From: Armatimonadota bacterium
GTDB taxonomy: Bacteria; Armatimonadota; Armatimonadia; Armatimonadales; Capsulimonadaceae
Assembly: GCA_025354405.1 (NCBI GenBank)
Contig: JANXMY010000190.1
Span: 1 to 64,000, forward strand
DNA length: 64,000 bases
Direction: 5' to 3'
The position numbers and the translations under genes were made by a program. The notes beneath the pieces are model-generated. The model was given only the letters and a program-made list of their open reading frames with translations. It ran no database searches and was not told the DNA's origin. Every line of letters begins with the position of its first letter. The stretch's first letter is position 1. Positions 1 to 64,000 of this stretch are shown here, piece by piece.

Positions 1-1
1 C

Positions 2-841
2 GCAATCATCGCGATATTGGCAGCAATTTTGTTCCCTGTTTTCCAGAAAGTACGCGAGAATGCCCGCCGTGCCTCTTGTCAGTCGAATGAGAAGCAGCTA
101 GGCCTTGCCCTAATCCAGTATACTCAGGACGCCGACGAGAAATATCCAGGTGGGGTTGGAGGGCTTTACAATAGCCGGTCCGGCTGGGCCGCCAAAATCT
201 ACCAGTATGTCAAGAGTACAGGTGTTTACAAATGCCCGGACGACTCCGGTACTCCGCAAACGCTTGCGGGAAACACGGCATCTTTTGTTCCAGTTTCGTA
301 TGCCATGAATGCGAACTTGGACCCCAACTTTTTCTACAGCACCGCGCTAAGCTCGATTCAGGCTCCTGCGTCAACCGTATTTTTGGTAGAAGTTCAAGGG
401 ATGTACGCTGATGTGACAAACACTGCGAATGATCCGGACAGCAATGGGACGACGGGAAACGGAAATGCCAGTACCTGGGGTTCCGAAGAGGTTCTGGGCG
501 GCGACAATGGCGACGGTTTCATGTACGAGATGAACAACCATAATGCTCGCTATGCCGCAGGGAGTTCGACGGGCAGCGGTATGGGCAACCCGCCTCGACA
601 TAGTGGCTGGGATCTCCCCGCAAGGCATACGGACGGTTCCAATTTCCTCCTTGCCGATGGTCATGTCAAGTACTTGCGGCCCATCGCAGTCTCGCCGGGC
701 TACAACAATGGTAGCTCAAACTGCGGTCAGGATCAGTCCGGCACCGGCTGCACAACAAGCGCTGGCTCTGGCATTGCCGCCAATACGGGCAGCCTAACCG
801 CGAATGGTGCGAACTTTGCAGCGACCTTCAGCTCGAATTAA
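2..841 (+). CDS. DUF1559 / H-X9-DG type IV pilin-like protein, 5' truncated by the window
   Basis: Frame 2 reads [43 protein letters not shown], the post-cleavage prepilin helix, and has the C-terminal [17 protein letters not shown] (H-X9-DG) motif. The start lies upstream of the window. Confidence 0.9.
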
Positions 842-860
842 GCTTCGCTCACAATAGTAC

Positions 861-899
861 AAAAAAAGTGCCGGGGTCAGTGACCCCGGCGCTTTTTTT
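861..899. terminator. Bidirectional intrinsic terminator between convergent DUF1559 genes
   Basis: AAAAAAAGTGCCGGGGTCAGTGACCCCGGCGCTTTTTTT: GC-rich palindrome flanked by A7 and T7. Confidence 0.9.
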
Positions 900-920
900 C
901 GTCAAATTTCTTCGCAATGA

Positions 921-1826
921 CTAATCTGGGTCGGCCTGCACTGTAAACTCTGACAGGACATCGAATCCACCTGCGCCGGGCAAGTTACTTTTGTGACTTG
1001 CAAGTATCCCCAAATCGACGGCTTTCACATGTCCATCACACCACAAGATATTGCAGCGACTATTGTGGCGAGCGACCAGATTGCCCAGCTTTTTATACCC
1101 ATGCCAAGTAGAGATTGCGGGGGCTGTGTCGCTGAACTGTCCCCGCGCTTCGCCCAGGGAAATCACTCCGTAACCGTCCGCGGAGAACGCTCCATCACCG
1201 TCCGCGACCCAAACGGTTGTAGAAGGCGATTCGAGCTTTGCAAGGCTGTAAACATCGGGTGGATAAGCGTCGCTGACGGGCGGACGTCCAGCACCATGGG
1301 ACGTGCTGTAGTAGGCAGAATTCATGCAGTAGGAACCAGGCCGAAGCGACGGAACTCCGTCGGTGAGTTGTGTCCACGGAACATACGAGCCGAACGAAGT
1401 GGGTCCCGGAACTCTCACGCTGGCCGGGGTCGAGCCGCTGAGCCTCGTATCGGCGGGGTCAAGGTAATCACCACCACCGTTTTGGTCCGGGCAGCTAAAT
1501 ATCTGCGCATTTTTGACGTAAGGCTGGATGGCATCCATCCATTGATAGTGCTGTCCAAAAGCGTCTCCGGCGGGGGAGTAGCGCGCCCCACCCTGCCAGG
1601 TGCCGTAGTAGTGATTGACCATAGCCTCGTCGTTGTCCTGGGAATACTGGACCAAAGCCATTCCCATCTGCTTCAGGTTAGATTCGCAGGAGATGGCGCG
1701 CGCATTCTCGCGTACCTTTTGGAAAACTGGGAAGAGTATTGCCGCGAGAATCGCGATAATGGCGATGACGACGAGCAGCTCAATCAATGTGAAAGCTCGG
1801 CGATTTAGGACTAAATTACGTTCCAT
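921..1826 (-). CDS. DUF1559 / H-X9-DG pseudopilin
   Basis: [56 protein letters not shown], and a C-terminal [19 protein letters not shown]. Confidence 0.93.
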
Positions 1827-1841
1827 TTTAATTCTTTCTAT

Positions 1842-3113
1842 TCAGACAAAGTCGCGCCGCGTCAGGATAGAGCGCGGAATGAGTGGGACTGCCAGCAGAG
1901 CCAGCAGCGTTGTCCCTGCACTGAGACAGATAAGGGCGGGGAGAGAGACATGGAGACTTTCATACAGCCAGGACCCCAGAATATCCGAGCCGGTGCCGCC
2001 CAGATTGGCTGCACTCATCAGCAGCGAATAAGACATTGCTTCGGTGCCACGCGGCGATGCCCGTGCCGCAAGATCCATTAGAGCTACGGAGACTAAAACT
2101 CCCATCAACCCACTCAAGCCCTGAATGAGCAGCGCGGAAGCAGGCGTTTTGTACCCAAGAAACAACAGTGTACCCATCGCGCTGAGCACAATCCCAATAG
2201 TCAGCAATCGGCCAAGCGGCACGCGAGTACATAGCCAGGCGTAAATCAATGCGCCGATGATTGCGGCACCATTGGAGAGGCCGCCGAGCCAGCCGATGAA
2301 TTTGGGGTCGAAATGCAGAAGGTTAGTTTGGTAATAAAAGAGGGGTGTTCCAAACCCCGGCGAGAGATCTTTCAGGAAAATAAAAGCGGCAGCAAGCCAC
2401 AAAGCTCGGGACTGAAAGACGGGGCGCAGGTGCAGGAGTATTTCTTCCCCACTAAGATGCACTTTTTGCAGCTGTGTCGGCTCACGCAGCAATAGAAAAG
2501 TCGCGGGCACGAGGGCAAAAAACAGGACAGCACCGATCCCACAGGTCCAGCCGAATGCATGACCAACAAGGTAGCCACCCACAGGCTGGGCAACTAAGAT
2601 GGTACCGGCGATGATCGTCTCGCGCAGTGCGCCCATCCGCCCGGTCCAGCCTTGCTGCTGACCGGTTTCCACCAAAAGGCCTCCTGAGACGCTGCTGGCG
2701 AGCACGGCGAAGGCATTGGCTCCCACAAGTATCCAAACGAGCGGACCGTAATGACGGGGTACGACTGCAAGCAGAGCCCACAAGCTGCCGGCTGCTAAAC
2801 CGCTCAGCATCAAATAGTTCCGGCGCCGGGATCCCCAGAGCGGCACTACATCCGAGAGCAGCCCTGCAACGGGCTTGAAGTACCAGGCCAGGCTGGTCAG
2901 GCCGAAAAACGCTGCCATCGCCGTAGGGCCGAGATGCAGATGGTTTTTGAGCAGAAATTGCAGTGGGAGTTTCGCGTGGCGGCTGTCGCTGACAAAAGTA
3001 GAGATGAGCAGTCCGACTACAATCATCGCAAACAGCCGGCGGGAAGAGTTCAACTGCGGCTTATCTTCGGTGGGCTGAGCTGTAGCGGCAATCGGGGACA
3101 TTTTGGCTGACAC
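1842..3113 (-). CDS. MFS transporter (folate-biopterin/AmpG-like)
   Basis: 423 aa, about 12 hydrophobic segments; FGLTSLAWYFKPVAGLLSDVVPLWGSRRRNYL resembles a BT1/MFS loop. Confidence 0.75.
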   Translation of the reverse strand: MSAKMSPIAATAQPTEDKPQLNSSRRLFAMIVVGLLISTFVSDSRHAKLPLQFLLKNHLHLGPTAMAAFFGLTSLAWYFKPVAGLLSDVVPLWGSRRRNYLMLSGLAAGSLWALLAVVPRHYGPLVWILVGANAFAVLASSVSGGLLVETGQQQGWTGRMGALRETIIAGTILVAQPVGGYLVGHAFGWTCGIGAVLFFALVPATFLLLREPTQLQKVHLSGEEILLHLRPVFQSRALWLAAAFIFLKDLSPGFGTPLFYYQTNLLHFDPKFIGWLGGLSNGAAIIGALIYAWLCTRVPLGRLLTIGIVLSAMGTLLFLGYKTPASALLIQGLSGLMGVLVSVALMDLAARASPRGTEAMSYSLLMSAANLGGTGSDILGSWLYESLHVSLPALICLSAGTTLLALLAVPLIPRSILTRRDFV

Positions 3114-3276
3114 ATTCTAAGTGACAAGCCAGTCAAACAGCTTACCACGTGGAGGGTATACCCCAACACTGAATTTTCAAACCTGTATCCAAAACAAATA
3201 CCGTCAAGCGATAGGGGCAGGAAAAACAGCAATCAAAGGTGAACAAGCGGATGAATAACGCCGAGGGGGAACTCGC

Positions 3277-4335
3277 ATGGAAATCGCAATAGTCGGGCTG
3301 GGCCGCATGGGCATGAATATGCTGGAGCGGCTGGCAGCCGATGGACATAAAGTGTATGGGTTCGATACATCGCCGGATAAGGTGCCAGAGGTGGAGAAGC
3401 GGGGCGGAGTCGGCGTCACCGATCTGGCCGAAGCTATCCATCGGCAGCAGCAAACTCCGAAAATCGCCTGGATCATGGTTCCCCAAGGCAAACCGGTAGA
3501 TGAAACTATTGAGAGGCTAAAAGCAGTATTATCACCTGGGGATATTATCATTGATGGGGGAAATTCGTACTTCAAAGACAGCGTTCGTCGTGGAAAGCTT
3601 CTGGAAGAATCCGGCATTCAATATATTGACTGCGGGACTTCCGGGGGTATCTGGGGACTGAAAGAGGGGTACTGCTTGATGTACGGCGGAAACCCGGAAG
3701 CGGCGAAGATTTGCGAGCCAATCTTTAAGACGCTTGCCCCGCCGGACGGATATGTCTACACAGGGGCCTCAGGATCGGGTCACTATGTCAAGATGATTCA
3801 TAACGGTATCGAGTATGGCATGCTCCAAGCTTACGGCGAGGGCTTCGACATTCTCCATGCCAGCGAGTATAAACTTGACTTGACACATATCGCCTCCGCC
3901 TGGCGTTTTGGCAGCGTGGTGCGCTCGTGGCTGCTGGACCTGCTGGTGCTGGCATTCAAGAGCGACGAGAATTTGCAGAAAGTCCGCGGATATGTCGAAG
4001 ACTCCGGGGAAGGCCGCTGGACGATCCAGGAGGCCATCGATCACAATGTCCCGGCACCGGTCATCACAGCCTCGCTGTACGAGCGGTTCCACTCGCGGCA
4101 GCCGGAAAATTTCGCGGCCAAAGTGATCGCCTCGCTGCGAAACGAATTTGGCGGCCATGCCGTCAAGTCGACAGACAGCACGGTTCAGGATGCCACAGGC
4201 TCTGGCGACTCTGTGACTTACCGCGGAACATCGGACAGCACGGCAGATCAGATTCAGCCAGGGGCGACAGCAACTGAAGCGGCGCAAACGATCGCGGCTA
4301 CTGCGACGGCACTGGAAAATTCTAGTAAAGGCTAG
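3277..4335 (+). CDS. gnd: 6-phosphogluconate dehydrogenase (decarboxylating), short GntZ/YqeC-type
   Basis: MEIAIVGLGRMGMNMLERL Rossmann start, DGGNSYFKDSVRR, GTSGGIWGLKEGYCLMYGG, SGHYVKMIHNGIEYGMLQAYGEG. Confidence 0.93.
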   Translation: MEIAIVGLGRMGMNMLERLAADGHKVYGFDTSPDKVPEVEKRGGVGVTDLAEAIHRQQQTPKIAWIMVPQGKPVDETIERLKAVLSPGDIIIDGGNSYFKDSVRRGKLLEESGIQYIDCGTSGGIWGLKEGYCLMYGGNPEAAKICEPIFKTLAPPDGYVYTGASGSGHYVKMIHNGIEYGMLQAYGEGFDILHASEYKLDLTHIASAWRFGSVVRSWLLDLLVLAFKSDENLQKVRGYVEDSGEGRWTIQEAIDHNVPAPVITASLYERFHSRQPENFAAKVIASLRNEFGGHAVKSTDSTVQDATGSGDSVTYRGTSDSTADQIQPGATATEAAQTIAATATALENSSKG

Positions 4336-4341
4336 GTATAT

Positions 4342-4758
4342 TTGGAAAAACTCTGGGCTAATCTGCATGGTGGAAGTACGCATTTCCCAATCGCTCTGAT
4401 GATCGCTTCGGTGATCTTTGACGGATTGGCCTTTCTAATCAATCGCGATCCAATAAAACGCGATCTCCACGCCGCTGGGTTTTATGCACTGCTGCTCGGA
4501 GCAGCAGCAACTCTGGTCGCCACTTTATCCGGCCTGGCCATCTCGGCCTGGCAGTTTTTTGGCGAGGGAATATTGGCGAAGCATCACGATTTCGTCTGGC
4601 CCGCCTTTGGGCTGATGATTGGTTTGGCCGTTTGGAGGGTGGTCGTACGTGGCGAAGCCACTCGCACTGCCTTCGGTATTTATCTCGTGGTCGCCGGACT
4701 GACGGCCGGGCTGATGGCAGCGGCCGGTTATTTTGGCGGCGAACTTTTAGGAAGTTGA
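4342..4758 (+). CDS. DUF2231-like membrane protein
   Basis: LWANLHGGSTHFPIALMIASVIFDGLAFL plus four hydrophobic segments; TTG start 6 bp after gnd. Confidence 0.7.
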   Translation: MEKLWANLHGGSTHFPIALMIASVIFDGLAFLINRDPIKRDLHAAGFYALLLGAAATLVATLSGLAISAWQFFGEGILAKHHDFVWPAFGLMIGLAVWRVVVRGEATRTAFGIYLVVAGLTAGLMAAAGYFGGELLGS

Positions 4759-4765
4759 TACACTC

Positions 4766-5170
4766 ATGGCACGTGAACTTAAGGGCCTCGGAGCCGGCCT
4801 GATTGCCGGACTCGGCGTTGTCGGGGCAGCCTTCGGCGTCTCGGCGATTGCGACCCATGGCCAATCGGCGGAGCCGCAGGATAAGCCGCAGACGAAAAAT
4901 CAGAGCGTCGCGGCAAGCAATGCGTCGCTGACCAATGTTTCGCAGCTGGTCGCGACTGGGCATGGCTTTTATACGACTTCCTGTGCCAGCTGTCACGGCA
5001 AGGACGGCAAGGGAGTCATTGGACCGAATCTTCACAATTTAGGCGACCCGGATGCCAAGATCGCGCTTAATATTAAGAACGGGTTTAAAGGCCAGATGCC
5101 TCCTTACAGGGACAAATATACAGACCCACAGATTGCGGCACTTGTAGCCTATATTCAGTCTCTCACTTAA
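4766..5170 (+). CDS. Exported monoheme c-type cytochrome
   Basis: N-terminal hydrophobic segment; GHGFYTTSCASCHGKDGKGVIGPNL (CxxCH) and GQMPPYRD (distal Met). Confidence 0.9.
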   Translation: MARELKGLGAGLIAGLGVVGAAFGVSAIATHGQSAEPQDKPQTKNQSVAASNASLTNVSQLVATGHGFYTTSCASCHGKDGKGVIGPNLHNLGDPDAKIALNIKNGFKGQMPPYRDKYTDPQIAALVAYIQSLT

Positions 5171-5184
5171 CTTTTGGAGTCACA

Positions 5185-6747
5185 ATGCCCGAAATTGAAA
5201 ACACGGACCAGACGGCGGCAGTAGACACATTGCTGATCGAACGGCCCATTCCGCCCTGTAATATCGTCATTTTTGGTGCGACGGGAGATCTGACCCATCG
5301 CAAGCTCATTCCGGCCCTGTTTTCGCTGGATACTCAGGGCCTCCTGCCGGATCATCTGAAAATCACTGGGTTCGCCCGGCGCGATTTTTCCGACCATTCT
5401 TTCCGGGATGAGCTGAGAGCCTCGGTTCAAGAGTACGCGCCTGACCTGTGGAAAGAAGCCGAAGCGTCTTGGCCTAAGTTTGCCCGGCGCGTGGTATTCC
5501 ACCGGTCGGACTTCGACAATGCCCAGGGCTTTACCTGGCTGAAAGAGCGGCTGGATAAATTCGATCAGACCGAAGGTACGCTGGGCAATCGCCTTTACTA
5601 CCTCGCAACACCTCCCAGCACTTACACGACCGTGGTACAGCAGCTCGGGATAGCAGGTCTGGTGCGAAGCGGCACGGACAAAGACACCGATGGATTCCGG
5701 CGAATTATCGTTGAGAAGCCTTTCGGCTCCGACCTTTCGAGTGCCCGAACATTAAACACCGAGCTGAAACAAGTTTTCGATGAAGAACAAATTTATCGCA
5801 TAGACCACTACCTGGGCAAAGAGACCGTTCAAAATATCTTTGTATTCCGTTTTGCTAACCTTCTGTTCGAGCCGCTGTGGAACAGCAAATATGTCGACAG
5901 TGTGCAGGTGACGGTCGCCGAGACTGTCGGAGTCGAGCTGAGGGCCGGATATTTCGACCACGCCGGTGAGCTGCGAGATATGGTGCAGAGCCATGCCCTG
6001 CAGATGCTGGCACTTATTGCGATGGAACCGCCGAACACGCTAAGCGCCAGTGATATTCGTGACGAAAAGGCAAAAGTGCTTCGGGCGATCTCGCCGATAG
6101 TTGGAGCTGGCTGTAATGATTGTGTCGTGCGCGGCCAGTATGGGGCAGGCCAGAACGGCGGCAAAGATGTTCCCGCCTATCGCGATGAACCGAATGTCCC
6201 GGCGGATTCGGTCACGGATTCGTTTGTCGCATTGAAGCTGGAGATCAAAAACTGGCGCTGGGCCGGTGTCCCCTTCTATATTCGGGCTGGAAAGCGGATG
6301 CCCGAGCGGGTAACGGAAGTTAACATTATCTTTAAAGATATCCCGCAGGCACTGCTGGCAAACGAAAAGGAAGACGCTGCCGAACCGAATGTCATCACAA
6401 TCCGCGTCCAGCCAAACGAAGGCATCTCTATGCGCCTGGGGGCTAAACCGCCCGGCCAGAAAACAGTCGTGCGCCCAGTTGATATGAACTTCACCTATGG
6501 CACAAGCTTTGGGCAGCGTATTCACGACGCCTACGAGCGGTTGATCATGGACGCCTTACTCGGCGACGCCGCCCTGTTTACGCGCGATGACGAAGTGGAG
6601 GCCGAATGGGGCTTAATCACGCCGATCCTGGAGCACTGGGACGCAAATCCCGCTCCCGAACTGCCAAATTACGCGGCAGGAACCTGGGGACCTGAAGCCG
6701 CCGATAAGCTGCTGACCGATTCGGGCCGCAAGTGGTGGAATAGATAA
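5185..6747 (+). CDS. zwf: Glucose-6-phosphate 1-dehydrogenase
   Basis: VIFGATGDLTHRKLIPALFSL, RIDHYLGKETVQNIFVFRFAN (active site), IRAGKRMPERVTEV. Confidence 0.97.
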   Translation: MPEIENTDQTAAVDTLLIERPIPPCNIVIFGATGDLTHRKLIPALFSLDTQGLLPDHLKITGFARRDFSDHSFRDELRASVQEYAPDLWKEAEASWPKFARRVVFHRSDFDNAQGFTWLKERLDKFDQTEGTLGNRLYYLATPPSTYTTVVQQLGIAGLVRSGTDKDTDGFRRIIVEKPFGSDLSSARTLNTELKQVFDEEQIYRIDHYLGKETVQNIFVFRFANLLFEPLWNSKYVDSVQVTVAETVGVELRAGYFDHAGELRDMVQSHALQMLALIAMEPPNTLSASDIRDEKAKVLRAISPIVGAGCNDCVVRGQYGAGQNGGKDVPAYRDEPNVPADSVTDSFVALKLEIKNWRWAGVPFYIRAGKRMPERVTEVNIIFKDIPQALLANEKEDAAEPNVITIRVQPNEGISMRLGAKPPGQKTVVRPVDMNFTYGTSFGQRIHDAYERLIMDALLGDAALFTRDDEVEAEWGLITPILEHWDANPAPELPNYAAGTWGPEAADKLLTDSGRKWWNR

Positions 6748-6775
6748 TACGTAATTCGAGAAGGAAGAAAACAGT

Positions 6776-7096
6776 ATGCCGACAGTGACAATTGAGGGTG
6801 GACAGACATTTGAAGTCGAGAGCGGTAAAAAGCTCGTTCTGGGAATTGAGGACGCTGGGATCGATATCCTCCACCGCTGCGGCGGGCAGGCCCGCTGCAC
6901 CACCTGTAAAGTGCATTTTATCTCTGGAGAACCGACAGAGATAAACTCGCTGGAACATGACTCGCTGGAAGAGGATGGTCTGCTCGGCCAGTACCGCCTT
7001 TCCTGCCAGATCCGCGTCACGGGTGACATGACGATCGCTCCCCCCGAGCTTGCCAGTGTGCGTGGAATTACACCCGGCAGCCGCCCGGAAGATTAG
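6776..7096 (+). CDS. [2Fe-2S] ferredoxin
   Basis: HRCGGQARCTTCKVHFISGEP...YRLSCQIRV: CX5CX2C...C plant/adrenodoxin-type ligand pattern. Confidence 0.9.
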   Translation: MPTVTIEGGQTFEVESGKKLVLGIEDAGIDILHRCGGQARCTTCKVHFISGEPTEINSLEHDSLEEDGLLGQYRLSCQIRVTGDMTIAPPELASVRGITPGSRPED

Positions 7097-7105
7097 AGAG
7101 AAAAT

Positions 7106-8182
7106 ATGGCAGAGAAGCGTGTCGGCTTCCTCTATGATCCGGTTGTGCTGGAGCATCAGCCGCCTGAAGGACATCCGGAGCGGCCAGACCGGGCCAGTGA
7201 GACTTTTGCGTTTCTGGACCAGTCCGGTATTCTGGAGCGGCTGACACTTCTGCCAGTCACCCCTGCGACTCGCGAGCAGCTGGAGCGGGTCCATACACCT
7301 GCGTATCTCGATCATGTCGAAAGAATCGTGGCCCAGGGCGGCGGCATTCTCGATGCCGGGGACACCGCGGCTTCGCCCGGCTCCTGGGCTGCGGCCACGG
7401 CAGCTGCAGGTGCCTCCCTAGGGGCTGTGGATGCCGTCATGGCCGGCGGCATGGAGGCGGCCTTCGCTCTTGTCCGGCCTCCTGGCCACCATGCCCCACC
7501 CGATCAAGCGATGGGCTTTTGCATCCTCAACAACGCCGCTCTCGCCGCCACGCATGCCCTCGCACACTACGATATCTCCCGAGTATTGTTGGTGGATTTC
7601 GATGTTCACCACGGTAATGGCACGCAGGACGCGTTTTACAGCTCCCCTGACGTGCTTTATTTCTCTACACATCAATCGCCCGCTTACCCGTTCACAGGGT
7701 CAATTGAAGAAATGGGTGACGGTCCGGGCCTTGGCTACACCGTGAACGTGCCCCTGCCACCTGATATCGGCGACGCTGGTTTTCAGGCGGCATTCGAAAC
7801 CATTCTTCGCCCTCTGGCCCAGCGTTTCCAGCCGGAGTTGGTAATCGTATCAGCGGGCTACGATGCTCACTGGCGCAATAGTCGCTATGTTGCTGGTATT
7901 CGGGAACGCCTCACAATAAAGGGTCTCTGTGCACTCTCAGCCATCTTGTTGGAGATTTCCGACACGTACTGCCCGGGACGCCTGGTGGGAATATTAGAAG
8001 GGGGGTACGATCTGGAATCTCTAGCCCTGGGTGTTGCAGGGACGCTAAAAGTTTGGCTTGGTGATACCGAGTTCGAGGATCCGCTGGGTCCGGCCCCTGC
8101 TCATGTACGCGAACCGAATATTGCGCCGCTGCTTGCCGAGATCAGGACCCTGCATGACCTCTCAGCAGACGCTTTGTCATAA
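7106..8182 (+). CDS. Histone deacetylase-family (class II-like) amidohydrolase
   Basis: VRPPGHHAPPDQAMGFCILNNAALAA, LLVDFDVHHGNGTQDAFY, VSAGYDAHWRN, EGGYDLESL. Confidence 0.95.
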   Translation: MAEKRVGFLYDPVVLEHQPPEGHPERPDRASETFAFLDQSGILERLTLLPVTPATREQLERVHTPAYLDHVERIVAQGGGILDAGDTAASPGSWAAATAAAGASLGAVDAVMAGGMEAAFALVRPPGHHAPPDQAMGFCILNNAALAATHALAHYDISRVLLVDFDVHHGNGTQDAFYSSPDVLYFSTHQSPAYPFTGSIEEMGDGPGLGYTVNVPLPPDIGDAGFQAAFETILRPLAQRFQPELVIVSAGYDAHWRNSRYVAGIRERLTIKGLCALSAILLEISDTYCPGRLVGILEGGYDLESLALGVAGTLKVWLGDTEFEDPLGPAPAHVREPNIAPLLAEIRTLHDLSADALS

Positions 8183-9179
8183 GAACCGGGCCGCTTTCGA
8201 GGTCGTGGATTGGTTTCGGACTAAAAATCGTCGGTGGCTTGCTGAAAAGTGGCGGCGGCTTGCTGAAAAGCACGAGGGCATGGGGGATCGGTCGACTGGG
8301 GATGCCGGGAGAAGTATGACCGGTGACGAGGATTTTCTGACCGTAAACTAGCGAGGTGCTGAAACCCGAGTCGAGAAGTACGGCTTCCTGAATTCCCTGC
8401 TCCTGCAAAGCGCGGGCAAGGCGGGCGGAGGGAGTTACGTAGGTGGTAGCCCCCACCCCGAGGCGACCATCGGGCAAGAGGCAGAAGAAGGCACGTCGGC
8501 GCGGATCTTCGGCATCGTGCACGTGGAAGGTCTCTATTCGGGCATGGTCGGCTGCGAGGCCGCCGTGGACTAACCAGACCCCTCCCAGAAAGACGTCGGT
8601 TAGGCCGGGCAGCCGGGCCGCAAGAGAGTTCTGAGTTCGCATCGTATCCGGATGATAAGGAAGGATGCGGGTCCGCCCCGGCGCGAGCAGCACCAAAGGG
8701 CGCCCCTCCAGCGCGGCGGCGTTATCCGCCCGGTTGAAGACAGCACAGGTCTCATCACCACAAAGAGACGGACCGATCAGAATATTGTCCGTGCCCTGCA
8801 CCGATGCATCCGCGAAGAATGTCCCATTGACGCCTGCTTGTGCCCCTGCCTGCTGCACAAGGGCATCGACCCCGCAGCGCAGCGCAGAGCGGCGGGTCTG
8901 TGCAACCCCTCCTTCGATTACGATAAATGGGACTCCCGCTTTGTGCGAAGTCACAACCCGCAAGGGCGGCTGCGGATTCCGCAGGTCGGCCCCGGTGCGA
9001 ACTTCTTCAGGGTCAAGAACGGGCGCGGAGACAAAAGCGGATTGAATCTGCCGAGCGTGGTGGTGTGGAGGCATGAAAAAAGCGACTGCAAACGCAGCCG
9101 CCCCTGTCCATACACCCAGTACAGCTAGCCCAAGGGCCAGCCGCTTCCGCTTGATCGAGGTGGTGCAGCGCAGAATCAT
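8142..9179 (-). CDS. Exported phosphodiester glycosidase (NAGPA/PF09992)-like protein
   Basis: Membrane-spanning N-terminus; INGTFF-like VNGTFFADAS, GRLGVGATTYVTPSARLARALQEQGIQEAVLLDSGFSTSLVY. Convergent 41 bp overlap with the HDAC gene. Confidence 0.75.
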   Translation of the reverse strand: MILRCTTSIKRKRLALGLAVLGVWTGAAAFAVAFFMPPHHHARQIQSAFVSAPVLDPEEVRTGADLRNPQPPLRVVTSHKAGVPFIVIEGGVAQTRRSALRCGVDALVQQAGAQAGVNGTFFADASVQGTDNILIGPSLCGDETCAVFNRADNAAALEGRPLVLLAPGRTRILPYHPDTMRTQNSLAARLPGLTDVFLGGVWLVHGGLAADHARIETFHVHDAEDPRRRAFFCLLPDGRLGVGATTYVTPSARLARALQEQGIQEAVLLDSGFSTSLVYGQKILVTGHTSPGIPSRPIPHALVLFSKPPPLFSKPPTIFSPKPIHDLESGPVLMTKRLLRGHAGS

Positions 9180-9186
9180 TAAGTTC

Positions 9187-9216
9187 AGTATGACATAGGG
9201 AGGCGGTGTTTGTCAA
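9187..9216 (-). promoter_or_regulatory. Sigma70-like promoter for the NAGPA-like gene
   Basis: Minus strand TTGACA (9216-9211) - 18 nt - CATACT (9192-9187), then 7 nt to ATG at 9179. Confidence 0.6.
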
Positions 9217-9229
9217 ACGCGAAGAAACC

Positions 9230-9258
9230 TTGACATCCCCTCGCTCGTACTGTATACT
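9230..9258 (+). promoter_or_regulatory. Sigma70-like promoter for secDF
   Basis: TTGACA (9230-9235) - 17 nt - TATACT (9253-9258); a textbook match. Confidence 0.8.
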
Positions 9259-9347
9259 ATGGCAAAGTCACGCGCGGGGCCTCTCCCGCGCGATTTGGCA
9301 TTTCTATTTCAGTCGAGTTTGAAGCATTTGTCTTCGCGGAGGAAGAG

Positions 9348-12080
9348 TTGAAGCAGGAAAAAATCTGGGCCTTGATCATTTTGGTACTGACCGTCTTTGC
9401 GGTACTGATCGTTACCGACCGTACCATCAAAGTGGGAAACACCACCATTCTGAGGCATCATCCAACCAAATATGGTCTGGACATCAAGGGCGGCCTCCGC
9501 GCCGTGCTGCAGGCCCGTCCGGACAAGGCTCCGGGAGTCAAGTACGATGAGGCGACCGTACAGCGTATTCTGGAAGGCCGCATCAACAACTTTGGTGTCG
9601 GGGAAGCCTCGGTCCAGCCGCGCCCGCAGCAGAAGCAGTTTATTATCGAGCTGCCAGACGTCAGGAACAAAGACGATATTCTCAAGCAGCTTGGCACGAC
9701 GGCGCAGATGACGTTTTATTACTTCAAAGACGTTGCGGCTACTGCTCAGGACAACAAACCGATTCGGATGTCGGAAGCGCTAGATCCAGTGAGTAAGCAG
9801 CGAAAGCCGATATTCTTCGATCAGCGTAACCAGCAGACATTTCGCGACGGCTCGCAGATCAAGTCTGAATTCAACGCGCTTCTTACGGCTGGAGCAACCC
9901 AGCGCTCTGGAGCGACACCCTATCTTGTTCCTTCTCCTCTGACTGGAGATCCGGCAGTTGGCACGGTTTACTTTACGCCCGACCAGCAGAAAAGGGCGAC
10001 CGAGCTAAATCAGGAGCTGACTGTCTGGCAGGCATTTCTGGCGAGCTGCCCGGTGATCCTTTACGGAGCCGACATTCTGCCGAAATCATCTGCCCAACTG
10101 ACGGGACAGGGAGCGATCCCGGGTGTTTCGCAAGCGTTTAATGAAAACGGCACCAAGGCATTCGCCAAGTTTACAAGCGAGCACACAGGGGAGCTGAACG
10201 GCATTGTGCTGGACGACTCCGTGATCTCCGCGCCAGTCATCAACGAACCCATCCTGAATGGCGAGGCAGTGATCAGTGGCGGATTCGCCAATCTGGCGGA
10301 AGCGCAGAACCTGGCGAATCTGCTGAATGCGGGCGCACTTCCGGTTCCCCTGGAGCAGGTGCAGGTGCAGAGTGTTGAGGCCAGCCTCGGCGACGGGGCG
10401 GTGCATGCCAGCTTGATTGCGGGCGGCGTCGGCCTCGCGCTGGTCCTGCTATTCATGCTGATATATTACCGCCTGCCGGGCCTGGTAGCGGATGTTGCGC
10501 TGTTGATTTACGCCGTCTTTACGCTGGCGATTTTCAAAGGGGCTTTGGACTGGCTCTTCCCAGGCCTTGTCGTGACACTCACGCTGCCGGGTATCGCGGG
10601 CTTTATTCTGTCCATTGGTATGGCAGTCGATGCGAACATCTTGATCTTCGAGCGTTTGAAAGAAGAGCTTCGGGCCGGAAAAGCCCTCCGGCCAGCGATT
10701 GACGCAGCCTTCAAGAGAGCTTTCACCGCGATTCGCGATTCCAACATCTGTACCTGTATCACCTGTATCGTGCTGCTCTCGCTTGGCACGGCCAGTGTGC
10801 GCGGCTTTGCACTGACACTCCTGATCGGTGTACTTGTGTCGCTCTTCTCGGCAATCACGATCACCCGAACACTGCTCTACCTGCTGGTGGATGCGGGCAT
10901 TGGCAACAACGTTGCCCTGTTTGGCCTGAACGTCCGCACCCTGCGCGGCACGGATAACCCGGTGAGCGATGCGCCGGTCTCGCAAGGCCCGAATATCATT
11001 GGACGCCGCAAGTTCTTCTACACCTTGAGCCTGGCAATCATCCTCCCTGGCTTGGTCTTCTGGGCGATGGGCGGCCTGAAGCGCAGTATTGAGTTTACGG
11101 GCGGTACGCAGATCCAGGTGAAATACCCGACACGCGTTTCGTCGGCGGACGTCCAGAAATCCCTCACGGAGTCTGGCTTTGCACACGATACGATCCAGAT
11201 CGCCGATGAAGGCCGGACTGCGATCGTGAGTGTCCCGGATGCCAGCAGCGAAAGCAGCAAGTTCCAAAATCCCGTTTATCTGCGTTTGACAAAGGCGCTT
11301 AACACACTCGGCCCGGCGACCGAAGAGCAGTTCGGGAATGTCGGCGGGGTGATTTCAGCGGAGCTGACACGCAATGCTGTGGAAGCGGTGATTATCGCTT
11401 CCCTGCTGATCATTCTGTATCTGGCACTCGTCTTCGGGATCGGTGACTTTGTGGCTGGCCTACGGCTGGGAACATCGGCGATTGTCGCACTTCTGCACGA
11501 CATTCTGGTGCTGATCGGTGTCTTCGCGATCTTCGGCTACTTCTTAGGCTGGGAGATTGACAGCCTTTTCGTCACCGCCCTGCTGACTGTGATCGGTTTC
11601 TCCGTACATGATACAGTGGTGATCTTTGACCGAGTTCGCGAAAACTTACACCATAAGGGACGTGGGGAGAACTTCGAATCACTGGTCAACCGCAGTATCG
11701 GCCAGACGCTGGCCCGTTCCATCAACACGTCTTTGACGGTGGTGATGACACTTCTGGCACTGGTCATTCTTGGCGGCCAAACGACTCGTCTCCTGAATGT
11801 CGCACTGCTGATTGGAATCGTCAGCGGAACGTACTCGTCTATCTTCAATGCCGCTTCAATTCTGGTCGACTGGGAAAACTGGCTAGCTAGGCGCCGCGCC
11901 GCGGCCCCAGTTCTCGCGGCAGCAGGTGGCGGGGATACTGGATACCCGCCCTCAAACGGCGGCAGTGTGCGCCCGCCACAAGTAAATACAACCGCGGTAC
12001 CGCGCCCACCTGCCTCGCCTGGTGAGATACAGATTTCGGCAGTGCGGGCAAAGAAGAAACGACCAGCAAAGCGGTTTTAG
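9348..12080 (+). CDS. secDF: SecD-SecF fusion protein translocase subunit
   Basis: 910 aa; SecD half TIKVGNTTILRHHPTKYGLDIKGGLRAVLQARP...GMAVDANILIFERLKEELRAGK, and SecF half FTGGTQIQVKYP...GFSVHDTVVIFDRVRENL. TTG start. Confidence 0.95.
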   Translation: MKQEKIWALIILVLTVFAVLIVTDRTIKVGNTTILRHHPTKYGLDIKGGLRAVLQARPDKAPGVKYDEATVQRILEGRINNFGVGEASVQPRPQQKQFIIELPDVRNKDDILKQLGTTAQMTFYYFKDVAATAQDNKPIRMSEALDPVSKQRKPIFFDQRNQQTFRDGSQIKSEFNALLTAGATQRSGATPYLVPSPLTGDPAVGTVYFTPDQQKRATELNQELTVWQAFLASCPVILYGADILPKSSAQLTGQGAIPGVSQAFNENGTKAFAKFTSEHTGELNGIVLDDSVISAPVINEPILNGEAVISGGFANLAEAQNLANLLNAGALPVPLEQVQVQSVEASLGDGAVHASLIAGGVGLALVLLFMLIYYRLPGLVADVALLIYAVFTLAIFKGALDWLFPGLVVTLTLPGIAGFILSIGMAVDANILIFERLKEELRAGKALRPAIDAAFKRAFTAIRDSNICTCITCIVLLSLGTASVRGFALTLLIGVLVSLFSAITITRTLLYLLVDAGIGNNVALFGLNVRTLRGTDNPVSDAPVSQGPNIIGRRKFFYTLSLAIILPGLVFWAMGGLKRSIEFTGGTQIQVKYPTRVSSADVQKSLTESGFAHDTIQIADEGRTAIVSVPDASSESSKFQNPVYLRLTKALNTLGPATEEQFGNVGGVISAELTRNAVEAVIIASLLIILYLALVFGIGDFVAGLRLGTSAIVALLHDILVLIGVFAIFGYFLGWEIDSLFVTALLTVIGFSVHDTVVIFDRVRENLHHKGRGENFESLVNRSIGQTLARSINTSLTVVMTLLALVILGGQTTRLLNVALLIGIVSGTYSSIFNAASILVDWENWLARRRAAAPVLAAAGGGDTGYPPSNGGSVRPPQVNTTAVPRPPASPGEIQISAVRAKKKRPAKRF

Positions 12081-12280
12081 GAACCTTACCCCGCAGATTA
12101 CTGCGGGGTGAATTCCGTTCTACATTAGACCTCTTGCGTCAGTACCCTGCACTGGAAGTGCAGGTCTTTTGAGGTGCGATTGTCTGCCTTCGCAGACATA
12201 AGAGCTGGCCCTTCGCAAGTGATCTTATGTCTGCGAAGGCAGACAATCGCTTTGCAGAAGACCCGGATTTCTAATCCGGG
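12077..12280. repeat. Cluster of intergenic hairpin repeats, REP/BIME-like
   Basis: Hairpins CCCCGCAG-ATTA-CTGCGGGG (12089-12108) and CCTGCACT-GGA-AGTGCAGG (12146-12164); perfect 28 bp inverted repeat GCGATTGTCTGCCTTCGCAGACATAAGA (12176-12203/12223-12250); CCCGGATT-TCT-AATCCGGG (12262-12280). Confidence 0.85.
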
Positions 12281-12312
12281 CACGGCAAGACGACTTATGC
12301 AACAGGTCTAGT

Positions 12313-14070
12313 ATGTTAACCGAATCAAGTCAAAACTACAAACTTTGGACCGAGCCAGTGCGCAATCCGAAGGCGGAGGAAACTTTGACTCGCGAGCTGC
12401 GTGTTCATCCCCTGACGGCGCGGCTCCTCTGCAACCGGGGGCTGACCGATCCGGCGGAGGCGGATGCGTTTCTGCGGCCTGATTTAAAGCAGCTTCACGA
12501 TCCATTTGGCCTCCCGGATATGGACAAAGCGGCCCATCGGATACAAGAGGCGCTGGCGAACGGCGAAACGATCTTCATTCATGGCGATTATGACGTCGAT
12601 GGAGTCACTTCGACAGCACTTTACGTTCGGGCACTGACTGCGCTAGGCGCGAAACTGGTGTACCGGATCCCTCATCGTAAAAACGATGGCTACGATATCA
12701 AGATCCCGGCGATCGATTGGGCGAATGAACAGGGCGCAACCCTGGTCATAACATCTGACTGTGGTATTCAGGCACGGGAGTCAGTAGCCCATGCTAACAG
12801 CCTCGGGCTGACGGTGATTATTACCGACCACCACGAGCCGGGTGAAGTTCTCCCAGCGGCATTTGCCATCGTTAACCCGCACCGGCACGATTCCACCTAT
12901 CCTTTCCCCCAGCTCGCCGGTGTCGGCGTGGCGTTTAAAACCATGCAGGCGGTAGTGCGTTTGGTGGATCCGACCCACGAAAATGCATTTATTCAGAAGT
13001 TTCTCGACCTGGTCGCCTGCGGGACGGTTGCCGACGTCATGCCGCTGCTCGGGGAAAACCGAGTTTTTGCCTACTTCGGCCTGAAGCAGCTTGCGATAAC
13101 TCGCAAAGTCGGTCTTCGTGCGCTGCTGGCCGGGGCTGGAATTGATACGACCAAGCCCCTCTCCGCCGAATCGGTGGGCTTTGGCATCGGCCCGCGTATC
13201 AACGCCGTCGGGCGCCTGGATGATGCCGCCCTGGCTCTCGACTTGATGCTCACGGGCGACCCGGAAGAAGCGCAGCTTCTGGTCGAGAAGATGAATGCAT
13301 TTAATGTCGAGCGGCAGCTGACACAGAAACGGATATTGGAAGAAGCGAAAAAGATCGTCGAGAGCCGTGACCTGGAGCTGACACGCATTCTGGTTGTGGC
13401 ATCTCCCGGCTGGAATGCGGGCGTCGTCGGCATTGTCGCCGGAAAACTTGTCGATGCCTACTATAGGCCCGCGATAGTCATCGGGGTGAGTGACGATGAA
13501 TCACGCGGCAAAGGCTCAGCACGCTCTATTCCGGGCTTCGATATGTTCGAGGGTATCCAGTTATGCCGGGAGCTGCTGGAAAGCTGCGGCGGGCATGAGA
13601 TGGCGGCAGGATTATCCCTGACGATGGACAATCTGGAGGCTTTCGAGGCCAAGATCAATGCCCATGCCCATGCGACCATGACTGACGACGATTTTGTGCC
13701 GCGCCTCCTGCACGATGGATTGATTGAGCCGGGCGATTTGTCCCTCTCCCTTCTGGAAGAATGGTCAGCGTTTGCGCCGTTTGGCCAGGCCAATCCAGAG
13801 CCTCGCTTCGCTTCGCAGAGCCTTTTGATCTGTGAAGCTCGGCGGATCGGCAAAGACATGACGCATTTGAAGATGCGCGTCCGAGCTACCGCTATGGACC
13901 CGACCGACTGCGTGGCCTGGGGTCAAGGTGACTGGGCTGACCGCGCCGGACCGGGCGATACTCTGGAGGCGGTTTATACGCCGCAGGTCAATGAATGGAA
14001 TGGGCGGCGCCTGATGCAGCTCAATATTAAAGACCTTCGTAAGCCTTTGCTGTCGGAACTTCTGCCCTGA
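12313..14070 (+). CDS. recJ: Single-stranded-DNA-specific exonuclease RecJ
   Basis: IFIHGDYDVDGVTSTALYVRAL (DHH motif I), IITDHHEPGEVLPAAFAIVNPH, GFGIGPRINAVGRLDDA, GGHEMAAGLS. Confidence 0.95.
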   Translation: MLTESSQNYKLWTEPVRNPKAEETLTRELRVHPLTARLLCNRGLTDPAEADAFLRPDLKQLHDPFGLPDMDKAAHRIQEALANGETIFIHGDYDVDGVTSTALYVRALTALGAKLVYRIPHRKNDGYDIKIPAIDWANEQGATLVITSDCGIQARESVAHANSLGLTVIITDHHEPGEVLPAAFAIVNPHRHDSTYPFPQLAGVGVAFKTMQAVVRLVDPTHENAFIQKFLDLVACGTVADVMPLLGENRVFAYFGLKQLAITRKVGLRALLAGAGIDTTKPLSAESVGFGIGPRINAVGRLDDAALALDLMLTGDPEEAQLLVEKMNAFNVERQLTQKRILEEAKKIVESRDLELTRILVVASPGWNAGVVGIVAGKLVDAYYRPAIVIGVSDDESRGKGSARSIPGFDMFEGIQLCRELLESCGGHEMAAGLSLTMDNLEAFEAKINAHAHATMTDDDFVPRLLHDGLIEPGDLSLSLLEEWSAFAPFGQANPEPRFASQSLLICEARRIGKDMTHLKMRVRATAMDPTDCVAWGQGDWADRAGPGDTLEAVYTPQVNEWNGRRLMQLNIKDLRKPLLSELLP

Positions 14071-14090
14071 GGAAAGGGGAACGACCCACG

Positions 14091-14864
14091 ATGCCGAAGA
14101 TACTCCGGCAGCGACTTTTCCAATTGACGCTGATCCCTGCGCTTTTAACGGCCCTGATCCTGCCTGCTCCCGCCAGAGGGCCAGTGCTGCATTGGGAGAA
14201 AATCCACGTCCTGCACGTGGATGCCACGACTGTATTCAAGCGCCTGGGGATGACCCATAGCACCAAGAATGGCTACACGCGCGATGGAAAAAAAGGTATC
14301 GCTGACCCCGACTTCCCGCCTGGCCTAACCGATGTCGTCCCGAGCGACGCCGAGCACATTCTGCTGGTGAGGGGCACTGAGGGTGGATTGTCACTCTTCC
14401 GTATCCGTGTAGCTGCGGCCGATGCCGTAGTTCTCCCGCAGCACTTGAAAGCGGAACTGTCGAGGCGCGATGGCAGCGGGGAAACGGTGATTGGGACAGC
14501 GAAGGTAGACGCAGTCTTGGACGGCATCCCTGCCGTGATTAGCCTGGAAGACGAGCAGACAAAGCGGACTTACCAGATCACAACCCGTCTGAATGCTGAT
14601 GGAACGCGATGGGTCTCCTGCCGTATCAGCCTGCCATTGCCACCCAGCCTAACCGATTCCACAAATGCGGAGATACCGTCAGCGGTGTTCGTTCCAAATC
14701 AAGTTTGGACCGACCCGCTCAGCCGTAAGATCAAACCCGGCGAAATCGCCTTGTTCGAGGACCTAGCGTCCTTCCGACAAGCTGCGAGCCGGCGACTGAA
14801 CCGGATGGAAATCGATACGACGGCGGACTTTACCCTCCGCATTTCACTGAACCCAATCACTTAG
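14091..14864 (+). CDS. Hypothetical exported protein
   Basis: 257 aa ORF with a hydrophobic N-terminal segment (LFQLTLIPALLTALILPAPARG) and an RBS-like AGGAAAGGGG upstream. Confidence 0.55.
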   Translation: MPKILRQRLFQLTLIPALLTALILPAPARGPVLHWEKIHVLHVDATTVFKRLGMTHSTKNGYTRDGKKGIADPDFPPGLTDVVPSDAEHILLVRGTEGGLSLFRIRVAAADAVVLPQHLKAELSRRDGSGETVIGTAKVDAVLDGIPAVISLEDEQTKRTYQITTRLNADGTRWVSCRISLPLPPSLTDSTNAEIPSAVFVPNQVWTDPLSRKIKPGEIALFEDLASFRQAASRRLNRMEIDTTADFTLRISLNPIT

Positions 14865-14879
14865 AGGCTTTAACTGCTT

Positions 14880-15689
14880 ATGCTTCCCTCATTTCTGCCA
14901 CTTCTTGCTTCTCCGGAAACCGGCGGACCGCTGACTCTCACCGTTCGCCGACGAGAGGGCGAAGAAATCATTGAAGGCAGCCTGTGCGACGATGCCGGGC
15001 AGAGCTATCCAATCGAGCAGGGGATTCCGCGCCTCCTGCCCCGCGAGATGCGGGAAGCACAGATATCTGAGATTGCTGCCCGGGATGCCCAGGTCGAAGA
15101 TTATGACCGGATGGCATTTCTCAACTGGTTCGGCAAAGTGGAAATTCCGCTGACACGCCAGGCACTTGGCGCACTTCCAGCGGATATCCTGCTGGAAGCG
15201 GGATGCGGCACCGGCCGGATGAGTCAGATACTGGCGGGGAGTGTTCGGGAGATGGTCGCCGTCGATTTCTCTTTTGAGTCCCTTCGCGTTGCTCAGAAAA
15301 AGCTGCGGGCGGCAGGGATTACGAATGTCCATCTCGCTCAGGCAGATCTCTGCAGCCTGCCTTTTGCTTGTGGCGCCTTTGACCGGGTTGTCTCCTGTCA
15401 GGTACTGGAGCATGTCCCCGGCCCGGAGGCCCGTGCCGCCGCTGTGGCAAGCCTGGCGCGTGTGGTGAAGCCATCCGGCACGCTGGCACTATCGGCCTAC
15501 AAACACTCTCTGCTGACAAAGACCTTCGGCAAAAAAGAGGGTTTACACGAGGGTGGCATTCCCTTCTTCCGGTTTACAAAGACCGAGCTGAGCGAGACTC
15601 TCAGCATAGATTTCAAGGTGCACAGCATCACCGGTGCATTGGTCTACCTCTACCTAGCGCGATGCACGCGAGAGCAGCTCCCGGCCTAA
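14880..15689 (+). CDS. SAM-dependent methyltransferase with Trm112-like N-terminus
   Basis: ILLEAGCGTGRMSQILAGSVREMVAVDFSFESL (motif I), FDRVVSCQVLEHVPGPEARAAAVASLARVVKPSGTLALSAY. Confidence 0.85.
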   Translation: MLPSFLPLLASPETGGPLTLTVRRREGEEIIEGSLCDDAGQSYPIEQGIPRLLPREMREAQISEIAARDAQVEDYDRMAFLNWFGKVEIPLTRQALGALPADILLEAGCGTGRMSQILAGSVREMVAVDFSFESLRVAQKKLRAAGITNVHLAQADLCSLPFACGAFDRVVSCQVLEHVPGPEARAAAVASLARVVKPSGTLALSAYKHSLLTKTFGKKEGLHEGGIPFFRFTKTELSETLSIDFKVHSITGALVYLYLARCTREQLPA

Positions 15690-17017
15690 GCCGCTTTCAC
15701 CGTCACTTCCATCTCACGCAGTCCGCCGGGACGAAAGACGATATACGCTGTGGTCAGCAGTGAAATCACCGCACAGATCACGATAGTCGTCGGGGCACCA
15801 ATAAACTTGGCGAGCCAGCCTGCAAACAGAGAGCCGAACGGAATTGTACCGATAAACATGAGTGTATAGATACTCATCACCCGTCCTCGAAGATGATCCG
15901 GAACATGCAGCTGCATCAGCGTATTGCTGGTCGCGAAGCAGAGCACGAAGCCATACGAGACGATGGCCATAGTCGCGTAGGCAAGCCAGAGCGTGCGGGA
16001 TAGGCCGAAGACGATCAGCACTAATGTTGCCAGCAGGCTGCCAGTAATCAGCATTTTCCGCTGCCGAGCCGCATTCCCCAGCAAGGCGACGGTCAAAGCC
16101 CCGCCTAAGGCCCCCACCCCACGCACGGTTTCCATAAACCCAAAGGACTTCACCTGCATCGCATCGGTTGCATTGGGCAGCAGCGTGTAGCGCACAAACA
16201 CGGGGATCAGTACATTGAAGGAGAAGGCAAAAACGCCGAACGAGCCGACAAGGATCACAAGGTTTCGCACGGTCGGGGTATTCTTGACATAATCGAAGCC
16301 TTCTCGCGTGCTGTTCCAAACGCCGCGCAAAGTGTTATCCGCCTTTGTCTTAGTTCCCTCGGGGAAACGGGGCGCCACACGGATCAGCAGCAGTCCGACA
16401 ATCACCGCAAGCGATAGAAATGCATTTCCGAGGAATGCTGCCCCGATTGACACTCTGGCCGCCAGCAGCAAACCGGCCACGGCCGGGCCCAAAGCTCGGG
16501 CCGCATTGAATATGCTGGAATTCAGAGCAACAGCACTCGGCATGTCTTCTTTACCGACCATTTCTGCCACAAATGACTGGCGGGTCGGCATATCAAACGC
16601 CGCAAACAGACCGGACAGAACTGCAAAAAAGAGGACGTGCCAGATCTTCACAACCCCCTCAGTCGCGAGTATGCCCAGGCCAAATGCGGATAATATCAGC
16701 CCAGACTGCGTGACCAGCAGCATTTTACGCTTATCCACACGGTCTGCAACGACCCCGGCTAAGAGTGTAAATAAGAAGATCGGCATTCCCCCAGCGAAGT
16801 TGACCCAGCCGGAATAGAAATTGGCGTCTGCCTCGACTGCTGGCGTGTGGGCACCGAGAGGATCGACCAGCAGCACAATTAACCAGCCCTGTGCCAGGCT
16901 CTGTGCCCAGGTACCGATCAATGAAATAAGCTGTCCGATCCAGAACAAGCGAAAGTTGCGATTGCTGAGTGCTCGAAATGCGCCAGGCTTGCGAGTTATC
17001 ATTTTTGTTTCTTGCAT
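15686..17017 (-). CDS. MFS transporter (DHA3/EntS-like)
   Basis: FRALSNRNFRLFWIGQLISLIGTWAQSLAQGWLI, GVVADRVDKRKMLLVTQ, FDMPTRQSFVAEMVG. Confidence 0.88.
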   Translation of the reverse strand: MQETKMITRKPGAFRALSNRNFRLFWIGQLISLIGTWAQSLAQGWLIVLLVDPLGAHTPAVEADANFYSGWVNFAGGMPIFLFTLLAGVVADRVDKRKMLLVTQSGLILSAFGLGILATEGVVKIWHVLFFAVLSGLFAAFDMPTRQSFVAEMVGKEDMPSAVALNSSIFNAARALGPAVAGLLLAARVSIGAAFLGNAFLSLAVIVGLLLIRVAPRFPEGTKTKADNTLRGVWNSTREGFDYVKNTPTVRNLVILVGSFGVFAFSFNVLIPVFVRYTLLPNATDAMQVKSFGFMETVRGVGALGGALTVALLGNAARQRKMLITGSLLATLVLIVFGLSRTLWLAYATMAIVSYGFVLCFATSNTLMQLHVPDHLRGRVMSIYTLMFIGTIPFGSLFAGWLAKFIGAPTTIVICAVISLLTTAYIVFRPGGLREMEVTVKAA

Positions 17018-17177
17018 AAATATCCTATTCGCGTGCCCTCTCTATAGTTCATCTCCAATTTCGCCAATAATAAACTGTCAAGTATTCGGGTACAATTAAT
17101 GCTGACCGAAATCACCACAATGGCTGTGGCATCTTTTTATAGTGGCGCCTGCGAGGCGTCCGATAAGTGAAGTATAG

Positions 17178-19136
17178 ATGCACCAGACAGAAAACCAGCT
17201 CCGTCCCTTTCCCAAAGAGCTGCCCCAAACAAATTTCTTTCTTGACGCTATAGTTAACACTGTGGATGCACTGGTTGTTGTAATTGACCGAAGTGGCCAC
17301 ATCGTTCTCTTTAATCATGCCTGTGAGGTAGCGACGGGTTATAAATTTGACCAGGTTCAAGACCAGCCATTTTGGAAACTCTTTATCATCCCCGAAGAAC
17401 AGGATAGCTTTGAGGCGTATTTCAAGTTCGATGGTGGACCTCGCGTTCCCAACAAGCGCGAGAATGTTTGGCTCACCAAAAGTGGCTGCCAGGAAATGAT
17501 CGCCTGGTCTAATACGGTGCTGCACGATGATCAGGACCGAATGACGTTCGTCGTTGCCACCGGCCTTATCATCACCGAGCGAAAGCATGCGGAAGAGGCG
17601 TTGCAGGCGGCAGAGCATAACTACCGAAGTATGTTTGAGAATGCTCTTGACGGTATTTTCCAGACGACACGGGCGGGGCATTATCTGCGTGCCAACTCGG
17701 CTCTTGCTCGTATCTACGGCTATGAAACACCCGATGAGCTGATCGAAACTCTGCACGATATCAAGCAGCAGCTCTATGTGGACCCGCGCCGGCGGGCCGA
17801 GTTTGTCCGCTTGATGCGCATGCATGGATGTGTGACCGGCTTTGAGGCGCAGATCTACCGTCGAGATGGCAAGATCATCTGGATCACTGAAGATGCCCGT
17901 GCCGTTTACGATGCGGCTGATACTCTGCAATATTACGAGGGCCATGTCCAGGATATTACCCACCGGAAATCTCTGGAAGCAGAGAAAGAAAACCTTCTGG
18001 CCGAAGCCCTAGAGCGTGCCGATCATGATCCATTAACTGGACTGCTTAACCACCGAGCATTTCACAAAAGATACCAGGAAGAGACCGCGCGCGCATTGCG
18101 TGAGGGCACCCCTTTAGCAGTTGCAGTGATGGATCTTGACAACTTCAAGTTCTTCAACGATGCCTACGGTCATGCCGTCGGCGACGATGTGCTGCGCCGG
18201 GTCGCAGAAACACTGCTGAACGGCTGCCGGCCCTATGATACGCTGGCCCGTTTCGGTGGGGACGAGTTTGCATTGCTCATGCCAAACACGACACTCGGTG
18301 AAGCCACCGCCCTGACAACTCGCCTGCGAAAGAAACTTGCTTCTACCGGATACCGACCGTTGAATCTCGAGAGCCCTATTCCGCTGACATTATCCGCCGG
18401 TCTCGCCGTCTTTCCTGAGGATGGAGAAGAGAAACAGATTGTCCTGGAAGCCGCGGATGTCCGTTTGATGCGGACGAAGACCGGCGGAAGCGATGACGAC
18501 TCCATTGAAAGTCTGCGCGAGCTTCTCCTGCATTCGCATCAGGGGTTTCTAATGCTCGATGCCCTGGTGACGGCTGTAGACAATAAAGATCGTTACACAC
18601 GTCGCCACTCCGAAGATGTGATGCGCTACGCCATTCAGATCGCAAGCGATTTGAACCTTGACAAACACGCGCAGCACACCCTGCAGGTGGCAGCACTCCT
18701 GCACGATGTTGGTAAAATCGGTGTCCCAGACCGTATTCTGCGTAAGCCAGGACTTCTTACTGACGAAGAAATAGATGCGATCCGTCAGCATCCGATGATG
18801 GGAGCCGTCATTGTCGGAGCCGTTCCAGGGTTTGAAGAAACACTTGAGGCAATCCGTCACCATCATGAGCGATGGGATGGTAAAGGCTATCCCCTCGGCC
18901 TAGCCGGATGCGAAGTGCCGCTGCCCGCGCGAATCATGGCGGTGGCAGATGCGTACAGTGCCATGACGATGGACCGGCCCTACCGACAGGGAAAGCTGCC
19001 GGAAGATGCGCTTCGGATCCTATTGCTGGGGTCCGGCAGTCAGTGGGACCCGGATTGTGTGGCTGCATTCCAGCAAAGCTTCATCCGTCTGAATATCGAT
19101 TTGGACCGGGACAAAGCCGCGCACACTGTTGATTAG
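17178..19136 (+). CDS. PAS-PAS-GGDEF-HD-GYP cyclic-di-GMP signalling protein
   Basis: Two PAS-like segments, RFGGDEFALLMPNT (intact GGDEF), HSEDVMRYAIQIASDL...LLHDVGKIGVPDRIL...HHHERWDGKGYP (HD-GYP). Confidence 0.95.
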   Translation: MHQTENQLRPFPKELPQTNFFLDAIVNTVDALVVVIDRSGHIVLFNHACEVATGYKFDQVQDQPFWKLFIIPEEQDSFEAYFKFDGGPRVPNKRENVWLTKSGCQEMIAWSNTVLHDDQDRMTFVVATGLIITERKHAEEALQAAEHNYRSMFENALDGIFQTTRAGHYLRANSALARIYGYETPDELIETLHDIKQQLYVDPRRRAEFVRLMRMHGCVTGFEAQIYRRDGKIIWITEDARAVYDAADTLQYYEGHVQDITHRKSLEAEKENLLAEALERADHDPLTGLLNHRAFHKRYQEETARALREGTPLAVAVMDLDNFKFFNDAYGHAVGDDVLRRVAETLLNGCRPYDTLARFGGDEFALLMPNTTLGEATALTTRLRKKLASTGYRPLNLESPIPLTLSAGLAVFPEDGEEKQIVLEAADVRLMRTKTGGSDDDSIESLRELLLHSHQGFLMLDALVTAVDNKDRYTRRHSEDVMRYAIQIASDLNLDKHAQHTLQVAALLHDVGKIGVPDRILRKPGLLTDEEIDAIRQHPMMGAVIVGAVPGFEETLEAIRHHHERWDGKGYPLGLAGCEVPLPARIMAVADAYSAMTMDRPYRQGKLPEDALRILLLGSGSQWDPDCVAAFQQSFIRLNIDLDRDKAAHTVD

Positions 19137-20816
19137 CCACATACCAGTGGCGGTATTCAAATCTTCACAGCGCAGAATACGCTCAAACAGTTTGCCTTCA
19201 GAAAGAAGCGCGGCCCGAAGGACCCCCCCGAGCAGGCCGCACGCCCGCGGCGGTGTCCAAAGTCCCTCATCGTTCTTGAGAACGAGGTTCCCGATCGTAA
19301 ACTCGGTCAGCTCACCTTCTTCATTCCAGAGCAGCACATCGAACGCCTCCGGGTGTGCCTGCTTATGGGTTTCATAAACAGCTCGGTGCGTCGTCTTGTG
19401 GCAAAGAAACGGATCATTTTTGTTTATGGGGGTACTTGCCAGAACAACCGACAGCGGGTATTCCGGCAAAGGCAGCAGAAAGCAAGATTCAATGCGCGGC
19501 GGCCCCTCTGGTGAGACGAACAGTCGGACACGCATTTTCGCAGCGCCAAAGAGTGCGGCGGCATCATCCAGGGCGGCTTCGACTGCCGACCGCGACACTG
19601 GCACACGAAAATATTCAGCAGAGAGGAGGAGCCGCGCTATGTGGCGCTCACGCAGAAGATATCCCCCATCCTCCCAGCATAGGGTTTCGAACAGCTCAAA
19701 CTTCGGTGTCTCGGCCGCGAGAATAGCCGCTTTCGAGAGAGCTTCCTCATACTCACGCTCGGCGGTGGAATCCCACACGATGCCCCCTCCGACGCCGTAC
19801 TGAAGCCTGCCGGTTTCCGTATCGATAACTGCCGTGCGGATGGCAACGTTGAAGATGGCCTCCCCAGAAGGAGAAACAGTGCCAATCGCTCCGCAGTACG
19901 GCCCGCGCGGTGAGGTTTCGAGGGCAGCAATGCGTTTCATTGCACTGACTTTTGGGGCGCCGGTCACCGAGCCGCAGGGAAACAGTGCGGTTAAGATGTC
20001 AACCAGGCCCACAGCAGCGGGAATTTCTGCCTCGACGGTTGAGGTCATTTGCCAGAGTGTCGGATACTGCTCGATCTCAAATAGCTTTGGGACCTTTACC
20101 GAGCCATTGACGGCAATCCTGCCCAGATCGTTTCGCAGCAGATCGACGATCATCAAATTCTCTGCCCGATCCTTTTCGGCACAGGCCAATTCGGCAGCAA
20201 GGGCTTCGTCTTCGTCGCACCAGCGGCCACGAGGACGTGTCCCTTTCATTGGCCGGGTAGACAGCTGCTTACCTTGACGGTGAAAAAACAGCTCTGGAGA
20301 GGCCGAAAGAATCTGATGACGTCCCAGATTCAGAAATGCACTGTATTTTGCGCCTGAAATTTCTGTCAGCCGCTGGAACAGCCCCAGGCCATCCTCAGGC
20401 CACGGGGCGCCGAGGCGAAATGTGTGATTCACCTGATAAAAATCACCCGCTTCGATCCCTTGATGAATAGAGGCGATGGCTTCCTGATACTCTCTGAGGC
20501 CCATGTCGGGCAGCAAGTCTTCAACCGGGCCGCATAGAGTTTGCTTCGCTTTCGGCATATCTCGGGAGTTATCAAAAAGGCCAAACCAGAGCAAAGGCAT
20601 ACCGGGGAGTGGTGGATGGACAGAGAAGGCCGAATCAAATGCCGGAGCCGCCTCGTATGCGATATATCCAGCCGCATAAAACCCGGCTTCACTAGCCGCC
20701 TGTACTCGTCGGAGTGCTGGAATGACTTCGGCGACAGTTTCCGCAATAATTACTTCAACTGGCTCCGTAAAGCAGAGCGGCTGCGGGAAGTCAAATACTA
20801 GGAATGGCGGAGTCAT
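19020..20816 (-). CDS. pabBC: Aminodeoxychorismate synthase component I fused to 4-amino-4-deoxychorismate lyase (PabB-PabC)
   Basis: Chorismate-binding motifs FLNLGRHQILSASPELFFHRQGKQLSTRPMKGTRPRG, DLLRNDLGRIA, FPCGSVTGAPKVSAM; PabC-like C-terminus LLWNEEGELTEFTIGNLVL...FLINSVRG-like MWLINSVRGFVPV. Confidence 0.92.
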   Translation of the reverse strand: MTPPFLVFDFPQPLCFTEPVEVIIAETVAEVIPALRRVQAASEAGFYAAGYIAYEAAPAFDSAFSVHPPLPGMPLLWFGLFDNSRDMPKAKQTLCGPVEDLLPDMGLREYQEAIASIHQGIEAGDFYQVNHTFRLGAPWPEDGLGLFQRLTEISGAKYSAFLNLGRHQILSASPELFFHRQGKQLSTRPMKGTRPRGRWCDEDEALAAELACAEKDRAENLMIVDLLRNDLGRIAVNGSVKVPKLFEIEQYPTLWQMTSTVEAEIPAAVGLVDILTALFPCGSVTGAPKVSAMKRIAALETSPRGPYCGAIGTVSPSGEAIFNVAIRTAVIDTETGRLQYGVGGGIVWDSTAEREYEEALSKAAILAAETPKFELFETLCWEDGGYLLRERHIARLLLSAEYFRVPVSRSAVEAALDDAAALFGAAKMRVRLFVSPEGPPRIESCFLLPLPEYPLSVVLASTPINKNDPFLCHKTTHRAVYETHKQAHPEAFDVLLWNEEGELTEFTIGNLVLKNDEGLWTPPRACGLLGGVLRAALLSEGKLFERILRCEDLNTATGMWLINSVRGFVPVQIDIQTDEALLECSHTIRVPLTAGPQQ

Positions 20817-21599
20817 TTAGAAAACTCTCTCTAAAGGGACACAGGTAAAGTCCTGCTTCTGCAGACTGCGCAAAATCAACGGCAGAGCCTCCACTGTCGC
20901 ACTGCTGCATGGGCCATCGTGCAGCAGGATGATCGCCCCTGATCTGACTGTATGCGTCACGCGCTGCGCGATACTTTCCGGGTCGGTATCCCGGTAGTCA
21001 CGCGAGTCGCAGCTCCAGGCCGCGACCCGCAGCCCCTGCGCTTTGGCAAACCAGAGTGCCCGCAGCGATTTAAAGCCGTGTGGTGGTCGCAGCCACCGGG
21101 CAGGAGGCGCTTCAGGACAGGCCCGTCGAATAGCTTCCTGCGTACGATTGACTTCTTCGGCGATCCGGCGACTCCCCAGCCCCACAAACGCAGCATGCCG
21201 CCAGGCATGGATACCGACTGTATGACCTTCCGCGTTCATACGCCGGATCAGCTCGGGGTAGCGCTCCACTGCTTCGCCTAAAACGAAAAAAGTTGCCCGG
21301 TTTTTTTGTTCGTTGAGGCAATCCAAAATTGCGAAAGTCGTCTCCGAAGGACCATCATCGAATGAGAGCGCGACGATTTTTTCGACGGTCGCAAGGCGGT
21401 TTAAAATCGGCAATCCCCAGGACCACGGCGCGACGAACACAAAGACGAAGTACAGGCAGAGAACCGGTGTGAGAAACAGCCCGAGTGCGTAGGGACCGGT
21501 AAAGGACCAGCCAGTCAGCACATGCAGAGCGATGGCACAGAGAGAAGCCTGTATCGTTCTGACGAATATGATCCAAAAAACTGGGTTGTCACGGTTCAT
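20817..21599 (-). CDS. Polysaccharide deacetylase (NodB homology)
   Basis: IVALSFDDGPSETTFAILDCLNEQKNRATFFVLGEAVERYPELIRRMNAEGHTVGIHAWRH, RPPHGFKS, ILLHDG. Confidence 0.93.
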   Translation of the reverse strand: MNRDNPVFWIIFVRTIQASLCAIALHVLTGWSFTGPYALGLFLTPVLCLYFVFVFVAPWSWGLPILNRLATVEKIVALSFDDGPSETTFAILDCLNEQKNRATFFVLGEAVERYPELIRRMNAEGHTVGIHAWRHAAFVGLGSRRIAEEVNRTQEAIRRACPEAPPARWLRPPHGFKSLRALWFAKAQGLRVAAWSCDSRDYRDTDPESIAQRVTHTVRSGAIILLHDGPCSSATVEALPLILRSLQKQDFTCVPLERVF

Positions 21600-22633
21600 C
21601 GCACAGAGATCCGGGCTTTGGTCGCAGACGCTACAATCAATCCCGCCAGCATCTTTGGACGGAAATACTCACCGATCCCCTGCCCTATTTCAGTTTTCCC
21701 GGCCCTGGTAACTTTCGCGTCGCAAAAAACGCGCAGATAGAACGGCGCACTGTCCAGCCGTGTCCCAAGATCAAAGCAGACGGAGACGTCACCACTCTGC
21801 ACACTCAAACGAGTAGCGTAAATCGTGCCAAATCCATTGATCCTTCTTCGCGACAGCCGCACCTGAGCATTGAGGTCGTGCAGGATCAGTCGTCCAGCCT
21901 CGAACAGCAGCAAGTGGCTTACCGTTTTTGCGGAACCATGTGAGCGGACATGATACAAGATTACGGCCCGCTCGTCCTCCATTTCGGCCCTCGCCCAGTA
22001 CCAATCCTTGAGTTGAGTATCGAACGGAAGCCGCCCCCAGTTATGATCATGATAGCCATGGCCGGAGAACGAAATCTGTTCCACCGCGCTTCCGTTTTGC
22101 GGCGCAGTCAGAGAGATTTTTCCTTTGACTCGGCAGGAGGGTGCGGCAGGCAGCCAGAAATCCGAATGCCCCACCCCAGCCTCTTCCGTTTCCTGAAAGA
22201 GCAGAGGCGGGGAATCGAAGGTCAAAGACGCAGCAAGCCCTCGCCCATTGGCATTCTCATCTGTAACTATCAGCACGCTCCGGCCTTCTGAATTCAAATT
22301 CAGTAAATTCGGACCGAGCCGCAAGCGTCCCGGCAGGGAGGAAGGGATTTCGACTTCATCGCGCTCAAAACGCGTGAAATGATAGGCGTGGAGATGGCCG
22401 TTGCGGTAAAGCGCGAAAAACAGCGCGTTGTGCTCCAATGGGTCCACCGATTTCCCCTGTGCCGCAAGGCGGTAATACGGCGAAAAAGGATTGCCAAGAA
22501 ACCAGATCGCTGAGAATGCCCACTCCCCACAATCTGAGCGGGCATCAAAGTACCACCACTCATAGGCACCCGCAGTCTCACTCAGCCATTCTTTATGCGC
22601 GGCATCTTCCGCAGCATTCATCACAAGGCGCAT
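21596..22633 (-). CDS. Carotenoid 1,2-hydratase (CrtC)-like protein
   Basis: AYEWWYFDARSDCGEWAFSAIWFLGNPFS, GHGYHDHNWGRLPFDTQLKDWYWARAEM: CrtC/AttH-like lipocalin motifs. Confidence 0.75.
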   Translation of the reverse strand: MRLVMNAAEDAAHKEWLSETAGAYEWWYFDARSDCGEWAFSAIWFLGNPFSPYYRLAAQGKSVDPLEHNALFFALYRNGHLHAYHFTRFERDEVEIPSSLPGRLRLGPNLLNLNSEGRSVLIVTDENANGRGLAASLTFDSPPLLFQETEEAGVGHSDFWLPAAPSCRVKGKISLTAPQNGSAVEQISFSGHGYHDHNWGRLPFDTQLKDWYWARAEMEDERAVILYHVRSHGSAKTVSHLLLFEAGRLILHDLNAQVRLSRRRINGFGTIYATRLSVQSGDVSVCFDLGTRLDSAPFYLRVFCDAKVTRAGKTEIGQGIGEYFRPKMLAGLIVASATKARISVR

Positions 22634-22639
22634 GAAAGT

Positions 22640-22645
22640 ATTATA
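22640..22645 (-). promoter_or_regulatory. -10 element (TATAAT) 6 nt from the crtC-like start codon
   Basis: Minus strand reads TATAAT-ACTTTC-ATG. Confidence 0.6.
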
Positions 22646-22716
22646 CCCCGCTTCGTATCTGTGGTCGAAGCAATGGAAAGAGTTCTTAACAAAGTGATTT
22701 TCACAAAGCCAGGGGG

Positions 22717-22722
22717 TATACT
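22717..22722 (+). promoter_or_regulatory. -10 element (TATACT) 9 nt from the GT2 start codon
   Basis: TATACT-GATACAGTC-ATG; no obvious Shine-Dalgarno. Confidence 0.5.
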
Positions 22723-22731
22723 GATACAGTC

Positions 22732-23880
22732 ATGGGGCTGATGTTTCTTTATCAAGCAATTGTCACTTTTTTCGCGCTGTCTCTCACCGGCACAGCTTTA
22801 CTCAATTTCCGATTCTTTCGTAAGCCACGCGCTTTTGTTAGCCCAGAGGGAGACAATGCCCTCCCCTTTATCTCCATACTCGTTCCAGCCCGGGACGAAG
22901 AGGAGAATATCGAAGCCTGTGTTCGGTCATTACTTTCCCTCAACTATCCCAACTTCGAAGTCATCGTACTCGATGACCGCTCTGCCGATAACACCTACGG
23001 TATCCTCTGTCGCCTGAGGGATCAAGACGAACGGCTTCGTGTACTCATTGGGGCGGAGCTGCCAGCCGACTGGTATGGGAAGCCGTTCGCCTGCTGGCAG
23101 ATGGCACAGGCCGCACAGGGAGAATATCTTCTCCTGACGGATGCCGACTGCGAGTTTTCTCCAGATGCGCTGCTGCTGGCTCTCGGGGCCGCGCAGGATC
23201 ATCAAACTGATCTTATCTCACTCGTCCCCAATCTGCGGGCAGAGGGCTTCTGGGAGAAGCTAATTATCCCGCTGCAATACTTTATCATCTTCGCATTTCT
23301 GCCGACTTTTTTGATCCGCAGCACCTCACACCCGTGGTTTGCGGCGGCCAACGGCGCGTTTTTGTTTCTGAAGCGTGAAACTTACTTTGCCGTTGATGGA
23401 CACCGGGCAGTTCGGCGGCAATTGGCGGAAGACGTCAAATTTGCCCAGCATGTCAAGCGCCAGGGAAAAACGCTCTGGTATGGCGATGGGTCCAGAACTT
23501 ATGGAGTGCGGATGTACCATGGCCTGCCGGAGATATGGGCGGGGTTTTCGAAGAATATCTTTCCAGCATTCTCAAAAAACATCGCGCTGCTGGGAGGCGT
23601 CATCCTGATGCTCCTTAATATATTTGTCCTGCCTATTTTGTGGGTGGCCGCAGGGTGGATTATCGGAGCAGGATGGGTTTGGCTGCCACTAGTCAGCTAT
23701 ATCTTACTGGTGGGAATTCGATTGGGGCTAACGGCGCGGTTCGGGCGCGATACGGGCGAATATGCTTTACTGAATCCTTTGGCTTGGACGGTTGTCATCG
23801 GCATCGCCATCAATTCTGCTTATCAGTCACTTTCTGGACGCGGGAATGCCTGGAAAGGACGTCTCTATCCGAAGAATTAG
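22732..23880 (+). CDS. Family 2 membrane glycosyltransferase (CruC/CrtQ/HpnB-like)
   Basis: ISILVPARDEEENIEACVRSLLSLNYPNFEVIVLDDRSADNTYGIL, LLLTDADCEFSPDALLLAL, multiple C-terminal TM segments. Confidence 0.85.
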   Translation: MGLMFLYQAIVTFFALSLTGTALLNFRFFRKPRAFVSPEGDNALPFISILVPARDEEENIEACVRSLLSLNYPNFEVIVLDDRSADNTYGILCRLRDQDERLRVLIGAELPADWYGKPFACWQMAQAAQGEYLLLTDADCEFSPDALLLALGAAQDHQTDLISLVPNLRAEGFWEKLIIPLQYFIIFAFLPTFLIRSTSHPWFAAANGAFLFLKRETYFAVDGHRAVRRQLAEDVKFAQHVKRQGKTLWYGDGSRTYGVRMYHGLPEIWAGFSKNIFPAFSKNIALLGGVILMLLNIFVLPILWVAAGWIIGAGWVWLPLVSYILLVGIRLGLTARFGRDTGEYALLNPLAWTVVIGIAINSAYQSLSGRGNAWKGRLYPKN

Positions 23881-23961
23881 CGAGTTAGGATTAAGCGGTG
23901 AAATTGTCGGGTATATTTCCGATGACGAAAAGCAAAGCCTTGAAGCTGGAGAATATATACA

Positions 23962-24471
23962 ATGGCGGAAGATGTTAAGGAGCAGCTGCTCCGTTATCTC
24001 AGCGATGCTCATGCAGCCGAAGTCGGCGGACTTGCATCACTTAAAGATTTGGTCGAAGGCACGAGCGATGACAATGTGCGGCAAGTCATAGCCGAGCACA
24101 TTACGGTCACGCAGTCACAGATTGAGCGGCTGGAAGCGCGTATTCAGGCGCTGGGCGGCAGTAAATCTGAAGGCAAAGGACTGCTGAACACGATCATCGG
24201 AAAGGGCAGCGACCTGCTGAATATCTTCCACAGCCATGAAGACAAGCAGACGCAGGACCTCATTAAAGCCTACTCACTGGAGCACTTCGAAGTGGGGATG
24301 TACATGTCGCTCGAGGCCTACGCGGATGCGATTGGAGATACTGAAACGGCGCGTCTGACGACGGCGTTCATCGCTGAAGAGCAGATGGCTGCGGAGCGAG
24401 TGAGCCGATTAATTCCGGAAGTTGCAACTTCGGCACTCAAAAACAGCGAAGGTACCTCGTCAGCAGCCTGA
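23962..24471 (+). CDS. DUF892 / YciE-YciF-like ferritin-like protein
   Basis: EQLLRYLSDAHAAEVGGLASLKDLVEGTSDDNVRQVIAEHITVTQSQIERLEARIQALGG...LEHFEVGMYMSLEAYADAIGD: four-helix spacing with conserved acidic residues. Confidence 0.7.
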   Translation: MAEDVKEQLLRYLSDAHAAEVGGLASLKDLVEGTSDDNVRQVIAEHITVTQSQIERLEARIQALGGSKSEGKGLLNTIIGKGSDLLNIFHSHEDKQTQDLIKAYSLEHFEVGMYMSLEAYADAIGDTETARLTTAFIAEEQMAAERVSRLIPEVATSALKNSEGTSSAA

Positions 24472-24592
24472 AAACGTTCTGTCTTAAACGGTATTTTGCA
24501 GGTATAATGGAGAGACTGAAACAATTCCCGTCTCTTTTTCGATTTTAGACCGGGCGCTGTCGCCCTCAATATCTCCAAAGGAACTCCCAGAC

Positions 24593-25372
24593 TTGACACA
24601 CACACGATGCGCCTGGCTTGCCATTCCCGCAGCTCTTCTGACTTTGGTCAGCTTGCCTATTGCCTCACAGGCGCAGCGACCACCCATAACGTCAGCCTCG
24701 TCAGCCGAATCGGATCTGAGCGCGGCACAGAAGACGAAGGTTGCAGCGCGAAAAGCACGGTTTGAACAAGATATTGCCGCTCTGCGCGCTAACTCAAAGA
24801 TGACAAATGCACAGAAGCAGACAAAGTTTGAGGAAATGGCGCACTCTGCAGATAGTGACCTTATGGCTATTCTGACTCCTGAGCAGCGGGGGCAGGTAAC
24901 ACAGCGCAAAGCAATCAATGTACAGTTCAGCAATGACTTGGCGGCACTGCGCACGAATACGACTATGACCGAGGCGCAGAAAAAAGCCCGATTTCAGGTG
25001 ATGATGGCAGCGCGGCAAAATGCTCTGCTGGCGACACTCCCCCCGGCCCAGCGGGCGCGCGTGGAGCGAGAGCAGCAAGTAAAAACAGCGCAAGTCGCCA
25101 GCATGCGGCGACAGATCGAGGAGCTTGGAAATTCGATACAGAAATCGGAATCACCCGCACAGCTCAAAAAGATTCAGGCGATCAGTCAGAGTACGCGGGT
25201 GCAGGAACAGGCAGTAATCGCAGATAAGTCGCTGTCGGATCAGGCGAAAGGCTCACGTATTGAAGCGCTCCGCCGCTCTGCCCAGGCGAAAATCGACGCG
25301 CTGCTGACACCTGCACAGCGGGCACAATTCGCGCGGCTGCGGGCATTGATCACTACCCCGCCCCCTCAATAG
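24593..25372 (+). CDS. Hypothetical exported helical protein with repeated LTPxQR motifs
   Basis: Signal peptide LAIPAALLTLVSLPIASQAQ; repeated ILTPEQRGQV, TLPPAQRARV, LLTPAQRAQF. TTG start. Confidence 0.65.
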   Translation: MTHTRCAWLAIPAALLTLVSLPIASQAQRPPITSASSAESDLSAAQKTKVAARKARFEQDIAALRANSKMTNAQKQTKFEEMAHSADSDLMAILTPEQRGQVTQRKAINVQFSNDLAALRTNTTMTEAQKKARFQVMMAARQNALLATLPPAQRARVEREQQVKTAQVASMRRQIEELGNSIQKSESPAQLKKIQAISQSTRVQEQAVIADKSLSDQAKGSRIEALRRSAQAKIDALLTPAQRAQFARLRALITTPPPQ

Positions 25373-25386
25373 AATGGGACAAAGCA

Positions 25387-26424
25387 TTAGAACTCAAATG
25401 CTTCATCGATTCGCCGCAGGTAATCGACTAGATCACCAATCTCCTCCGGCAGCGGCGCATGAAATTGCAGCCGCTTGCCGGAGCGTGGGTGATCGAAACT
25501 CAAGAAGTGCGCATGCAGCGCCTGTCCATGCAGCGCACCAAGCAATGCATTGACGGTCTGAAGCGGTGCTCCGCGCAGCAAATCCGCGCTGACTTTGCGC
25601 ATACCTCCGTACGTTGTATCCCCAACCACCGGGTAGCCTGCGAACGAGCAGTGGACACGTATTTGATGTGTACGGCCGGTTTGGAGGATTGCTTCCGTCC
25701 AGCTGAAGTCCGCGAGGTGCTCCATCAGCCGCAGCTCCGTTACCGCTTCCCGAACACCGGTAGGAAGTTCCCCACCCTCTCCCGACATACTATCTGTCTC
25801 AATGACCGTCATACGTTTTCGATCGCCCGGATGCCGGCCAATGGGGGCGTCAATCACCGCATGCTTGAAGGGAATTCGCCCCCAAAGCAGGGCATAGTAT
25901 TTGCGAACCGCTGTTCTTTCGCGGATCTGCGTGGAAAGGCTCTGATGCGACAGATCGTTCTTCGCGACGACCAGCAGACCGGACGTGTCTTTATCCAGGC
26001 GATGCACGATTCCAGGCCGCATCGTTCCGCCGATTCCTGAAAGACTGTCGCCGCAATGCGCCAGCAGGGCATTGACCAGCGTTCCCGTCTCTGAGCCGGG
26101 GGCGGGGTGAACGACGAGACCTTTGGCTTTGTTGATGACGATCAGATCGTCATCTTCGTAGACCACATCGAGCGGGATATCCTCGGGCTCCGCTTTTTCC
26201 AGCGGCCGAGCAGCAGGAATGTCCAGGAGAATTTTGTCGCCGGGACGGAGTCGGTAGCTTGCTTTCCCCGGCTTGTCATTCACAGTAATCGAATGTGTGC
26301 CGATGAGCCGCTGAATATGGGCACGAGAAATATCGGGCAGTCGCTCAGAGAGAAAGATGTCCAGTCGAAGATTCGTTTCTTCGTCTCCGACTTTCAGATT
26401 GTCACTTTTCAGATTATCACTCAA
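25387..26424 (-). CDS. rluD: RluA-family pseudouridine synthase (RluD-like)
   Basis: N-terminal S4 domain (RLDIFLSERLPDISRAHIQRLIG), GIVHRLDKDTSGLLVVAKNDLSHQSL, LQTGRTHQIRVH. Confidence 0.92.
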   Translation of the reverse strand: MSDNLKSDNLKVGDEETNLRLDIFLSERLPDISRAHIQRLIGTHSITVNDKPGKASYRLRPGDKILLDIPAARPLEKAEPEDIPLDVVYEDDDLIVINKAKGLVVHPAPGSETGTLVNALLAHCGDSLSGIGGTMRPGIVHRLDKDTSGLLVVAKNDLSHQSLSTQIRERTAVRKYYALLWGRIPFKHAVIDAPIGRHPGDRKRMTVIETDSMSGEGGELPTGVREAVTELRLMEHLADFSWTEAILQTGRTHQIRVHCSFAGYPVVGDTTYGGMRKVSADLLRGAPLQTVNALLGALHGQALHAHFLSFDHPRSGKRLQFHAPLPEEIGDLVDYLRRIDEAFEF

Positions 26425-27236
26425 AGGGTAGCGGCCTCTCTCGGCAGATGCGTCATCACTGGCCGAACGGGATATTTACGTCGCAGTATTGCCATCCCGA
26501 CCAATGCGACCGAAGCCATCGCCAGGCATAGCCACTGTACGTCGGTCAGGCCAAGGGCGACTACATCGGAAGTCGTTCCCGCACGCCATATCTCCATCAG
26601 GAATCGCTCAACCGAAGCGCCGATCAAATACCAGCAAAAGACCTGGCCGAGATACGACCTGCGGCGCTCCAGCCAGACCAACCCTATAAAGAAGACAAAG
26701 CTTAAGAGGCTGGCATACAGCTGCGTTGGATGGCTCCGAACAGTCAAATGTCCATCATCGAAAAAGCGCATGCCCCAGGGCATCTCCGTAGGCCCCCCAT
26801 AGCAGCAGCCATTGAGCAGGCAGCCGATACGTCCGATGGCATAGGCGACCATGACTGAGGGTGCAAATAAGTCAGCAATTTTCAGGATGGAAATTCGTTT
26901 AACAAGACAGTACACAACCGCCGCAGCGATTCCCCCGAAGAGGCCACCGTGGAACGATAGGCCGCCTTCCCAGACTTTGAAGATATTGCCGGGGAAGTCG
27001 GCTGCATGACGATACTGACTCCAGCTGATCGCGACAAACAGGAGACGTGCGCCCAGAACGCCGCAGCCGATCATCCAAATACCGACATCGAGAACGTGAT
27101 CGGGATGGATCCCCGGGTCATTCTGCCGCTTGGCAACCGTGTAAGCACGGCCTAGTGCCACCAAGAAAGCCAGCATGAGCACGACACCGTAGGTGTGCAC
27201 AACAAACGACCCATGTTGAAACAAAATAGGAAACAT
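26421..27236 (-). CDS. lgt: Prolipoprotein diacylglyceryl transferase
   Basis: VHTYGVVLMLAFLVALG, GGLSFHGGLFGGIAAAV, GRIGCLLNGCCYGGPT, HPTQLYASL. Start re-assigned to MFPILFQHG; TGATG overlap with the lspA stop. Confidence 0.95.
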   Translation of the reverse strand: MFPILFQHGSFVVHTYGVVLMLAFLVALGRAYTVAKRQNDPGIHPDHVLDVGIWMIGCGVLGARLLFVAISWSQYRHAADFPGNIFKVWEGGLSFHGGLFGGIAAAVVYCLVKRISILKIADLFAPSVMVAYAIGRIGCLLNGCCYGGPTEMPWGMRFFDDGHLTVRSHPTQLYASLLSFVFFIGLVWLERRRSYLGQVFCWYLIGASVERFLMEIWRAGTTSDVVALGLTDVQWLCLAMASVALVGMAILRRKYPVRPVMTHLPREAATL

Positions 27237-27748
27237 CAGGGTTTCTCTTTCAGCACTGCGACCGATTCCGGCCTTGGTGCTTGCTGTCGACTGCCAATGA
27301 TTGCCAGCAGACCGACACCGATACAAATCGCACTATCTGCGAGATTAAAGATCGGGAAATGCCAGGAGGGTCCTGATCCGGCATGAAAATCCAGAAAGTC
27401 AATCACATATCCGCGCGTTATCCGGTCCCACATATTGCCCAGCGCACCGCCGAGCGGCAGCGCCAGTGCTACCGCCAGCAGGCGGGGCAAAGGACTTTGC
27501 ACACGCAGGCTATAGACGACGATAGCAAGGGCGGCAATTCCTGCGGCAACGGCCAGAAGCTGTGTGCCATGGGGCAAGATGCCAAATGCACCACCCGTGT
27601 TAACGCTAAAGGTCAGTGCGAAAAAGCCGGGAATAATCTCCCGGCCTTCCTCCGGCCAATGGAAATGAGACCAAAAGACCCAATGCTTCGCACCTTGATC
27701 AGCCGTAAAGACGAGCAGAGCCAGAACGTAGAGGCCAGCACGATTCAA
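27236..27748 (-). CDS. lspA: Lipoprotein signal peptidase
   Basis: SVNTGGAFGILP, LGGALGNMWDRITRGYVIDFLDFHAGSG...FPIFNLADSAICIG (catalytic Asp pair). Confidence 0.95.
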   Translation of the reverse strand: MNRAGLYVLALLVFTADQGAKHWVFWSHFHWPEEGREIIPGFFALTFSVNTGGAFGILPHGTQLLAVAAGIAALAIVVYSLRVQSPLPRLLAVALALPLGGALGNMWDRITRGYVIDFLDFHAGSGPSWHFPIFNLADSAICIGVGLLAIIGSRQQAPRPESVAVLKEKP

Positions 27749-28110
27749 ATTGTGTCGTCCTGATCCACGGTGGTCAATGCGTAAGGCAATGCCTCTAGAC
27801 GCGCCATCGGAATCGGCGCGCCATCGATATCGGAAAGCCCATACGTCCCATCTTGGATCTTTGCCAGCGCACGGTCGATCTTTGCCAGTATCCGGTTCAT
27901 GTTGTCAGTCGCCGCTCCGTCTCGCTCTCGATCAAAGAGGTTTGTGGCTTCATCCGCAGGATTGTTGCCGTCATTGTGCGAAAGCTCACTTGGGGCATCG
28001 TCTTCCGTATCGCTTTGGTCGTCCCGGATGTAACGGTCACGGTCTAATTCAATACGTTTTTTTTCTTTATGCAGCATTTGGGAGAAATGCGCGATTTTTT
28101 CTGCGGTCAT
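27745..28110 (-). CDS. TraR/DksA-family protein lacking zinc-finger cysteines
   Basis: DNMNRILAKIDRALAKIQDGTYGLSDIDGAPIPMARLEALPYALTTV aligns with the DksA/YteA C-terminus without Cys. Confidence 0.8.
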   Translation of the reverse strand: MTAEKIAHFSQMLHKEKKRIELDRDRYIRDDQSDTEDDAPSELSHNDGNNPADEATNLFDRERDGAATDNMNRILAKIDRALAKIQDGTYGLSDIDGAPIPMARLEALPYALTTVDQDDTI

Positions 28111-28142
28111 GGATTGCCTTTCATTCACTAAATCAGAGGGCA

Positions 28143-30998
28143 CTAAATTAGCCGCCGCGATGCGACTTCGCCATCGCTCGACACTAACCAGCTTCGCGCA
28201 CAGCCGCTTGCACAGAATGCTGCCGGGTCGGTCGCTTGATCGCCTCCATCGGGTATGGCGATCCAGCAGCGCGCGCAGCGAATCCCCGGCGCAGGACCGC
28301 TGTTTTCGATTTGCAGGCCCGGCACTTTGCTTTCGCGCAGCGTGACACGAGAGACGAGAAATAGACTTGGAAGCTGATTAAGATACGGGTTCAGGGCAGC
28401 ATAAGTTTCCGCGTCGGCGGTTAGGGTCACACTGAGCTCCAGCCGCTTTTTTGTGCCTTCAAGTGCTTTGTTGACAGCATCCCTGGCCGCCAGCAATGGC
28501 TCCCACCGCTTTTCCAGCTCGTGATCACGCAGGTCAGCCCGGTAGGAAGGCATGGCTGCGAGCAGCACCGAGACCGGCTTGTTCGGCAGAGACAGTTTTT
28601 GCCAGACCTCCTCAGAGGTGAATGAGAGGATCGGTGCCAGCAAACGTGAGAGGCAGCTCGTAATCTCGAAGAGCACGGTTTGTGCCGAGCGGCGCTCGTC
28701 AGAAGTGGCTCCGAACGCATAGAGACGGTCTTTCAGGACGTCCAGATAAAACGCACTTAAGTCCTGAGCACAAAAGTGCAGCAAGGTCTGAGCGACGCGC
28801 GGATACTCATAAACTTCGTAGGATTGCAGGCACTTATGCACTACTTCGTTCAGCTTATGCATTGCCCAGCGGTCAATCTCGAGCAGCTTGTCTGTAGGCA
28901 CAGCGTGCAGCACCGGGTCGAAATCGTACAGATTGCTGAGGGTAAAGCGCAGCGTATTCCTCAGTGTCCGGTAGCTGGTGGCGGTCTGTTCCATCAGGGC
29001 ATTGCCAACGCGAACATCGGCGAAATAGTCCGAGAGGCAGACCCAGAGGCGCAGAACATCCGCCCCGTACTTCTCAACAACTGCCTGCGGAGCGACACCG
29101 TTCATCTGAGATTTGGACATTTTGCGTCCCTGTTCGTCCAGGGTCCAGCCATTTGTGACAACCTGCTTGTACGGAGCAGCGCCCCGAGTAGCGACACCGA
29201 TCATCAGCGAGGAATTAAACCAGCCCCGGTGCTGGTCACCTCCTTCAAGATAGGCGTCGGCAGGATAAGTCAGCCCCGGCCACTGCTCCAGAACCGTCCG
29301 GCAGGTAGAGCCTGAGTCGAACCAGACATCGAAGATATCGGTTTCTTTGATAAACTCGGTCTCGCCCGTTTCCGGATGCGCGTACCCATCTGGAAGGATG
29401 TCTTTGACATCAGTCTCGAACCAAGCGTCTGTGCCCCGCTCAGTGATCAAATCGCGAACGCAGCCAATGCTTTCCCGGTTGAGCAGCGGTGTCCCTGAAG
29501 GCTGGGCATAGAACACGGGAATTCCGACGCCCCAGGCCCGCTGCCGGGAAATACACCAGTCAGGACGCCCCGCGACCATTGCGGTAATTCTGTTCTTAGA
29601 CTCTTCTGGGAACCAGCGCACACTGTCAATGGCCTTCAGACACTTTTCACGATGGTTCTTGTTGTCAATACTGACGAACCATTGCACCGTCGCTCGATAA
29701 ACAAGCGGATCATGCGAGCGCCAGCCATGCGGATAGGAGTGAAAAATCTCCTCACGCGCGAGCAGTGCACCGGCTTCGGTCAGCCGCTCCATGACTTTTT
29801 CCTGCCCGGCGCCCAGCTTGAGGCCTTCGAAGTCCGGCCCAGCCTCCTCATTGAAGTACCCATTGCCGGTGAGCACCTGCAGGGTCGACAAGTTATACTT
29901 CTGGCCCGTAAGAAAGTCGTCTTTACCGTGTCCAGGAGCCGTATGGACCAGGCCGGTACCGTCGGTCGTAGTGACGTAGTCTGCCAGTACCAGTGGGGAA
30001 GCTCGCTCATACAGGGGATGCTGGAACATCAAATTGCTCAGGTCACGGCCTTTGAGTGTCTTGATGACTTCCCATCCCGCAAAGTTTGCGGCGGCCATGG
30101 TCGCCCCCAGCCGCTCGCTCGCAACTAAATACCACGACGTCTCATGCTTAACAATGACATAGTCGATATTCGGTCCAGCGGCGATCGCGACATTTGCGGG
30201 AATGGTCCAGGGCGTTGTCGTCCAGATAATCGTGCTGCAGGCACTATGGTCGGCATCTGCCCCGAATACACCGTCCGGGTCCGTTCGCAGGCCAAAGCGC
30301 ACGTAGATTGAAGGATCAGTACGGTCAGCGTACTCGATCTCTGCATCCGCCAGAGCTGTTTCATCGACCAGCGACCAGTAAACGGGCCGTAGGCCGCGAT
30401 AGATATAGCCGGACGCCACCATTTCCGCGAACACGTCAAGTTCTTTGGCCGCCATCTCCTTCGACATAGTCAAGTAGGGATGATCCCAATCGCCTCGGAT
30501 GCCGAGACGCTGGAACTGCAGTGATTGCTTGCCGACCCACTCTTCAGCCACTTCTCGGCAGCGGTGCCGAATTTCCATGCGTGTTGGGGTCAGGTTTTTG
30601 GCGCGAAATTCTTTGGCTACCAGGACTTCAATCGGCAGGCCGTTGTTATCCCACCCCGGCACATAGGGAGCGGAATAGCCTTCCATACTGCGGTACTTGG
30701 TGGTCACGTCTTTGAGAATTTTATTGAAAGCATGTCCGATATGGATGTCGCCATTAGAAAAGGGCGGCCCATCGTGCAGAACAAACGATCCCCGGCTAGT
30801 CCTCGGCTTGAGCGACTCTTTATAGACTTTATGGGTCTTCCAAAATTCCAGGGTCTGCGGCTCACGCTTGGGAAGGTTCGCACGCTGGGGAATGGAATCA
30901 GGATTCGTATCCATGCCGTCCGGGTTTTTAACGTCGGGCTTTGGCACATTTAAAGTGTGGCTGTAATTAATGGTCGTTGGGGTTTCTTCCGTCATCAC
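28143..30998 (-). CDS. ileS: Isoleucyl-tRNA synthetase
   Basis: PFSNGDIHIGHAFNKILKD (HIGH), CISRQRAWGVGIPVF, GRKMSKSQMNG (KMSKS), C-terminal CARCW...CASGC Zn site. Confidence 0.97.
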   Translation of the reverse strand: MMTEETPTTINYSHTLNVPKPDVKNPDGMDTNPDSIPQRANLPKREPQTLEFWKTHKVYKESLKPRTSRGSFVLHDGPPFSNGDIHIGHAFNKILKDVTTKYRSMEGYSAPYVPGWDNNGLPIEVLVAKEFRAKNLTPTRMEIRHRCREVAEEWVGKQSLQFQRLGIRGDWDHPYLTMSKEMAAKELDVFAEMVASGYIYRGLRPVYWSLVDETALADAEIEYADRTDPSIYVRFGLRTDPDGVFGADADHSACSTIIWTTTPWTIPANVAIAAGPNIDYVIVKHETSWYLVASERLGATMAAANFAGWEVIKTLKGRDLSNLMFQHPLYERASPLVLADYVTTTDGTGLVHTAPGHGKDDFLTGQKYNLSTLQVLTGNGYFNEEAGPDFEGLKLGAGQEKVMERLTEAGALLAREEIFHSYPHGWRSHDPLVYRATVQWFVSIDNKNHREKCLKAIDSVRWFPEESKNRITAMVAGRPDWCISRQRAWGVGIPVFYAQPSGTPLLNRESIGCVRDLITERGTDAWFETDVKDILPDGYAHPETGETEFIKETDIFDVWFDSGSTCRTVLEQWPGLTYPADAYLEGGDQHRGWFNSSLMIGVATRGAAPYKQVVTNGWTLDEQGRKMSKSQMNGVAPQAVVEKYGADVLRLWVCLSDYFADVRVGNALMEQTATSYRTLRNTLRFTLSNLYDFDPVLHAVPTDKLLEIDRWAMHKLNEVVHKCLQSYEVYEYPRVAQTLLHFCAQDLSAFYLDVLKDRLYAFGATSDERRSAQTVLFEITSCLSRLLAPILSFTSEEVWQKLSLPNKPVSVLLAAMPSYRADLRDHELEKRWEPLLAARDAVNKALEGTKKRLELSVTLTADAETYAALNPYLNQLPSLFLVSRVTLRESKVPGLQIENSGPAPGIRCARCWIAIPDGGDQATDPAAFCASGCARSWLVSSDGEVASRRLI

Positions 30999-31894
30999 TC
31001 AATCTTTCCGAAATCGCGTGCCGAGGCTAAGAATGCGTCCAAAGCCGATTCCCAGGGCCGCAATGTATCTTTTCCTTGTAGCTCCAATACGTAGTGGCGT
31101 AAAACGCTGTAGGCTGGTCGTTTTGTCGGTGAACCAAATCGCTGGGCGTATTCATCTGATGTTATCGGCGTCACCCGGGTGCCAACAAGACCATTCTTCC
31201 GAAGAATAGCTTCGGCAAACCCCTGCCAGTTCGTCTCGCCACCGTTGCTAACATGGTATACCCCGTACAGGGGTGATTGAATAATCCCGATAATCGCTTC
31301 CACCAGATCGACAGAATAAGTGGGGGTGCCAAACTGGTCGGCGACGATCGGAATTTCCGGCTTCGTCTTCGCCAGGCTGAGAATGGTGTAAGGAAAGTTT
31401 TTCCCGTGTGTCCCATACAGCCATGAAGTGCGCACCACATAGCAGCGCCGGCAGGCAGAGCGGGCCAGGTTTTCTCCGGCGAGCTTGGATGCTCCGTAAT
31501 GGCTGATCGGGTTCGGCAGGTCAAACTCTGTGTAACGAGCCCTTTTCGAGCCATCGAACACGAAATCTGTGGAAATTGCCACCAGTGCTGCACCAATTTC
31601 TTCCGCTGCACTCGCGACGTTCCAGGTCCCTATTGCATTGACTTTGTGCGCCAGATCCGGGTCACGCTCACAGCCGTCAACATTGGTATATGCTGCCCCA
31701 TGAAATACCAGATCGGGCCGAACTTCCGCGAATAATTTACGCGTTAGATCGTAATTTGTAATGTCCAGCGGCCGTATCTTGTCAGTCGCCGCCAGCTCAA
31801 CATCCGTGGGGATCACTTCATAACCATATTCGGAGAAAATGCGCCATGCATCTGTCCCCAGCATCCCTGCAGCCCCGGTAATTAAAATACGCAT
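30995..31894 (-). CDS. rmlD: dTDP-4-dehydrorhamnose reductase (RmlD)-like SDR
   Basis: MRILITGAAGMLGTDAWRIF, AAYTNVDGCERDPDLAHKVNAIGTWNVA, ISTDFVFDG, HYGASKLAGE, RTSWLYG. Confidence 0.93.
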   Translation of the reverse strand: MRILITGAAGMLGTDAWRIFSEYGYEVIPTDVELAATDKIRPLDITNYDLTRKLFAEVRPDLVFHGAAYTNVDGCERDPDLAHKVNAIGTWNVASAAEEIGAALVAISTDFVFDGSKRARYTEFDLPNPISHYGASKLAGENLARSACRRCYVVRTSWLYGTHGKNFPYTILSLAKTKPEIPIVADQFGTPTYSVDLVEAIIGIIQSPLYGVYHVSNGGETNWQGFAEAILRKNGLVGTRVTPITSDEYAQRFGSPTKRPAYSVLRHYVLELQGKDTLRPWESALDAFLASARDFGKIE

Positions 31895-31904
31895 AATTGC
31901 GCCT

Positions 31905-31910
31905 ATTATA
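31905..31910 (-). promoter_or_regulatory. -10 element (TATAAT) close to the rmlD start codon
   Basis: Minus strand TATAAT-AGGCGCAATT-ATG. Confidence 0.55.
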
Positions 31911-31950
31911 CGCGATATCTACCCGGTGCGTCAAGAAACGCCCGGGACAC

Positions 31951-31992
31951 AAAAAGACCGCCTGTGCTTTATAAAAAAGCACAGGCGGTCTT
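31951..31992 (-). terminator. Intrinsic terminator downstream of the tRNA-Thr/tRNA-Tyr unit
   Basis: 17 bp perfect stem AAGACCGCCTGTGCTTT (31954-31970)/31976-31992; T-run on the minus strand follows. Confidence 0.9.
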
Positions 31993-31999
31993 CTCTTTA

Positions 32000-32082
32000 T
32001 GGGCCGGACAAGATTTGAACTTGTGTAGGCTTGCACCGACGATTTTACAGACCGCCTCCTTTAACCACTCGGACACCGACCC
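32000..32082 (-). tRNA. tRNA-Tyr(GTA)
   Basis: Minus strand GGGTCGGTGTCCGAGTGGTTAAAGGAGGCGGTCTGTAAAATCGTCGGTGCAAGCCTACACAAGTTCAAATCTTGTCCGGCCCA: class II variable arm, anticodon loop CTGTAAA. Confidence 0.95.
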
Positions 32083-32116
32083 ATGTTATGCGCGAAAAAT
32101 ACCCCTAAGTGAAATC

Positions 32117-32189
32117 GGCCGGGAACAGGATTCGAACCCGCGACATGCGCTTTACAAAAGCGCCGCTCTACCAACTGAGCTATCCCGGC
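32117..32189 (-). tRNA. tRNA-Thr(TGT)
   Basis: Minus strand GCCGGGATAGCTCAGTTGGTAGAGCGGCGCTTTTGTAAAGCGCATGTCGCGGGTTCGAATCCTGTTCCCGGC; anticodon loop TTTGTAA. Confidence 0.95.
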
Positions 32190-32310
32190 ATCTTGGTGTT
32201 TTCCTATTTCATCCCTGCGTCGTCCCTAACGCTTTTACAGAGGAAATATACCTTCTGACACCCGGCTTTGTCAAGGGCACAAAGCCGGGATTGCTAATAC
32301 CAGAGGAATA

Positions 32311-34566
32311 TCAGGGGATTTTCTCATAGATCCCGACGTCGATATACTGGCCACCGTCGGTCTGGTGGCAATGGACGGCGAGCAAATTGTCAGTATTCGG
32401 CTTAAAACTTTGTTTGCTCCCATCGCTAAGCGGACGGTTTTCGTAGCTTGAAATGTACCCGGGTGATGAATAGGCTAAGACACCATTGATATAAATGTCG
32501 ATGTCCTCATCGTGGTAATCACGAACAACGAGACGGCCGATTTGGGCGGTAGTCAAGTTGCCCGGGTTGAACGAACGGCGAAGCCAGATGTCGCCGGGTG
32601 TATTCGTCCAAGGCGTACCGATTATGCCATGACCAGGAGCATCGTCCCCGAAGCCGCCAGGACCTTGCTTCCAGGCAGCATCGTCAAACGAAGTTTTGAA
32701 CCAGTCGGCAGCGACAGGCGAAGTCGTGTATTTCCACACCTGGCTCACTTTTTCTGACGTTGGAACGATCTCGCGGTAAGTCGGCACCGGATACTGAAAG
32801 CGGTTCGCCTTGGCGATCGCAGCGGGATCGCACTTCAAGAAGCGGTCGTACGTCAGCAAACCGTTGAGTTCGTTTTCTACATCCGTAATCTGGGTGTAGA
32901 CAGCTGCACTCATGCCCTTCTGGTCACGAAACGTTTTCAGCTGACCACTAAACTCTGCATAAAGCTCTTCCAGATCCGTACCTTTGGTGACATTTGTGTA
33001 TCCACCGCCTGCGGCAGTCCAGGTATGACCATTCACAAGGTAACCGATTCCGCCGTACTCCCCGCAAGCAAGAGCCTGCGTTGCGCTGGGAGCAGGACAG
33101 GCAGGAGGTGGGTAGCTGTGTATGTCTAAAACATCTCCGGAGCCAGAGTAGCCGCCACCGCTTGCTTCGTTCACGAGGCGTGACGGATCAAGTTTTTTGA
33201 CGACACTCACCAGCCGCGGCGTATCGTACTGCCCCTGGCTTTCGTTGTAGATCTCCCACATGATAATCGAAGGGGTATTTCCGAGGGCATAGACCATTTG
33301 CGTCAGCTCAGATTCAAATTCCGGCTTATCCACAGGGGGAACCGGTTGACCTGAACCTATATAGGAGTTGGGAGAAGGCATATCCTGCCAGACGAGGAGC
33401 CCGAGTTTGTCCGTCCAGTAATACCAGCGAGCCGGCTCGACTTTGATGTGCTTACGTACCATATTGAAGCCGAATGACTTCATCGACTGGATATCGGCCT
33501 TGAGTGCCCCTTCGGTGGGCTGGGTATAAATGCCGTCCGGCCAGAAGCCCTGATCGAGGGGGCCGATTTCGAAAACGAATTTATTGTTAAGCAGCATCTT
33601 CTTGATGCCATGATCGAGTCCTATCGAGATTTTACGCATTCCGAAATAGCTGCCGACTTGATCGATAGTCGTATTTCCGCTGACCAATTTGACGGTAATA
33701 TCGTATAGAAAGGGCGTATCCGGGGACCACAGCTTCGGATGGGCGACAGGGATGGCAAGCTCCATTCCAGGTATGCCGTTAACAGTTTTAACGACTGAGC
33801 CGGCGGCTAGAACGGTGACGACAACTTTCGCATCCGGCTCAGGCGAAGTTGTGTGAACCGTGATATGCACTCGCTGAGCGTCTACATCGGGAACGATCTT
33901 CAGGTCTTGGATCGCCGTTTTTGAGACCGGCTCTAGCCAGACTGTTTGCCAGATTCCGGTCGTCGGCGTGTACATAATCCCGCCGGGATGTATGGACTGC
34001 TTGCCGCGCGGCTCGCCCGCATTGTCGGTGTCATCAAAGACGCGCACGATCAATTCCTGCGCTCCCGTCTTCGCCAGGAACGGGGTAATATCGTAGCTAA
34101 ATGGCAGATAGCCGCCTTTGTGAATACCAACACTTTTGCCGTTGATGTAGACTTCAGACTCAAAATCCACTGCGCCGAAATTGAGCCGAACATGCTTTCC
34201 CTGCCAGGCGACGGGGACGCTAAAGCTGCGCCGGTACCAGAGACGGTCATGGTGCTCCATGACCCCCGACAGCGCCGACTCGACCGGATACGGCACAAGG
34301 ATCTCGCTGGCAAGTTTTTGGCCGGAGGGCACCGCATCGCCTTCGGCACCAGGCTGGTACTGCCAGATACCGTTAAGATTCTGCCAGTCAGTTCGGACCA
34401 GCTGGGGGCGAGGGTAGTCGGGCAGGGGATTCTTGGGATTCACCAGCTTGGCCCACTTCGTCATCAGGGGTGCCTGCTTAGGCTCCCATGCTTTCACCGC
34501 CCCCAGGGAGAAGCAAAGCAGGGCGCCAGTCAAACAGAACAGGCGCGACAGTAATTTTAAGCTCAT
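32311..34566 (-). CDS. Glycoside hydrolase family 2 (beta-galactosidase/glucuronidase-like), exported
   Basis: RTDWQNLNGIWQYQPG, WYRRSFSVPVAWQGKHVRLNFGAVDFESEVYINGKSVGIHKGGYLPFSYDIT, NTPSIIMWEIYNESQG (acid/base Glu). Start re-assigned after GGGAG. Confidence 0.88.
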   Translation of the reverse strand: MSLKLLSRLFCLTGALLCFSLGAVKAWEPKQAPLMTKWAKLVNPKNPLPDYPRPQLVRTDWQNLNGIWQYQPGAEGDAVPSGQKLASEILVPYPVESALSGVMEHHDRLWYRRSFSVPVAWQGKHVRLNFGAVDFESEVYINGKSVGIHKGGYLPFSYDITPFLAKTGAQELIVRVFDDTDNAGEPRGKQSIHPGGIMYTPTTGIWQTVWLEPVSKTAIQDLKIVPDVDAQRVHITVHTTSPEPDAKVVVTVLAAGSVVKTVNGIPGMELAIPVAHPKLWSPDTPFLYDITVKLVSGNTTIDQVGSYFGMRKISIGLDHGIKKMLLNNKFVFEIGPLDQGFWPDGIYTQPTEGALKADIQSMKSFGFNMVRKHIKVEPARWYYWTDKLGLLVWQDMPSPNSYIGSGQPVPPVDKPEFESELTQMVYALGNTPSIIMWEIYNESQGQYDTPRLVSVVKKLDPSRLVNEASGGGYSGSGDVLDIHSYPPPACPAPSATQALACGEYGGIGYLVNGHTWTAAGGGYTNVTKGTDLEELYAEFSGQLKTFRDQKGMSAAVYTQITDVENELNGLLTYDRFLKCDPAAIAKANRFQYPVPTYREIVPTSEKVSQVWKYTTSPVAADWFKTSFDDAAWKQGPGGFGDDAPGHGIIGTPWTNTPGDIWLRRSFNPGNLTTAQIGRLVVRDYHDEDIDIYINGVLAYSSPGYISSYENRPLSDGSKQSFKPNTDNLLAVHCHQTDGGQYIDVGIYEKIP

Positions 34567-34621
34567 AGCTCCCATTTCACCAAAGGGGAATCTCTGACCT
34601 TTTATTGCGTGAAAATAATAA

Positions 34622-34650
34622 TTGCACACATTCAAAAGGCATGGTATAAT
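34622..34650 (+). promoter_or_regulatory. Sigma70-like promoter for the RRM gene
   Basis: TTGCAC (34622-34627) - 17 nt - TATAAT (34645-34650). Confidence 0.8.
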
Positions 34651-34873
34651 AGCGGCGATACCGGGAACAGGCCCGGTTGCCTTTCTTTTTCGCTGTCGGT
34701 TTCGTGCCTGCGTGCGTGTCCCCCGGTTCTCTTCGGTGCTGCCGATGTGTCCGAGACCTCCGAAATGTTGGCTGTCCTAAGACGATAAGAAGGCCTGTCA
34801 GTTCAGCTTCCACATGTTCTTGTTTCGAGATGCAGCGGGAGCGCGTCACACATCGAAAGGAGCCATTCCTTCA

Positions 34874-35314
34874 ATGGCAACCAAACTTTACGTCGGCAAT
34901 CTGAGCTACCAGATGACCGACCAGGAACTTAACGATCTGTTCGCGGAAGCGGGCAATGTCTCCAGCGCACAGGTTGTCACCGACCGTTACACAGGGCAGT
35001 CGCGCGGCTTCGGGTTCGTCGAAATGGCGAGCGAAGATGAAGCGCAGCAGGCAATCGCCGCGATCAATGGCCGAAATGTCGGCAACCGCGCTCTCGTTGT
35101 CAACGAGTCTCGCCCGCGTGAAGGCGGAGCCGGTGGCGGCGGCAGCCGAGGCGGCGGCGGCGGTGGTGGCGGAAGTTACGGCGGCGGCGGTGGTGGCGGA
35201 AGTTACGGCGGCGGTGGCGGTGGCGGAAGCTACGGTGGCGGTGGCGGTGGCGGTGGGAATCGCGGTGGCGGAGGCCGCGGCGGGGATCGCGGCGGCGGCA
35301 ACGATCGCTATTAG
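34874..35314 (+). CDS. Glycine-rich RRM-domain RNA-binding protein
   Basis: KLYVGNLSYQMTDQELNDLF (RNP2), GQSRGFGFVEMASEDEAQQAI (RNP1), then a GGGGGGGSY repeat tail. Confidence 0.95.
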   Translation: MATKLYVGNLSYQMTDQELNDLFAEAGNVSSAQVVTDRYTGQSRGFGFVEMASEDEAQQAIAAINGRNVGNRALVVNESRPREGGAGGGGSRGGGGGGGGSYGGGGGGGSYGGGGGGGSYGGGGGGGGNRGGGGRGGDRGGGNDRY

Positions 35315-35322
35315 TTCAATCC

Positions 35323-35359
35323 AGAAAGGCCCGGAGGAATATCTCCTCCGGGCCTTTCT
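35323..35359. terminator. Bidirectional intrinsic terminator after the RRM gene
   Basis: AGAAAGGCCCGGAGGA - 5 nt loop - TCCTCCGGGCCTTTCT: perfect 16 bp stem. Confidence 0.9.
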
Positions 35360-35362
35360 GTT

Positions 35363-35962
35363 TCATTTGGAGAATCGCTGGTACAGAGTCCCCAGTATTG
35401 CCCCATAGAGAAGATGAACTCCCAAAAGCTGCAGCGTCGCCAGCGCAGACCACCCGAGCAGGAAAAGCCCGGTATCTGGAAGAGCGTTTCGCAGCACCGC
35501 TGGATGCAGGCCGTTAGCGAGCGTGATTGTCAGCGCAAGACCAACGAACAATGCTGCCCCAAAGCCAGCACCATGGAAAAGACTCGAACTCTGCAATGTC
35601 CATGATAGTAAAAACGCATACACAACTCCGAGAGAAACCAAAGATCCAGCGAGCACCAAGAGGCCAAGCCACCAGGTCAGGGGGGAAGGGATCGGTGGGT
35701 AGATCATGGATCCCAAAAACTGTGCCAGGTCCATTCGAGTCGCCCAGCCAGCATATGGATAGAGTGTGGTGGGGTATCCGGTCGCTGGCGGAAGCAGCGC
35801 CAGGGTGGCATAGTAAGCAATCAGAAATGACACGCTGGCAGCCGTGCCTGCGGCTAAAGCAGCAAACAAGTGCATACGCTTATCAACCAGCAGGCGCCTC
35901 GGCTGCTCCGCAGCCCCCGACGTTTGTCTCATGAAATGGAGCATCGCCACAAAACCTGCCAT
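35363..35962 (-). CDS. Hypothetical polytopic membrane protein
   Basis: 199 aa with four to five hydrophobic segments; directly follows the 35963-36238 ORF. Confidence 0.65.
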   Translation of the reverse strand: MAGFVAMLHFMRQTSGAAEQPRRLLVDKRMHLFAALAAGTAASVSFLIAYYATLALLPPATGYPTTLYPYAGWATRMDLAQFLGSMIYPPIPSPLTWWLGLLVLAGSLVSLGVVYAFLLSWTLQSSSLFHGAGFGAALFVGLALTITLANGLHPAVLRNALPDTGLFLLGWSALATLQLLGVHLLYGAILGTLYQRFSK

Positions 35963-36238
35963 TTAAATTCCTATCCCCTCAATCCCGGTCCAGACGATAT
36001 AAACGACTGCCCAGACTACCACCCCAATAAAAGTCCAGTGAATAAAACGTGGGAGCGGAGCACGATCTTCTTCAAGCACTCCGTAACGTTCGACAGTTTC
36101 CTCGCCGCGTCGCTGCTTGTGGTGCGGTCGATCGCGTCCGACAGTCACGTAAAACCAGGTCGCCAGACTGCCCGCAAGTGTTGCCACGAGTGTTATCCAA
36201 AACCAGAACCACGTATCCGCCCCTTGCATAATTACCAT
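35963..36238 (-). CDS. Small membrane protein, FixP/CcoP N-terminal-like
   Basis: MVIMQGADTWFWFWITLVATLAG...ERYGVLEEDRAPLPRFIHWTFIGVVVWAVVYIVW; the PLPRxxxW+TM pattern resembles FixP_N. RBS AGGGGAGAG upstream. Confidence 0.55.
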   Translation of the reverse strand: MVIMQGADTWFWFWITLVATLAGSLATWFYVTVGRDRPHHKQRRGEETVERYGVLEEDRAPLPRFIHWTFIGVVVWAVVYIVWTGIEGIGI

Positions 36239-36251
36239 CAGTTGCTCTCCC

Positions 36252-36578
36252 CTAAAAAGGACATTTTCCACCGGCAGCAATCGGATGTGATGGAGCATGA
36301 AGCGCAATGACCATTGTCAGCACAATCGATGAGAACATCATCACGGCGAATGTCAGCAATACTGCCATCATCAGGCGAACTTTGCGAGCATTAACCGGAA
36401 CAGTTTCCTGCCTGGTCGGCTGCCACTCGGCATCATTGAGTGACCAGGACCTTTGCTCTGCACCGCTGAACTGTTTATGCCGCATAGCCCAGTAGAAAGC
36501 GGGCAAGGCAAGCAGGTGAAATGCCACAAATACGAAGCAGAGTGTTGTCAGCTGGGAAGGATTAAGTGCGTCATTCAT
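36252..36578 (-). CDS. Small two-TM membrane protein
   Basis: 108 aa ORF with hydrophobic segments at both ends, next to the respiratory cluster. Confidence 0.5.
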   Translation of the reverse strand: MNDALNPSQLTTLCFVFVAFHLLALPAFYWAMRHKQFSGAEQRSWSLNDAEWQPTRQETVPVNARKVRLMMAVLLTFAVMMFSSIVLTMVIALHAPSHPIAAGGKCPF

Positions 36579-36714
36579 AACAACCCGACTTTACCCGAAA
36601 ACAAGCGTCGGCAAACGTTTGACGCCGGACCGGGCAGGGTACTACTAGGCTAAAGTTTGGCACTCTTTGCTTGACTGCATTAACTTATTTTCGTCTTAGA
36701 AAAGGGTCTCCTGC

Positions 36715-37275
36715 GTGAGCCGCCCCGTCCTCATCCGCTTCATTCTAATCGCCAGCCTGTTATTGCCTGCGTCTCTCTGCATGGCCTTTTTCTGGCCCGA
36801 GACTACCCATGAGCGCAAAACTAACTGGGTCGGTGCACCGGGTCCAACTCAGCCGATCGCCTTCTATCACCATGTCCATGTGAATGAACTTCACATCCCC
36901 TGCGCCTACTGTCACTGGACAGCGGCAAATTCCCGGTATGCCAACTACCCGCCCGTGGAAGTTTGCTGGGGCTGTCACAAGAACATTTCTGTGACCCACC
37001 CACAGATCGCCCGTGTCCGGCAATATTACATCGATAAGAAGCCGATCCCCTGGGTACGGGTCAATCAGCAGCCTGGCTACGTACATTTTGTCCATTCGTC
37101 GCACATCGGGGCGGGAATCGCCTGTGCCACCTGTCATGGCAACGTTGGAAGCATGTATGCGGTCTATCAGCCCATTGAAATGAATATGGGCTGGTGTATC
37201 AGCTGCCACAGACAGTACCAAAAGAAATTCCATCCGTATCAAGCCTCGGTGGATTGTTACACCTGTCATTATTAG
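36715..37275 (+). CDS. actA: Alternative complex III pentaheme cytochrome c subunit
   Basis: Five CxxCH motifs: CAYCH, CWGCH, CATCH, CISCH, CYTCH; N-terminal TM segment; GTG start. Confidence 0.9.
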   Translation: MSRPVLIRFILIASLLLPASLCMAFFWPETTHERKTNWVGAPGPTQPIAFYHHVHVNELHIPCAYCHWTAANSRYANYPPVEVCWGCHKNISVTHPQIARVRQYYIDKKPIPWVRVNQQPGYVHFVHSSHIGAGIACATCHGNVGSMYAVYQPIEMNMGWCISCHRQYQKKFHPYQASVDCYTCHY

Positions 37276-37296
37276 AGATTCGTCTACAAAAATACT

Positions 37297-39753
37297 ATGA
37301 CCGAAATCAGCCGCCGAAAATTCATACAGTTATCCGTACTCGGGAGTGCCGTGGCAGCGTCCGGCTGTGAGATTAAGCCGCTGACCCGGTACCAGCCCGG
37401 AGTCTACCGTTCGGAGGTGACGGGTCAGTACGGCGGATACGACAACCGTGTTTACCCCTATCTGAACCAGCCCGATGGCCTCATGGACGGCGTCCCGCAG
37501 TATTTCGCGACCGTTTGCCGCATGTGCCCCGCCGGCTGCGGCCTCTTTGTCCGCACCATGGGCGGACGTGCCATCAAAATCGAAGGCAATCCCGCCCACC
37601 CGGTCAATCGCGGTGCGACCTGTGCCCGTGCTCAGTCTGCTCTGCAGCACCTCTATAACCCAGATCGTTTGCGCGGACCAGTGCTGCATGCGGAGCGCGG
37701 TGCGGTGAAGTCACGGGAGCGGGGCAACGCCGCAAACCCACCGGATGGGCGGAAGATGATCACGGATATAGTCTCGCAGCCGATTGACTGGGAAGCGGCA
37801 TTGGAAAAGGTTTCGGCAGGGCTCAAATCCGCGACGGGAAACATTGCGATTCTGGCTGACGCACAGGAGTTTTCCGGCAGCCCGACCCTGGGGCGGCAGC
37901 TCCAGCAGTTTGCCCAAAACGCCCAGGCATCGGTCTTTAGTTACTCACTGCTCGACGATGCCCCTTGGCGTGCCGCCGCCAAAGTCGTCTACGGGCAAGA
38001 CCAGCTTCCAGCCTATCAGCTCGACCAGGCAGATGTGATTGTCTCCTTCGGAGGCGACTTCCTGGAAGCGTGGCCATCCCCTGTCTTTTACAGCAGACTC
38101 TTTGGGGAGTTCCGGCAGGGACCGCGCCGAACCCAGGGTGAGCATGGAAAGTTTATCTACGTTGGCCCACGCATGAGCATGACCGCGGCGAAAGCCGATA
38201 CCTGGCTGCCCTGCAATCCGGGAACCGAGAGCGTCGTCGCCCAGGCGGTTGCAAGTGTGCTTCAGGATGCAGGATTTTCTCTGGTTGAGGCAGCATCAGC
38301 GTCAGGCCTGTCCGCCGAGCAGCTGCAGATGCTGGCCGAGGATTTCCGGAATGGCGGAACCCGTGCCGTCGCAGTCGGAGGAAATGGTCTTTTGACATCA
38401 CCCGACGCCACCGCCGCCTTTACGGTTGTTGAGGCACTGAATAAACAGGTCAAGAGCCAGTGTGTTGGATTCGGAAGCGCGGCAATCCCCCTTCCAAATT
38501 CCAGGGCCTCCGGATTTAAGAACATACAGCAGCTTGTCCGTTCGATGCAAAGCGGGCAAGTGGGAGCATTGCTGATCCTGGGCCAACCCAATCCAGTTTT
38601 TACTTTGCCGAATGCGTCGGGGTTTCTGGCGGCGATGCAGAAAGTTCCCTTTGTCGCGGCGCTGACGCCGTTTGAGGATGAAACAACCGCCTGGGCTAAT
38701 ATCGTACTCCCGACACGGACCTTTTTGGAAGATTGGGGCGACCATGTGCCGCCAGTGATCCCACAGGGGATACATTTGGCGACTTTGCAGCAGCCGATCA
38801 TCAACCCGCAGTTTGTTGGTGGTGACGGTATCAACACCCTTGACCCACCCGCTTCCTGGATGGACACGCGCCCATTGGCCGACCTGCTTGTCGACCTCGC
38901 CGCACGTCTGGGCAAGCCGCTCACAGACAGCGATTCGCGCTCAGCCGTTCGCACAACCTGGGCTAAGCTGGGCCAAGCTGACCTTAAGTCATTGACGACA
39001 AACAACGATCCAAGCTGGGTAGCGGCGCTGTCTAAAGGCGGTCTCTGGCAGGAGGTTGCCTCCCAGCCCAGATTTGGGGGGGGTGGAGATGTAGGGGCGG
39101 GGCTTGCCCCTGCCCTCCCTTCCGCTTCCACACCCCAGAATTGGGGCGGGGGGGCATCTTACGCCCTCCACCTGTACCCACAGATCTACAACCACGATGG
39201 CCGTCACGCCAATCTTGGCTGGATGCAGGAAAATCCGGACCCGATGACCATGGCGGTCTGGAACTCCTGGGTGGAGATCAATATGCAGGTGGCACATGAA
39301 CTGGGAATTCGCACGGGAGACATCATTCGTATATCTTCGGCGCACGGTTCGATTGACGTGCCTGCTATCCCCTACCCTGGTCTGCACCCGGGTGCTGTCG
39401 CCATGCCGATCGGCCAGGGACACACGCTTTACGGTCGCAACGCCGAAGCGCGGGGCGTCAATCCGCTGGCGATTTTAGACCCGACGACTGATAGGGTCAC
39501 CGGCGCACTGGCCCTCGGTGCCACACGGGTACGGATCACAAAGATCGCCTCGGCTCAGTCTGGATATCAGATTGACGGCTCGACACTGATACTGGCTCAG
39601 GACCGACCCGGAGGCGCGGAGCCGGAGGCAGTCAAAGATTTGATCCATACGACGGCCAAAGAGTGGAAGACAGCAAAGCCTGTTACCGGCGCACCAAAAA
39701 CACCTGGTTCCATTTTTAACCGCAAAAGTGAGACGGAAGCGCCGCCCCAGTAG
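37297..39753 (+). CDS. actB1: Alternative complex III molybdopterin-oxidoreductase-like subunit (ActB1)
   Basis: Tat/lipobox N-terminus SRRKFIQLSVLGSAVAASGC; CRMCPAGC...GATCARAQ; molybdopterin oxidoreductase-like fold motifs. Confidence 0.88.
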   Translation: MTEISRRKFIQLSVLGSAVAASGCEIKPLTRYQPGVYRSEVTGQYGGYDNRVYPYLNQPDGLMDGVPQYFATVCRMCPAGCGLFVRTMGGRAIKIEGNPAHPVNRGATCARAQSALQHLYNPDRLRGPVLHAERGAVKSRERGNAANPPDGRKMITDIVSQPIDWEAALEKVSAGLKSATGNIAILADAQEFSGSPTLGRQLQQFAQNAQASVFSYSLLDDAPWRAAAKVVYGQDQLPAYQLDQADVIVSFGGDFLEAWPSPVFYSRLFGEFRQGPRRTQGEHGKFIYVGPRMSMTAAKADTWLPCNPGTESVVAQAVASVLQDAGFSLVEAASASGLSAEQLQMLAEDFRNGGTRAVAVGGNGLLTSPDATAAFTVVEALNKQVKSQCVGFGSAAIPLPNSRASGFKNIQQLVRSMQSGQVGALLILGQPNPVFTLPNASGFLAAMQKVPFVAALTPFEDETTAWANIVLPTRTFLEDWGDHVPPVIPQGIHLATLQQPIINPQFVGGDGINTLDPPASWMDTRPLADLLVDLAARLGKPLTDSDSRSAVRTTWAKLGQADLKSLTTNNDPSWVAALSKGGLWQEVASQPRFGGGGDVGAGLAPALPSASTPQNWGGGASYALHLYPQIYNHDGRHANLGWMQENPDPMTMAVWNSWVEINMQVAHELGIRTGDIIRISSAHGSIDVPAIPYPGLHPGAVAMPIGQGHTLYGRNAEARGVNPLAILDPTTDRVTGALALGATRVRITKIASAQSGYQIDGSTLILAQDRPGGAEPEAVKDLIHTTAKEWKTAKPVTGAPKTPGSIFNRKSETEAPPQ
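39067..39153. repeat. Palindromic repeat-like element inside the actB1 CDS
   Basis: CCCAGATTTGGGGGGGGTGGAGATGTAGGGGCGGGGCTTGCCCCTGCCCTCCCTTCCGCTTCCACACCCCAGAATTGGGGCGGG: inverted ends around an AGGGGC/GCCCCT hairpin; open reading frame maintained. Confidence 0.65.
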
Positions 39754-39765
39754 AAAGAATTTATT

Positions 39766-40569
39766 ATGCCGGATGCCAAAGAATTAGCCGCAGAACGCTC
39801 CTCCGGTCCTAGTGGATCGGGCGAAGGGCAGCTGGAAAGAGATTCGCTTCCCTATAGCAAGGATACGGAAGGCGGTCGTCCGACGCGCAAATGGGCTATG
39901 ACCATCGACCTCGACCGCTGTACAGGCTGCCACGCCTGCGAGACTGCCTGCGCCGCTGAAAACAACATTCCCGTCGTGGGGGAACAGCAGGCACATCAGG
40001 GCAGACTGCATCAGTGGATTCGTGTCGAGCGTTACTGGGAGGGCAGCTATCCCAATGTCAAAGCCCGTTTCATGCCTATTCCCTGTCAGCACTGCGACAA
40101 TGCTCCCTGCGAGCCGGTCTGTCCGGTTTATGCGACGTACCATAACCCGGAAGGCCTGAATGCAATGGCTTATAACCGCTGCGTCGGGACTCGCTACTGC
40201 GGCAACAATTGCCCTTACGACGTTCGAATGTTCAACTGGTTTGAGCACTCCTGGGACGAGCCGTTGAACCAGCACCTGAACCCGGACGTCACCGTACGCG
40301 AAAAAGGCGTCATGGAGAAATGCACGTTTTGCGTTCAGCGTATCCGCCGCGCTGAAGAAAAGTCTGATGCCGAGGGCCGGGAGCTGGAGCCTGACGAATT
40401 TACCACGGCCTGCGCTCAGGCCTGCCCACCAAAAGCGATTACGTTTGGCAATGTCAAAGATGACCGCTGGAGCGTCTCGAAGCTCTGGAATGACCCACGC
40501 CGCTTCCGCCTTCTGGAAGAGCTCGGAACGTCGCCCGCCGTGGTGTACCTAAAGACCGTGGAAGACTAA
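39766..40569 (+). CDS. actB2: Alternative complex III ferredoxin-like iron-sulfur subunit (ActB2)
   Basis: DRCTGCHACETACAAENN, CQHCDNAPCEPVCP, CVGTRYCGNNCPYDVR, CTFCVQRIRRAEEKS...ACAQACPPKAITFG. Confidence 0.9.
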   Translation: MPDAKELAAERSSGPSGSGEGQLERDSLPYSKDTEGGRPTRKWAMTIDLDRCTGCHACETACAAENNIPVVGEQQAHQGRLHQWIRVERYWEGSYPNVKARFMPIPCQHCDNAPCEPVCPVYATYHNPEGLNAMAYNRCVGTRYCGNNCPYDVRMFNWFEHSWDEPLNQHLNPDVTVREKGVMEKCTFCVQRIRRAEEKSDAEGRELEPDEFTTACAQACPPKAITFGNVKDDRWSVSKLWNDPRRFRLLEELGTSPAVVYLKTVED

Positions 40570-40577
40570 AGGCGCTC

Positions 40578-41972
40578 ATGTTTGACAACGACAACATTTT
40601 AACGTCACCCCGCAGCATTGCACTCAGTGTCGACGCTTCTTCTCCGCTCCAACTGGTGCTGGACGAGCCGCAGCAGTCGCGCCTGACAAAGCTGCGCCTC
40701 ATGACACTCATTTGCGTCGGCCTGGTGCTTGCGGCTGGTGTGGCGATTTACGGCTATGCTTATTTTGGCCACCACAGAAACGACCCCAGCTTCTGGCACA
40801 TCTCGCTGGTATCCCTGCTGTTCTGGATTGGGCTCAGCCAGGGAATGGTTGCCCTCTCGGCACTCCTGCGGATCACTCACGCTTCCTGGCGATACCCACT
40901 GAACCGCCTGCTGGATATAGGCTCCCTTTTTGGCCTGTGGGGCCCACTTCTGCTGCCAGTCCTGGTGATCACTCGCCGCCAGATTTATGCGCTCGGATCG
41001 TCGGACTACCGGGATAATGTCTGGCGTCTCTCCGGCCCAATCTTCTGGGATGCCCTGACCATCGGTACGGCGTTTCTCGCCGGCTGGATGCTGCTCTATT
41101 TGACGTCACTCCCCGACTTCGCCATTTTGCGGGACCGCGCCGGCGAAGGGTCAAAAGAGAAAAAGTTTTATACGCGCCTGGCCTGGTTTTGGCGCGGCTC
41201 TGAACATCAGTGGCGGGTACTGCGCCGAGCGGAGGGGGTGCTGGTGGTCGGCATTCTGACGACCTTTGTCGGGTCCCAGACCGTGCTGGGCTGGGACTTT
41301 CAGTTGGCAGCGGCCCGAAACTGGGATTCAAGTATCTTCGCGCCACTCTATACGCTTAGCTCGCTGCTGGGGGCATTGGCACTGGCAGTGCTGTTGATGA
41401 CGATCGCAAATCGTATCCTTCGCGGCCGCGGGTTCTTCAACTCAGAACATTACAACAATCTCGGCCGTTTCATGGTCGCAATCGGACTCGTCTGGTTTTA
41501 TTTCCGTTTCTGCGACTATTTAACGGCCTGGTACGGACACCTGCCGGAAGAGTGGCTGATTCAGCAGAGCCGAACTAGCACGTTTCCAGTCCTTGTATTG
41601 CTCATGATTATCGGGTGCTTTGGAGCCCCTGTCTTTGGCAATATGATTCCGGCCATTCGCAAACAGCCCTGGGCCTCCTGCACGATCAGCCTGCTGGTGC
41701 TGGTGGGGCTGGCTGCGCAGCGGTACCTGGACACTGTGCCAACTTTTGCTCCAAGATACGGGACGCAGGCGCTGCTGCCGACCCTGCCGGCGATCGTCGT
41801 ATTTTTCGGCATTGCGGCAATGTTTATTTTGACTTATCTGCTGGCGATTCGCTACATCCCGATCATATCCTGGTGGGGAATCGGGAAAAGCCAGACACGC
41901 ATCGCCCAGCGCAAAATGGGAAATACGATCGTCACTGTCATGGTCGAAGATCCACCGCTATGGGAGACTTAA
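40578..41972 (+). CDS. NrfD/PsrC-like integral membrane subunit (ActF- or ActC-like)
   Basis: Polytopic; LSGPIFWDALTIGTAFLAGWMLLYLTSLPDFAILRDRAG, GWDFQLAAARNWDSSIFAPLYTLSSLLGALAL. Confidence 0.8.
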   Translation: MFDNDNILTSPRSIALSVDASSPLQLVLDEPQQSRLTKLRLMTLICVGLVLAAGVAIYGYAYFGHHRNDPSFWHISLVSLLFWIGLSQGMVALSALLRITHASWRYPLNRLLDIGSLFGLWGPLLLPVLVITRRQIYALGSSDYRDNVWRLSGPIFWDALTIGTAFLAGWMLLYLTSLPDFAILRDRAGEGSKEKKFYTRLAWFWRGSEHQWRVLRRAEGVLVVGILTTFVGSQTVLGWDFQLAAARNWDSSIFAPLYTLSSLLGALALAVLLMTIANRILRGRGFFNSEHYNNLGRFMVAIGLVWFYFRFCDYLTAWYGHLPEEWLIQQSRTSTFPVLVLLMIIGCFGAPVFGNMIPAIRKQPWASCTISLLVLVGLAAQRYLDTVPTFAPRYGTQALLPTLPAIVVFFGIAAMFILTYLLAIRYIPIISWWGIGKSQTRIAQRKMGNTIVTVMVEDPPLWET

Positions 41973-41975
41973 ACT

Positions 41976-43346
41976 ATGTACGATGAACTTCCGGTTCCGC
42001 TGACAGCGGCTCAAGTCAACACAGATCTTACGCGGAACATCACCCAGACCGGCTGGCTCTGGTGGGCTATATTAGGCTTATTCGGCTCTGTTTTTGGGTG
42101 GGGGGCGCTGGTCTTCGCCTACCAGATCTACAATGGCATGGGAGCGTACGGCAATAACCGCCCGATTTACTGGGCATTGCCCATCATCAACTTCGTCTTC
42201 TGGGCCGGAGTTGCCCTCTCGGGAACGATGATCTCCGCGATCTTACGCCTACTGCACGCTGGCTGGCGACGATCCCTGACACGAATGACCGAGACGCTGA
42301 CCGTCTGCGCCCTGGCCGTAGCGGGTGTCTTTCCACTGCTGCATATTGGGCGAAACTGGACATTTTTCTGGATGCTGGCCTACCCCAATGAGCGGCAGCT
42401 CTGGCCAAACTACAAAAGCCCACTGCTCTGGGATGCAACGGCAATCTCGGTCTATCTGACGACCAGTGTTATCTTCTGGTACAGCGGTTTGATCCCCGAC
42501 TTTGCAATCCTGCGCGAACGGACACAGGGTTGGCGGCGGACACTGTACACGGTACTTTGTTTGGGCTGGCGCGGGACAGACCGGGAATGGCGACGTCTGA
42601 AAGTGCTGTTCGGTATCTTGACTGTCATGATTATCCCAGTCTTCGTGTCGCTGCACACGATCGTCGGCTGGGACTTTGGAATGAGTATCGTCCCTGGCTG
42701 GCACTCAAACATCTTTGCACCTTACTTCGTCTGCGGGGCACTCTATTCCGGCTGCGGTGCCGTACTGATTATCATGTACTGTGTCCGCCGTTCGTTCCAC
42801 CTGGAACAGTACATTCTGCCGAAGCATTTCGACAATATCGGCAAGGTGCTTTTCTCGATCTCGCTGCTCTGGTTCTACTTTTTTGCCGGCGATGCCTGGT
42901 CCGACTGGTTCTCGCGGGACCCGAGCCATATCAACTGGCTGTATTTCATGTTCCACGGCTACAAATGGGTACTGGCTTTGATACTCGTATTTGGTATCCT
43001 CGTGCCCTTTTCGATGCTGGCGTTCGGAAAAGTGCGCCGAACACCCTGGCTGATGCTGCTGGTGGGGATCTCAGTCAATATCGCCATGTTCTCGGAGCGG
43101 GTCACGGTCGTAATTCCCGCGCCATCTCGCAACATACTCACCTGGGGAAACTATACTCCCAACTGGGTGGGGATTTCCGTGACGGCCGGGGCGATCGGCC
43201 TGTTTGGCTTTCTGTATACGCTTCTGAGCAAGTTTATCCCAATCGTCTCGATCTGGGAGTTCCGGGAAGGCGACCATGCCGAAGGGCTGGAGCGTGTCGG
43301 CGGCGGCGAGATGCCGGTAGTAATTCGTGAGGAGGCGATAGGCTGA
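41976..43346 (+). CDS. actC: NrfD/PsrC-like quinol-interacting membrane subunit (ActC-like)
   Basis: FPLLHIGRNWTFFWMLAYPNERQLWPNYKSPLLWDATAISVYLTTSVIFWYSGLIPDFAILRERTQG, GWDFGMSIVPGWHSNIFAPYFVCGALYSG. Confidence 0.85.
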   Translation: MYDELPVPLTAAQVNTDLTRNITQTGWLWWAILGLFGSVFGWGALVFAYQIYNGMGAYGNNRPIYWALPIINFVFWAGVALSGTMISAILRLLHAGWRRSLTRMTETLTVCALAVAGVFPLLHIGRNWTFFWMLAYPNERQLWPNYKSPLLWDATAISVYLTTSVIFWYSGLIPDFAILRERTQGWRRTLYTVLCLGWRGTDREWRRLKVLFGILTVMIIPVFVSLHTIVGWDFGMSIVPGWHSNIFAPYFVCGALYSGCGAVLIIMYCVRRSFHLEQYILPKHFDNIGKVLFSISLLWFYFFAGDAWSDWFSRDPSHINWLYFMFHGYKWVLALILVFGILVPFSMLAFGKVRRTPWLMLLVGISVNIAMFSERVTVVIPAPSRNILTWGNYTPNWVGISVTAGAIGLFGFLYTLLSKFIPIVSIWEFREGDHAEGLERVGGGEMPVVIREEAIG

Positions 43347-43347
43347 G

Positions 43348-43875
43348 ATGGCGGAAACAACAGTGTTAGGTTTGTTTGAAGAGATTGAACAGGCGGCTTC
43401 CGCGCTCAACCGACTGCGCGGGGAAGGCGGCAAAGCGACCGAAGACCTGATGGTGATGTCCTCGGTTCCCTTCCCGGAAGGTGTACTGGAGTCAGACAAA
43501 TCGCCGATCCGTCTGACGACGGTAACGGCAGTGTTTGCGTTTGTGGGCATCGCTTTCGGCATCCTGCTGGCAGGCGGTACGGCCCAGCTATACTTGATTC
43601 CCGGGGGGGGCAAGCCGATCTCCCCGGCTCCCTCTATCGGCATTATTGCCTACGAGATGATGATGCTCTTCGCACTTACGGCGGCCTTCATCGCCGCGCT
43701 GTACGAAATGCGTCTTCCGAGCTGGCGATCAAAAGTGTACGATACGCGGATATCGGAGGGACTGATTGGTATCGCCGCACACTGCGCCGATGAAGAGCAA
43801 GCGGAAAAAGCGGAGCAGCTTTGCCGGGATGCCGGGGCTGCCGATGTCCGGCGCGATGCGAGGGCATTCGAATGA
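43348..43875 (+). CDS. actD: Alternative complex III DUF3341 membrane subunit (ActD)
   Basis: VLGLFEEIEQAASALNRLRGEGGKATEDLMVMSSVPFPEGVLE then two TM segments. Confidence 0.85.
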   Translation: MAETTVLGLFEEIEQAASALNRLRGEGGKATEDLMVMSSVPFPEGVLESDKSPIRLTTVTAVFAFVGIAFGILLAGGTAQLYLIPGGGKPISPAPSIGIIAYEMMMLFALTAAFIAALYEMRLPSWRSKVYDTRISEGLIGIAAHCADEEQAEKAEQLCRDAGAADVRRDARAFE

Positions 43876-44702
43876 GACGGATTGCGCCACTTTTACTTTT
43901 GACGATTCTTCTGACGGGCTGCGGCAACCAGATGTACCGGCAGGCTTCTTACTCACCTTTGGAGACGCCGCGCGCCGCGCCGCCGGTCGAGTCGGTCACG
44001 GTCAGTAATGCCCTGACGCCGATTGACGGGCAGCCCGTTGCGTCAGCCGCTTACGGTGCCCGTGTCGCGCTGCCCGGTGAAACGCACACGGAAGCAGTCG
44101 CTGCGAACTTCACCAAATATCCGCCCAAAGAGCCAATTCTGCCACCGGCTAATCTTTCCGACAATGCTCGTTACGAAAAAGCCCCGGCGGCCGTCGATTT
44201 AATCAAAAGCCCACTGCCGAACGACCCGCGTATCGTTCGTTCCGGGAGCATACTATTTGCGAACCGGTGTGTCCAGTGCCATAATCCCAGCGGCTACGGC
44301 TATGGCGCAGTCGGGGCGTACCTGGTGCCGCACCCACCGGATCTGGCTTCTCCGCTGGTACAAAACATCACCGACGGGGCCATGTTCTGGCATATCACCA
44401 TGGGGCAAGGGAAAATGCCCGGCTTTCGGACCTGGACCACCCCCACTGAGCGGTGGGCAATGAGCCAGTATGTCCGCAGCCTCAAAGGCAGCACGAATAT
44501 TGCGGACGCCCATAATCCAGACGCCTGGACCCAAACTCGCACCGCCCCGTATCCTGTGTACGGACTGACGGGCTACCAGGATGGCAAGAGTGCATATCCG
44601 TTCAAAGTCCTCAACCCGCAGGCCAGAGACCCGGATAGCCTGGGCGATGTGCAGAACCAGGGATTTGGTCAGCCGCCGCAGGAAGAATCGCGGACGAAGT
44701 GA
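43872..44702 (+). CDS. actE: Alternative complex III monoheme cytochrome c lipoprotein (ActE)
   Basis: Lipobox LLLLTILLTGCGNQMYRQ, CVQCHNPSGYGYG, GQGKMPGFRTW; ATGA overlap with the actD stop. Confidence 0.88.
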   Translation: MRRIAPLLLLTILLTGCGNQMYRQASYSPLETPRAAPPVESVTVSNALTPIDGQPVASAAYGARVALPGETHTEAVAANFTKYPPKEPILPPANLSDNARYEKAPAAVDLIKSPLPNDPRIVRSGSILFANRCVQCHNPSGYGYGAVGAYLVPHPPDLASPLVQNITDGAMFWHITMGQGKMPGFRTWTTPTERWAMSQYVRSLKGSTNIADAHNPDAWTQTRTAPYPVYGLTGYQDGKSAYPFKVLNPQARDPDSLGDVQNQGFGQPPQEESRTK

Positions 44703-44731
44703 CTTGCAGAGAGGCAGCTTTCAGTGTAAAA

Positions 44732-44808
44732 TAGCCCATCGGGGATTTGAACCACCGGTTTCCGCGCCGAGAAGCGCGGCGTCCTGGGCCAGACTGGACG
44801 AATGGGCC
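44732..44808 (-). tRNA. tRNA-Glu(CTC)-like gene with aberrant anticodon loop and T-stem
   Basis: Minus strand GGCCCATTCGTCCAGTCTGGCCCAGGACGCCGCGCTTCTCGGCGCGGAAACCGGTGGTTCAAATCCCCGATGGGCTA: acceptor GGCCCAT/ATGGGCT, D-stem GTCC/GGAC; layout matches bacterial tRNA-Glu except for the loop and bulge. Confidence 0.6.
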
Positions 44809-44825
44809 TTCGCACTCAGTATACC

Positions 44826-46142
44826 TCACGCGAAGCGTGGGAGCAGCAGCCCGAAGAGTGTGTAGACGTTCAAACCGATCAGGCCCGTGACCATTAAACC
44901 TGAAAACACCCGAAACCAGAGCGTCTGTGTAAACAGCCCCGACCAGCCCCAGACGAAGAAAAACGACAGCGGCAGCAGTGCCGGATACAGATACCGACCC
45001 TGGGCCTGAAAGAAGTGAAGATTATAATTCAGAAATGCGATGCCGGTAAAGAGTACTTGGATCGCCAGAGCGGCCAGGGCAAGCGAGCGGGTGAAACTCT
45101 CGCGGCTGCGCCGCAGCCGAAAAACAATTCCTGAGAGCGGCAGCAGCGAGAAGGCCAGGAGCCATAAGTAAGTCGGCGACAGGCCAGCCAAGAAATTCGG
45201 ATGCGCTTTAGACGGGTTCTGATCCCAGAAGAGGCGCATCGAGTCGAAACCACCCCAGTAAGAAGCAAACGTCCACTGCGCGACTTTGACAAAATAGCCG
45301 CCGAGGCCGCCGAATAGGGCGATCATCTGGTCAAGAGGGACGTTATTGCCTCCATTGTTTAGCTGGACAAAGAGTACGTGCTGGGCCAGTGCATCGCCGT
45401 ACAAAACGGTATTTCGCGCCAGCCAAGGCAGCCCCAGCAAGGCCCCCACCCCCACCACATAAGTGGCGCCCAGAGCCGCCTCTTGCCCAGAGATCTTTCC
45501 GGAACGGGCGAGCAGCAGAAATGCGATCAAAACAGTAGGAAACAGCGAAAGTGTCAGGGACTTTGTCCAGATTCCCACCCCGAGAGTAACCCCCAGCCAG
45601 ATCGCCTGCCTTCGCCAATCCCCCGGAAATGCGCTGCCCTCTAGGTGCCGTATCAAGCGTATCAGCTGCCAGAGCGCGACAGCGCAGATCAACGTCGTCA
45701 GCGAGTCGTTAGTCACGGACGCCGAAACGGCTAGGTTCGACGGAAGCAGACCGACCACTGCGGACGCTGCCAGTGCCAGCAGGGGCTCCTCGGGCACCAG
45801 CGCAGTGACGGCGAGAAATGTCACCCAGATCAGCACTCCCCCCAGCAGAATCGAGACACAACGTACGGCTTTTGTCGCAATCCCTTCCCCCTGGCCACGC
45901 GTCGCCAGGTAGACAGGAACGCAGAGGGCGTAGTAAAGGGGCGGCTGATGAAACTCATAGCCGTGCTGCGGATCCGTGAAAACCGGCAGATGCCCCGAGG
46001 CCATCTTGGCGACATATTCCATATGCGCATTCTCATCCGGATTATGCTGGTCCGCCGTCGCCGCTGGGGTCACGATGCTGTAGCCAGCGGCCAGAGCGAA
46101 ATACACGAGAATCAATAGTGGCAGGAAGATGCGCTTTTCCAT
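44826..46142 (-). CDS. GT39/PMT-family-like membrane glycosyltransferase
   Basis: 438 aa, about 10 hydrophobic segments; DQHNPDENAHMEYVAKMASGHLPVF. Confidence 0.7.
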   Translation of the reverse strand: MEKRIFLPLLILVYFALAAGYSIVTPAATADQHNPDENAHMEYVAKMASGHLPVFTDPQHGYEFHQPPLYYALCVPVYLATRGQGEGIATKAVRCVSILLGGVLIWVTFLAVTALVPEEPLLALAASAVVGLLPSNLAVSASVTNDSLTTLICAVALWQLIRLIRHLEGSAFPGDWRRQAIWLGVTLGVGIWTKSLTLSLFPTVLIAFLLLARSGKISGQEAALGATYVVGVGALLGLPWLARNTVLYGDALAQHVLFVQLNNGGNNVPLDQMIALFGGLGGYFVKVAQWTFASYWGGFDSMRLFWDQNPSKAHPNFLAGLSPTYLWLLAFSLLPLSGIVFRLRRSRESFTRSLALAALAIQVLFTGIAFLNYNLHFFQAQGRYLYPALLPLSFFFVWGWSGLFTQTLWFRVFSGLMVTGLIGLNVYTLFGLLLPRFA

Positions 46143-48104
46143 TTATTTCTTCTCCAATGGCAAAGCGTATACTGCCAGGCCGTGCGATTCGAAAAGAGGT
46201 GGCCCGCTGCCGTCGGTCAGTGCGTAGACCTTATGCAGATACCCGGACGATTCCGGACCAATTGAAAAATACCGGCGATTCACCAGAATATGCGTCACGC
46301 CCATTCCCTGCAAATTCGCCCGCAGATCGTCCGCAGTTTTCAGCTGTGCATAGGGAATCAGCGTGCTATGCTGAGCGTCCCCCCAAAGATAGGAACGATC
46401 GCAGTAGAAGCCCATCGGATTACCGTAGAACACGACCTTTGAGTTTTCCGGAAGCTGCGTGTTGATATAGTCCATGGCTGGATACGTCGTCTCGTTCTGC
46501 CTAAGGTATGCCGTTCGAGACTGCAGTCCAAAGGCAACCGGAATTTCCACGGTCAAAAGACTGACCCCAATATACCCTGTCCAGCCCAGTGAACAGACAC
46601 CAAGGGCAGCCAGCGCCATCCCGGCGAGGGAGCGAACTGCGACTGCCTGCACCAGCACCCAGGCCGCGAGCAGGCAGAGCACGGGGACAAGTGGCAGCAA
46701 GTAGCGGGCATACTGCATCGTCGCAAACCACACGAGTACCGAGAGGACAGCAAAGATACTCAGAGCTTTCAGTCCTATCGGTGCTGCAGGCCCGCGTCGA
46801 AAGACTGGAAAGAACAGCGCGGCCAGCAGGACGGGCGACAGGGCGGAGAGCACCGTCTGGATATCGGTAAAAGGCTGAAGCGATGCCGATGGCGCTTTAC
46901 CGGGCAAAGCTATTCCCGAAGGGGGAAGATGTCCGGGGACAGGGTACATCGTCAGGTTCCAGGGCAGCAAAACCGCCTGCGCGGCACTGCGCGCATCTTG
47001 GGGCGAGGTGCCAACACCAAAGTTTGCCTGTGCCGCACTATACTGTTTTGCGAGATCTGAATTCCAGTAGTTGCCACCTAAGAGATGATAATAAAAGGGG
47101 TAAATCGGGTTCCCTGTCGTAATTGTGGACTTGATGAACCAGGGAGAGCCGACGATCAGTGCCAGCCCGCACCAGAGTGCCACGGACGAGATTGCTTTCA
47201 CCGGAGCTTCGCGCTTGAAGCGCAGCCGCCAGAGCAGCAGCCCAAGTGCCAGCAGCAGCAGGGTCGAGAGGGAAGTCGCTTTCGTGCTCAGAGTCAGGCC
47301 CATCAGCACCGCCCCAGTCTGAAGCCAGCGCTCTTCGCGCCTGACGATACCAGTTCCAACCGCCAGCAGCGTCGCTGTCGCAAAAAAGGTCGGGGCCAGG
47401 TCCGCATACGCGATCCCCGCTTCCCAGAGGGCCAGCGGGGTGGAGGCGAACAGGAGTGCGGCGACCTGCCCGACACGCGGCGAAGAAAGCCGCACTCCGA
47501 AAGCATATATGGCGAGGCATGTGCCTATCCCGCAGCTGAAATGGAACAGCTTTGCCAGCACCACGCCGCTTTCCGTCCCCCGCACTAAGAAACTAAACAG
47601 GTACCACATCTCGGCGGTAAACGCAAAATTTGAGTGGTGTTCCCAAGGTAGTGAGTAGATACGATGCGCCTGCAGATAGATCTTCGGATCGGCCAGGTGG
47701 TAGGAGAGAGCGTCCCATTCCAGGTTCAGCGTCGGGGGGGTCCAGACGCCGATCAGGGCCACACTCGCCAGCAAAGCGAAGCACGCTGCGAGCCCCCACC
47801 CCCAGCGTGTGAGGCGGATCCCCGCCCGGATTGTCGCCTGTATTTCCAAAGCCATCGCCCGGTGCTGCCCGGCACCCAGCCCTGCCAGCAGCACAATTAG
47901 CCCCCAGCCTGCCGCCAAATAAAGACCGCCCAGCAAGCCGAGGGACAGCATCGCATACGCCAGCAGGCCCAGGCCCAGGGCGTAGCCAAAAAGGTTTCGC
48001 TCCAGCCGTGTCGCCGTATCCGGCAGCCTCAGCAGCTTTAGGACTGTCCGTCCTGCGGCTGTTGCCGCCCATGCCGTCAAAACGAACAAGAGAAATTCCA
48101 GCAC
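46143..48104 (-). CDS. GT39/ArnT-like membrane glycosyltransferase
   Basis: Polytopic; LNLEWDALSYHLADPKIYLQAHRIYSLPWEHHSNFAFTAEMWYLFSF. GTG start overlaps the upstream stop (TAGTG). Confidence 0.7.
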   Translation of the reverse strand: MLEFLLFVLTAWAATAAGRTVLKLLRLPDTATRLERNLFGYALGLGLLAYAMLSLGLLGGLYLAAGWGLIVLLAGLGAGQHRAMALEIQATIRAGIRLTRWGWGLAACFALLASVALIGVWTPPTLNLEWDALSYHLADPKIYLQAHRIYSLPWEHHSNFAFTAEMWYLFSFLVRGTESGVVLAKLFHFSCGIGTCLAIYAFGVRLSSPRVGQVAALLFASTPLALWEAGIAYADLAPTFFATATLLAVGTGIVRREERWLQTGAVLMGLTLSTKATSLSTLLLLALGLLLWRLRFKREAPVKAISSVALWCGLALIVGSPWFIKSTITTGNPIYPFYYHLLGGNYWNSDLAKQYSAAQANFGVGTSPQDARSAAQAVLLPWNLTMYPVPGHLPPSGIALPGKAPSASLQPFTDIQTVLSALSPVLLAALFFPVFRRGPAAPIGLKALSIFAVLSVLVWFATMQYARYLLPLVPVLCLLAAWVLVQAVAVRSLAGMALAALGVCSLGWTGYIGVSLLTVEIPVAFGLQSRTAYLRQNETTYPAMDYINTQLPENSKVVFYGNPMGFYCDRSYLWGDAQHSTLIPYAQLKTADDLRANLQGMGVTHILVNRRYFSIGPESSGYLHKVYALTDGSGPPLFESHGLAVYALPLEKK

Positions 48105-48856
48105 TACTTTTCCTTCAGCGGCACAAGCCGCCCCGTAACACGCGGCTTGACGCCAGCGATATCCCACTCAAGGGTTGTCTGGCCCAGCCAATGCCCGAAC
48201 CAGCCCGCCTGCGCGATCGGCACACCCGCGACGACTTTGAGTTCTTCTAATACATTGTGGCTGTGTCCGCCGACAATCAGGTCCAGTTCCGGGCAGGCCG
48301 CCGCGAGCCGTTCATCTTCACGCAGACCGATATGAGTGAGAGCGATCAAAGCATCTACGTTTGGCCGCATGAGCGCGATTTGCTCCTGCGCTGCACGCAC
48401 CGGGTCATCAAAAACGAACGCGCTCACCAGCCGAGCTGCCATGCGAGTAGTTACCATCGGCACGGTCAGCCCAAAGACACCCACGCGCAGACCATTTGGT
48501 AGGGTTTTGAGGAAGTGCGGGACGGTTGGCAAACTCTCTCCCTGGTCGTCGCGCCAGCGGATATTGGCGGATAAAATAGGGAAGCTCGCTTTGCTGATCT
48601 TAAGCCGCAGCAGCGCATCGGCGATATGAAACTCCCGGTTGCCCAAGGTCATCGCATCGTAGCCGGTTTCGGACATCAGCGTTAAAATCGGCTCGCCGCC
48701 GGGCCGAACCCCGACATTGCCCGCCGAGATCGCATCCCCTGAGTCGAGCAGAAGCACGTTTTCATGGCTGGCCTTTGCTTGCCGTATCGTCTCAGCCTGA
48801 AGGTGGCTGAGATGGTTATGGAAATCGTTGGTGTGGAGAAGATGGAGAGTTTTCAT
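48104..48856 (-). CDS. Stand-alone metallophosphoesterase domain (UshA/CpdB N-terminal type), no signal peptide
   Basis: MKTLHLLHTNDFHNHLSHLQ, LLLDSGDAISAG, LGNREFHIADALLRL, LTHIGLREDERLA, DLIVGGHSHNVLEE. ORF-track extension to 49015 runs into the repeat array. Confidence 0.88.
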   Translation of the reverse strand: MKTLHLLHTNDFHNHLSHLQAETIRQAKASHENVLLLDSGDAISAGNVGVRPGGEPILTLMSETGYDAMTLGNREFHIADALLRLKISKASFPILSANIRWRDDQGESLPTVPHFLKTLPNGLRVGVFGLTVPMVTTRMAARLVSAFVFDDPVRAAQEQIALMRPNVDALIALTHIGLREDERLAAACPELDLIVGGHSHNVLEELKVVAGVPIAQAGWFGHWLGQTTLEWDIAGVKPRVTGRLVPLKEK

Positions 48857-48882
48857 TGTGATGTTTCGGAGTTCGGAGCTCG

Positions 48883-49206
48883 CCTCGCAGCATTTTGGAA
48901 TCCACCTCGCAGCCTTAGGAACCCACCCCGCAGCAAGCTGCGACCCTACCCGAAACGGGAGGGTGGACGGTTGGTAGACAGTGTGTTTAGCGATCTTAGT
49001 GGGAGGCATTCTCAAGAGCCTATCTTAAGAGCCTATTTGTAGGCGACAAGACTCAACAAATCTCTTCCCGCTCACCCTCCCGTTTCGGGAGGATCGACAC
49101 GGAGTGTCGGGGTGGGTTCCGAAAGGTCACGGGGTGGATTCCCAAATGCTGCGAGGTGGGTTCCTATCCTGCGGGGCGAGTTCCTAAATGCTGCGAGATG
49201 TGCTCC
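48883..49206. repeat. Two inverted arrays of a ~21 bp unit, each ending in a two-hairpin cap
   Basis: Left units CCTCGCAGCATTTTGGAATCCA, CCTCGCAGCCTTAGGAACCCA plus cap CCCCGCAGCAAGCTGCGACCCTACCCGAAACGGGAGGGTGGA; right arm (reverse complement) has four units plus cap CCCCGACACTCCGTGTCGATCCTCCCGAAACGGGAGGGTGA. Confidence 0.9.
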
Positions 49207-49742
49207 TATTGCTTTACTGTTCCGTCATTGACTCTCGCCTGTTCCAAAAACGCAGATTCGGCCTCTTCCAGCCGGCCCTGACGCCGTAAAATCTCCTCGA
49301 TTGCATCCCGTACCGCCCCTGCCCCGCCGGACCGCGGTGTTACCCAGTCCGCTTTAGCCTTCAGAGTTTCCGCAGCATTCGCGACGGCGATTTTGACGCC
49401 CGCGACTTCAAATGCCGGCAAGTCATTAATATCGTCGCCAACATAGGCGACTTCGTTTGACTGCAGCTCATACTTACTCATCAAGACGCGCATGGCGCTA
49501 GCTTTATCGCCGCACTTCTGCACTAAATCCTTGACTTTCAGCTCCGCCATGCGGTTTTCCACAGCACGGCTTGTCCGGCCCGAAATGACCGCAACCCGTA
49601 GGCCTACCGCCTGCGCCATCACGATCCCCAGGCCATCGGCAACATGGAAAGCTTTTGCCTGCACACCGTCGTCGCCATACAAAATCGTCCCATCAGTTAG
49701 AGTGCCATCGACATCAAGAACGATGAGCTTAACGTATCGCAT
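49206..49742 (-). CDS. kdsC: 3-deoxy-D-manno-octulosonate 8-phosphate phosphatase (HAD)
   Basis: LIVLDVDGTLTDGTILYGDDGVQAKAFHVADGLGI, VISGRTSRAVENRMAEL, YVGDDINDLPAFEVAG. Confidence 0.93.
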   Translation of the reverse strand: MRYVKLIVLDVDGTLTDGTILYGDDGVQAKAFHVADGLGIVMAQAVGLRVAVISGRTSRAVENRMAELKVKDLVQKCGDKASAMRVLMSKYELQSNEVAYVGDDINDLPAFEVAGVKIAVANAAETLKAKADWVTPRSGGAGAVRDAIEEILRRQGRLEEAESAFLEQARVNDGTVKQ

Positions 49743-49747
49743 AACCC

Positions 49748-50749
49748 TTAGACAATCCCCGCCTTGACTAAATCTTTGAGCATCAGCATACCAACAGGCT
49801 TGCCTTCGGTATCTACGACCGGGGCATCGCCGGCTTTCTGGCCGGGGAGCGGGTGGAAGTCGTCAAGTTTTCGCAGGCCTTCAGTCGCAAGGAGATCGGC
49901 AGTGATGACGCCGGGGTTAGGGGTCATGGCGGCGGTTGCAAGACGCGAAAGGAGCTGCGGATCGTCCAGCAGATGCCGTCGAATGTCGCCATCGGTGATG
50001 AGACCGGAGACACGGCCATCGGCATCGGTCACAATCGTTGCTCCGGCGTGGGCCTGCGTAATGGCAAACATCGCTTCCAGCACGGTGCAGGTCTCCGGAA
50101 CCACCGCAACGGCCTCGGCAGTGCGCATCACGTCGGCGACGCGCAGGGTCAGGCGGCGGCCCAGAGTCCCCGCCGGGTGCAGGTGCGCGTACTGCTCGGG
50201 GGTGAAATGACGGGCTCCCATCACGGCCACTGCTAGAGCATCGCTGAGAGCCAGCATCGCGGTGGTGCTGGTCGTCGGGGCAAGGTTCAGGTAGCAGGCT
50301 TCGCGATCGACACGGACATCGAGCACGACGGCGGCGGCGCGGCCTAAGGTCGAGTTTGGCTGGCTGGTAAAAGCGATCAGCGGCGTCTCCATCTGACGAA
50401 TGGCGGGCAGGATGGCGGCGATCTCATCACTTTCGCCGCTGTAAGAAAACGCAATCACAACATCTCCAGGCTGGAGCATTCCCAGATCGCCATGAACTCC
50501 CTCGGCAGGGTGTAGATACAGGGCGGGTGTCCCGGTGCTGGCAAGAGTCGCCGCCATTTTTCCGGCGATTTTCCCGCTTTTACCCATGCCGGTCACGACG
50601 ACCCGTCCCTTTGTTGCCAGAAGCAGCCGAATGGCAGCGGCCCAGGCTTCCGAGTCCAGCGTTTCTGCCAGCGAATTCAGCGCGAGAGCCGCTTCGGTCA
50701 GGACACGCCGTCCTTCCGCCGCCCATTCATTTTTGCCGCTCAGTGACAT
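49748..50749 (-). CDS. kdsD: Arabinose-5-phosphate isomerase (SIS + CBS domains)
   Basis: VVTGMGKSGKIAGKMAATLASTGTPALYLHPAEGVHGDLGMLQPGDVVIAFSYSGESDEI, AHLHPAGTLGRRLTLRVADVMR. Confidence 0.95.
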   Translation of the reverse strand: MSLSGKNEWAAEGRRVLTEAALALNSLAETLDSEAWAAAIRLLLATKGRVVVTGMGKSGKIAGKMAATLASTGTPALYLHPAEGVHGDLGMLQPGDVVIAFSYSGESDEIAAILPAIRQMETPLIAFTSQPNSTLGRAAAVVLDVRVDREACYLNLAPTTSTTAMLALSDALAVAVMGARHFTPEQYAHLHPAGTLGRRLTLRVADVMRTAEAVAVVPETCTVLEAMFAITQAHAGATIVTDADGRVSGLITDGDIRRHLLDDPQLLSRLATAAMTPNPGVITADLLATEGLRKLDDFHPLPGQKAGDAPVVDTEGKPVGMLMLKDLVKAGIV

Positions 50750-50752
50750 AGT

Positions 50753-52078
50753 TTAATTTTTCTGCACCTGGGGGGAGAGTGCGTAGCTCGTGACATCCGC
50801 TTTGCCATCGGAGACGCGGGAAGGGCTGGTTCCATCTGGGCTGATGCGCCAGAGGTCGTGGCCGCCATTCGGCCGCCGCGCCAGGAAGTAGACGTATTTC
50901 CCGTCCAGTGAGAACTGTGCTGCTCCGGCATCGCCCCGGGCGAGAGGCTGGACCGTCCCACTGCCATCTGTAGGAACCCTGAAGAGCCCGAGGCGTTTGC
51001 GGGAAGCGAGATCGGGCTGCTGCCACAGCTCAAAGAGTAGGGCGCTGCCATCAGGCGAAAACACCGGGGCCTGCGGGCCAATCGCGGGGTCTGCAATCGG
51101 AGGGACCAGGCTGCGCTGAGCGATTCCTGACGCATCAAACTGCGCAAGAAGCGAACCTTTGCGGCCGCCGGGAAGTCCCTGCACATGCAGCAGGGCCACC
51201 GCAAGCCGCGCACCGTCTGGTGCCCAGGCTGGGTTGACAGAATCCGCGGAGGCGAGAGGAGGTCCACCTGCCTGACCGTTCTGCGTGCGGATGAGAGAGC
51301 TGCCAAGATCCGGAAGAACGACAAGGTTCTGCACCCCCGCATTTTCCTCGACGGCGGCCAGGCCAGGATTGGTACTGTCCGCTGTTTTTCGCCAGGCAAA
51401 GCCCGTGATGACTGCCTCCGCCTCCGGCTGCTGACTTTTGTCCACAGAACCCGGATGAGCACTTTGCAGGGAGGAGGGCAGGAGCGGGGAGCTTTCACCC
51501 TTTGTGACGTCACCCACGACCAGGGTTCCGCCGGCCAGATACCCCAGCAGAGAGTTGCTGGCAGGCGCAAAGGCGGGCTGGGCTTTCGCCCCAGGGTTAT
51601 GCGTGATCTGGGCAACATTCTTGCCATCGCCGTCCATCACATAAATTTGGTTTTGGCCTTGGGTACGGTCCGAGACGAACGCCAGCTGATACCCGTCCGC
51701 CGTCCAGGCTGGACTCGCGTCCGAGAAGGCTCCGGAAGTCAGTGGATGCGCCCCGGTGCCATCGGCCTGAGACAGCCAGAGGTGCGAAATTCCCGGTGAG
51801 TTGGCATCGGACGCGTAAATTAGCGTTCCGGCTGTCGCGACGGCGTGACGCGGTTTCGGAGCAAAGAGGAGGAAATAAAGAAGGGCAGCCAGTGCGATTA
51901 GCAGGGTCGGGATAACTAGCCAGGGAGAAAATCGACGACGTTTATGGGTTGTCAGAGCCGCTGGCTCGTAGATGGGACGACCGGTCGGACGCGCGGCATT
52001 CAAGTTGAAACGCTCACTGCCGGTACGGACTTCAGGTTCCGCTGAAGAATTGTGATCAGGATTTGGAAGGTCGGTCAT
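50753..52078 (-). CDS. Membrane-anchored TolB/PD40 beta-propeller protein
   Basis: Single TM LVIPTLLIALAALLYFLLF; repeats DASPAWTADGYQLAFVSDRTQG, VNPAWAPDGARLAVALL, QAPVFSPDGSALLFEL, AAQFSLDGKYVYFLARRPNG. Start re-assigned to MTDLPN. Confidence 0.8.
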   Translation of the reverse strand: MTDLPNPDHNSSAEPEVRTGSERFNLNAARPTGRPIYEPAALTTHKRRRFSPWLVIPTLLIALAALLYFLLFAPKPRHAVATAGTLIYASDANSPGISHLWLSQADGTGAHPLTSGAFSDASPAWTADGYQLAFVSDRTQGQNQIYVMDGDGKNVAQITHNPGAKAQPAFAPASNSLLGYLAGGTLVVGDVTKGESSPLLPSSLQSAHPGSVDKSQQPEAEAVITGFAWRKTADSTNPGLAAVEENAGVQNLVVLPDLGSSLIRTQNGQAGGPPLASADSVNPAWAPDGARLAVALLHVQGLPGGRKGSLLAQFDASGIAQRSLVPPIADPAIGPQAPVFSPDGSALLFELWQQPDLASRKRLGLFRVPTDGSGTVQPLARGDAGAAQFSLDGKYVYFLARRPNGGHDLWRISPDGTSPSRVSDGKADVTSYALSPQVQKN

Positions 52079-52246
52079 AATGCCTCTTTGCAAAGGAGCG
52101 TATTTTGAGCCCTATTATACCCGTCACCGCAATGCCTTTATTTACTTTTCTGAATCCCTTCCGCTAAAATGTCCTGGGCCGCGAGAGCTCCCGGAGATTG
52201 GGGGTGAGTTTTGGGCAAATATTTCTCGCCGTAAGCGTCACCAAAG

Positions 52247-52732
52247 TCATAAATTTTTCCCAACAGTCCGTGATTTTCTGAGGCGGACCGTCGTATTGAC
52301 GCCATCAGACAACACCTCAACGGAATCGACCAGAGCCGTTATCAGGCAGAAACCCCGGCCATGAGTCGCGAATTCATCGGCTTCCGGCAGGCGCGCGAGA
52401 ACGTCGAGGTCGGGGTGAAACCCGTTGCCTTGATTGCTGATATCGACGCGCAGTTCGTCGCTGCTCAGGCGTGAACAGGCGACGGTGAGAAGAGGATCAA
52501 GAACATCCTTCTGTCCATAATTGATCGCGTTATTACAGGCCTCGCCAACCGCCAGCAAAAGGGCGTCGGCGTCATCTACGCCCCAGAGCTGACGGCGCGT
52601 GAAGTCCGCGACCTGACGCCGCACCAAGCCCACCTGTTCTGGCATGGCGGGGACTTGAAGAAAGAGGTGGTCGGAGTCAGCGAATTCGCTGTGATCATCG
52701 GAATGGATTGGCTGAGGAGAATAGCTGTACAT
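52247..52732 (-). CDS. RsbW/SpoIIAB-like anti-sigma factor ATPase domain protein
   Basis: VDDADALLLAVGEACNNAINYGQ (N box), LRVDISNQGNGFHPD, GRGFCLITALVDSVEV. Confidence 0.85.
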   Translation of the reverse strand: MYSYSPQPIHSDDHSEFADSDHLFLQVPAMPEQVGLVRRQVADFTRRQLWGVDDADALLLAVGEACNNAINYGQKDVLDPLLTVACSRLSSDELRVDISNQGNGFHPDLDVLARLPEADEFATHGRGFCLITALVDSVEVLSDGVNTTVRLRKSRTVGKNL

Positions 52733-52847
52733 CTTTTACTAGTTCCTAAAAATAGACGATAGGTGATCGAAATGTAAGTGAGTGTCAAAACCAGAATAAC
52801 GTGTTAAACATAATCGGCATTTTCCAGGTAATTAAACAGTAACAGAG

Positions 52848-55421
52848 TCAATGCAGACGAGCAGACAGCAGATTGGCAGCCGTTTCTGCAAACTGCCGCT
52901 CGTGTCCATCGAATCCATGGCTCTGGGGTGCACGCACAAAAATGAAAACAGCACGCTGAGTTTCTCCTGCGAGCACGGGCACGACCAGCGCCGGAGCGGC
53001 CGGGTCGGAGGGGAGCTGGCTCAATTGATGCGAACTCTCCACTTGTGTGGCCAGATCCCGAAGCAGCGTGTCTATCGCCTCCGCTTGTTCTAAATCCAAT
53101 GCCTCCACGCGGCGATACAGGTGTGTTTCAGATGATGGAGCAAACCACCGCAGCACACCGGCATCGGCACGTATCGCGCTACCCACCAAGCGTAGGACAT
53201 CAGGGAGAAGTTCCGGAGCAGCCTGTGCAAGGCGTGAAGCAAGTGCGCTCAGGGCTTCGAGGTCGTCTAGGCGGCGGCTTGCCTGTTCGACCAGCAGTGC
53301 ATTTTGCAGCCCGATACTCGCCTGGCTGGCAAATGTCAGCATCAGCCGCATCTCATCCGGTGTAAAGCGGCGAGGCTCCCGTGTGTAGACTTCCAGCACA
53401 CCGAGCATATCTTTTCCCAGCTTCAGAGGGACCCCTAAATAGCCTGTGATCCGCTCCCGAATCGCAAAGGATGGCAGAACAAAGCGCAGGTCCTGAGAAA
53501 AATCTTCCACGGTCAGAGAGCGGCAGCGACGCGCAACAAACGCCGTGGGAGTCTCCGGGCCCCGTCCGCTTTCGGAGGCAGCAACCGTCGGCAGTGCCGA
53601 AAGTGCCGATTTAAAATTTGACGCTGCACGGGGAACGAGGTTCCCCTGAGCATCGAGTGCCAGCAGAATACTCCGGTCGGCTCCGGTCATTTCCAGTGCC
53701 AGGTCTGCGATTGTCTGCGCCGTCTTGCGGCCATCCAGCGAAGACCCCAGGGCACGGGCGATGCGCCGAACCCCTTTTCGAATCTCCTCCGTCTTATGCC
53801 GCGCCTCTTCATACATCTGGGCGTTCGCGATCGCCGCCCCGACTTGATTGGCAATGGTGTACAGCAGCTCCATTTCGCCGACCGTAAAGAGGCGGCGGCG
53901 GCTGCTCATGGCATGGAGAACGCCGATCACATGATCGCCCGATTGAAGCGGCACGCTGACTAGTGATGTTACGCCTTCACTGTGGATCGGGCAGGAACGA
54001 TTTCGATGGTCTGCAGAGACGTCCTGAACTGCGGTCGGGGTTTCAAATTCCAGCACCCACCCGGCAATACCTTCGCCCATGCGCGGCTTCATACTCTGGG
54101 CCGTTTCGCTGCGAATATTGCGGGAGACTTTGATTTCCAGGCAGTCGTCATTGGGATTATAGAGGAAGAGGGCGAACTTGTCCACATGCAAAAGTGCCAG
54201 GACGCTGTCAGCGACGAAATGGATCACACGGTTAAGGCTAAGGGTCGCTCCAATGGACTGCGACAGTTCATAGAGTGCCGCCGCTTCCTGCGCCCGCCTC
54301 GTGGCATCCTCGTAGAGCCAGGCATTTTCGAGGGCGACTGCCGCCTGACTGGCCACTGCCGAAAGAAGCGATGCGTCCGCTGCACTGTAAGCACCCGCCT
54401 GCCGGGAGCCGACCACGAGAAGACCCTCCGCGACTGACCGGGCCACCATCGGTGCCAGCAGCAGAGAACGCATTCCTGGCAACGGCGTGTCATCCTGGGA
54501 ATCTTCCTGGACATCGTTCAAAAGAAGCGGCTGACCCGCCGCCAGGGTCCGTGCAGCCAGCCCCGTTCCTTCGCCGGACATCTGCCGATCGTGGTCTTCC
54601 TCGCCGAGGCCGCGATCTGCTCCAATATAAAAACGGGTGCGCTCATCGTTTAGCAGGTAGACAGCCCCCGCTGTCATCTCCATGCTGTCAGAGACGGTCG
54701 CGAGAACGCTGCCGAGGACTTCCTGCACGTTCAGGGAGGAGGAAGTTGTCTGGGCAGCTCGGAAGAGGATATCGCGCTCCTGCTGCTTCTGGGTCGCCAG
54801 TTTTTTAAGTTCGTCGGTATAAAGAGCCTGCGCGGCGAGATTGGCCAGAGTTTGCAGGCAAAGGAGATCCGCCCCACTGAAGGCACCGTCATCCAGCCGG
54901 TTAAGAACGCTGAGTGCTCCGGCGGGCCGTCCGCCAAGAAAGACAGGGACGACCAGCGCAGAGCGCAATCCGATGGCAGCAATCGTGGGATCAGAAGGTT
55001 CAGCCGTTGTCGGCTCCGGGTGGTGGGAAAGATACAGCTCTCCGGTAAGGGCAGTATGTCCCGCGAGGGCATCTTCCACACGCACAGTCTGGCCGACGAT
55101 GTCTGCAGCGTCCAGCCCCGAAACGGCAGCGAAATCCAGCAGGGAGCGTGTGGGGTCGAGCAGACACACCGCAGCACTGCCGGCTTCGGTGAGTGCTCGG
55201 GCCTTTTCGGCGATCAGTGCCAGGGGCAGGCGCGGGTCGGTCTGCCGCGCAACGGCTCCAACCACCTCATGAAGTGCAGTCAGATGGCGGTCCAGCGTCA
55301 GGCCTCTGGGCAGCGGCACAAGCACTGCTGACAGCGTACCGGCAGAGGCTTCTGAGCCGGAGATATTTTCAGAATTTTGGGCGGTTTCGGAAACGATCGA
55401 GGGCAACAGTCTGTCCTTCAT
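52848..55421 (-). CDS. Protein made of about five tandem GAF domains
   Basis: Repeated GAF signatures, e.g. LRSALVVPVFLGGRPAGALSVLNR, MRSLLLAPMVARSVAEGLLVVGS, VTSLVSVPLQSGDHVIGVLHAMS, ITGYLGVPLKLGKDMLGVLEVYT. Confidence 0.88.
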   Translation of the reverse strand: MKDRLLPSIVSETAQNSENISGSEASAGTLSAVLVPLPRGLTLDRHLTALHEVVGAVARQTDPRLPLALIAEKARALTEAGSAAVCLLDPTRSLLDFAAVSGLDAADIVGQTVRVEDALAGHTALTGELYLSHHPEPTTAEPSDPTIAAIGLRSALVVPVFLGGRPAGALSVLNRLDDGAFSGADLLCLQTLANLAAQALYTDELKKLATQKQQERDILFRAAQTTSSSLNVQEVLGSVLATVSDSMEMTAGAVYLLNDERTRFYIGADRGLGEEDHDRQMSGEGTGLAARTLAAGQPLLLNDVQEDSQDDTPLPGMRSLLLAPMVARSVAEGLLVVGSRQAGAYSAADASLLSAVASQAAVALENAWLYEDATRRAQEAAALYELSQSIGATLSLNRVIHFVADSVLALLHVDKFALFLYNPNDDCLEIKVSRNIRSETAQSMKPRMGEGIAGWVLEFETPTAVQDVSADHRNRSCPIHSEGVTSLVSVPLQSGDHVIGVLHAMSSRRRLFTVGEMELLYTIANQVGAAIANAQMYEEARHKTEEIRKGVRRIARALGSSLDGRKTAQTIADLALEMTGADRSILLALDAQGNLVPRAASNFKSALSALPTVAASESGRGPETPTAFVARRCRSLTVEDFSQDLRFVLPSFAIRERITGYLGVPLKLGKDMLGVLEVYTREPRRFTPDEMRLMLTFASQASIGLQNALLVEQASRRLDDLEALSALASRLAQAAPELLPDVLRLVGSAIRADAGVLRWFAPSSETHLYRRVEALDLEQAEAIDTLLRDLATQVESSHQLSQLPSDPAAPALVVPVLAGETQRAVFIFVRAPQSHGFDGHERQFAETAANLLSARLH

Positions 55422-55471
55422 GCCCTCTTCCCACCGGGAAAGACTCGGCGTGACAAAATGGGGGCGGGTGC

Positions 55472-55500
55472 TTGCACGAATGTCGTCATTGTGTCATAAT
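55472..55500 (+). promoter_or_regulatory. Sigma70-like promoter for the porin gene
   Basis: TTGCAC (55472-55477) - 17 nt - CATAAT (55495-55500). Confidence 0.65.
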
Positions 55501-55516
55501 CAGACCAGTCTGTCAA
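55488..55516 (-). promoter_or_regulatory. Sigma70-like promoter for the GAF-array gene
   Basis: Minus strand TTGACA (55516-55511) - 17 nt - CACAAT (55493-55488). Confidence 0.5.
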
Positions 55517-55572
55517 GTCGTCTTTCGGGTTGGTGACGGAAGTCTCTCCCCGGGAACCCATAAAGTGCTTTT

Positions 55573-56754
55573 ATGTCTTTCGTCCGCCTGATGAACCACA
55601 CGGCTCTGCTTCTGCTCGCACTCTCCCCGCTCGCAGTGACCGAGGCACAGACCCCGGCAGTGATTTCCCTCAAACCAAATCCTGCGACGATAATTTCTTT
55701 GCCGCCGCCAACGGACCAGCCTCCGCCGGAATCTCCACTCCCCGACCCCATTCCAATCGGACCGGGTTTTCTGATCAATGGGGCATTGGACCTTCGCACA
55801 CGAACGGCTGACACCGGGCGAACGGGCGGATTCTGGCTCAACACGGCAGAACTGGATATTCAGCACAACATCACGCACCGTAAAACGGCCAGGGGAAATA
55901 TTTACCTGCAGCTTCTCGCAGAGGATGCACCGGACATTCCACACGGCAGCGACATTCAGATTGGCGAAGCCTATGTCACCTACCGCCTCCCTATCGAGGC
56001 GGATTTCAATTCGACGGCCTATGTTAAAGCGGGGCAATTTCAGATCCCATTCGGCCTGCTGGCCGTTTATGACCCGCACCTGCAGATACTTCAGCCGCTG
56101 AATGCACAGTCTCTCGGCCTTCGGACTGACTTCGGACTCGCAGTCTCCGGTCGGCTCTATGGCTATTTAAACTATGACTTTTCGCTAACCACCGGCACCG
56201 GCCCAAACCATATTGATGTCAACCCGAGCCGAGTGGTCTGCTTCCGGCTGGGCCGGACATTCACGACCCGTAACGGCGTCGTCAACATCGGAGGATCGCT
56301 GCTTCAAGGCCGTCTTCCCAACACGGATCTGACTGACGACAATCCGTTTGCTGTCGAGCTGCCGCCGTCAGGTCGAGTTCGTGCTGACCGCCTCGTCAAT
56401 GGAGATCGTTTCGTCAGTAAAAGTCGTATTGCCGGAGACGTCTCATATGGGTATAACCGAGTAACGGCACGCGGCGAGATCGTCGCAGGTGCCGACAAAG
56501 ACCAGCGTGTGCTGGGTTACTATGCCGAGGGTAACTACCGATTCACGCGTCGTCTGAGCGCCGCAGTCGCACGCTCCCTGTTTATCTACCCGACCGGAAA
56601 CAGTAATGCCACTCGCGAGTCAGTCGGCCTGACTTATGCTGGCAGCCGCAACTTGACTATTCGCGGCCTGTATCAATATTTACGCGATGTCCCACGTGAT
56701 GAAGACGGCCGTGTCCGGCACCGCTTCACCGTGCAAGTTTTATTACGATTCTAA
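55573..56754 (+). CDS. Outer-membrane porin (phosphate-selective porin O/P-like)
   Basis: Signal peptide; ARGNIYLQLLAEDAPDIPHGSDIQIGEAYVTYRLP...AYVKAGQFQIPFGL, RTDFGLAVSGRLYGYLNYDFSLTTGTG; terminal aromatic VQVLLRF. Confidence 0.8.
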   Translation: MSFVRLMNHTALLLLALSPLAVTEAQTPAVISLKPNPATIISLPPPTDQPPPESPLPDPIPIGPGFLINGALDLRTRTADTGRTGGFWLNTAELDIQHNITHRKTARGNIYLQLLAEDAPDIPHGSDIQIGEAYVTYRLPIEADFNSTAYVKAGQFQIPFGLLAVYDPHLQILQPLNAQSLGLRTDFGLAVSGRLYGYLNYDFSLTTGTGPNHIDVNPSRVVCFRLGRTFTTRNGVVNIGGSLLQGRLPNTDLTDDNPFAVELPPSGRVRADRLVNGDRFVSKSRIAGDVSYGYNRVTARGEIVAGADKDQRVLGYYAEGNYRFTRRLSAAVARSLFIYPTGNSNATRESVGLTYAGSRNLTIRGLYQYLRDVPRDEDGRVRHRFTVQVLLRF

Positions 56755-56789
56755 ATTTTTACGTCACGCACTAGAAAGTACTTGCAACC

Positions 56790-57446
56790 ATGATGATTCG
56801 TTCTTGGCATCTTGCCACGGCCTTCACGGCCACTGTTTTTGTCGGAGCAGGCCTTCAGGCTGCACCCTCCCCCGCACTTCATATTCGCGGTACGATTCAG
56901 CTCGTACAAGGCAAAGTCCTGTCCCTCTCGACGGCAGCCGGGCCCATCCGTGTACAGCTTCCCCCAAAACCCTTCATCGTCGCCGTCATCCCCTCTGACC
57001 GGGCACATATCAAGGACGGCACATTTCTCGGTATCGCCTCCGTGCCGGGACTAGGCGGAACCCAGCGTGCTCGAGAAGTCGTCGTTTTCCCGGAAGCGGG
57101 TCGCGGCACAGGCGAAGGCAGCTACGCCTGGGATCTGCCCGGTGGCGGAGCGGCAGGCCATTCCAAGATGACCAATGGCACCGCGATGCACTCCAAGATG
57201 ACCAATGGCACCGCTCATAAGTCCAGTGGTGACGCCCTGACTTTGCAGTACAAGAGTGGCACTGGAACCGGATCGCAGACCATCACTCTCCCGGCGAATA
57301 TCCCCATCGTCACCTTTGCTCCGGGTCAAATGTCGCTGCTCAAGCCGGGTGCACACGTCTTTATCGCCGGCCATCATCTGCCAAACGGCATGACAATCGC
57401 CGACCGTGTCCTTGTTGGAAAGAACGGCCTTGTACCGCCAATGTAA
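56790..57446 (+). CDS. Hypothetical exported protein
   Basis: Signal peptide; DRAHIKDGTFLGIASVPGLGGTQRAREVVVFPE; internal duplication HSKMTNGTA x2. Confidence 0.6.
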   Translation: MMIRSWHLATAFTATVFVGAGLQAAPSPALHIRGTIQLVQGKVLSLSTAAGPIRVQLPPKPFIVAVIPSDRAHIKDGTFLGIASVPGLGGTQRAREVVVFPEAGRGTGEGSYAWDLPGGGAAGHSKMTNGTAMHSKMTNGTAHKSSGDALTLQYKSGTGTGSQTITLPANIPIVTFAPGQMSLLKPGAHVFIAGHHLPNGMTIADRVLVGKNGLVPPM

Positions 57447-57559
57447 GGTAACCTGACACACGCAGACTGGAAGTCATCAGCCTGCCTTCCAATCCGAAGT
57501 TTAGCCCAGTGACTGCCCACCAGGATATTCTGCATTTCTAAAGCATTCAGGAGAAATCA

Positions 57560-58546
57560 ATGAATTACGCTAAGCTGGGAAAAACCGGCCTCAAAGTCTC
57601 GAGAATCTGCCTCGGGTGCATGACTTATGGCATCCCTGAACGCGGCAATCATCCCTGGACACTCGACGAATCGGAGAGCCGCCCATTTATCGAACGGGCA
57701 TTAGAGCTAGGTATCAATTTCTTTGATACGGCCAATGTCTATTCCGATGGCACCAGCGAAGAGATTTTAGGCCGCGCCCTGCGCGACTTCAGCACACGCG
57801 ACTCGGTGGTCATCGCGACGAAGGTACATGGCCGTATGCGCCCCGGCCCGAATGGAGCAGGTCTGTCGCGCAAGGCAATATTCGCGGAGATCGATGCCAG
57901 CCTGCGACGACTGGGCACAGATTATGTGGACCTGTACCAGATACACCGATGGGACGGCGAAACGCCAATTGAGGAGACTTTGGAGGCACTGCACGATCTG
58001 GTGAAAGCCGGCAAAGTGCGTTATCTCGGGGCATCCTCGATGTACGCCTGGCAGTTCTGTCAATCCCTTTATCTGGCTGACCTGCATGGCTGGACACGCT
58101 TCGTTTCCATGCAAGACCACCTGAATCTCCTCAGCCGCGAAGAGGAGCGGGAGATGCTCGGGCTCTGCACAGCGGAAGGCATCGGGGTGCTGCCCTGGAG
58201 TCCTCTGGCTCGGGGCCGTCTGACCAGGCCCTGGGAGGACGAACCCAGCACAAAACGGGGCGAGACGGACGAGTTCGGCAAAACCCTATACCAGGGAGCG
58301 GAAGATTCCGATCGCGCAATTGTGAAGCAGGTAGGCCTGATTGCGGCGGCAAGGGGAGTTCCCCGCGCACAGGTCGCGCTGGCCTGGGTGCTTTCCAAAC
58401 CGGTGGTAACGTCACCGATCATCGGAGCGTCGAAGCCGCATCATTTGGAAGACGCCGTAGCGGCACTGGAAATCAAACTTACGCGAGAAGAGATCGCCGC
58501 TCTGGAAGGGCCGTATGTGCCGCATGCTGTGAGCGGGTTTTCGTGA
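57560..58546 (+). CDS. Aldo/keto reductase
   Basis: YAKLGKTGLKVSRICLGCMTYG, INFFDTANVYSDGTSEEILGRAL, VDLYQIHRWD, PVVTSPIIGASKPHHLEDAVAAL. Confidence 0.95.
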   Translation: MNYAKLGKTGLKVSRICLGCMTYGIPERGNHPWTLDESESRPFIERALELGINFFDTANVYSDGTSEEILGRALRDFSTRDSVVIATKVHGRMRPGPNGAGLSRKAIFAEIDASLRRLGTDYVDLYQIHRWDGETPIEETLEALHDLVKAGKVRYLGASSMYAWQFCQSLYLADLHGWTRFVSMQDHLNLLSREEEREMLGLCTAEGIGVLPWSPLARGRLTRPWEDEPSTKRGETDEFGKTLYQGAEDSDRAIVKQVGLIAAARGVPRAQVALAWVLSKPVVTSPIIGASKPHHLEDAVAALEIKLTREEIAALEGPYVPHAVSGFS

Positions 58547-58557
58547 CACGCGGCAGG

Positions 58558-58563
58558 TATAAT
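58558..58563 (+). promoter_or_regulatory. -10 element (TATAAT) 6 nt from ATG
   Basis: TATAAT-AGACCT-ATG. Confidence 0.6.
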
Positions 58564-58569
58564 AGACCT

Positions 58570-59049
58570 ATGCCCTCTGCTGACACACTTCCTGCATCAC
58601 CGATAAAACCCACCGCCTCACCTTTCTGGAAATGGCTGATGCGTCTTTCCGGCACGCTCGCGATTGCGCTGTTTCTGACGCCCTCGTTTTATGTCGTCAA
58701 GTACTACGCCTTTGACTTGCCACGAGAGAAAGCAATTGCCGCGCCGGGTTCTGCGAAGTGGAATAACGATCCACAGAACCCGGATTCGATGATGGCTGAA
58801 GTTCAGGCGGCGAAGCAGCCGCCTCACGGAGAGGCCGCGCAGGGGCAGTCTGATCGCATTCAAGCAATTCGGGAATTAGGAAAAACGCTTCGTCTGCCAG
58901 GTATGGGCTGGCGCCGCCCTATGGAATCACTTTCGGCAAAAGCCGCACTGGCAGAGTTGGCTTCTCATTGCATCGATCCAAAAGTCAAATCAGCGGCAGC
59001 AGAGGAACTCAGAAACCTAGCGCGTGGCGGGGCGACCCTTCAGCGATAA
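58570..59049 (+). CDS. Hypothetical single-TM protein
   Basis: ORF 58543-59049; ATG at 58570 chosen because of the adjacent TATAAT; one TM segment LSGTLAIALFLTPSFYVVKYY. Confidence 0.55.
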   Translation: MPSADTLPASPIKPTASPFWKWLMRLSGTLAIALFLTPSFYVVKYYAFDLPREKAIAAPGSAKWNNDPQNPDSMMAEVQAAKQPPHGEAAQGQSDRIQAIRELGKTLRLPGMGWRRPMESLSAKAALAELASHCIDPKVKSAAAEELRNLARGGATLQR

Positions 59050-59077
59050 CGAGGTGGCGGGTTGAAAAGGTCGATAT

Positions 59078-60301
59078 TTGAAACGAACGCCGGGACTGGC
59101 TTTTATCTTTGTTACACTGCTGATCGATGTTCTCGGGTTCGGACTGCTGGTTCCCATTCTGCCGAAGTTCGTCGCGATGCTTTCCCACGGCAGCATCAGT
59201 GCCGGAGCACGGGACTACGGCTGGTTGTTGTCGCTTTACGGGGCGATGCAATTTTTGTTTTCCCCACTCTTAGGATCATTGAGTGACCGCTTTGGACGCC
59301 GCCCGGTGCTGCTGCTGTCCCTGTTCTTTACAGGTGTCGACTATGTGATCATGGCACTCGCCCCAAGCCTGATCTGGCTTTACATCGGGCGCACACTCTC
59401 GGGAATCACTGGGGCAAGTTTCACGGCGGCCTCAGCATATATCGCGGATGTCAGCCCGCCGGAGAAGCGGGCGCAGAACTTTGGGCTGATCGGCGCCGCC
59501 TTCGGGGTCGGTTTTATCATTGGCCCTGCTCTCGGCGGCCTGCTGGGTGAATGGGGCGAACGTGTGCCGTTCTGGGCTGCTGCGGGATTGTCGTTTGCAA
59601 ATCTTCTCTATGGGATATTTATCCTGCCGGAGTCGCTGAAACCGGAAAACCGGCGTCCGCTTCGCATCAGGGAAGCGAATCCTATCGGAGTCTTCACCGT
59701 GCTGGGAAAATACCCGCTGGTCTGGGGCCTCGCCGGGACCCTGGCGGCGAGCAACTTGGCTCTTCAGTGCCTTGCCAGTACCTGGGTGCTCTGGGGGACA
59801 GATCAATTCGGCTGGGGCACGCGTGCAAACGGCCTCTCTTTAGGGGCCTTTGGGGCAGTCTCCCTGATCTTCCAGGCAGGACTGGCCCGCTATTTACTGC
59901 CCCGCCTTGGCGAAAAGCGGGCAGTCATCATCGGCCTTGCCGTCGGGGTGCTGGAATATGCCGGCTATGGCCTGGCGACACAGGGATGGATGGTCTATGT
60001 GATTATGCTGATGGCAGGCCTCTCCTATCTGGTCGGACAGGCAGCGCAGAGCATTCTGTCGCATCAAGTCGGCGATGATGCCCAGGGAACACTCCAAGGG
60101 GGACTGACAAGTCTGAACAGCCTCACAGGGATCGCTGGCCCGATACTCGCGACAGCGCTGTTTGCCTATTACACCCGTCCCCATGCCCCTCTGCACCTCC
60201 CAGGCATTCCGTTCTTTTTGGCCTCGGCTCTGGATGCCGTCGCTCTTGTCCTAGCTATTCGTGCGCTGGCCACGCGCCGAGGCCCTGTTTCTGCCACATG
60301 A
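59078..60301 (+). CDS. MFS transporter (TetA/DHA1-like)
   Basis: [79 protein letters not shown]. Confidence 0.93.
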
Positions 60302-60966
60302 AGAACCGATTTCAGACTGCGAGAACGCACTGGGTCCCGGCGGCGGGGATGCCTGAATGGCCGCAGGGCGAAGTACATCTCTGGCGCATAGATCTCCGAA
60401 CTGCTCCCACTAACACCTCCGTTCTCTCGTCCGATGAGCAGGCACGGCCAGCGCATTTCCAGCAGACTCGCAGCCTCCTGCGCACCCTGCTTGGGCACTA
60501 TTATAGTCAGCCGCCCCAAAGTCTGCACTTCGACTATGGAACCAGCGGCAAGCCATTTCTCTCCTCTCCTCCGTTACTCTCCCCTCAGCCGACACGGGAA
60601 ATATTGCATTTCAACCTTTCCCACGCAGACGAAATGGCACTGATTGCAATAACGGCGAGCGCCGAGGTTGGGGTCGATGTGGAAAGACTTCGGTCGGTCG
60701 GCCATGCCCAAAAAATCGCCCGGCGCTTTTTCACCGCGAAAGACCTGAGTTGGCTTGAGGAAGAGCCAAGCGAAGAGCGGTTTTTTCAGGCCTGGACCCG
60801 CACGGAAGCCAGGCTGAAAGCGCGGGGAAGGGGGGTATTTGCAGCGTTGAGCGAAGCCGCCCCCGTTTCGGTGCTGAATATCGACGCTCAGGTGGGCTAT
60901 GCCGCCGCTGTCGCCGTGCATGGCGAGATGCCGATTCTCAGGTTTTGGGAGTGGAAGCCAGAATAG
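60298..60966 (+). CDS. 4'-phosphopantetheinyl transferase (Sfp-type)
   Basis: FNLSHADEMALIAI, VGVDVERL, RFFQAWTRTEARLKARGRG; ATGA overlap with the MFS stop. Confidence 0.9.
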   Translation: MKNRFQTARTHWVPAAGMPEWPQGEVHLWRIDLRTAPTNTSVLSSDEQARPAHFQQTRSLLRTLLGHYYSQPPQSLHFDYGTSGKPFLSSPPLLSPQPTREILHFNLSHADEMALIAITASAEVGVDVERLRSVGHAQKIARRFFTAKDLSWLEEEPSEERFFQAWTRTEARLKARGRGVFAALSEAAPVSVLNIDAQVGYAAAVAVHGEMPILRFWEWKPE

Positions 60967-61031
60967 TTCTACTCTTCAGGAACTTCGGACTCTTCAGGAA
61001 CTTCGGATCTGCCAGCAAGTGTTATTGCCGT

Positions 61032-62048
61032 ATGGCATTACCGCTTTCGATTCTTGATCTGTCCCCCGTCAGCTCCGGCATGACGGCAGGGCAGGCACTA
61101 AATAACACGCTGGAGCTGGCACAGACAGCGGAGCGGCTAGGATATCACCGATTCTGGCTCGCGGAGCACCATAACATGCCCGGCATCGCGTCTTCGTCGC
61201 CGGAAATACTCATCGGCCAGGTCGCCCGCATGACTTCGAGAATACGCGTTGGGTCGGGCGGGGTGATGCTGCCAAATCATGCACCGCTCAAAGTCGCTGA
61301 GTCGTTCCTCACGCTGGAAGCACTTTTTCCGGGCCGGATCGATCTGGGAATTGGGCGCGCTCCCGGCAGCGACCCACGAACTGCACAGGCATTGCGTCGA
61401 TCACAGAAAATTGGGAGCGAGCTGCCCGAATTGCTGGAGGATCTGTTTGCCTTTGCCGGCGGAGGTTTCCCGGAGGGGCATCCATTCCAGTCCGTTTCGG
61501 CAGTTCCAATGGGGGTAGCCCTGCCTCCAGTATGGCTCCTCGGTTCGAGCGATTACAGCGCCCGGGTCGCGGGGCAGATGGGCCTCGGATTTGTGTTCGC
61601 CCATCATATCAACCCACACGGAGCGGCTGCTGCGATGCAAATTTACCGCGATCACTGGGCAGCCGCAGGGTATCAAACTGATCCGCGGTCGATAGTGACC
61701 ACTTCCGTAATCTGCGCCGACACGGATGCCGAGGCAGACGTTTTGGCCTCATCGTTCGACCTGGCCTGGCTGCGGCTTGCGGCGGGTCGTCCGAGCCAGT
61801 TCCCCAGTGTCGCCGAGGCGCAGGCCTATCGTTACACGGGTCGGGAGCGAATGATGGTGAAGGAGACGCGGGCGCGGCTGATCGCAGGTTCACCGCAGAC
61901 CGTCCGCAGTGGAATATGCGCCCTTGGAGGCCAAACCGGAGCTGATGAAGTAATGGTCACGACCATGGTTCACGGCCATGCTGAACGCCTGCGCACTTAT
62001 GAACTGCTTGCGGAGGCGTTCGAGCTGGATCATGCTACCGGGTCGTAA
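61032..62048 (+). CDS. Luciferase-like flavin monooxygenase (MsnO8-like)
   Basis: LSILDLSPVSSGMTAGQALNNTLELAQTAERLGYHRFWLAEHHNMPGIASSSPEILIGQVA, RIRVGSGGVMLPNHAPLKVAE, RIDLGIGRAPGSD. Start set at MALPLS. Confidence 0.92.
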   Translation: MALPLSILDLSPVSSGMTAGQALNNTLELAQTAERLGYHRFWLAEHHNMPGIASSSPEILIGQVARMTSRIRVGSGGVMLPNHAPLKVAESFLTLEALFPGRIDLGIGRAPGSDPRTAQALRRSQKIGSELPELLEDLFAFAGGGFPEGHPFQSVSAVPMGVALPPVWLLGSSDYSARVAGQMGLGFVFAHHINPHGAAAAMQIYRDHWAAAGYQTDPRSIVTTSVICADTDAEADVLASSFDLAWLRLAAGRPSQFPSVAEAQAYRYTGRERMMVKETRARLIAGSPQTVRSGICALGGQTGADEVMVTTMVHGHAERLRTYELLAEAFELDHATGS

Positions 62049-62709
62049 TCCGGTCTTCCACCACGGTGGTGATCGTGGGATGCGCTGCAAGATAGCTGCT
62101 GAGACTTTTTGCGATCGGAATCCCTGTGTCTTCGGTGATGTCTTTTTGACCAAATATCTGGAAATAGCCCAGGCTGCCTCCGGCCAAAGGACGAGGGACT
62201 GCCACACGGTAGGTTTTCCCGGCATCCATCTCCCCGCCACCCACACCAACCAGCGAAACGCGGCTGCCAGCGGCCTGCGTTGGATTATAACGAATCTGCA
62301 GCCCGGAGATCTGGAGAAATCCATCGAACGGCTGCGGGGCACGGGAGACCGACCGCTCGGCAACTTTGAGCAGCTGGGCCCCGGTGAGGTTCAGCACAAC
62401 TACGGTATCACTCGGGTCGGCAGCATACCGAAGCGTGGCAACAAGGGTGCTGATCTCCACTTTACCGGCGGAGATTTTTGCGCTGCCGTCGATTTCGTCC
62501 GCAGGGATTAAAGCAATCTGTGTATGCCCAGTCTGACGCAAAGCATCGGCGATGAGATTACCTAAGCTGGTTTCCCGTGATGACACACCAGACGCCGACA
62601 AAGCATTCTGCACCTGCACGGTGTCCTTGGTCGAGGCAGCCGGAGAAGCCGCGAAAGCCGGCATAGCCATCAGCACCAAGCCAAAGATTGTCATAGGGAG
62701 CGTTTTCAT
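62035..62709 (-). CDS. Exported 5'-nucleotidase C-terminal domain protein
   Basis: Signal peptide MKTLPMTIFGLVLMAMPAFA; ETSLGNLIADALRQ, VVVLNLTGAQLLKVAERSVSR, FLQISGLQIRYNPTQAAGSRV, YRVAVPRPLAGG: UshA C-terminal domain pattern. Confidence 0.8.
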   Translation of the reverse strand: MKTLPMTIFGLVLMAMPAFAASPAASTKDTVQVQNALSASGVSSRETSLGNLIADALRQTGHTQIALIPADEIDGSAKISAGKVEISTLVATLRYAADPSDTVVVLNLTGAQLLKVAERSVSRAPQPFDGFLQISGLQIRYNPTQAAGSRVSLVGVGGGEMDAGKTYRVAVPRPLAGGSLGYFQIFGQKDITEDTGIPIAKSLSSYLAAHPTITTVVEDRITTR

Positions 62710-62719
62710 AAGTGTTCCG

Positions 62720-63829
62720 TTAATCCTGCATCTTCTGGGTCTGCTGCCAGCGCAAAAAGTCGTCGATAAAGTCGTCGAATTCCCCGTTCATCACACGCTG
62801 AATATCGCCAGTTTCATGGGCGGTTCGCGTATCTTTCACCAGCGTATAAGGCTGAAACACATAATTCCGAGTTTGGTGCCCGAAGGCGATATCTTTGCGC
62901 TCGCCGCGCAGATCGTCGATCCCCGTGCGCTGTTCCAGCCGGGCGATTTCCAGCAGCCGGGCCTTCAGGACGCGCAGGGCGCGTTCATAGTTCTGCAGCT
63001 GTGAGCGCTGATCCTGGCAGGTCACCACGATATTTGTTGGCAGATGGGTCAGGCGGACCGCCGTTTCGTTTTTCTGGACATTCTGCCCGCCCGCACCTCG
63101 GCTCAGCGTATGCTCGCGCTTCAGGTCTTTGGCGGGTATGTCCACGTCTTCGACTTCCGCAACTTCCGGCACGACATTTACGCCCGCAAAGGACGTTTCA
63201 CGCGTTTTGTTGAACGGCGACATCCGCACCAGCCGGTGGACGCCATGTTCGCCCTGCAAAAGTCCATACGCATTCTTGCCTTCGATGCGCAGCGACGTAC
63301 TTTTCAGTCCAGCGACATCCCCTTCAACTTCATCCATAATCTCGGCTTTAAAGTGGTGGCGGTCCGCCCAGCGCAGGTACATCCGCTGCAGCATGGAAGT
63401 CCAGTCATTGGCATCCGCCCCACCCGCGCCGGCATTGATCTCTAAAATAGCCGGGGCCGCATCGTGTGCTCCGGAAAGGAGTGTTTCGACTTCCAGCTTA
63501 TCCAACGCCGCGCTCAGCGAGGCCAGCTCAGTGGACAGCTCAGGGGCGTAAGTATCGGGATCGTCTTCCATCCCCGCCAGCTCGGCCATCGTCCGCGCAT
63601 CTTCCAGCCGTTTTCGAGCCGCCACCCACGGAGCCAGACTCTCTTTCAGCACATTCAGGCGCTGCATCTGTGCCTGCGCCCCGATGGGATCATCCCAGAA
63701 CTGCGCCCCACCTGCCGCTTCTTCCAGCGATTGAATCTCCGCGCTTCGGGCTTCCAGGTCGAGCGGCTTGCTCAGCGATTCCAGCCGACTCCCCACATCT
63801 CCAATTGCTTTGACGACTTCTTCGAGCAC
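62720..63829 (-). CDS. prfB: Peptide chain release factor 2
   Basis: VRMSPFNKTRETSFAGV (SPF), SRGAGGQNVQKNETAVRLTHLPTNIVV (GGQ). GTG start at 63829 after GAGGGAAC; single continuous frame. Confidence 0.93.
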   Translation of the reverse strand: MLEEVVKAIGDVGSRLESLSKPLDLEARSAEIQSLEEAAGGAQFWDDPIGAQAQMQRLNVLKESLAPWVAARKRLEDARTMAELAGMEDDPDTYAPELSTELASLSAALDKLEVETLLSGAHDAAPAILEINAGAGGADANDWTSMLQRMYLRWADRHHFKAEIMDEVEGDVAGLKSTSLRIEGKNAYGLLQGEHGVHRLVRMSPFNKTRETSFAGVNVVPEVAEVEDVDIPAKDLKREHTLSRGAGGQNVQKNETAVRLTHLPTNIVVTCQDQRSQLQNYERALRVLKARLLEIARLEQRTGIDDLRGERKDIAFGHQTRNYVFQPYTLVKDTRTAHETGDIQRVMNGEFDDFIDDFLRWQQTQKMQD

Positions 63830-63947
63830 TTCGTTCCCTCTTTGGGTACAGTATACCTGATGGCTGTACGCATGAGGAATTTGGCGGGTGGATGTCAAAG
63901 TTTTTACCCCAGAGATGGCCCTCACATCATCCAAACTCAGGCTTTTG

Positions 63948-63995
63948 CCCGCGAAGGCGGGGATCTGCACTTTCCAGGCACGGGGGTTTAGACCC
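63948..63995. repeat. Pair of hairpins resembling the 12.2 kb intergenic repeats
   Basis: CCCGC-GAAG-GCGGG (63948-63961) and GGGT-TTAG-ACCC (63984-63995) upstream of prfB at the window edge. Confidence 0.5.
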
Positions 63996-64000
63996 GCGCT

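Follow-up and report, generated by a model that had tools for sequence, protein, structure and literature searches.

MITEs with internal tandem arrays (PMC4596501) and inverted pairs of hairpins (PMC3116915) are both already known. The BrickBuilt MITE of Porphyromonas gingivalis has one central array of 23-bp units and IS5-type ends, and occurs in 19 copies (PMC4596501). A search of the open-access literature yielded no description of the family analyzed here, or of two mirrored arrays round a hairpin-capped core. One copy of this family lies in the window (the whole 64,000-nt stretch of Armatimonadota DNA that was analyzed), and comparison with its relatives makes it likely that the family is a MITE, i.e., a transposon without coding capacity that depends for its movement on a DDE transposase given in trans.

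The window copy and its operon

The arrays, hairpin caps and spacer described in the first-pass annotation were all found where it had placed them (48883–49206), and the extent of the element had to be enlarged: the whole insertion, a MITE copy of about 350 bp, covers about 48858–49207. Both arms, read inward, show the order GGAACCCACCCCG, hairpin 1, hairpin 2, with degenerate units of ~22 bp outside. On the left there is a putative degenerate transposon terminus (48858–48880, minus strand; CCGAACTCCGAAACATCAC vs. the family consensus CCGAAAGCCTTGCGTNACATCAG, a weak match with indels) adjoining the ATG of a phosphoesterase gene, followed on the plus strand by an array of two truncated end units (48881–48917), the core end motif GGAACCCACCCCG (48918–48930), which is kept in nearly all copies, hairpin 1 with the CGCAGC-AA-GCTGCG allele (48929–48942) and hairpin 2, CCCTaCCCG-AAA-CGGGAGGG (48944–48963). 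After an asymmetric spacer of ~110 bp (48964–49074), common to other copies according to the alignment across copies, the right side follows on the minus strand with hairpin 2 (49076–49092), hairpin 1 with the CGACAC-TCC-GTGTCG allele (49095–49109), the core end motif (CGGGGTGGGTTCC on the plus strand; 49108–49120) and an array of about four degenerate end units (49121–49207), the terminus being missing on this side. The window copy is worn, one terminus being degenerate and the other gone. Matches to the array unit (three with up to 3 mismatches vs. 0 in shuffles) and to the hairpin-2 pattern (two exact matches vs. a mean of 0.12) exceed chance by far.

The insertion lies between the stop codon of a KdsC-like HAD hydrolase (49206–49742, minus strand; PF08282, 62.8 bits; syntenic in locus L103), the upstream gene of the operon, and the start codon of the downstream gene, the calcineurin-like phosphoesterase (48104–48856, minus strand; PF00149, 30.7 bits, cut-off 21.5). 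The outermost unit of the right array gives the hydrolase the final two bases of its TAG stop (49206–49208). Two syntenic loci, L103 (where the neighboring SIS/CBS protein is 93% identical to that of the window) and L124 (from a Capsulimonas sp.), have no insertion: the hydrolase stop overlaps the phosphoesterase start with nothing between them, as compared with ~350 bp in the window. Since the two genes overlap there, they are probably translationally coupled in these relatives, and the window copy would have landed on this stop/start overlap, decayed, and now parts both genes. Another copy, L152, likewise has no counterpart at the syntenic site of a same-genus genome, G001 (about 65 nt vs. 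291 nt), so that, as for a MITE, orthologous sites are empty in relatives at both loci.

Copies, termini and transposases

The genome search suggested in the first-pass annotation returned 139 matches in dozens of places of the source genome (G000; 3.6 Mb, 233 contigs). Comparison with related genomes puts this organism close to Capsulimonas within the Armatimonadota. The hairpin-2 pattern gave 121 sites on either strand, equal numbers being what a palindrome should give, and a reversed control pattern gave 0; the 121 sites correspond to roughly 60 elements because each element has two such sites. G001 gave 26 matches and a same-family genome, G004, two weak ones; none was obtained in a further 58 genomes, nor in an exact-pattern search of the GTDB genomes, from which near records were possibly left out. 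Thus, both other copies and covariation (see below), on which the annotation had made its proposal depend, were found. The elements are short (about 0.2–0.35 kb), non-coding and dispersed. Near-complete copies entering the analysis number 54 (flanks were printed for 51), and no weight was given to two palindromic contig starts (L011, L071), which may be assembly artefacts. At one place in G000 (C1:159–607; L023, L028) a MITE copy is interrupted by another repeat, GGCTTTGTTGCATAAATGGCGCACTGTAGGGGCGCTGC..., accompanied by a short array of CCCTCCAAGTTTTGG.

Inverted copies of CTGATGTNACGCAAGGCTTTC are seen outside the arrays in many of the 51 printed copies, at 21–22 bp from the core or farther where array units intervene. 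A position-weight scan placed the terminus, CTGATGTNACGCAAGGC, on both sides in 11 of the 54 copies and on one side in 12 (34 terminus-bearing sides, vs. a background of 0.4% per stretch). Terminal inverted repeats are thus present in the family, with one only, degenerate, in the window copy, and, because the true termini sit outside the arrays, the transposon includes the arrays in its interior. Among nine two-terminus copies, the flanks agree at a length of 7 bp (71% identity vs. 11–38% at other lengths; permutation of flank pairing, p = 0.0002), with the target consensus TNANTAA and perfect duplications TGCATAA (L095) and TTACTTA (L128); one two-terminus copy, L129, shows no duplication. 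A target duplication of constant length, 7 bp, is therefore a property of this family, as of MITEs, in copies that have kept both termini.

No strong terminus was detected at about 40 of the 62 array-free ends, which show a weak average vestige of one (p = 0.004), and direct repeats were not in excess in a set of 24 copies that were mostly terminus-poor. Such copies may have decayed, or may have moved some other way. These many copies without termini, together with an assembly that holds no partner transposase, are what a decayed, immobile repeat family now changing by local duplication and gene conversion only would leave; however, target duplications at unrelated sites and the empty sites show past transposition, and this explanation, which covers present activity only, seems to us very improbable.

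The same ends extend beyond elements with this core. In G000, G001, G002, G006 and G036, short elements whose cores are not this one are bounded by a 13-mer, CTGATGTTACGCA, or a one-base variant of it; two of these elements have perfect 7-bp duplications (L245 in G001, L251 in G006) and one has a 9-bp repeat as a putative duplication (L249); among 61 genomes scanned, 29 of the 32 occurrences of the 13-mer fall in this family of genomes. Ends common to an autonomous element were found in G004, where two elements of 1.15–1.17 kb (L183, L191) have the same CTGATGTTACGC ends and encode a DDE transposase, of 360 aa in L183 (NF049921, IS701, 325.5 bits vs. a cut-off of 250) and split into two frames in L191, at which a 7-bp duplication was not seen. 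The incomplete G000 draft assembly has no homologue of this IS701 transposase, so that it is a related genome from which the partner enzyme is inferred. As further candidate partners, the DDE_Tnp_1 genes of both G000 and G001 were considered, and none carry these ends. Known IS701 target duplications are 4 bp long, as opposed to the 7 bp of the MITE copies, and the proposed partner is assigned to the IS701 family by its protein alone. Taken together, the family is probably driven in trans by a DDE enzyme of the IS701-family type, which would recognize the inverted CTGATGTNACGCA ends and direct insertion to a 7-bp, A/T-rich target (TNANTAA) that becomes duplicated; of these steps, ends and duplication are observed directly.

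A different mode of movement, in which a RAYT (Y1) enzyme moves the double-hairpin caps, as REP-like units, in the form of single-stranded DNA, the CTGATG termini being a later or separate acquisition, accords with REPIN anatomy in its inverted hairpin pairs and ~100-nt spacer (PMC3116915), with the many copies that finish flush at GGAACCC without duplication, and with the four Y1_Tnp genes that the search proposed in the first-pass annotation did detect in G000, of which three have inverted hairpin arrays of similar style on both sides. However, none of these four candidate partners is flanked by this cap, and full-length copies carry termini and 7-bp duplications; we regard this mode as unlikely. 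Y1 enzymes are not known to leave a target duplication. In the arm alignment, no GTAG or CGTC tag was seen by eye at the hairpin foot. The early REP/BIME-like description thus holds insofar as the element is repeated, mobile, palindromic and intergenic, but not as regards a RAYT/REPIN system, and RAYT mobility, offered there as speculation, is not supported, as the Y1 genes adjoin other hairpin families. It is from the inverted termini, the 7-bp duplications and the ends common to a DDE IS that a MITE is concluded rather than a RAYT/REPIN element. Little probability is also given to a joint, two-layer scheme, in which the hairpin-capped core would be a mobile or self-amplifying single-stranded DNA unit ending at GGAACCC, preferring or building palindromic flanks and sometimes carried in a DDE MITE, the interchangeable cores all being such units.

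Several other repeats were recorded on the way. Three Y1_Tnp genes of G000 (L062, L063 and L064, on C208, C51 and C20) each lie between hairpin repeats and short tandem repeats of the same style and of other sequences; the fourth (L061, C168:3687–4049) lies near two hairpins, CCCCGAAGCTTGCTTCGCCGGG and CGCAGCTTGCTGCG, and the second of these is identical to the most frequent form of hairpin 1 in the MITE. At positions 12146–12280 of the window lies a further element with inverted double hairpins (CCTGCACTGGAAGTGCAGG/CCCGGATTTCTAATCCGGG; its second hairpin, TGTCTGC..GCAGACA, is conserved), parts of which are 71–85% identical to the repeats flanking the Y1_Tnp gene of L062, and which, because of this identity, looks like a REPIN of that RAYT. 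A 139-nt inverted match in the window (1–139 vs. 1626–1764) likely represents paralogous genes in opposite orientation, and probably no repeat element, because both arms resemble a pseudopilin-like N-terminal coding stretch of L018; tandem CGGCGGCGGTGGTGGCGGAAGTTA repeats with a 27-bp period (35155–35262) are probably a glycine-rich coding stretch.

Hairpin 1, arrays and mirrored arms

Among 97 readable arms, hairpin 1 occurs as CGCAGC/GCTGCG (with CGCAAC/GTTGCG), CGACAC/GTGTCG, CGGTAC/GTACCG and rarer imperfect types. The compensatory change reported for it in the first-pass annotation is borne out by the comparison of many copies: 96 of 114 cells in 19 distinct stems are paired vs. 83 in shuffles, with 0 of 10,000 as high, a figure that is no formal probability because the sequences are related. 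Pairing was counted by a script with the gap set in the loop; the MAFFT cap alignment misplaces this gap. Within one element, the hairpin-1 allele is usually identical in both arms, and mixed copies, such as that of the window, exist. Array units, of which at least one is present in 27 of 51 copies and which make up arrays of zero to four units, resemble an element end that stops within hairpin 1 (GGAACCCACCCCGCAGC, then a few bases specific to the locus). Left and right flanks within a copy are similar (11.1 vs. 8.8 matches, exceeding all 20,000 permutations), and, in joints as well as flanks, the two sides of one copy are more alike than are different copies. By their sequences, the array units look like element ends truncated in hairpin 1, with local amplification and mirroring from one side to the other.

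The arrays, the mirroring and the compensatory change would all follow from template switching during replication of a quasi-palindrome. A long inverted arm with two hairpins between terminus and spacer would make each element a large quasi-palindrome, which should stall replication; switching at hairpin 1 would then generate tandem end units truncated inside this hairpin, switching that copies one arm onto the other would account for mirrored joints and flanks and for arm-matched alleles, and the same process may also mend stems in a compensatory way. The step from compensatory change to a selected folded single-stranded DNA or RNA, taken in the early reading, is not supported: correction of a palindrome by template switching would yield the same pattern, and covariation alone is therefore no proof of selection for a folded RNA.

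A regulatory or structural RNA or DNA element spread for its function (mRNA stabilizer, attenuator or binding-site array) would fit this compensatory hairpin 1, the very stable fold of the 324 nt (z = −11.3 as single-stranded DNA, −11.9 as a transcript) and the placement of copies where flanking ORFs could be called (16 between tandem and nine between convergent ORFs vs. four between divergent ones). We nevertheless consider it highly unlikely: Rfam at the gathering score matches two tRNAs in the window and nothing else, no promoter-like or terminator-like site was found in the window copy, orthologous positions are empty in relatives, and transposon termini and duplications are present.

At five loci (L017, L018, L019, L083 and L087), inverted-repeat host flanks lie directly outside the element (e.g., CCGGATGGCCTTA/TAAGGCCATCCGG), as though the element lay within a larger palindrome or had built one; in the empty-site comparison for L017 and L018, different sequence, with another MITE core in it, stands in place of the intergenic region, or one side only is syntenic.

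Comparison with known systems

Overall, the MITE family adds to Armatimonadota a MITE superfamily with several different cores and one set of ends, and it provides a case of two overlapping operon genes separated by a MITE. Its whole-stem hairpin-1 alleles, arrays of zero to four units and arms alike on the left and right form a natural series for palindrome evolution, so that template-switch repair becomes testable inside one genome.

What is unusual is that each end carries two DNA hairpins and a variable tandem array; the element works like known MITEs. The other-core elements (L154/L245, L156/L249 and L158/L239 in G001, L251 in G006 and L246 in G000) have the same 13-bp ends and similar lengths (150–440 bp), and differ in their interiors. 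With the IS701-family IS of G004 (L183, L191) the family shares the CTGATGTTACGC(A) inverted ends, whereas these IS are 1.15 kb long with a transposase, their interior is not homologous to the MITE, and the 7-bp duplication is unseen at L191. REPINs and BIMEs with their RAYTs (PMC3116915, PMC3733652) resemble the family in inverted hairpin pairs, a ~100-nt spacer and many intergenic copies; here, however, 7-bp duplications and DDE-type termini are present, and no Y1 gene is flanked by the cap. BrickBuilt (PMC4596501) is likewise a short non-coding MITE with ends matching a full-size IS, an internal tandem array and many end-less copies, whereas in the family described here the hairpin-capped core has one of two mirrored arrays on either side and the ends agree with those of an IS701-family element.
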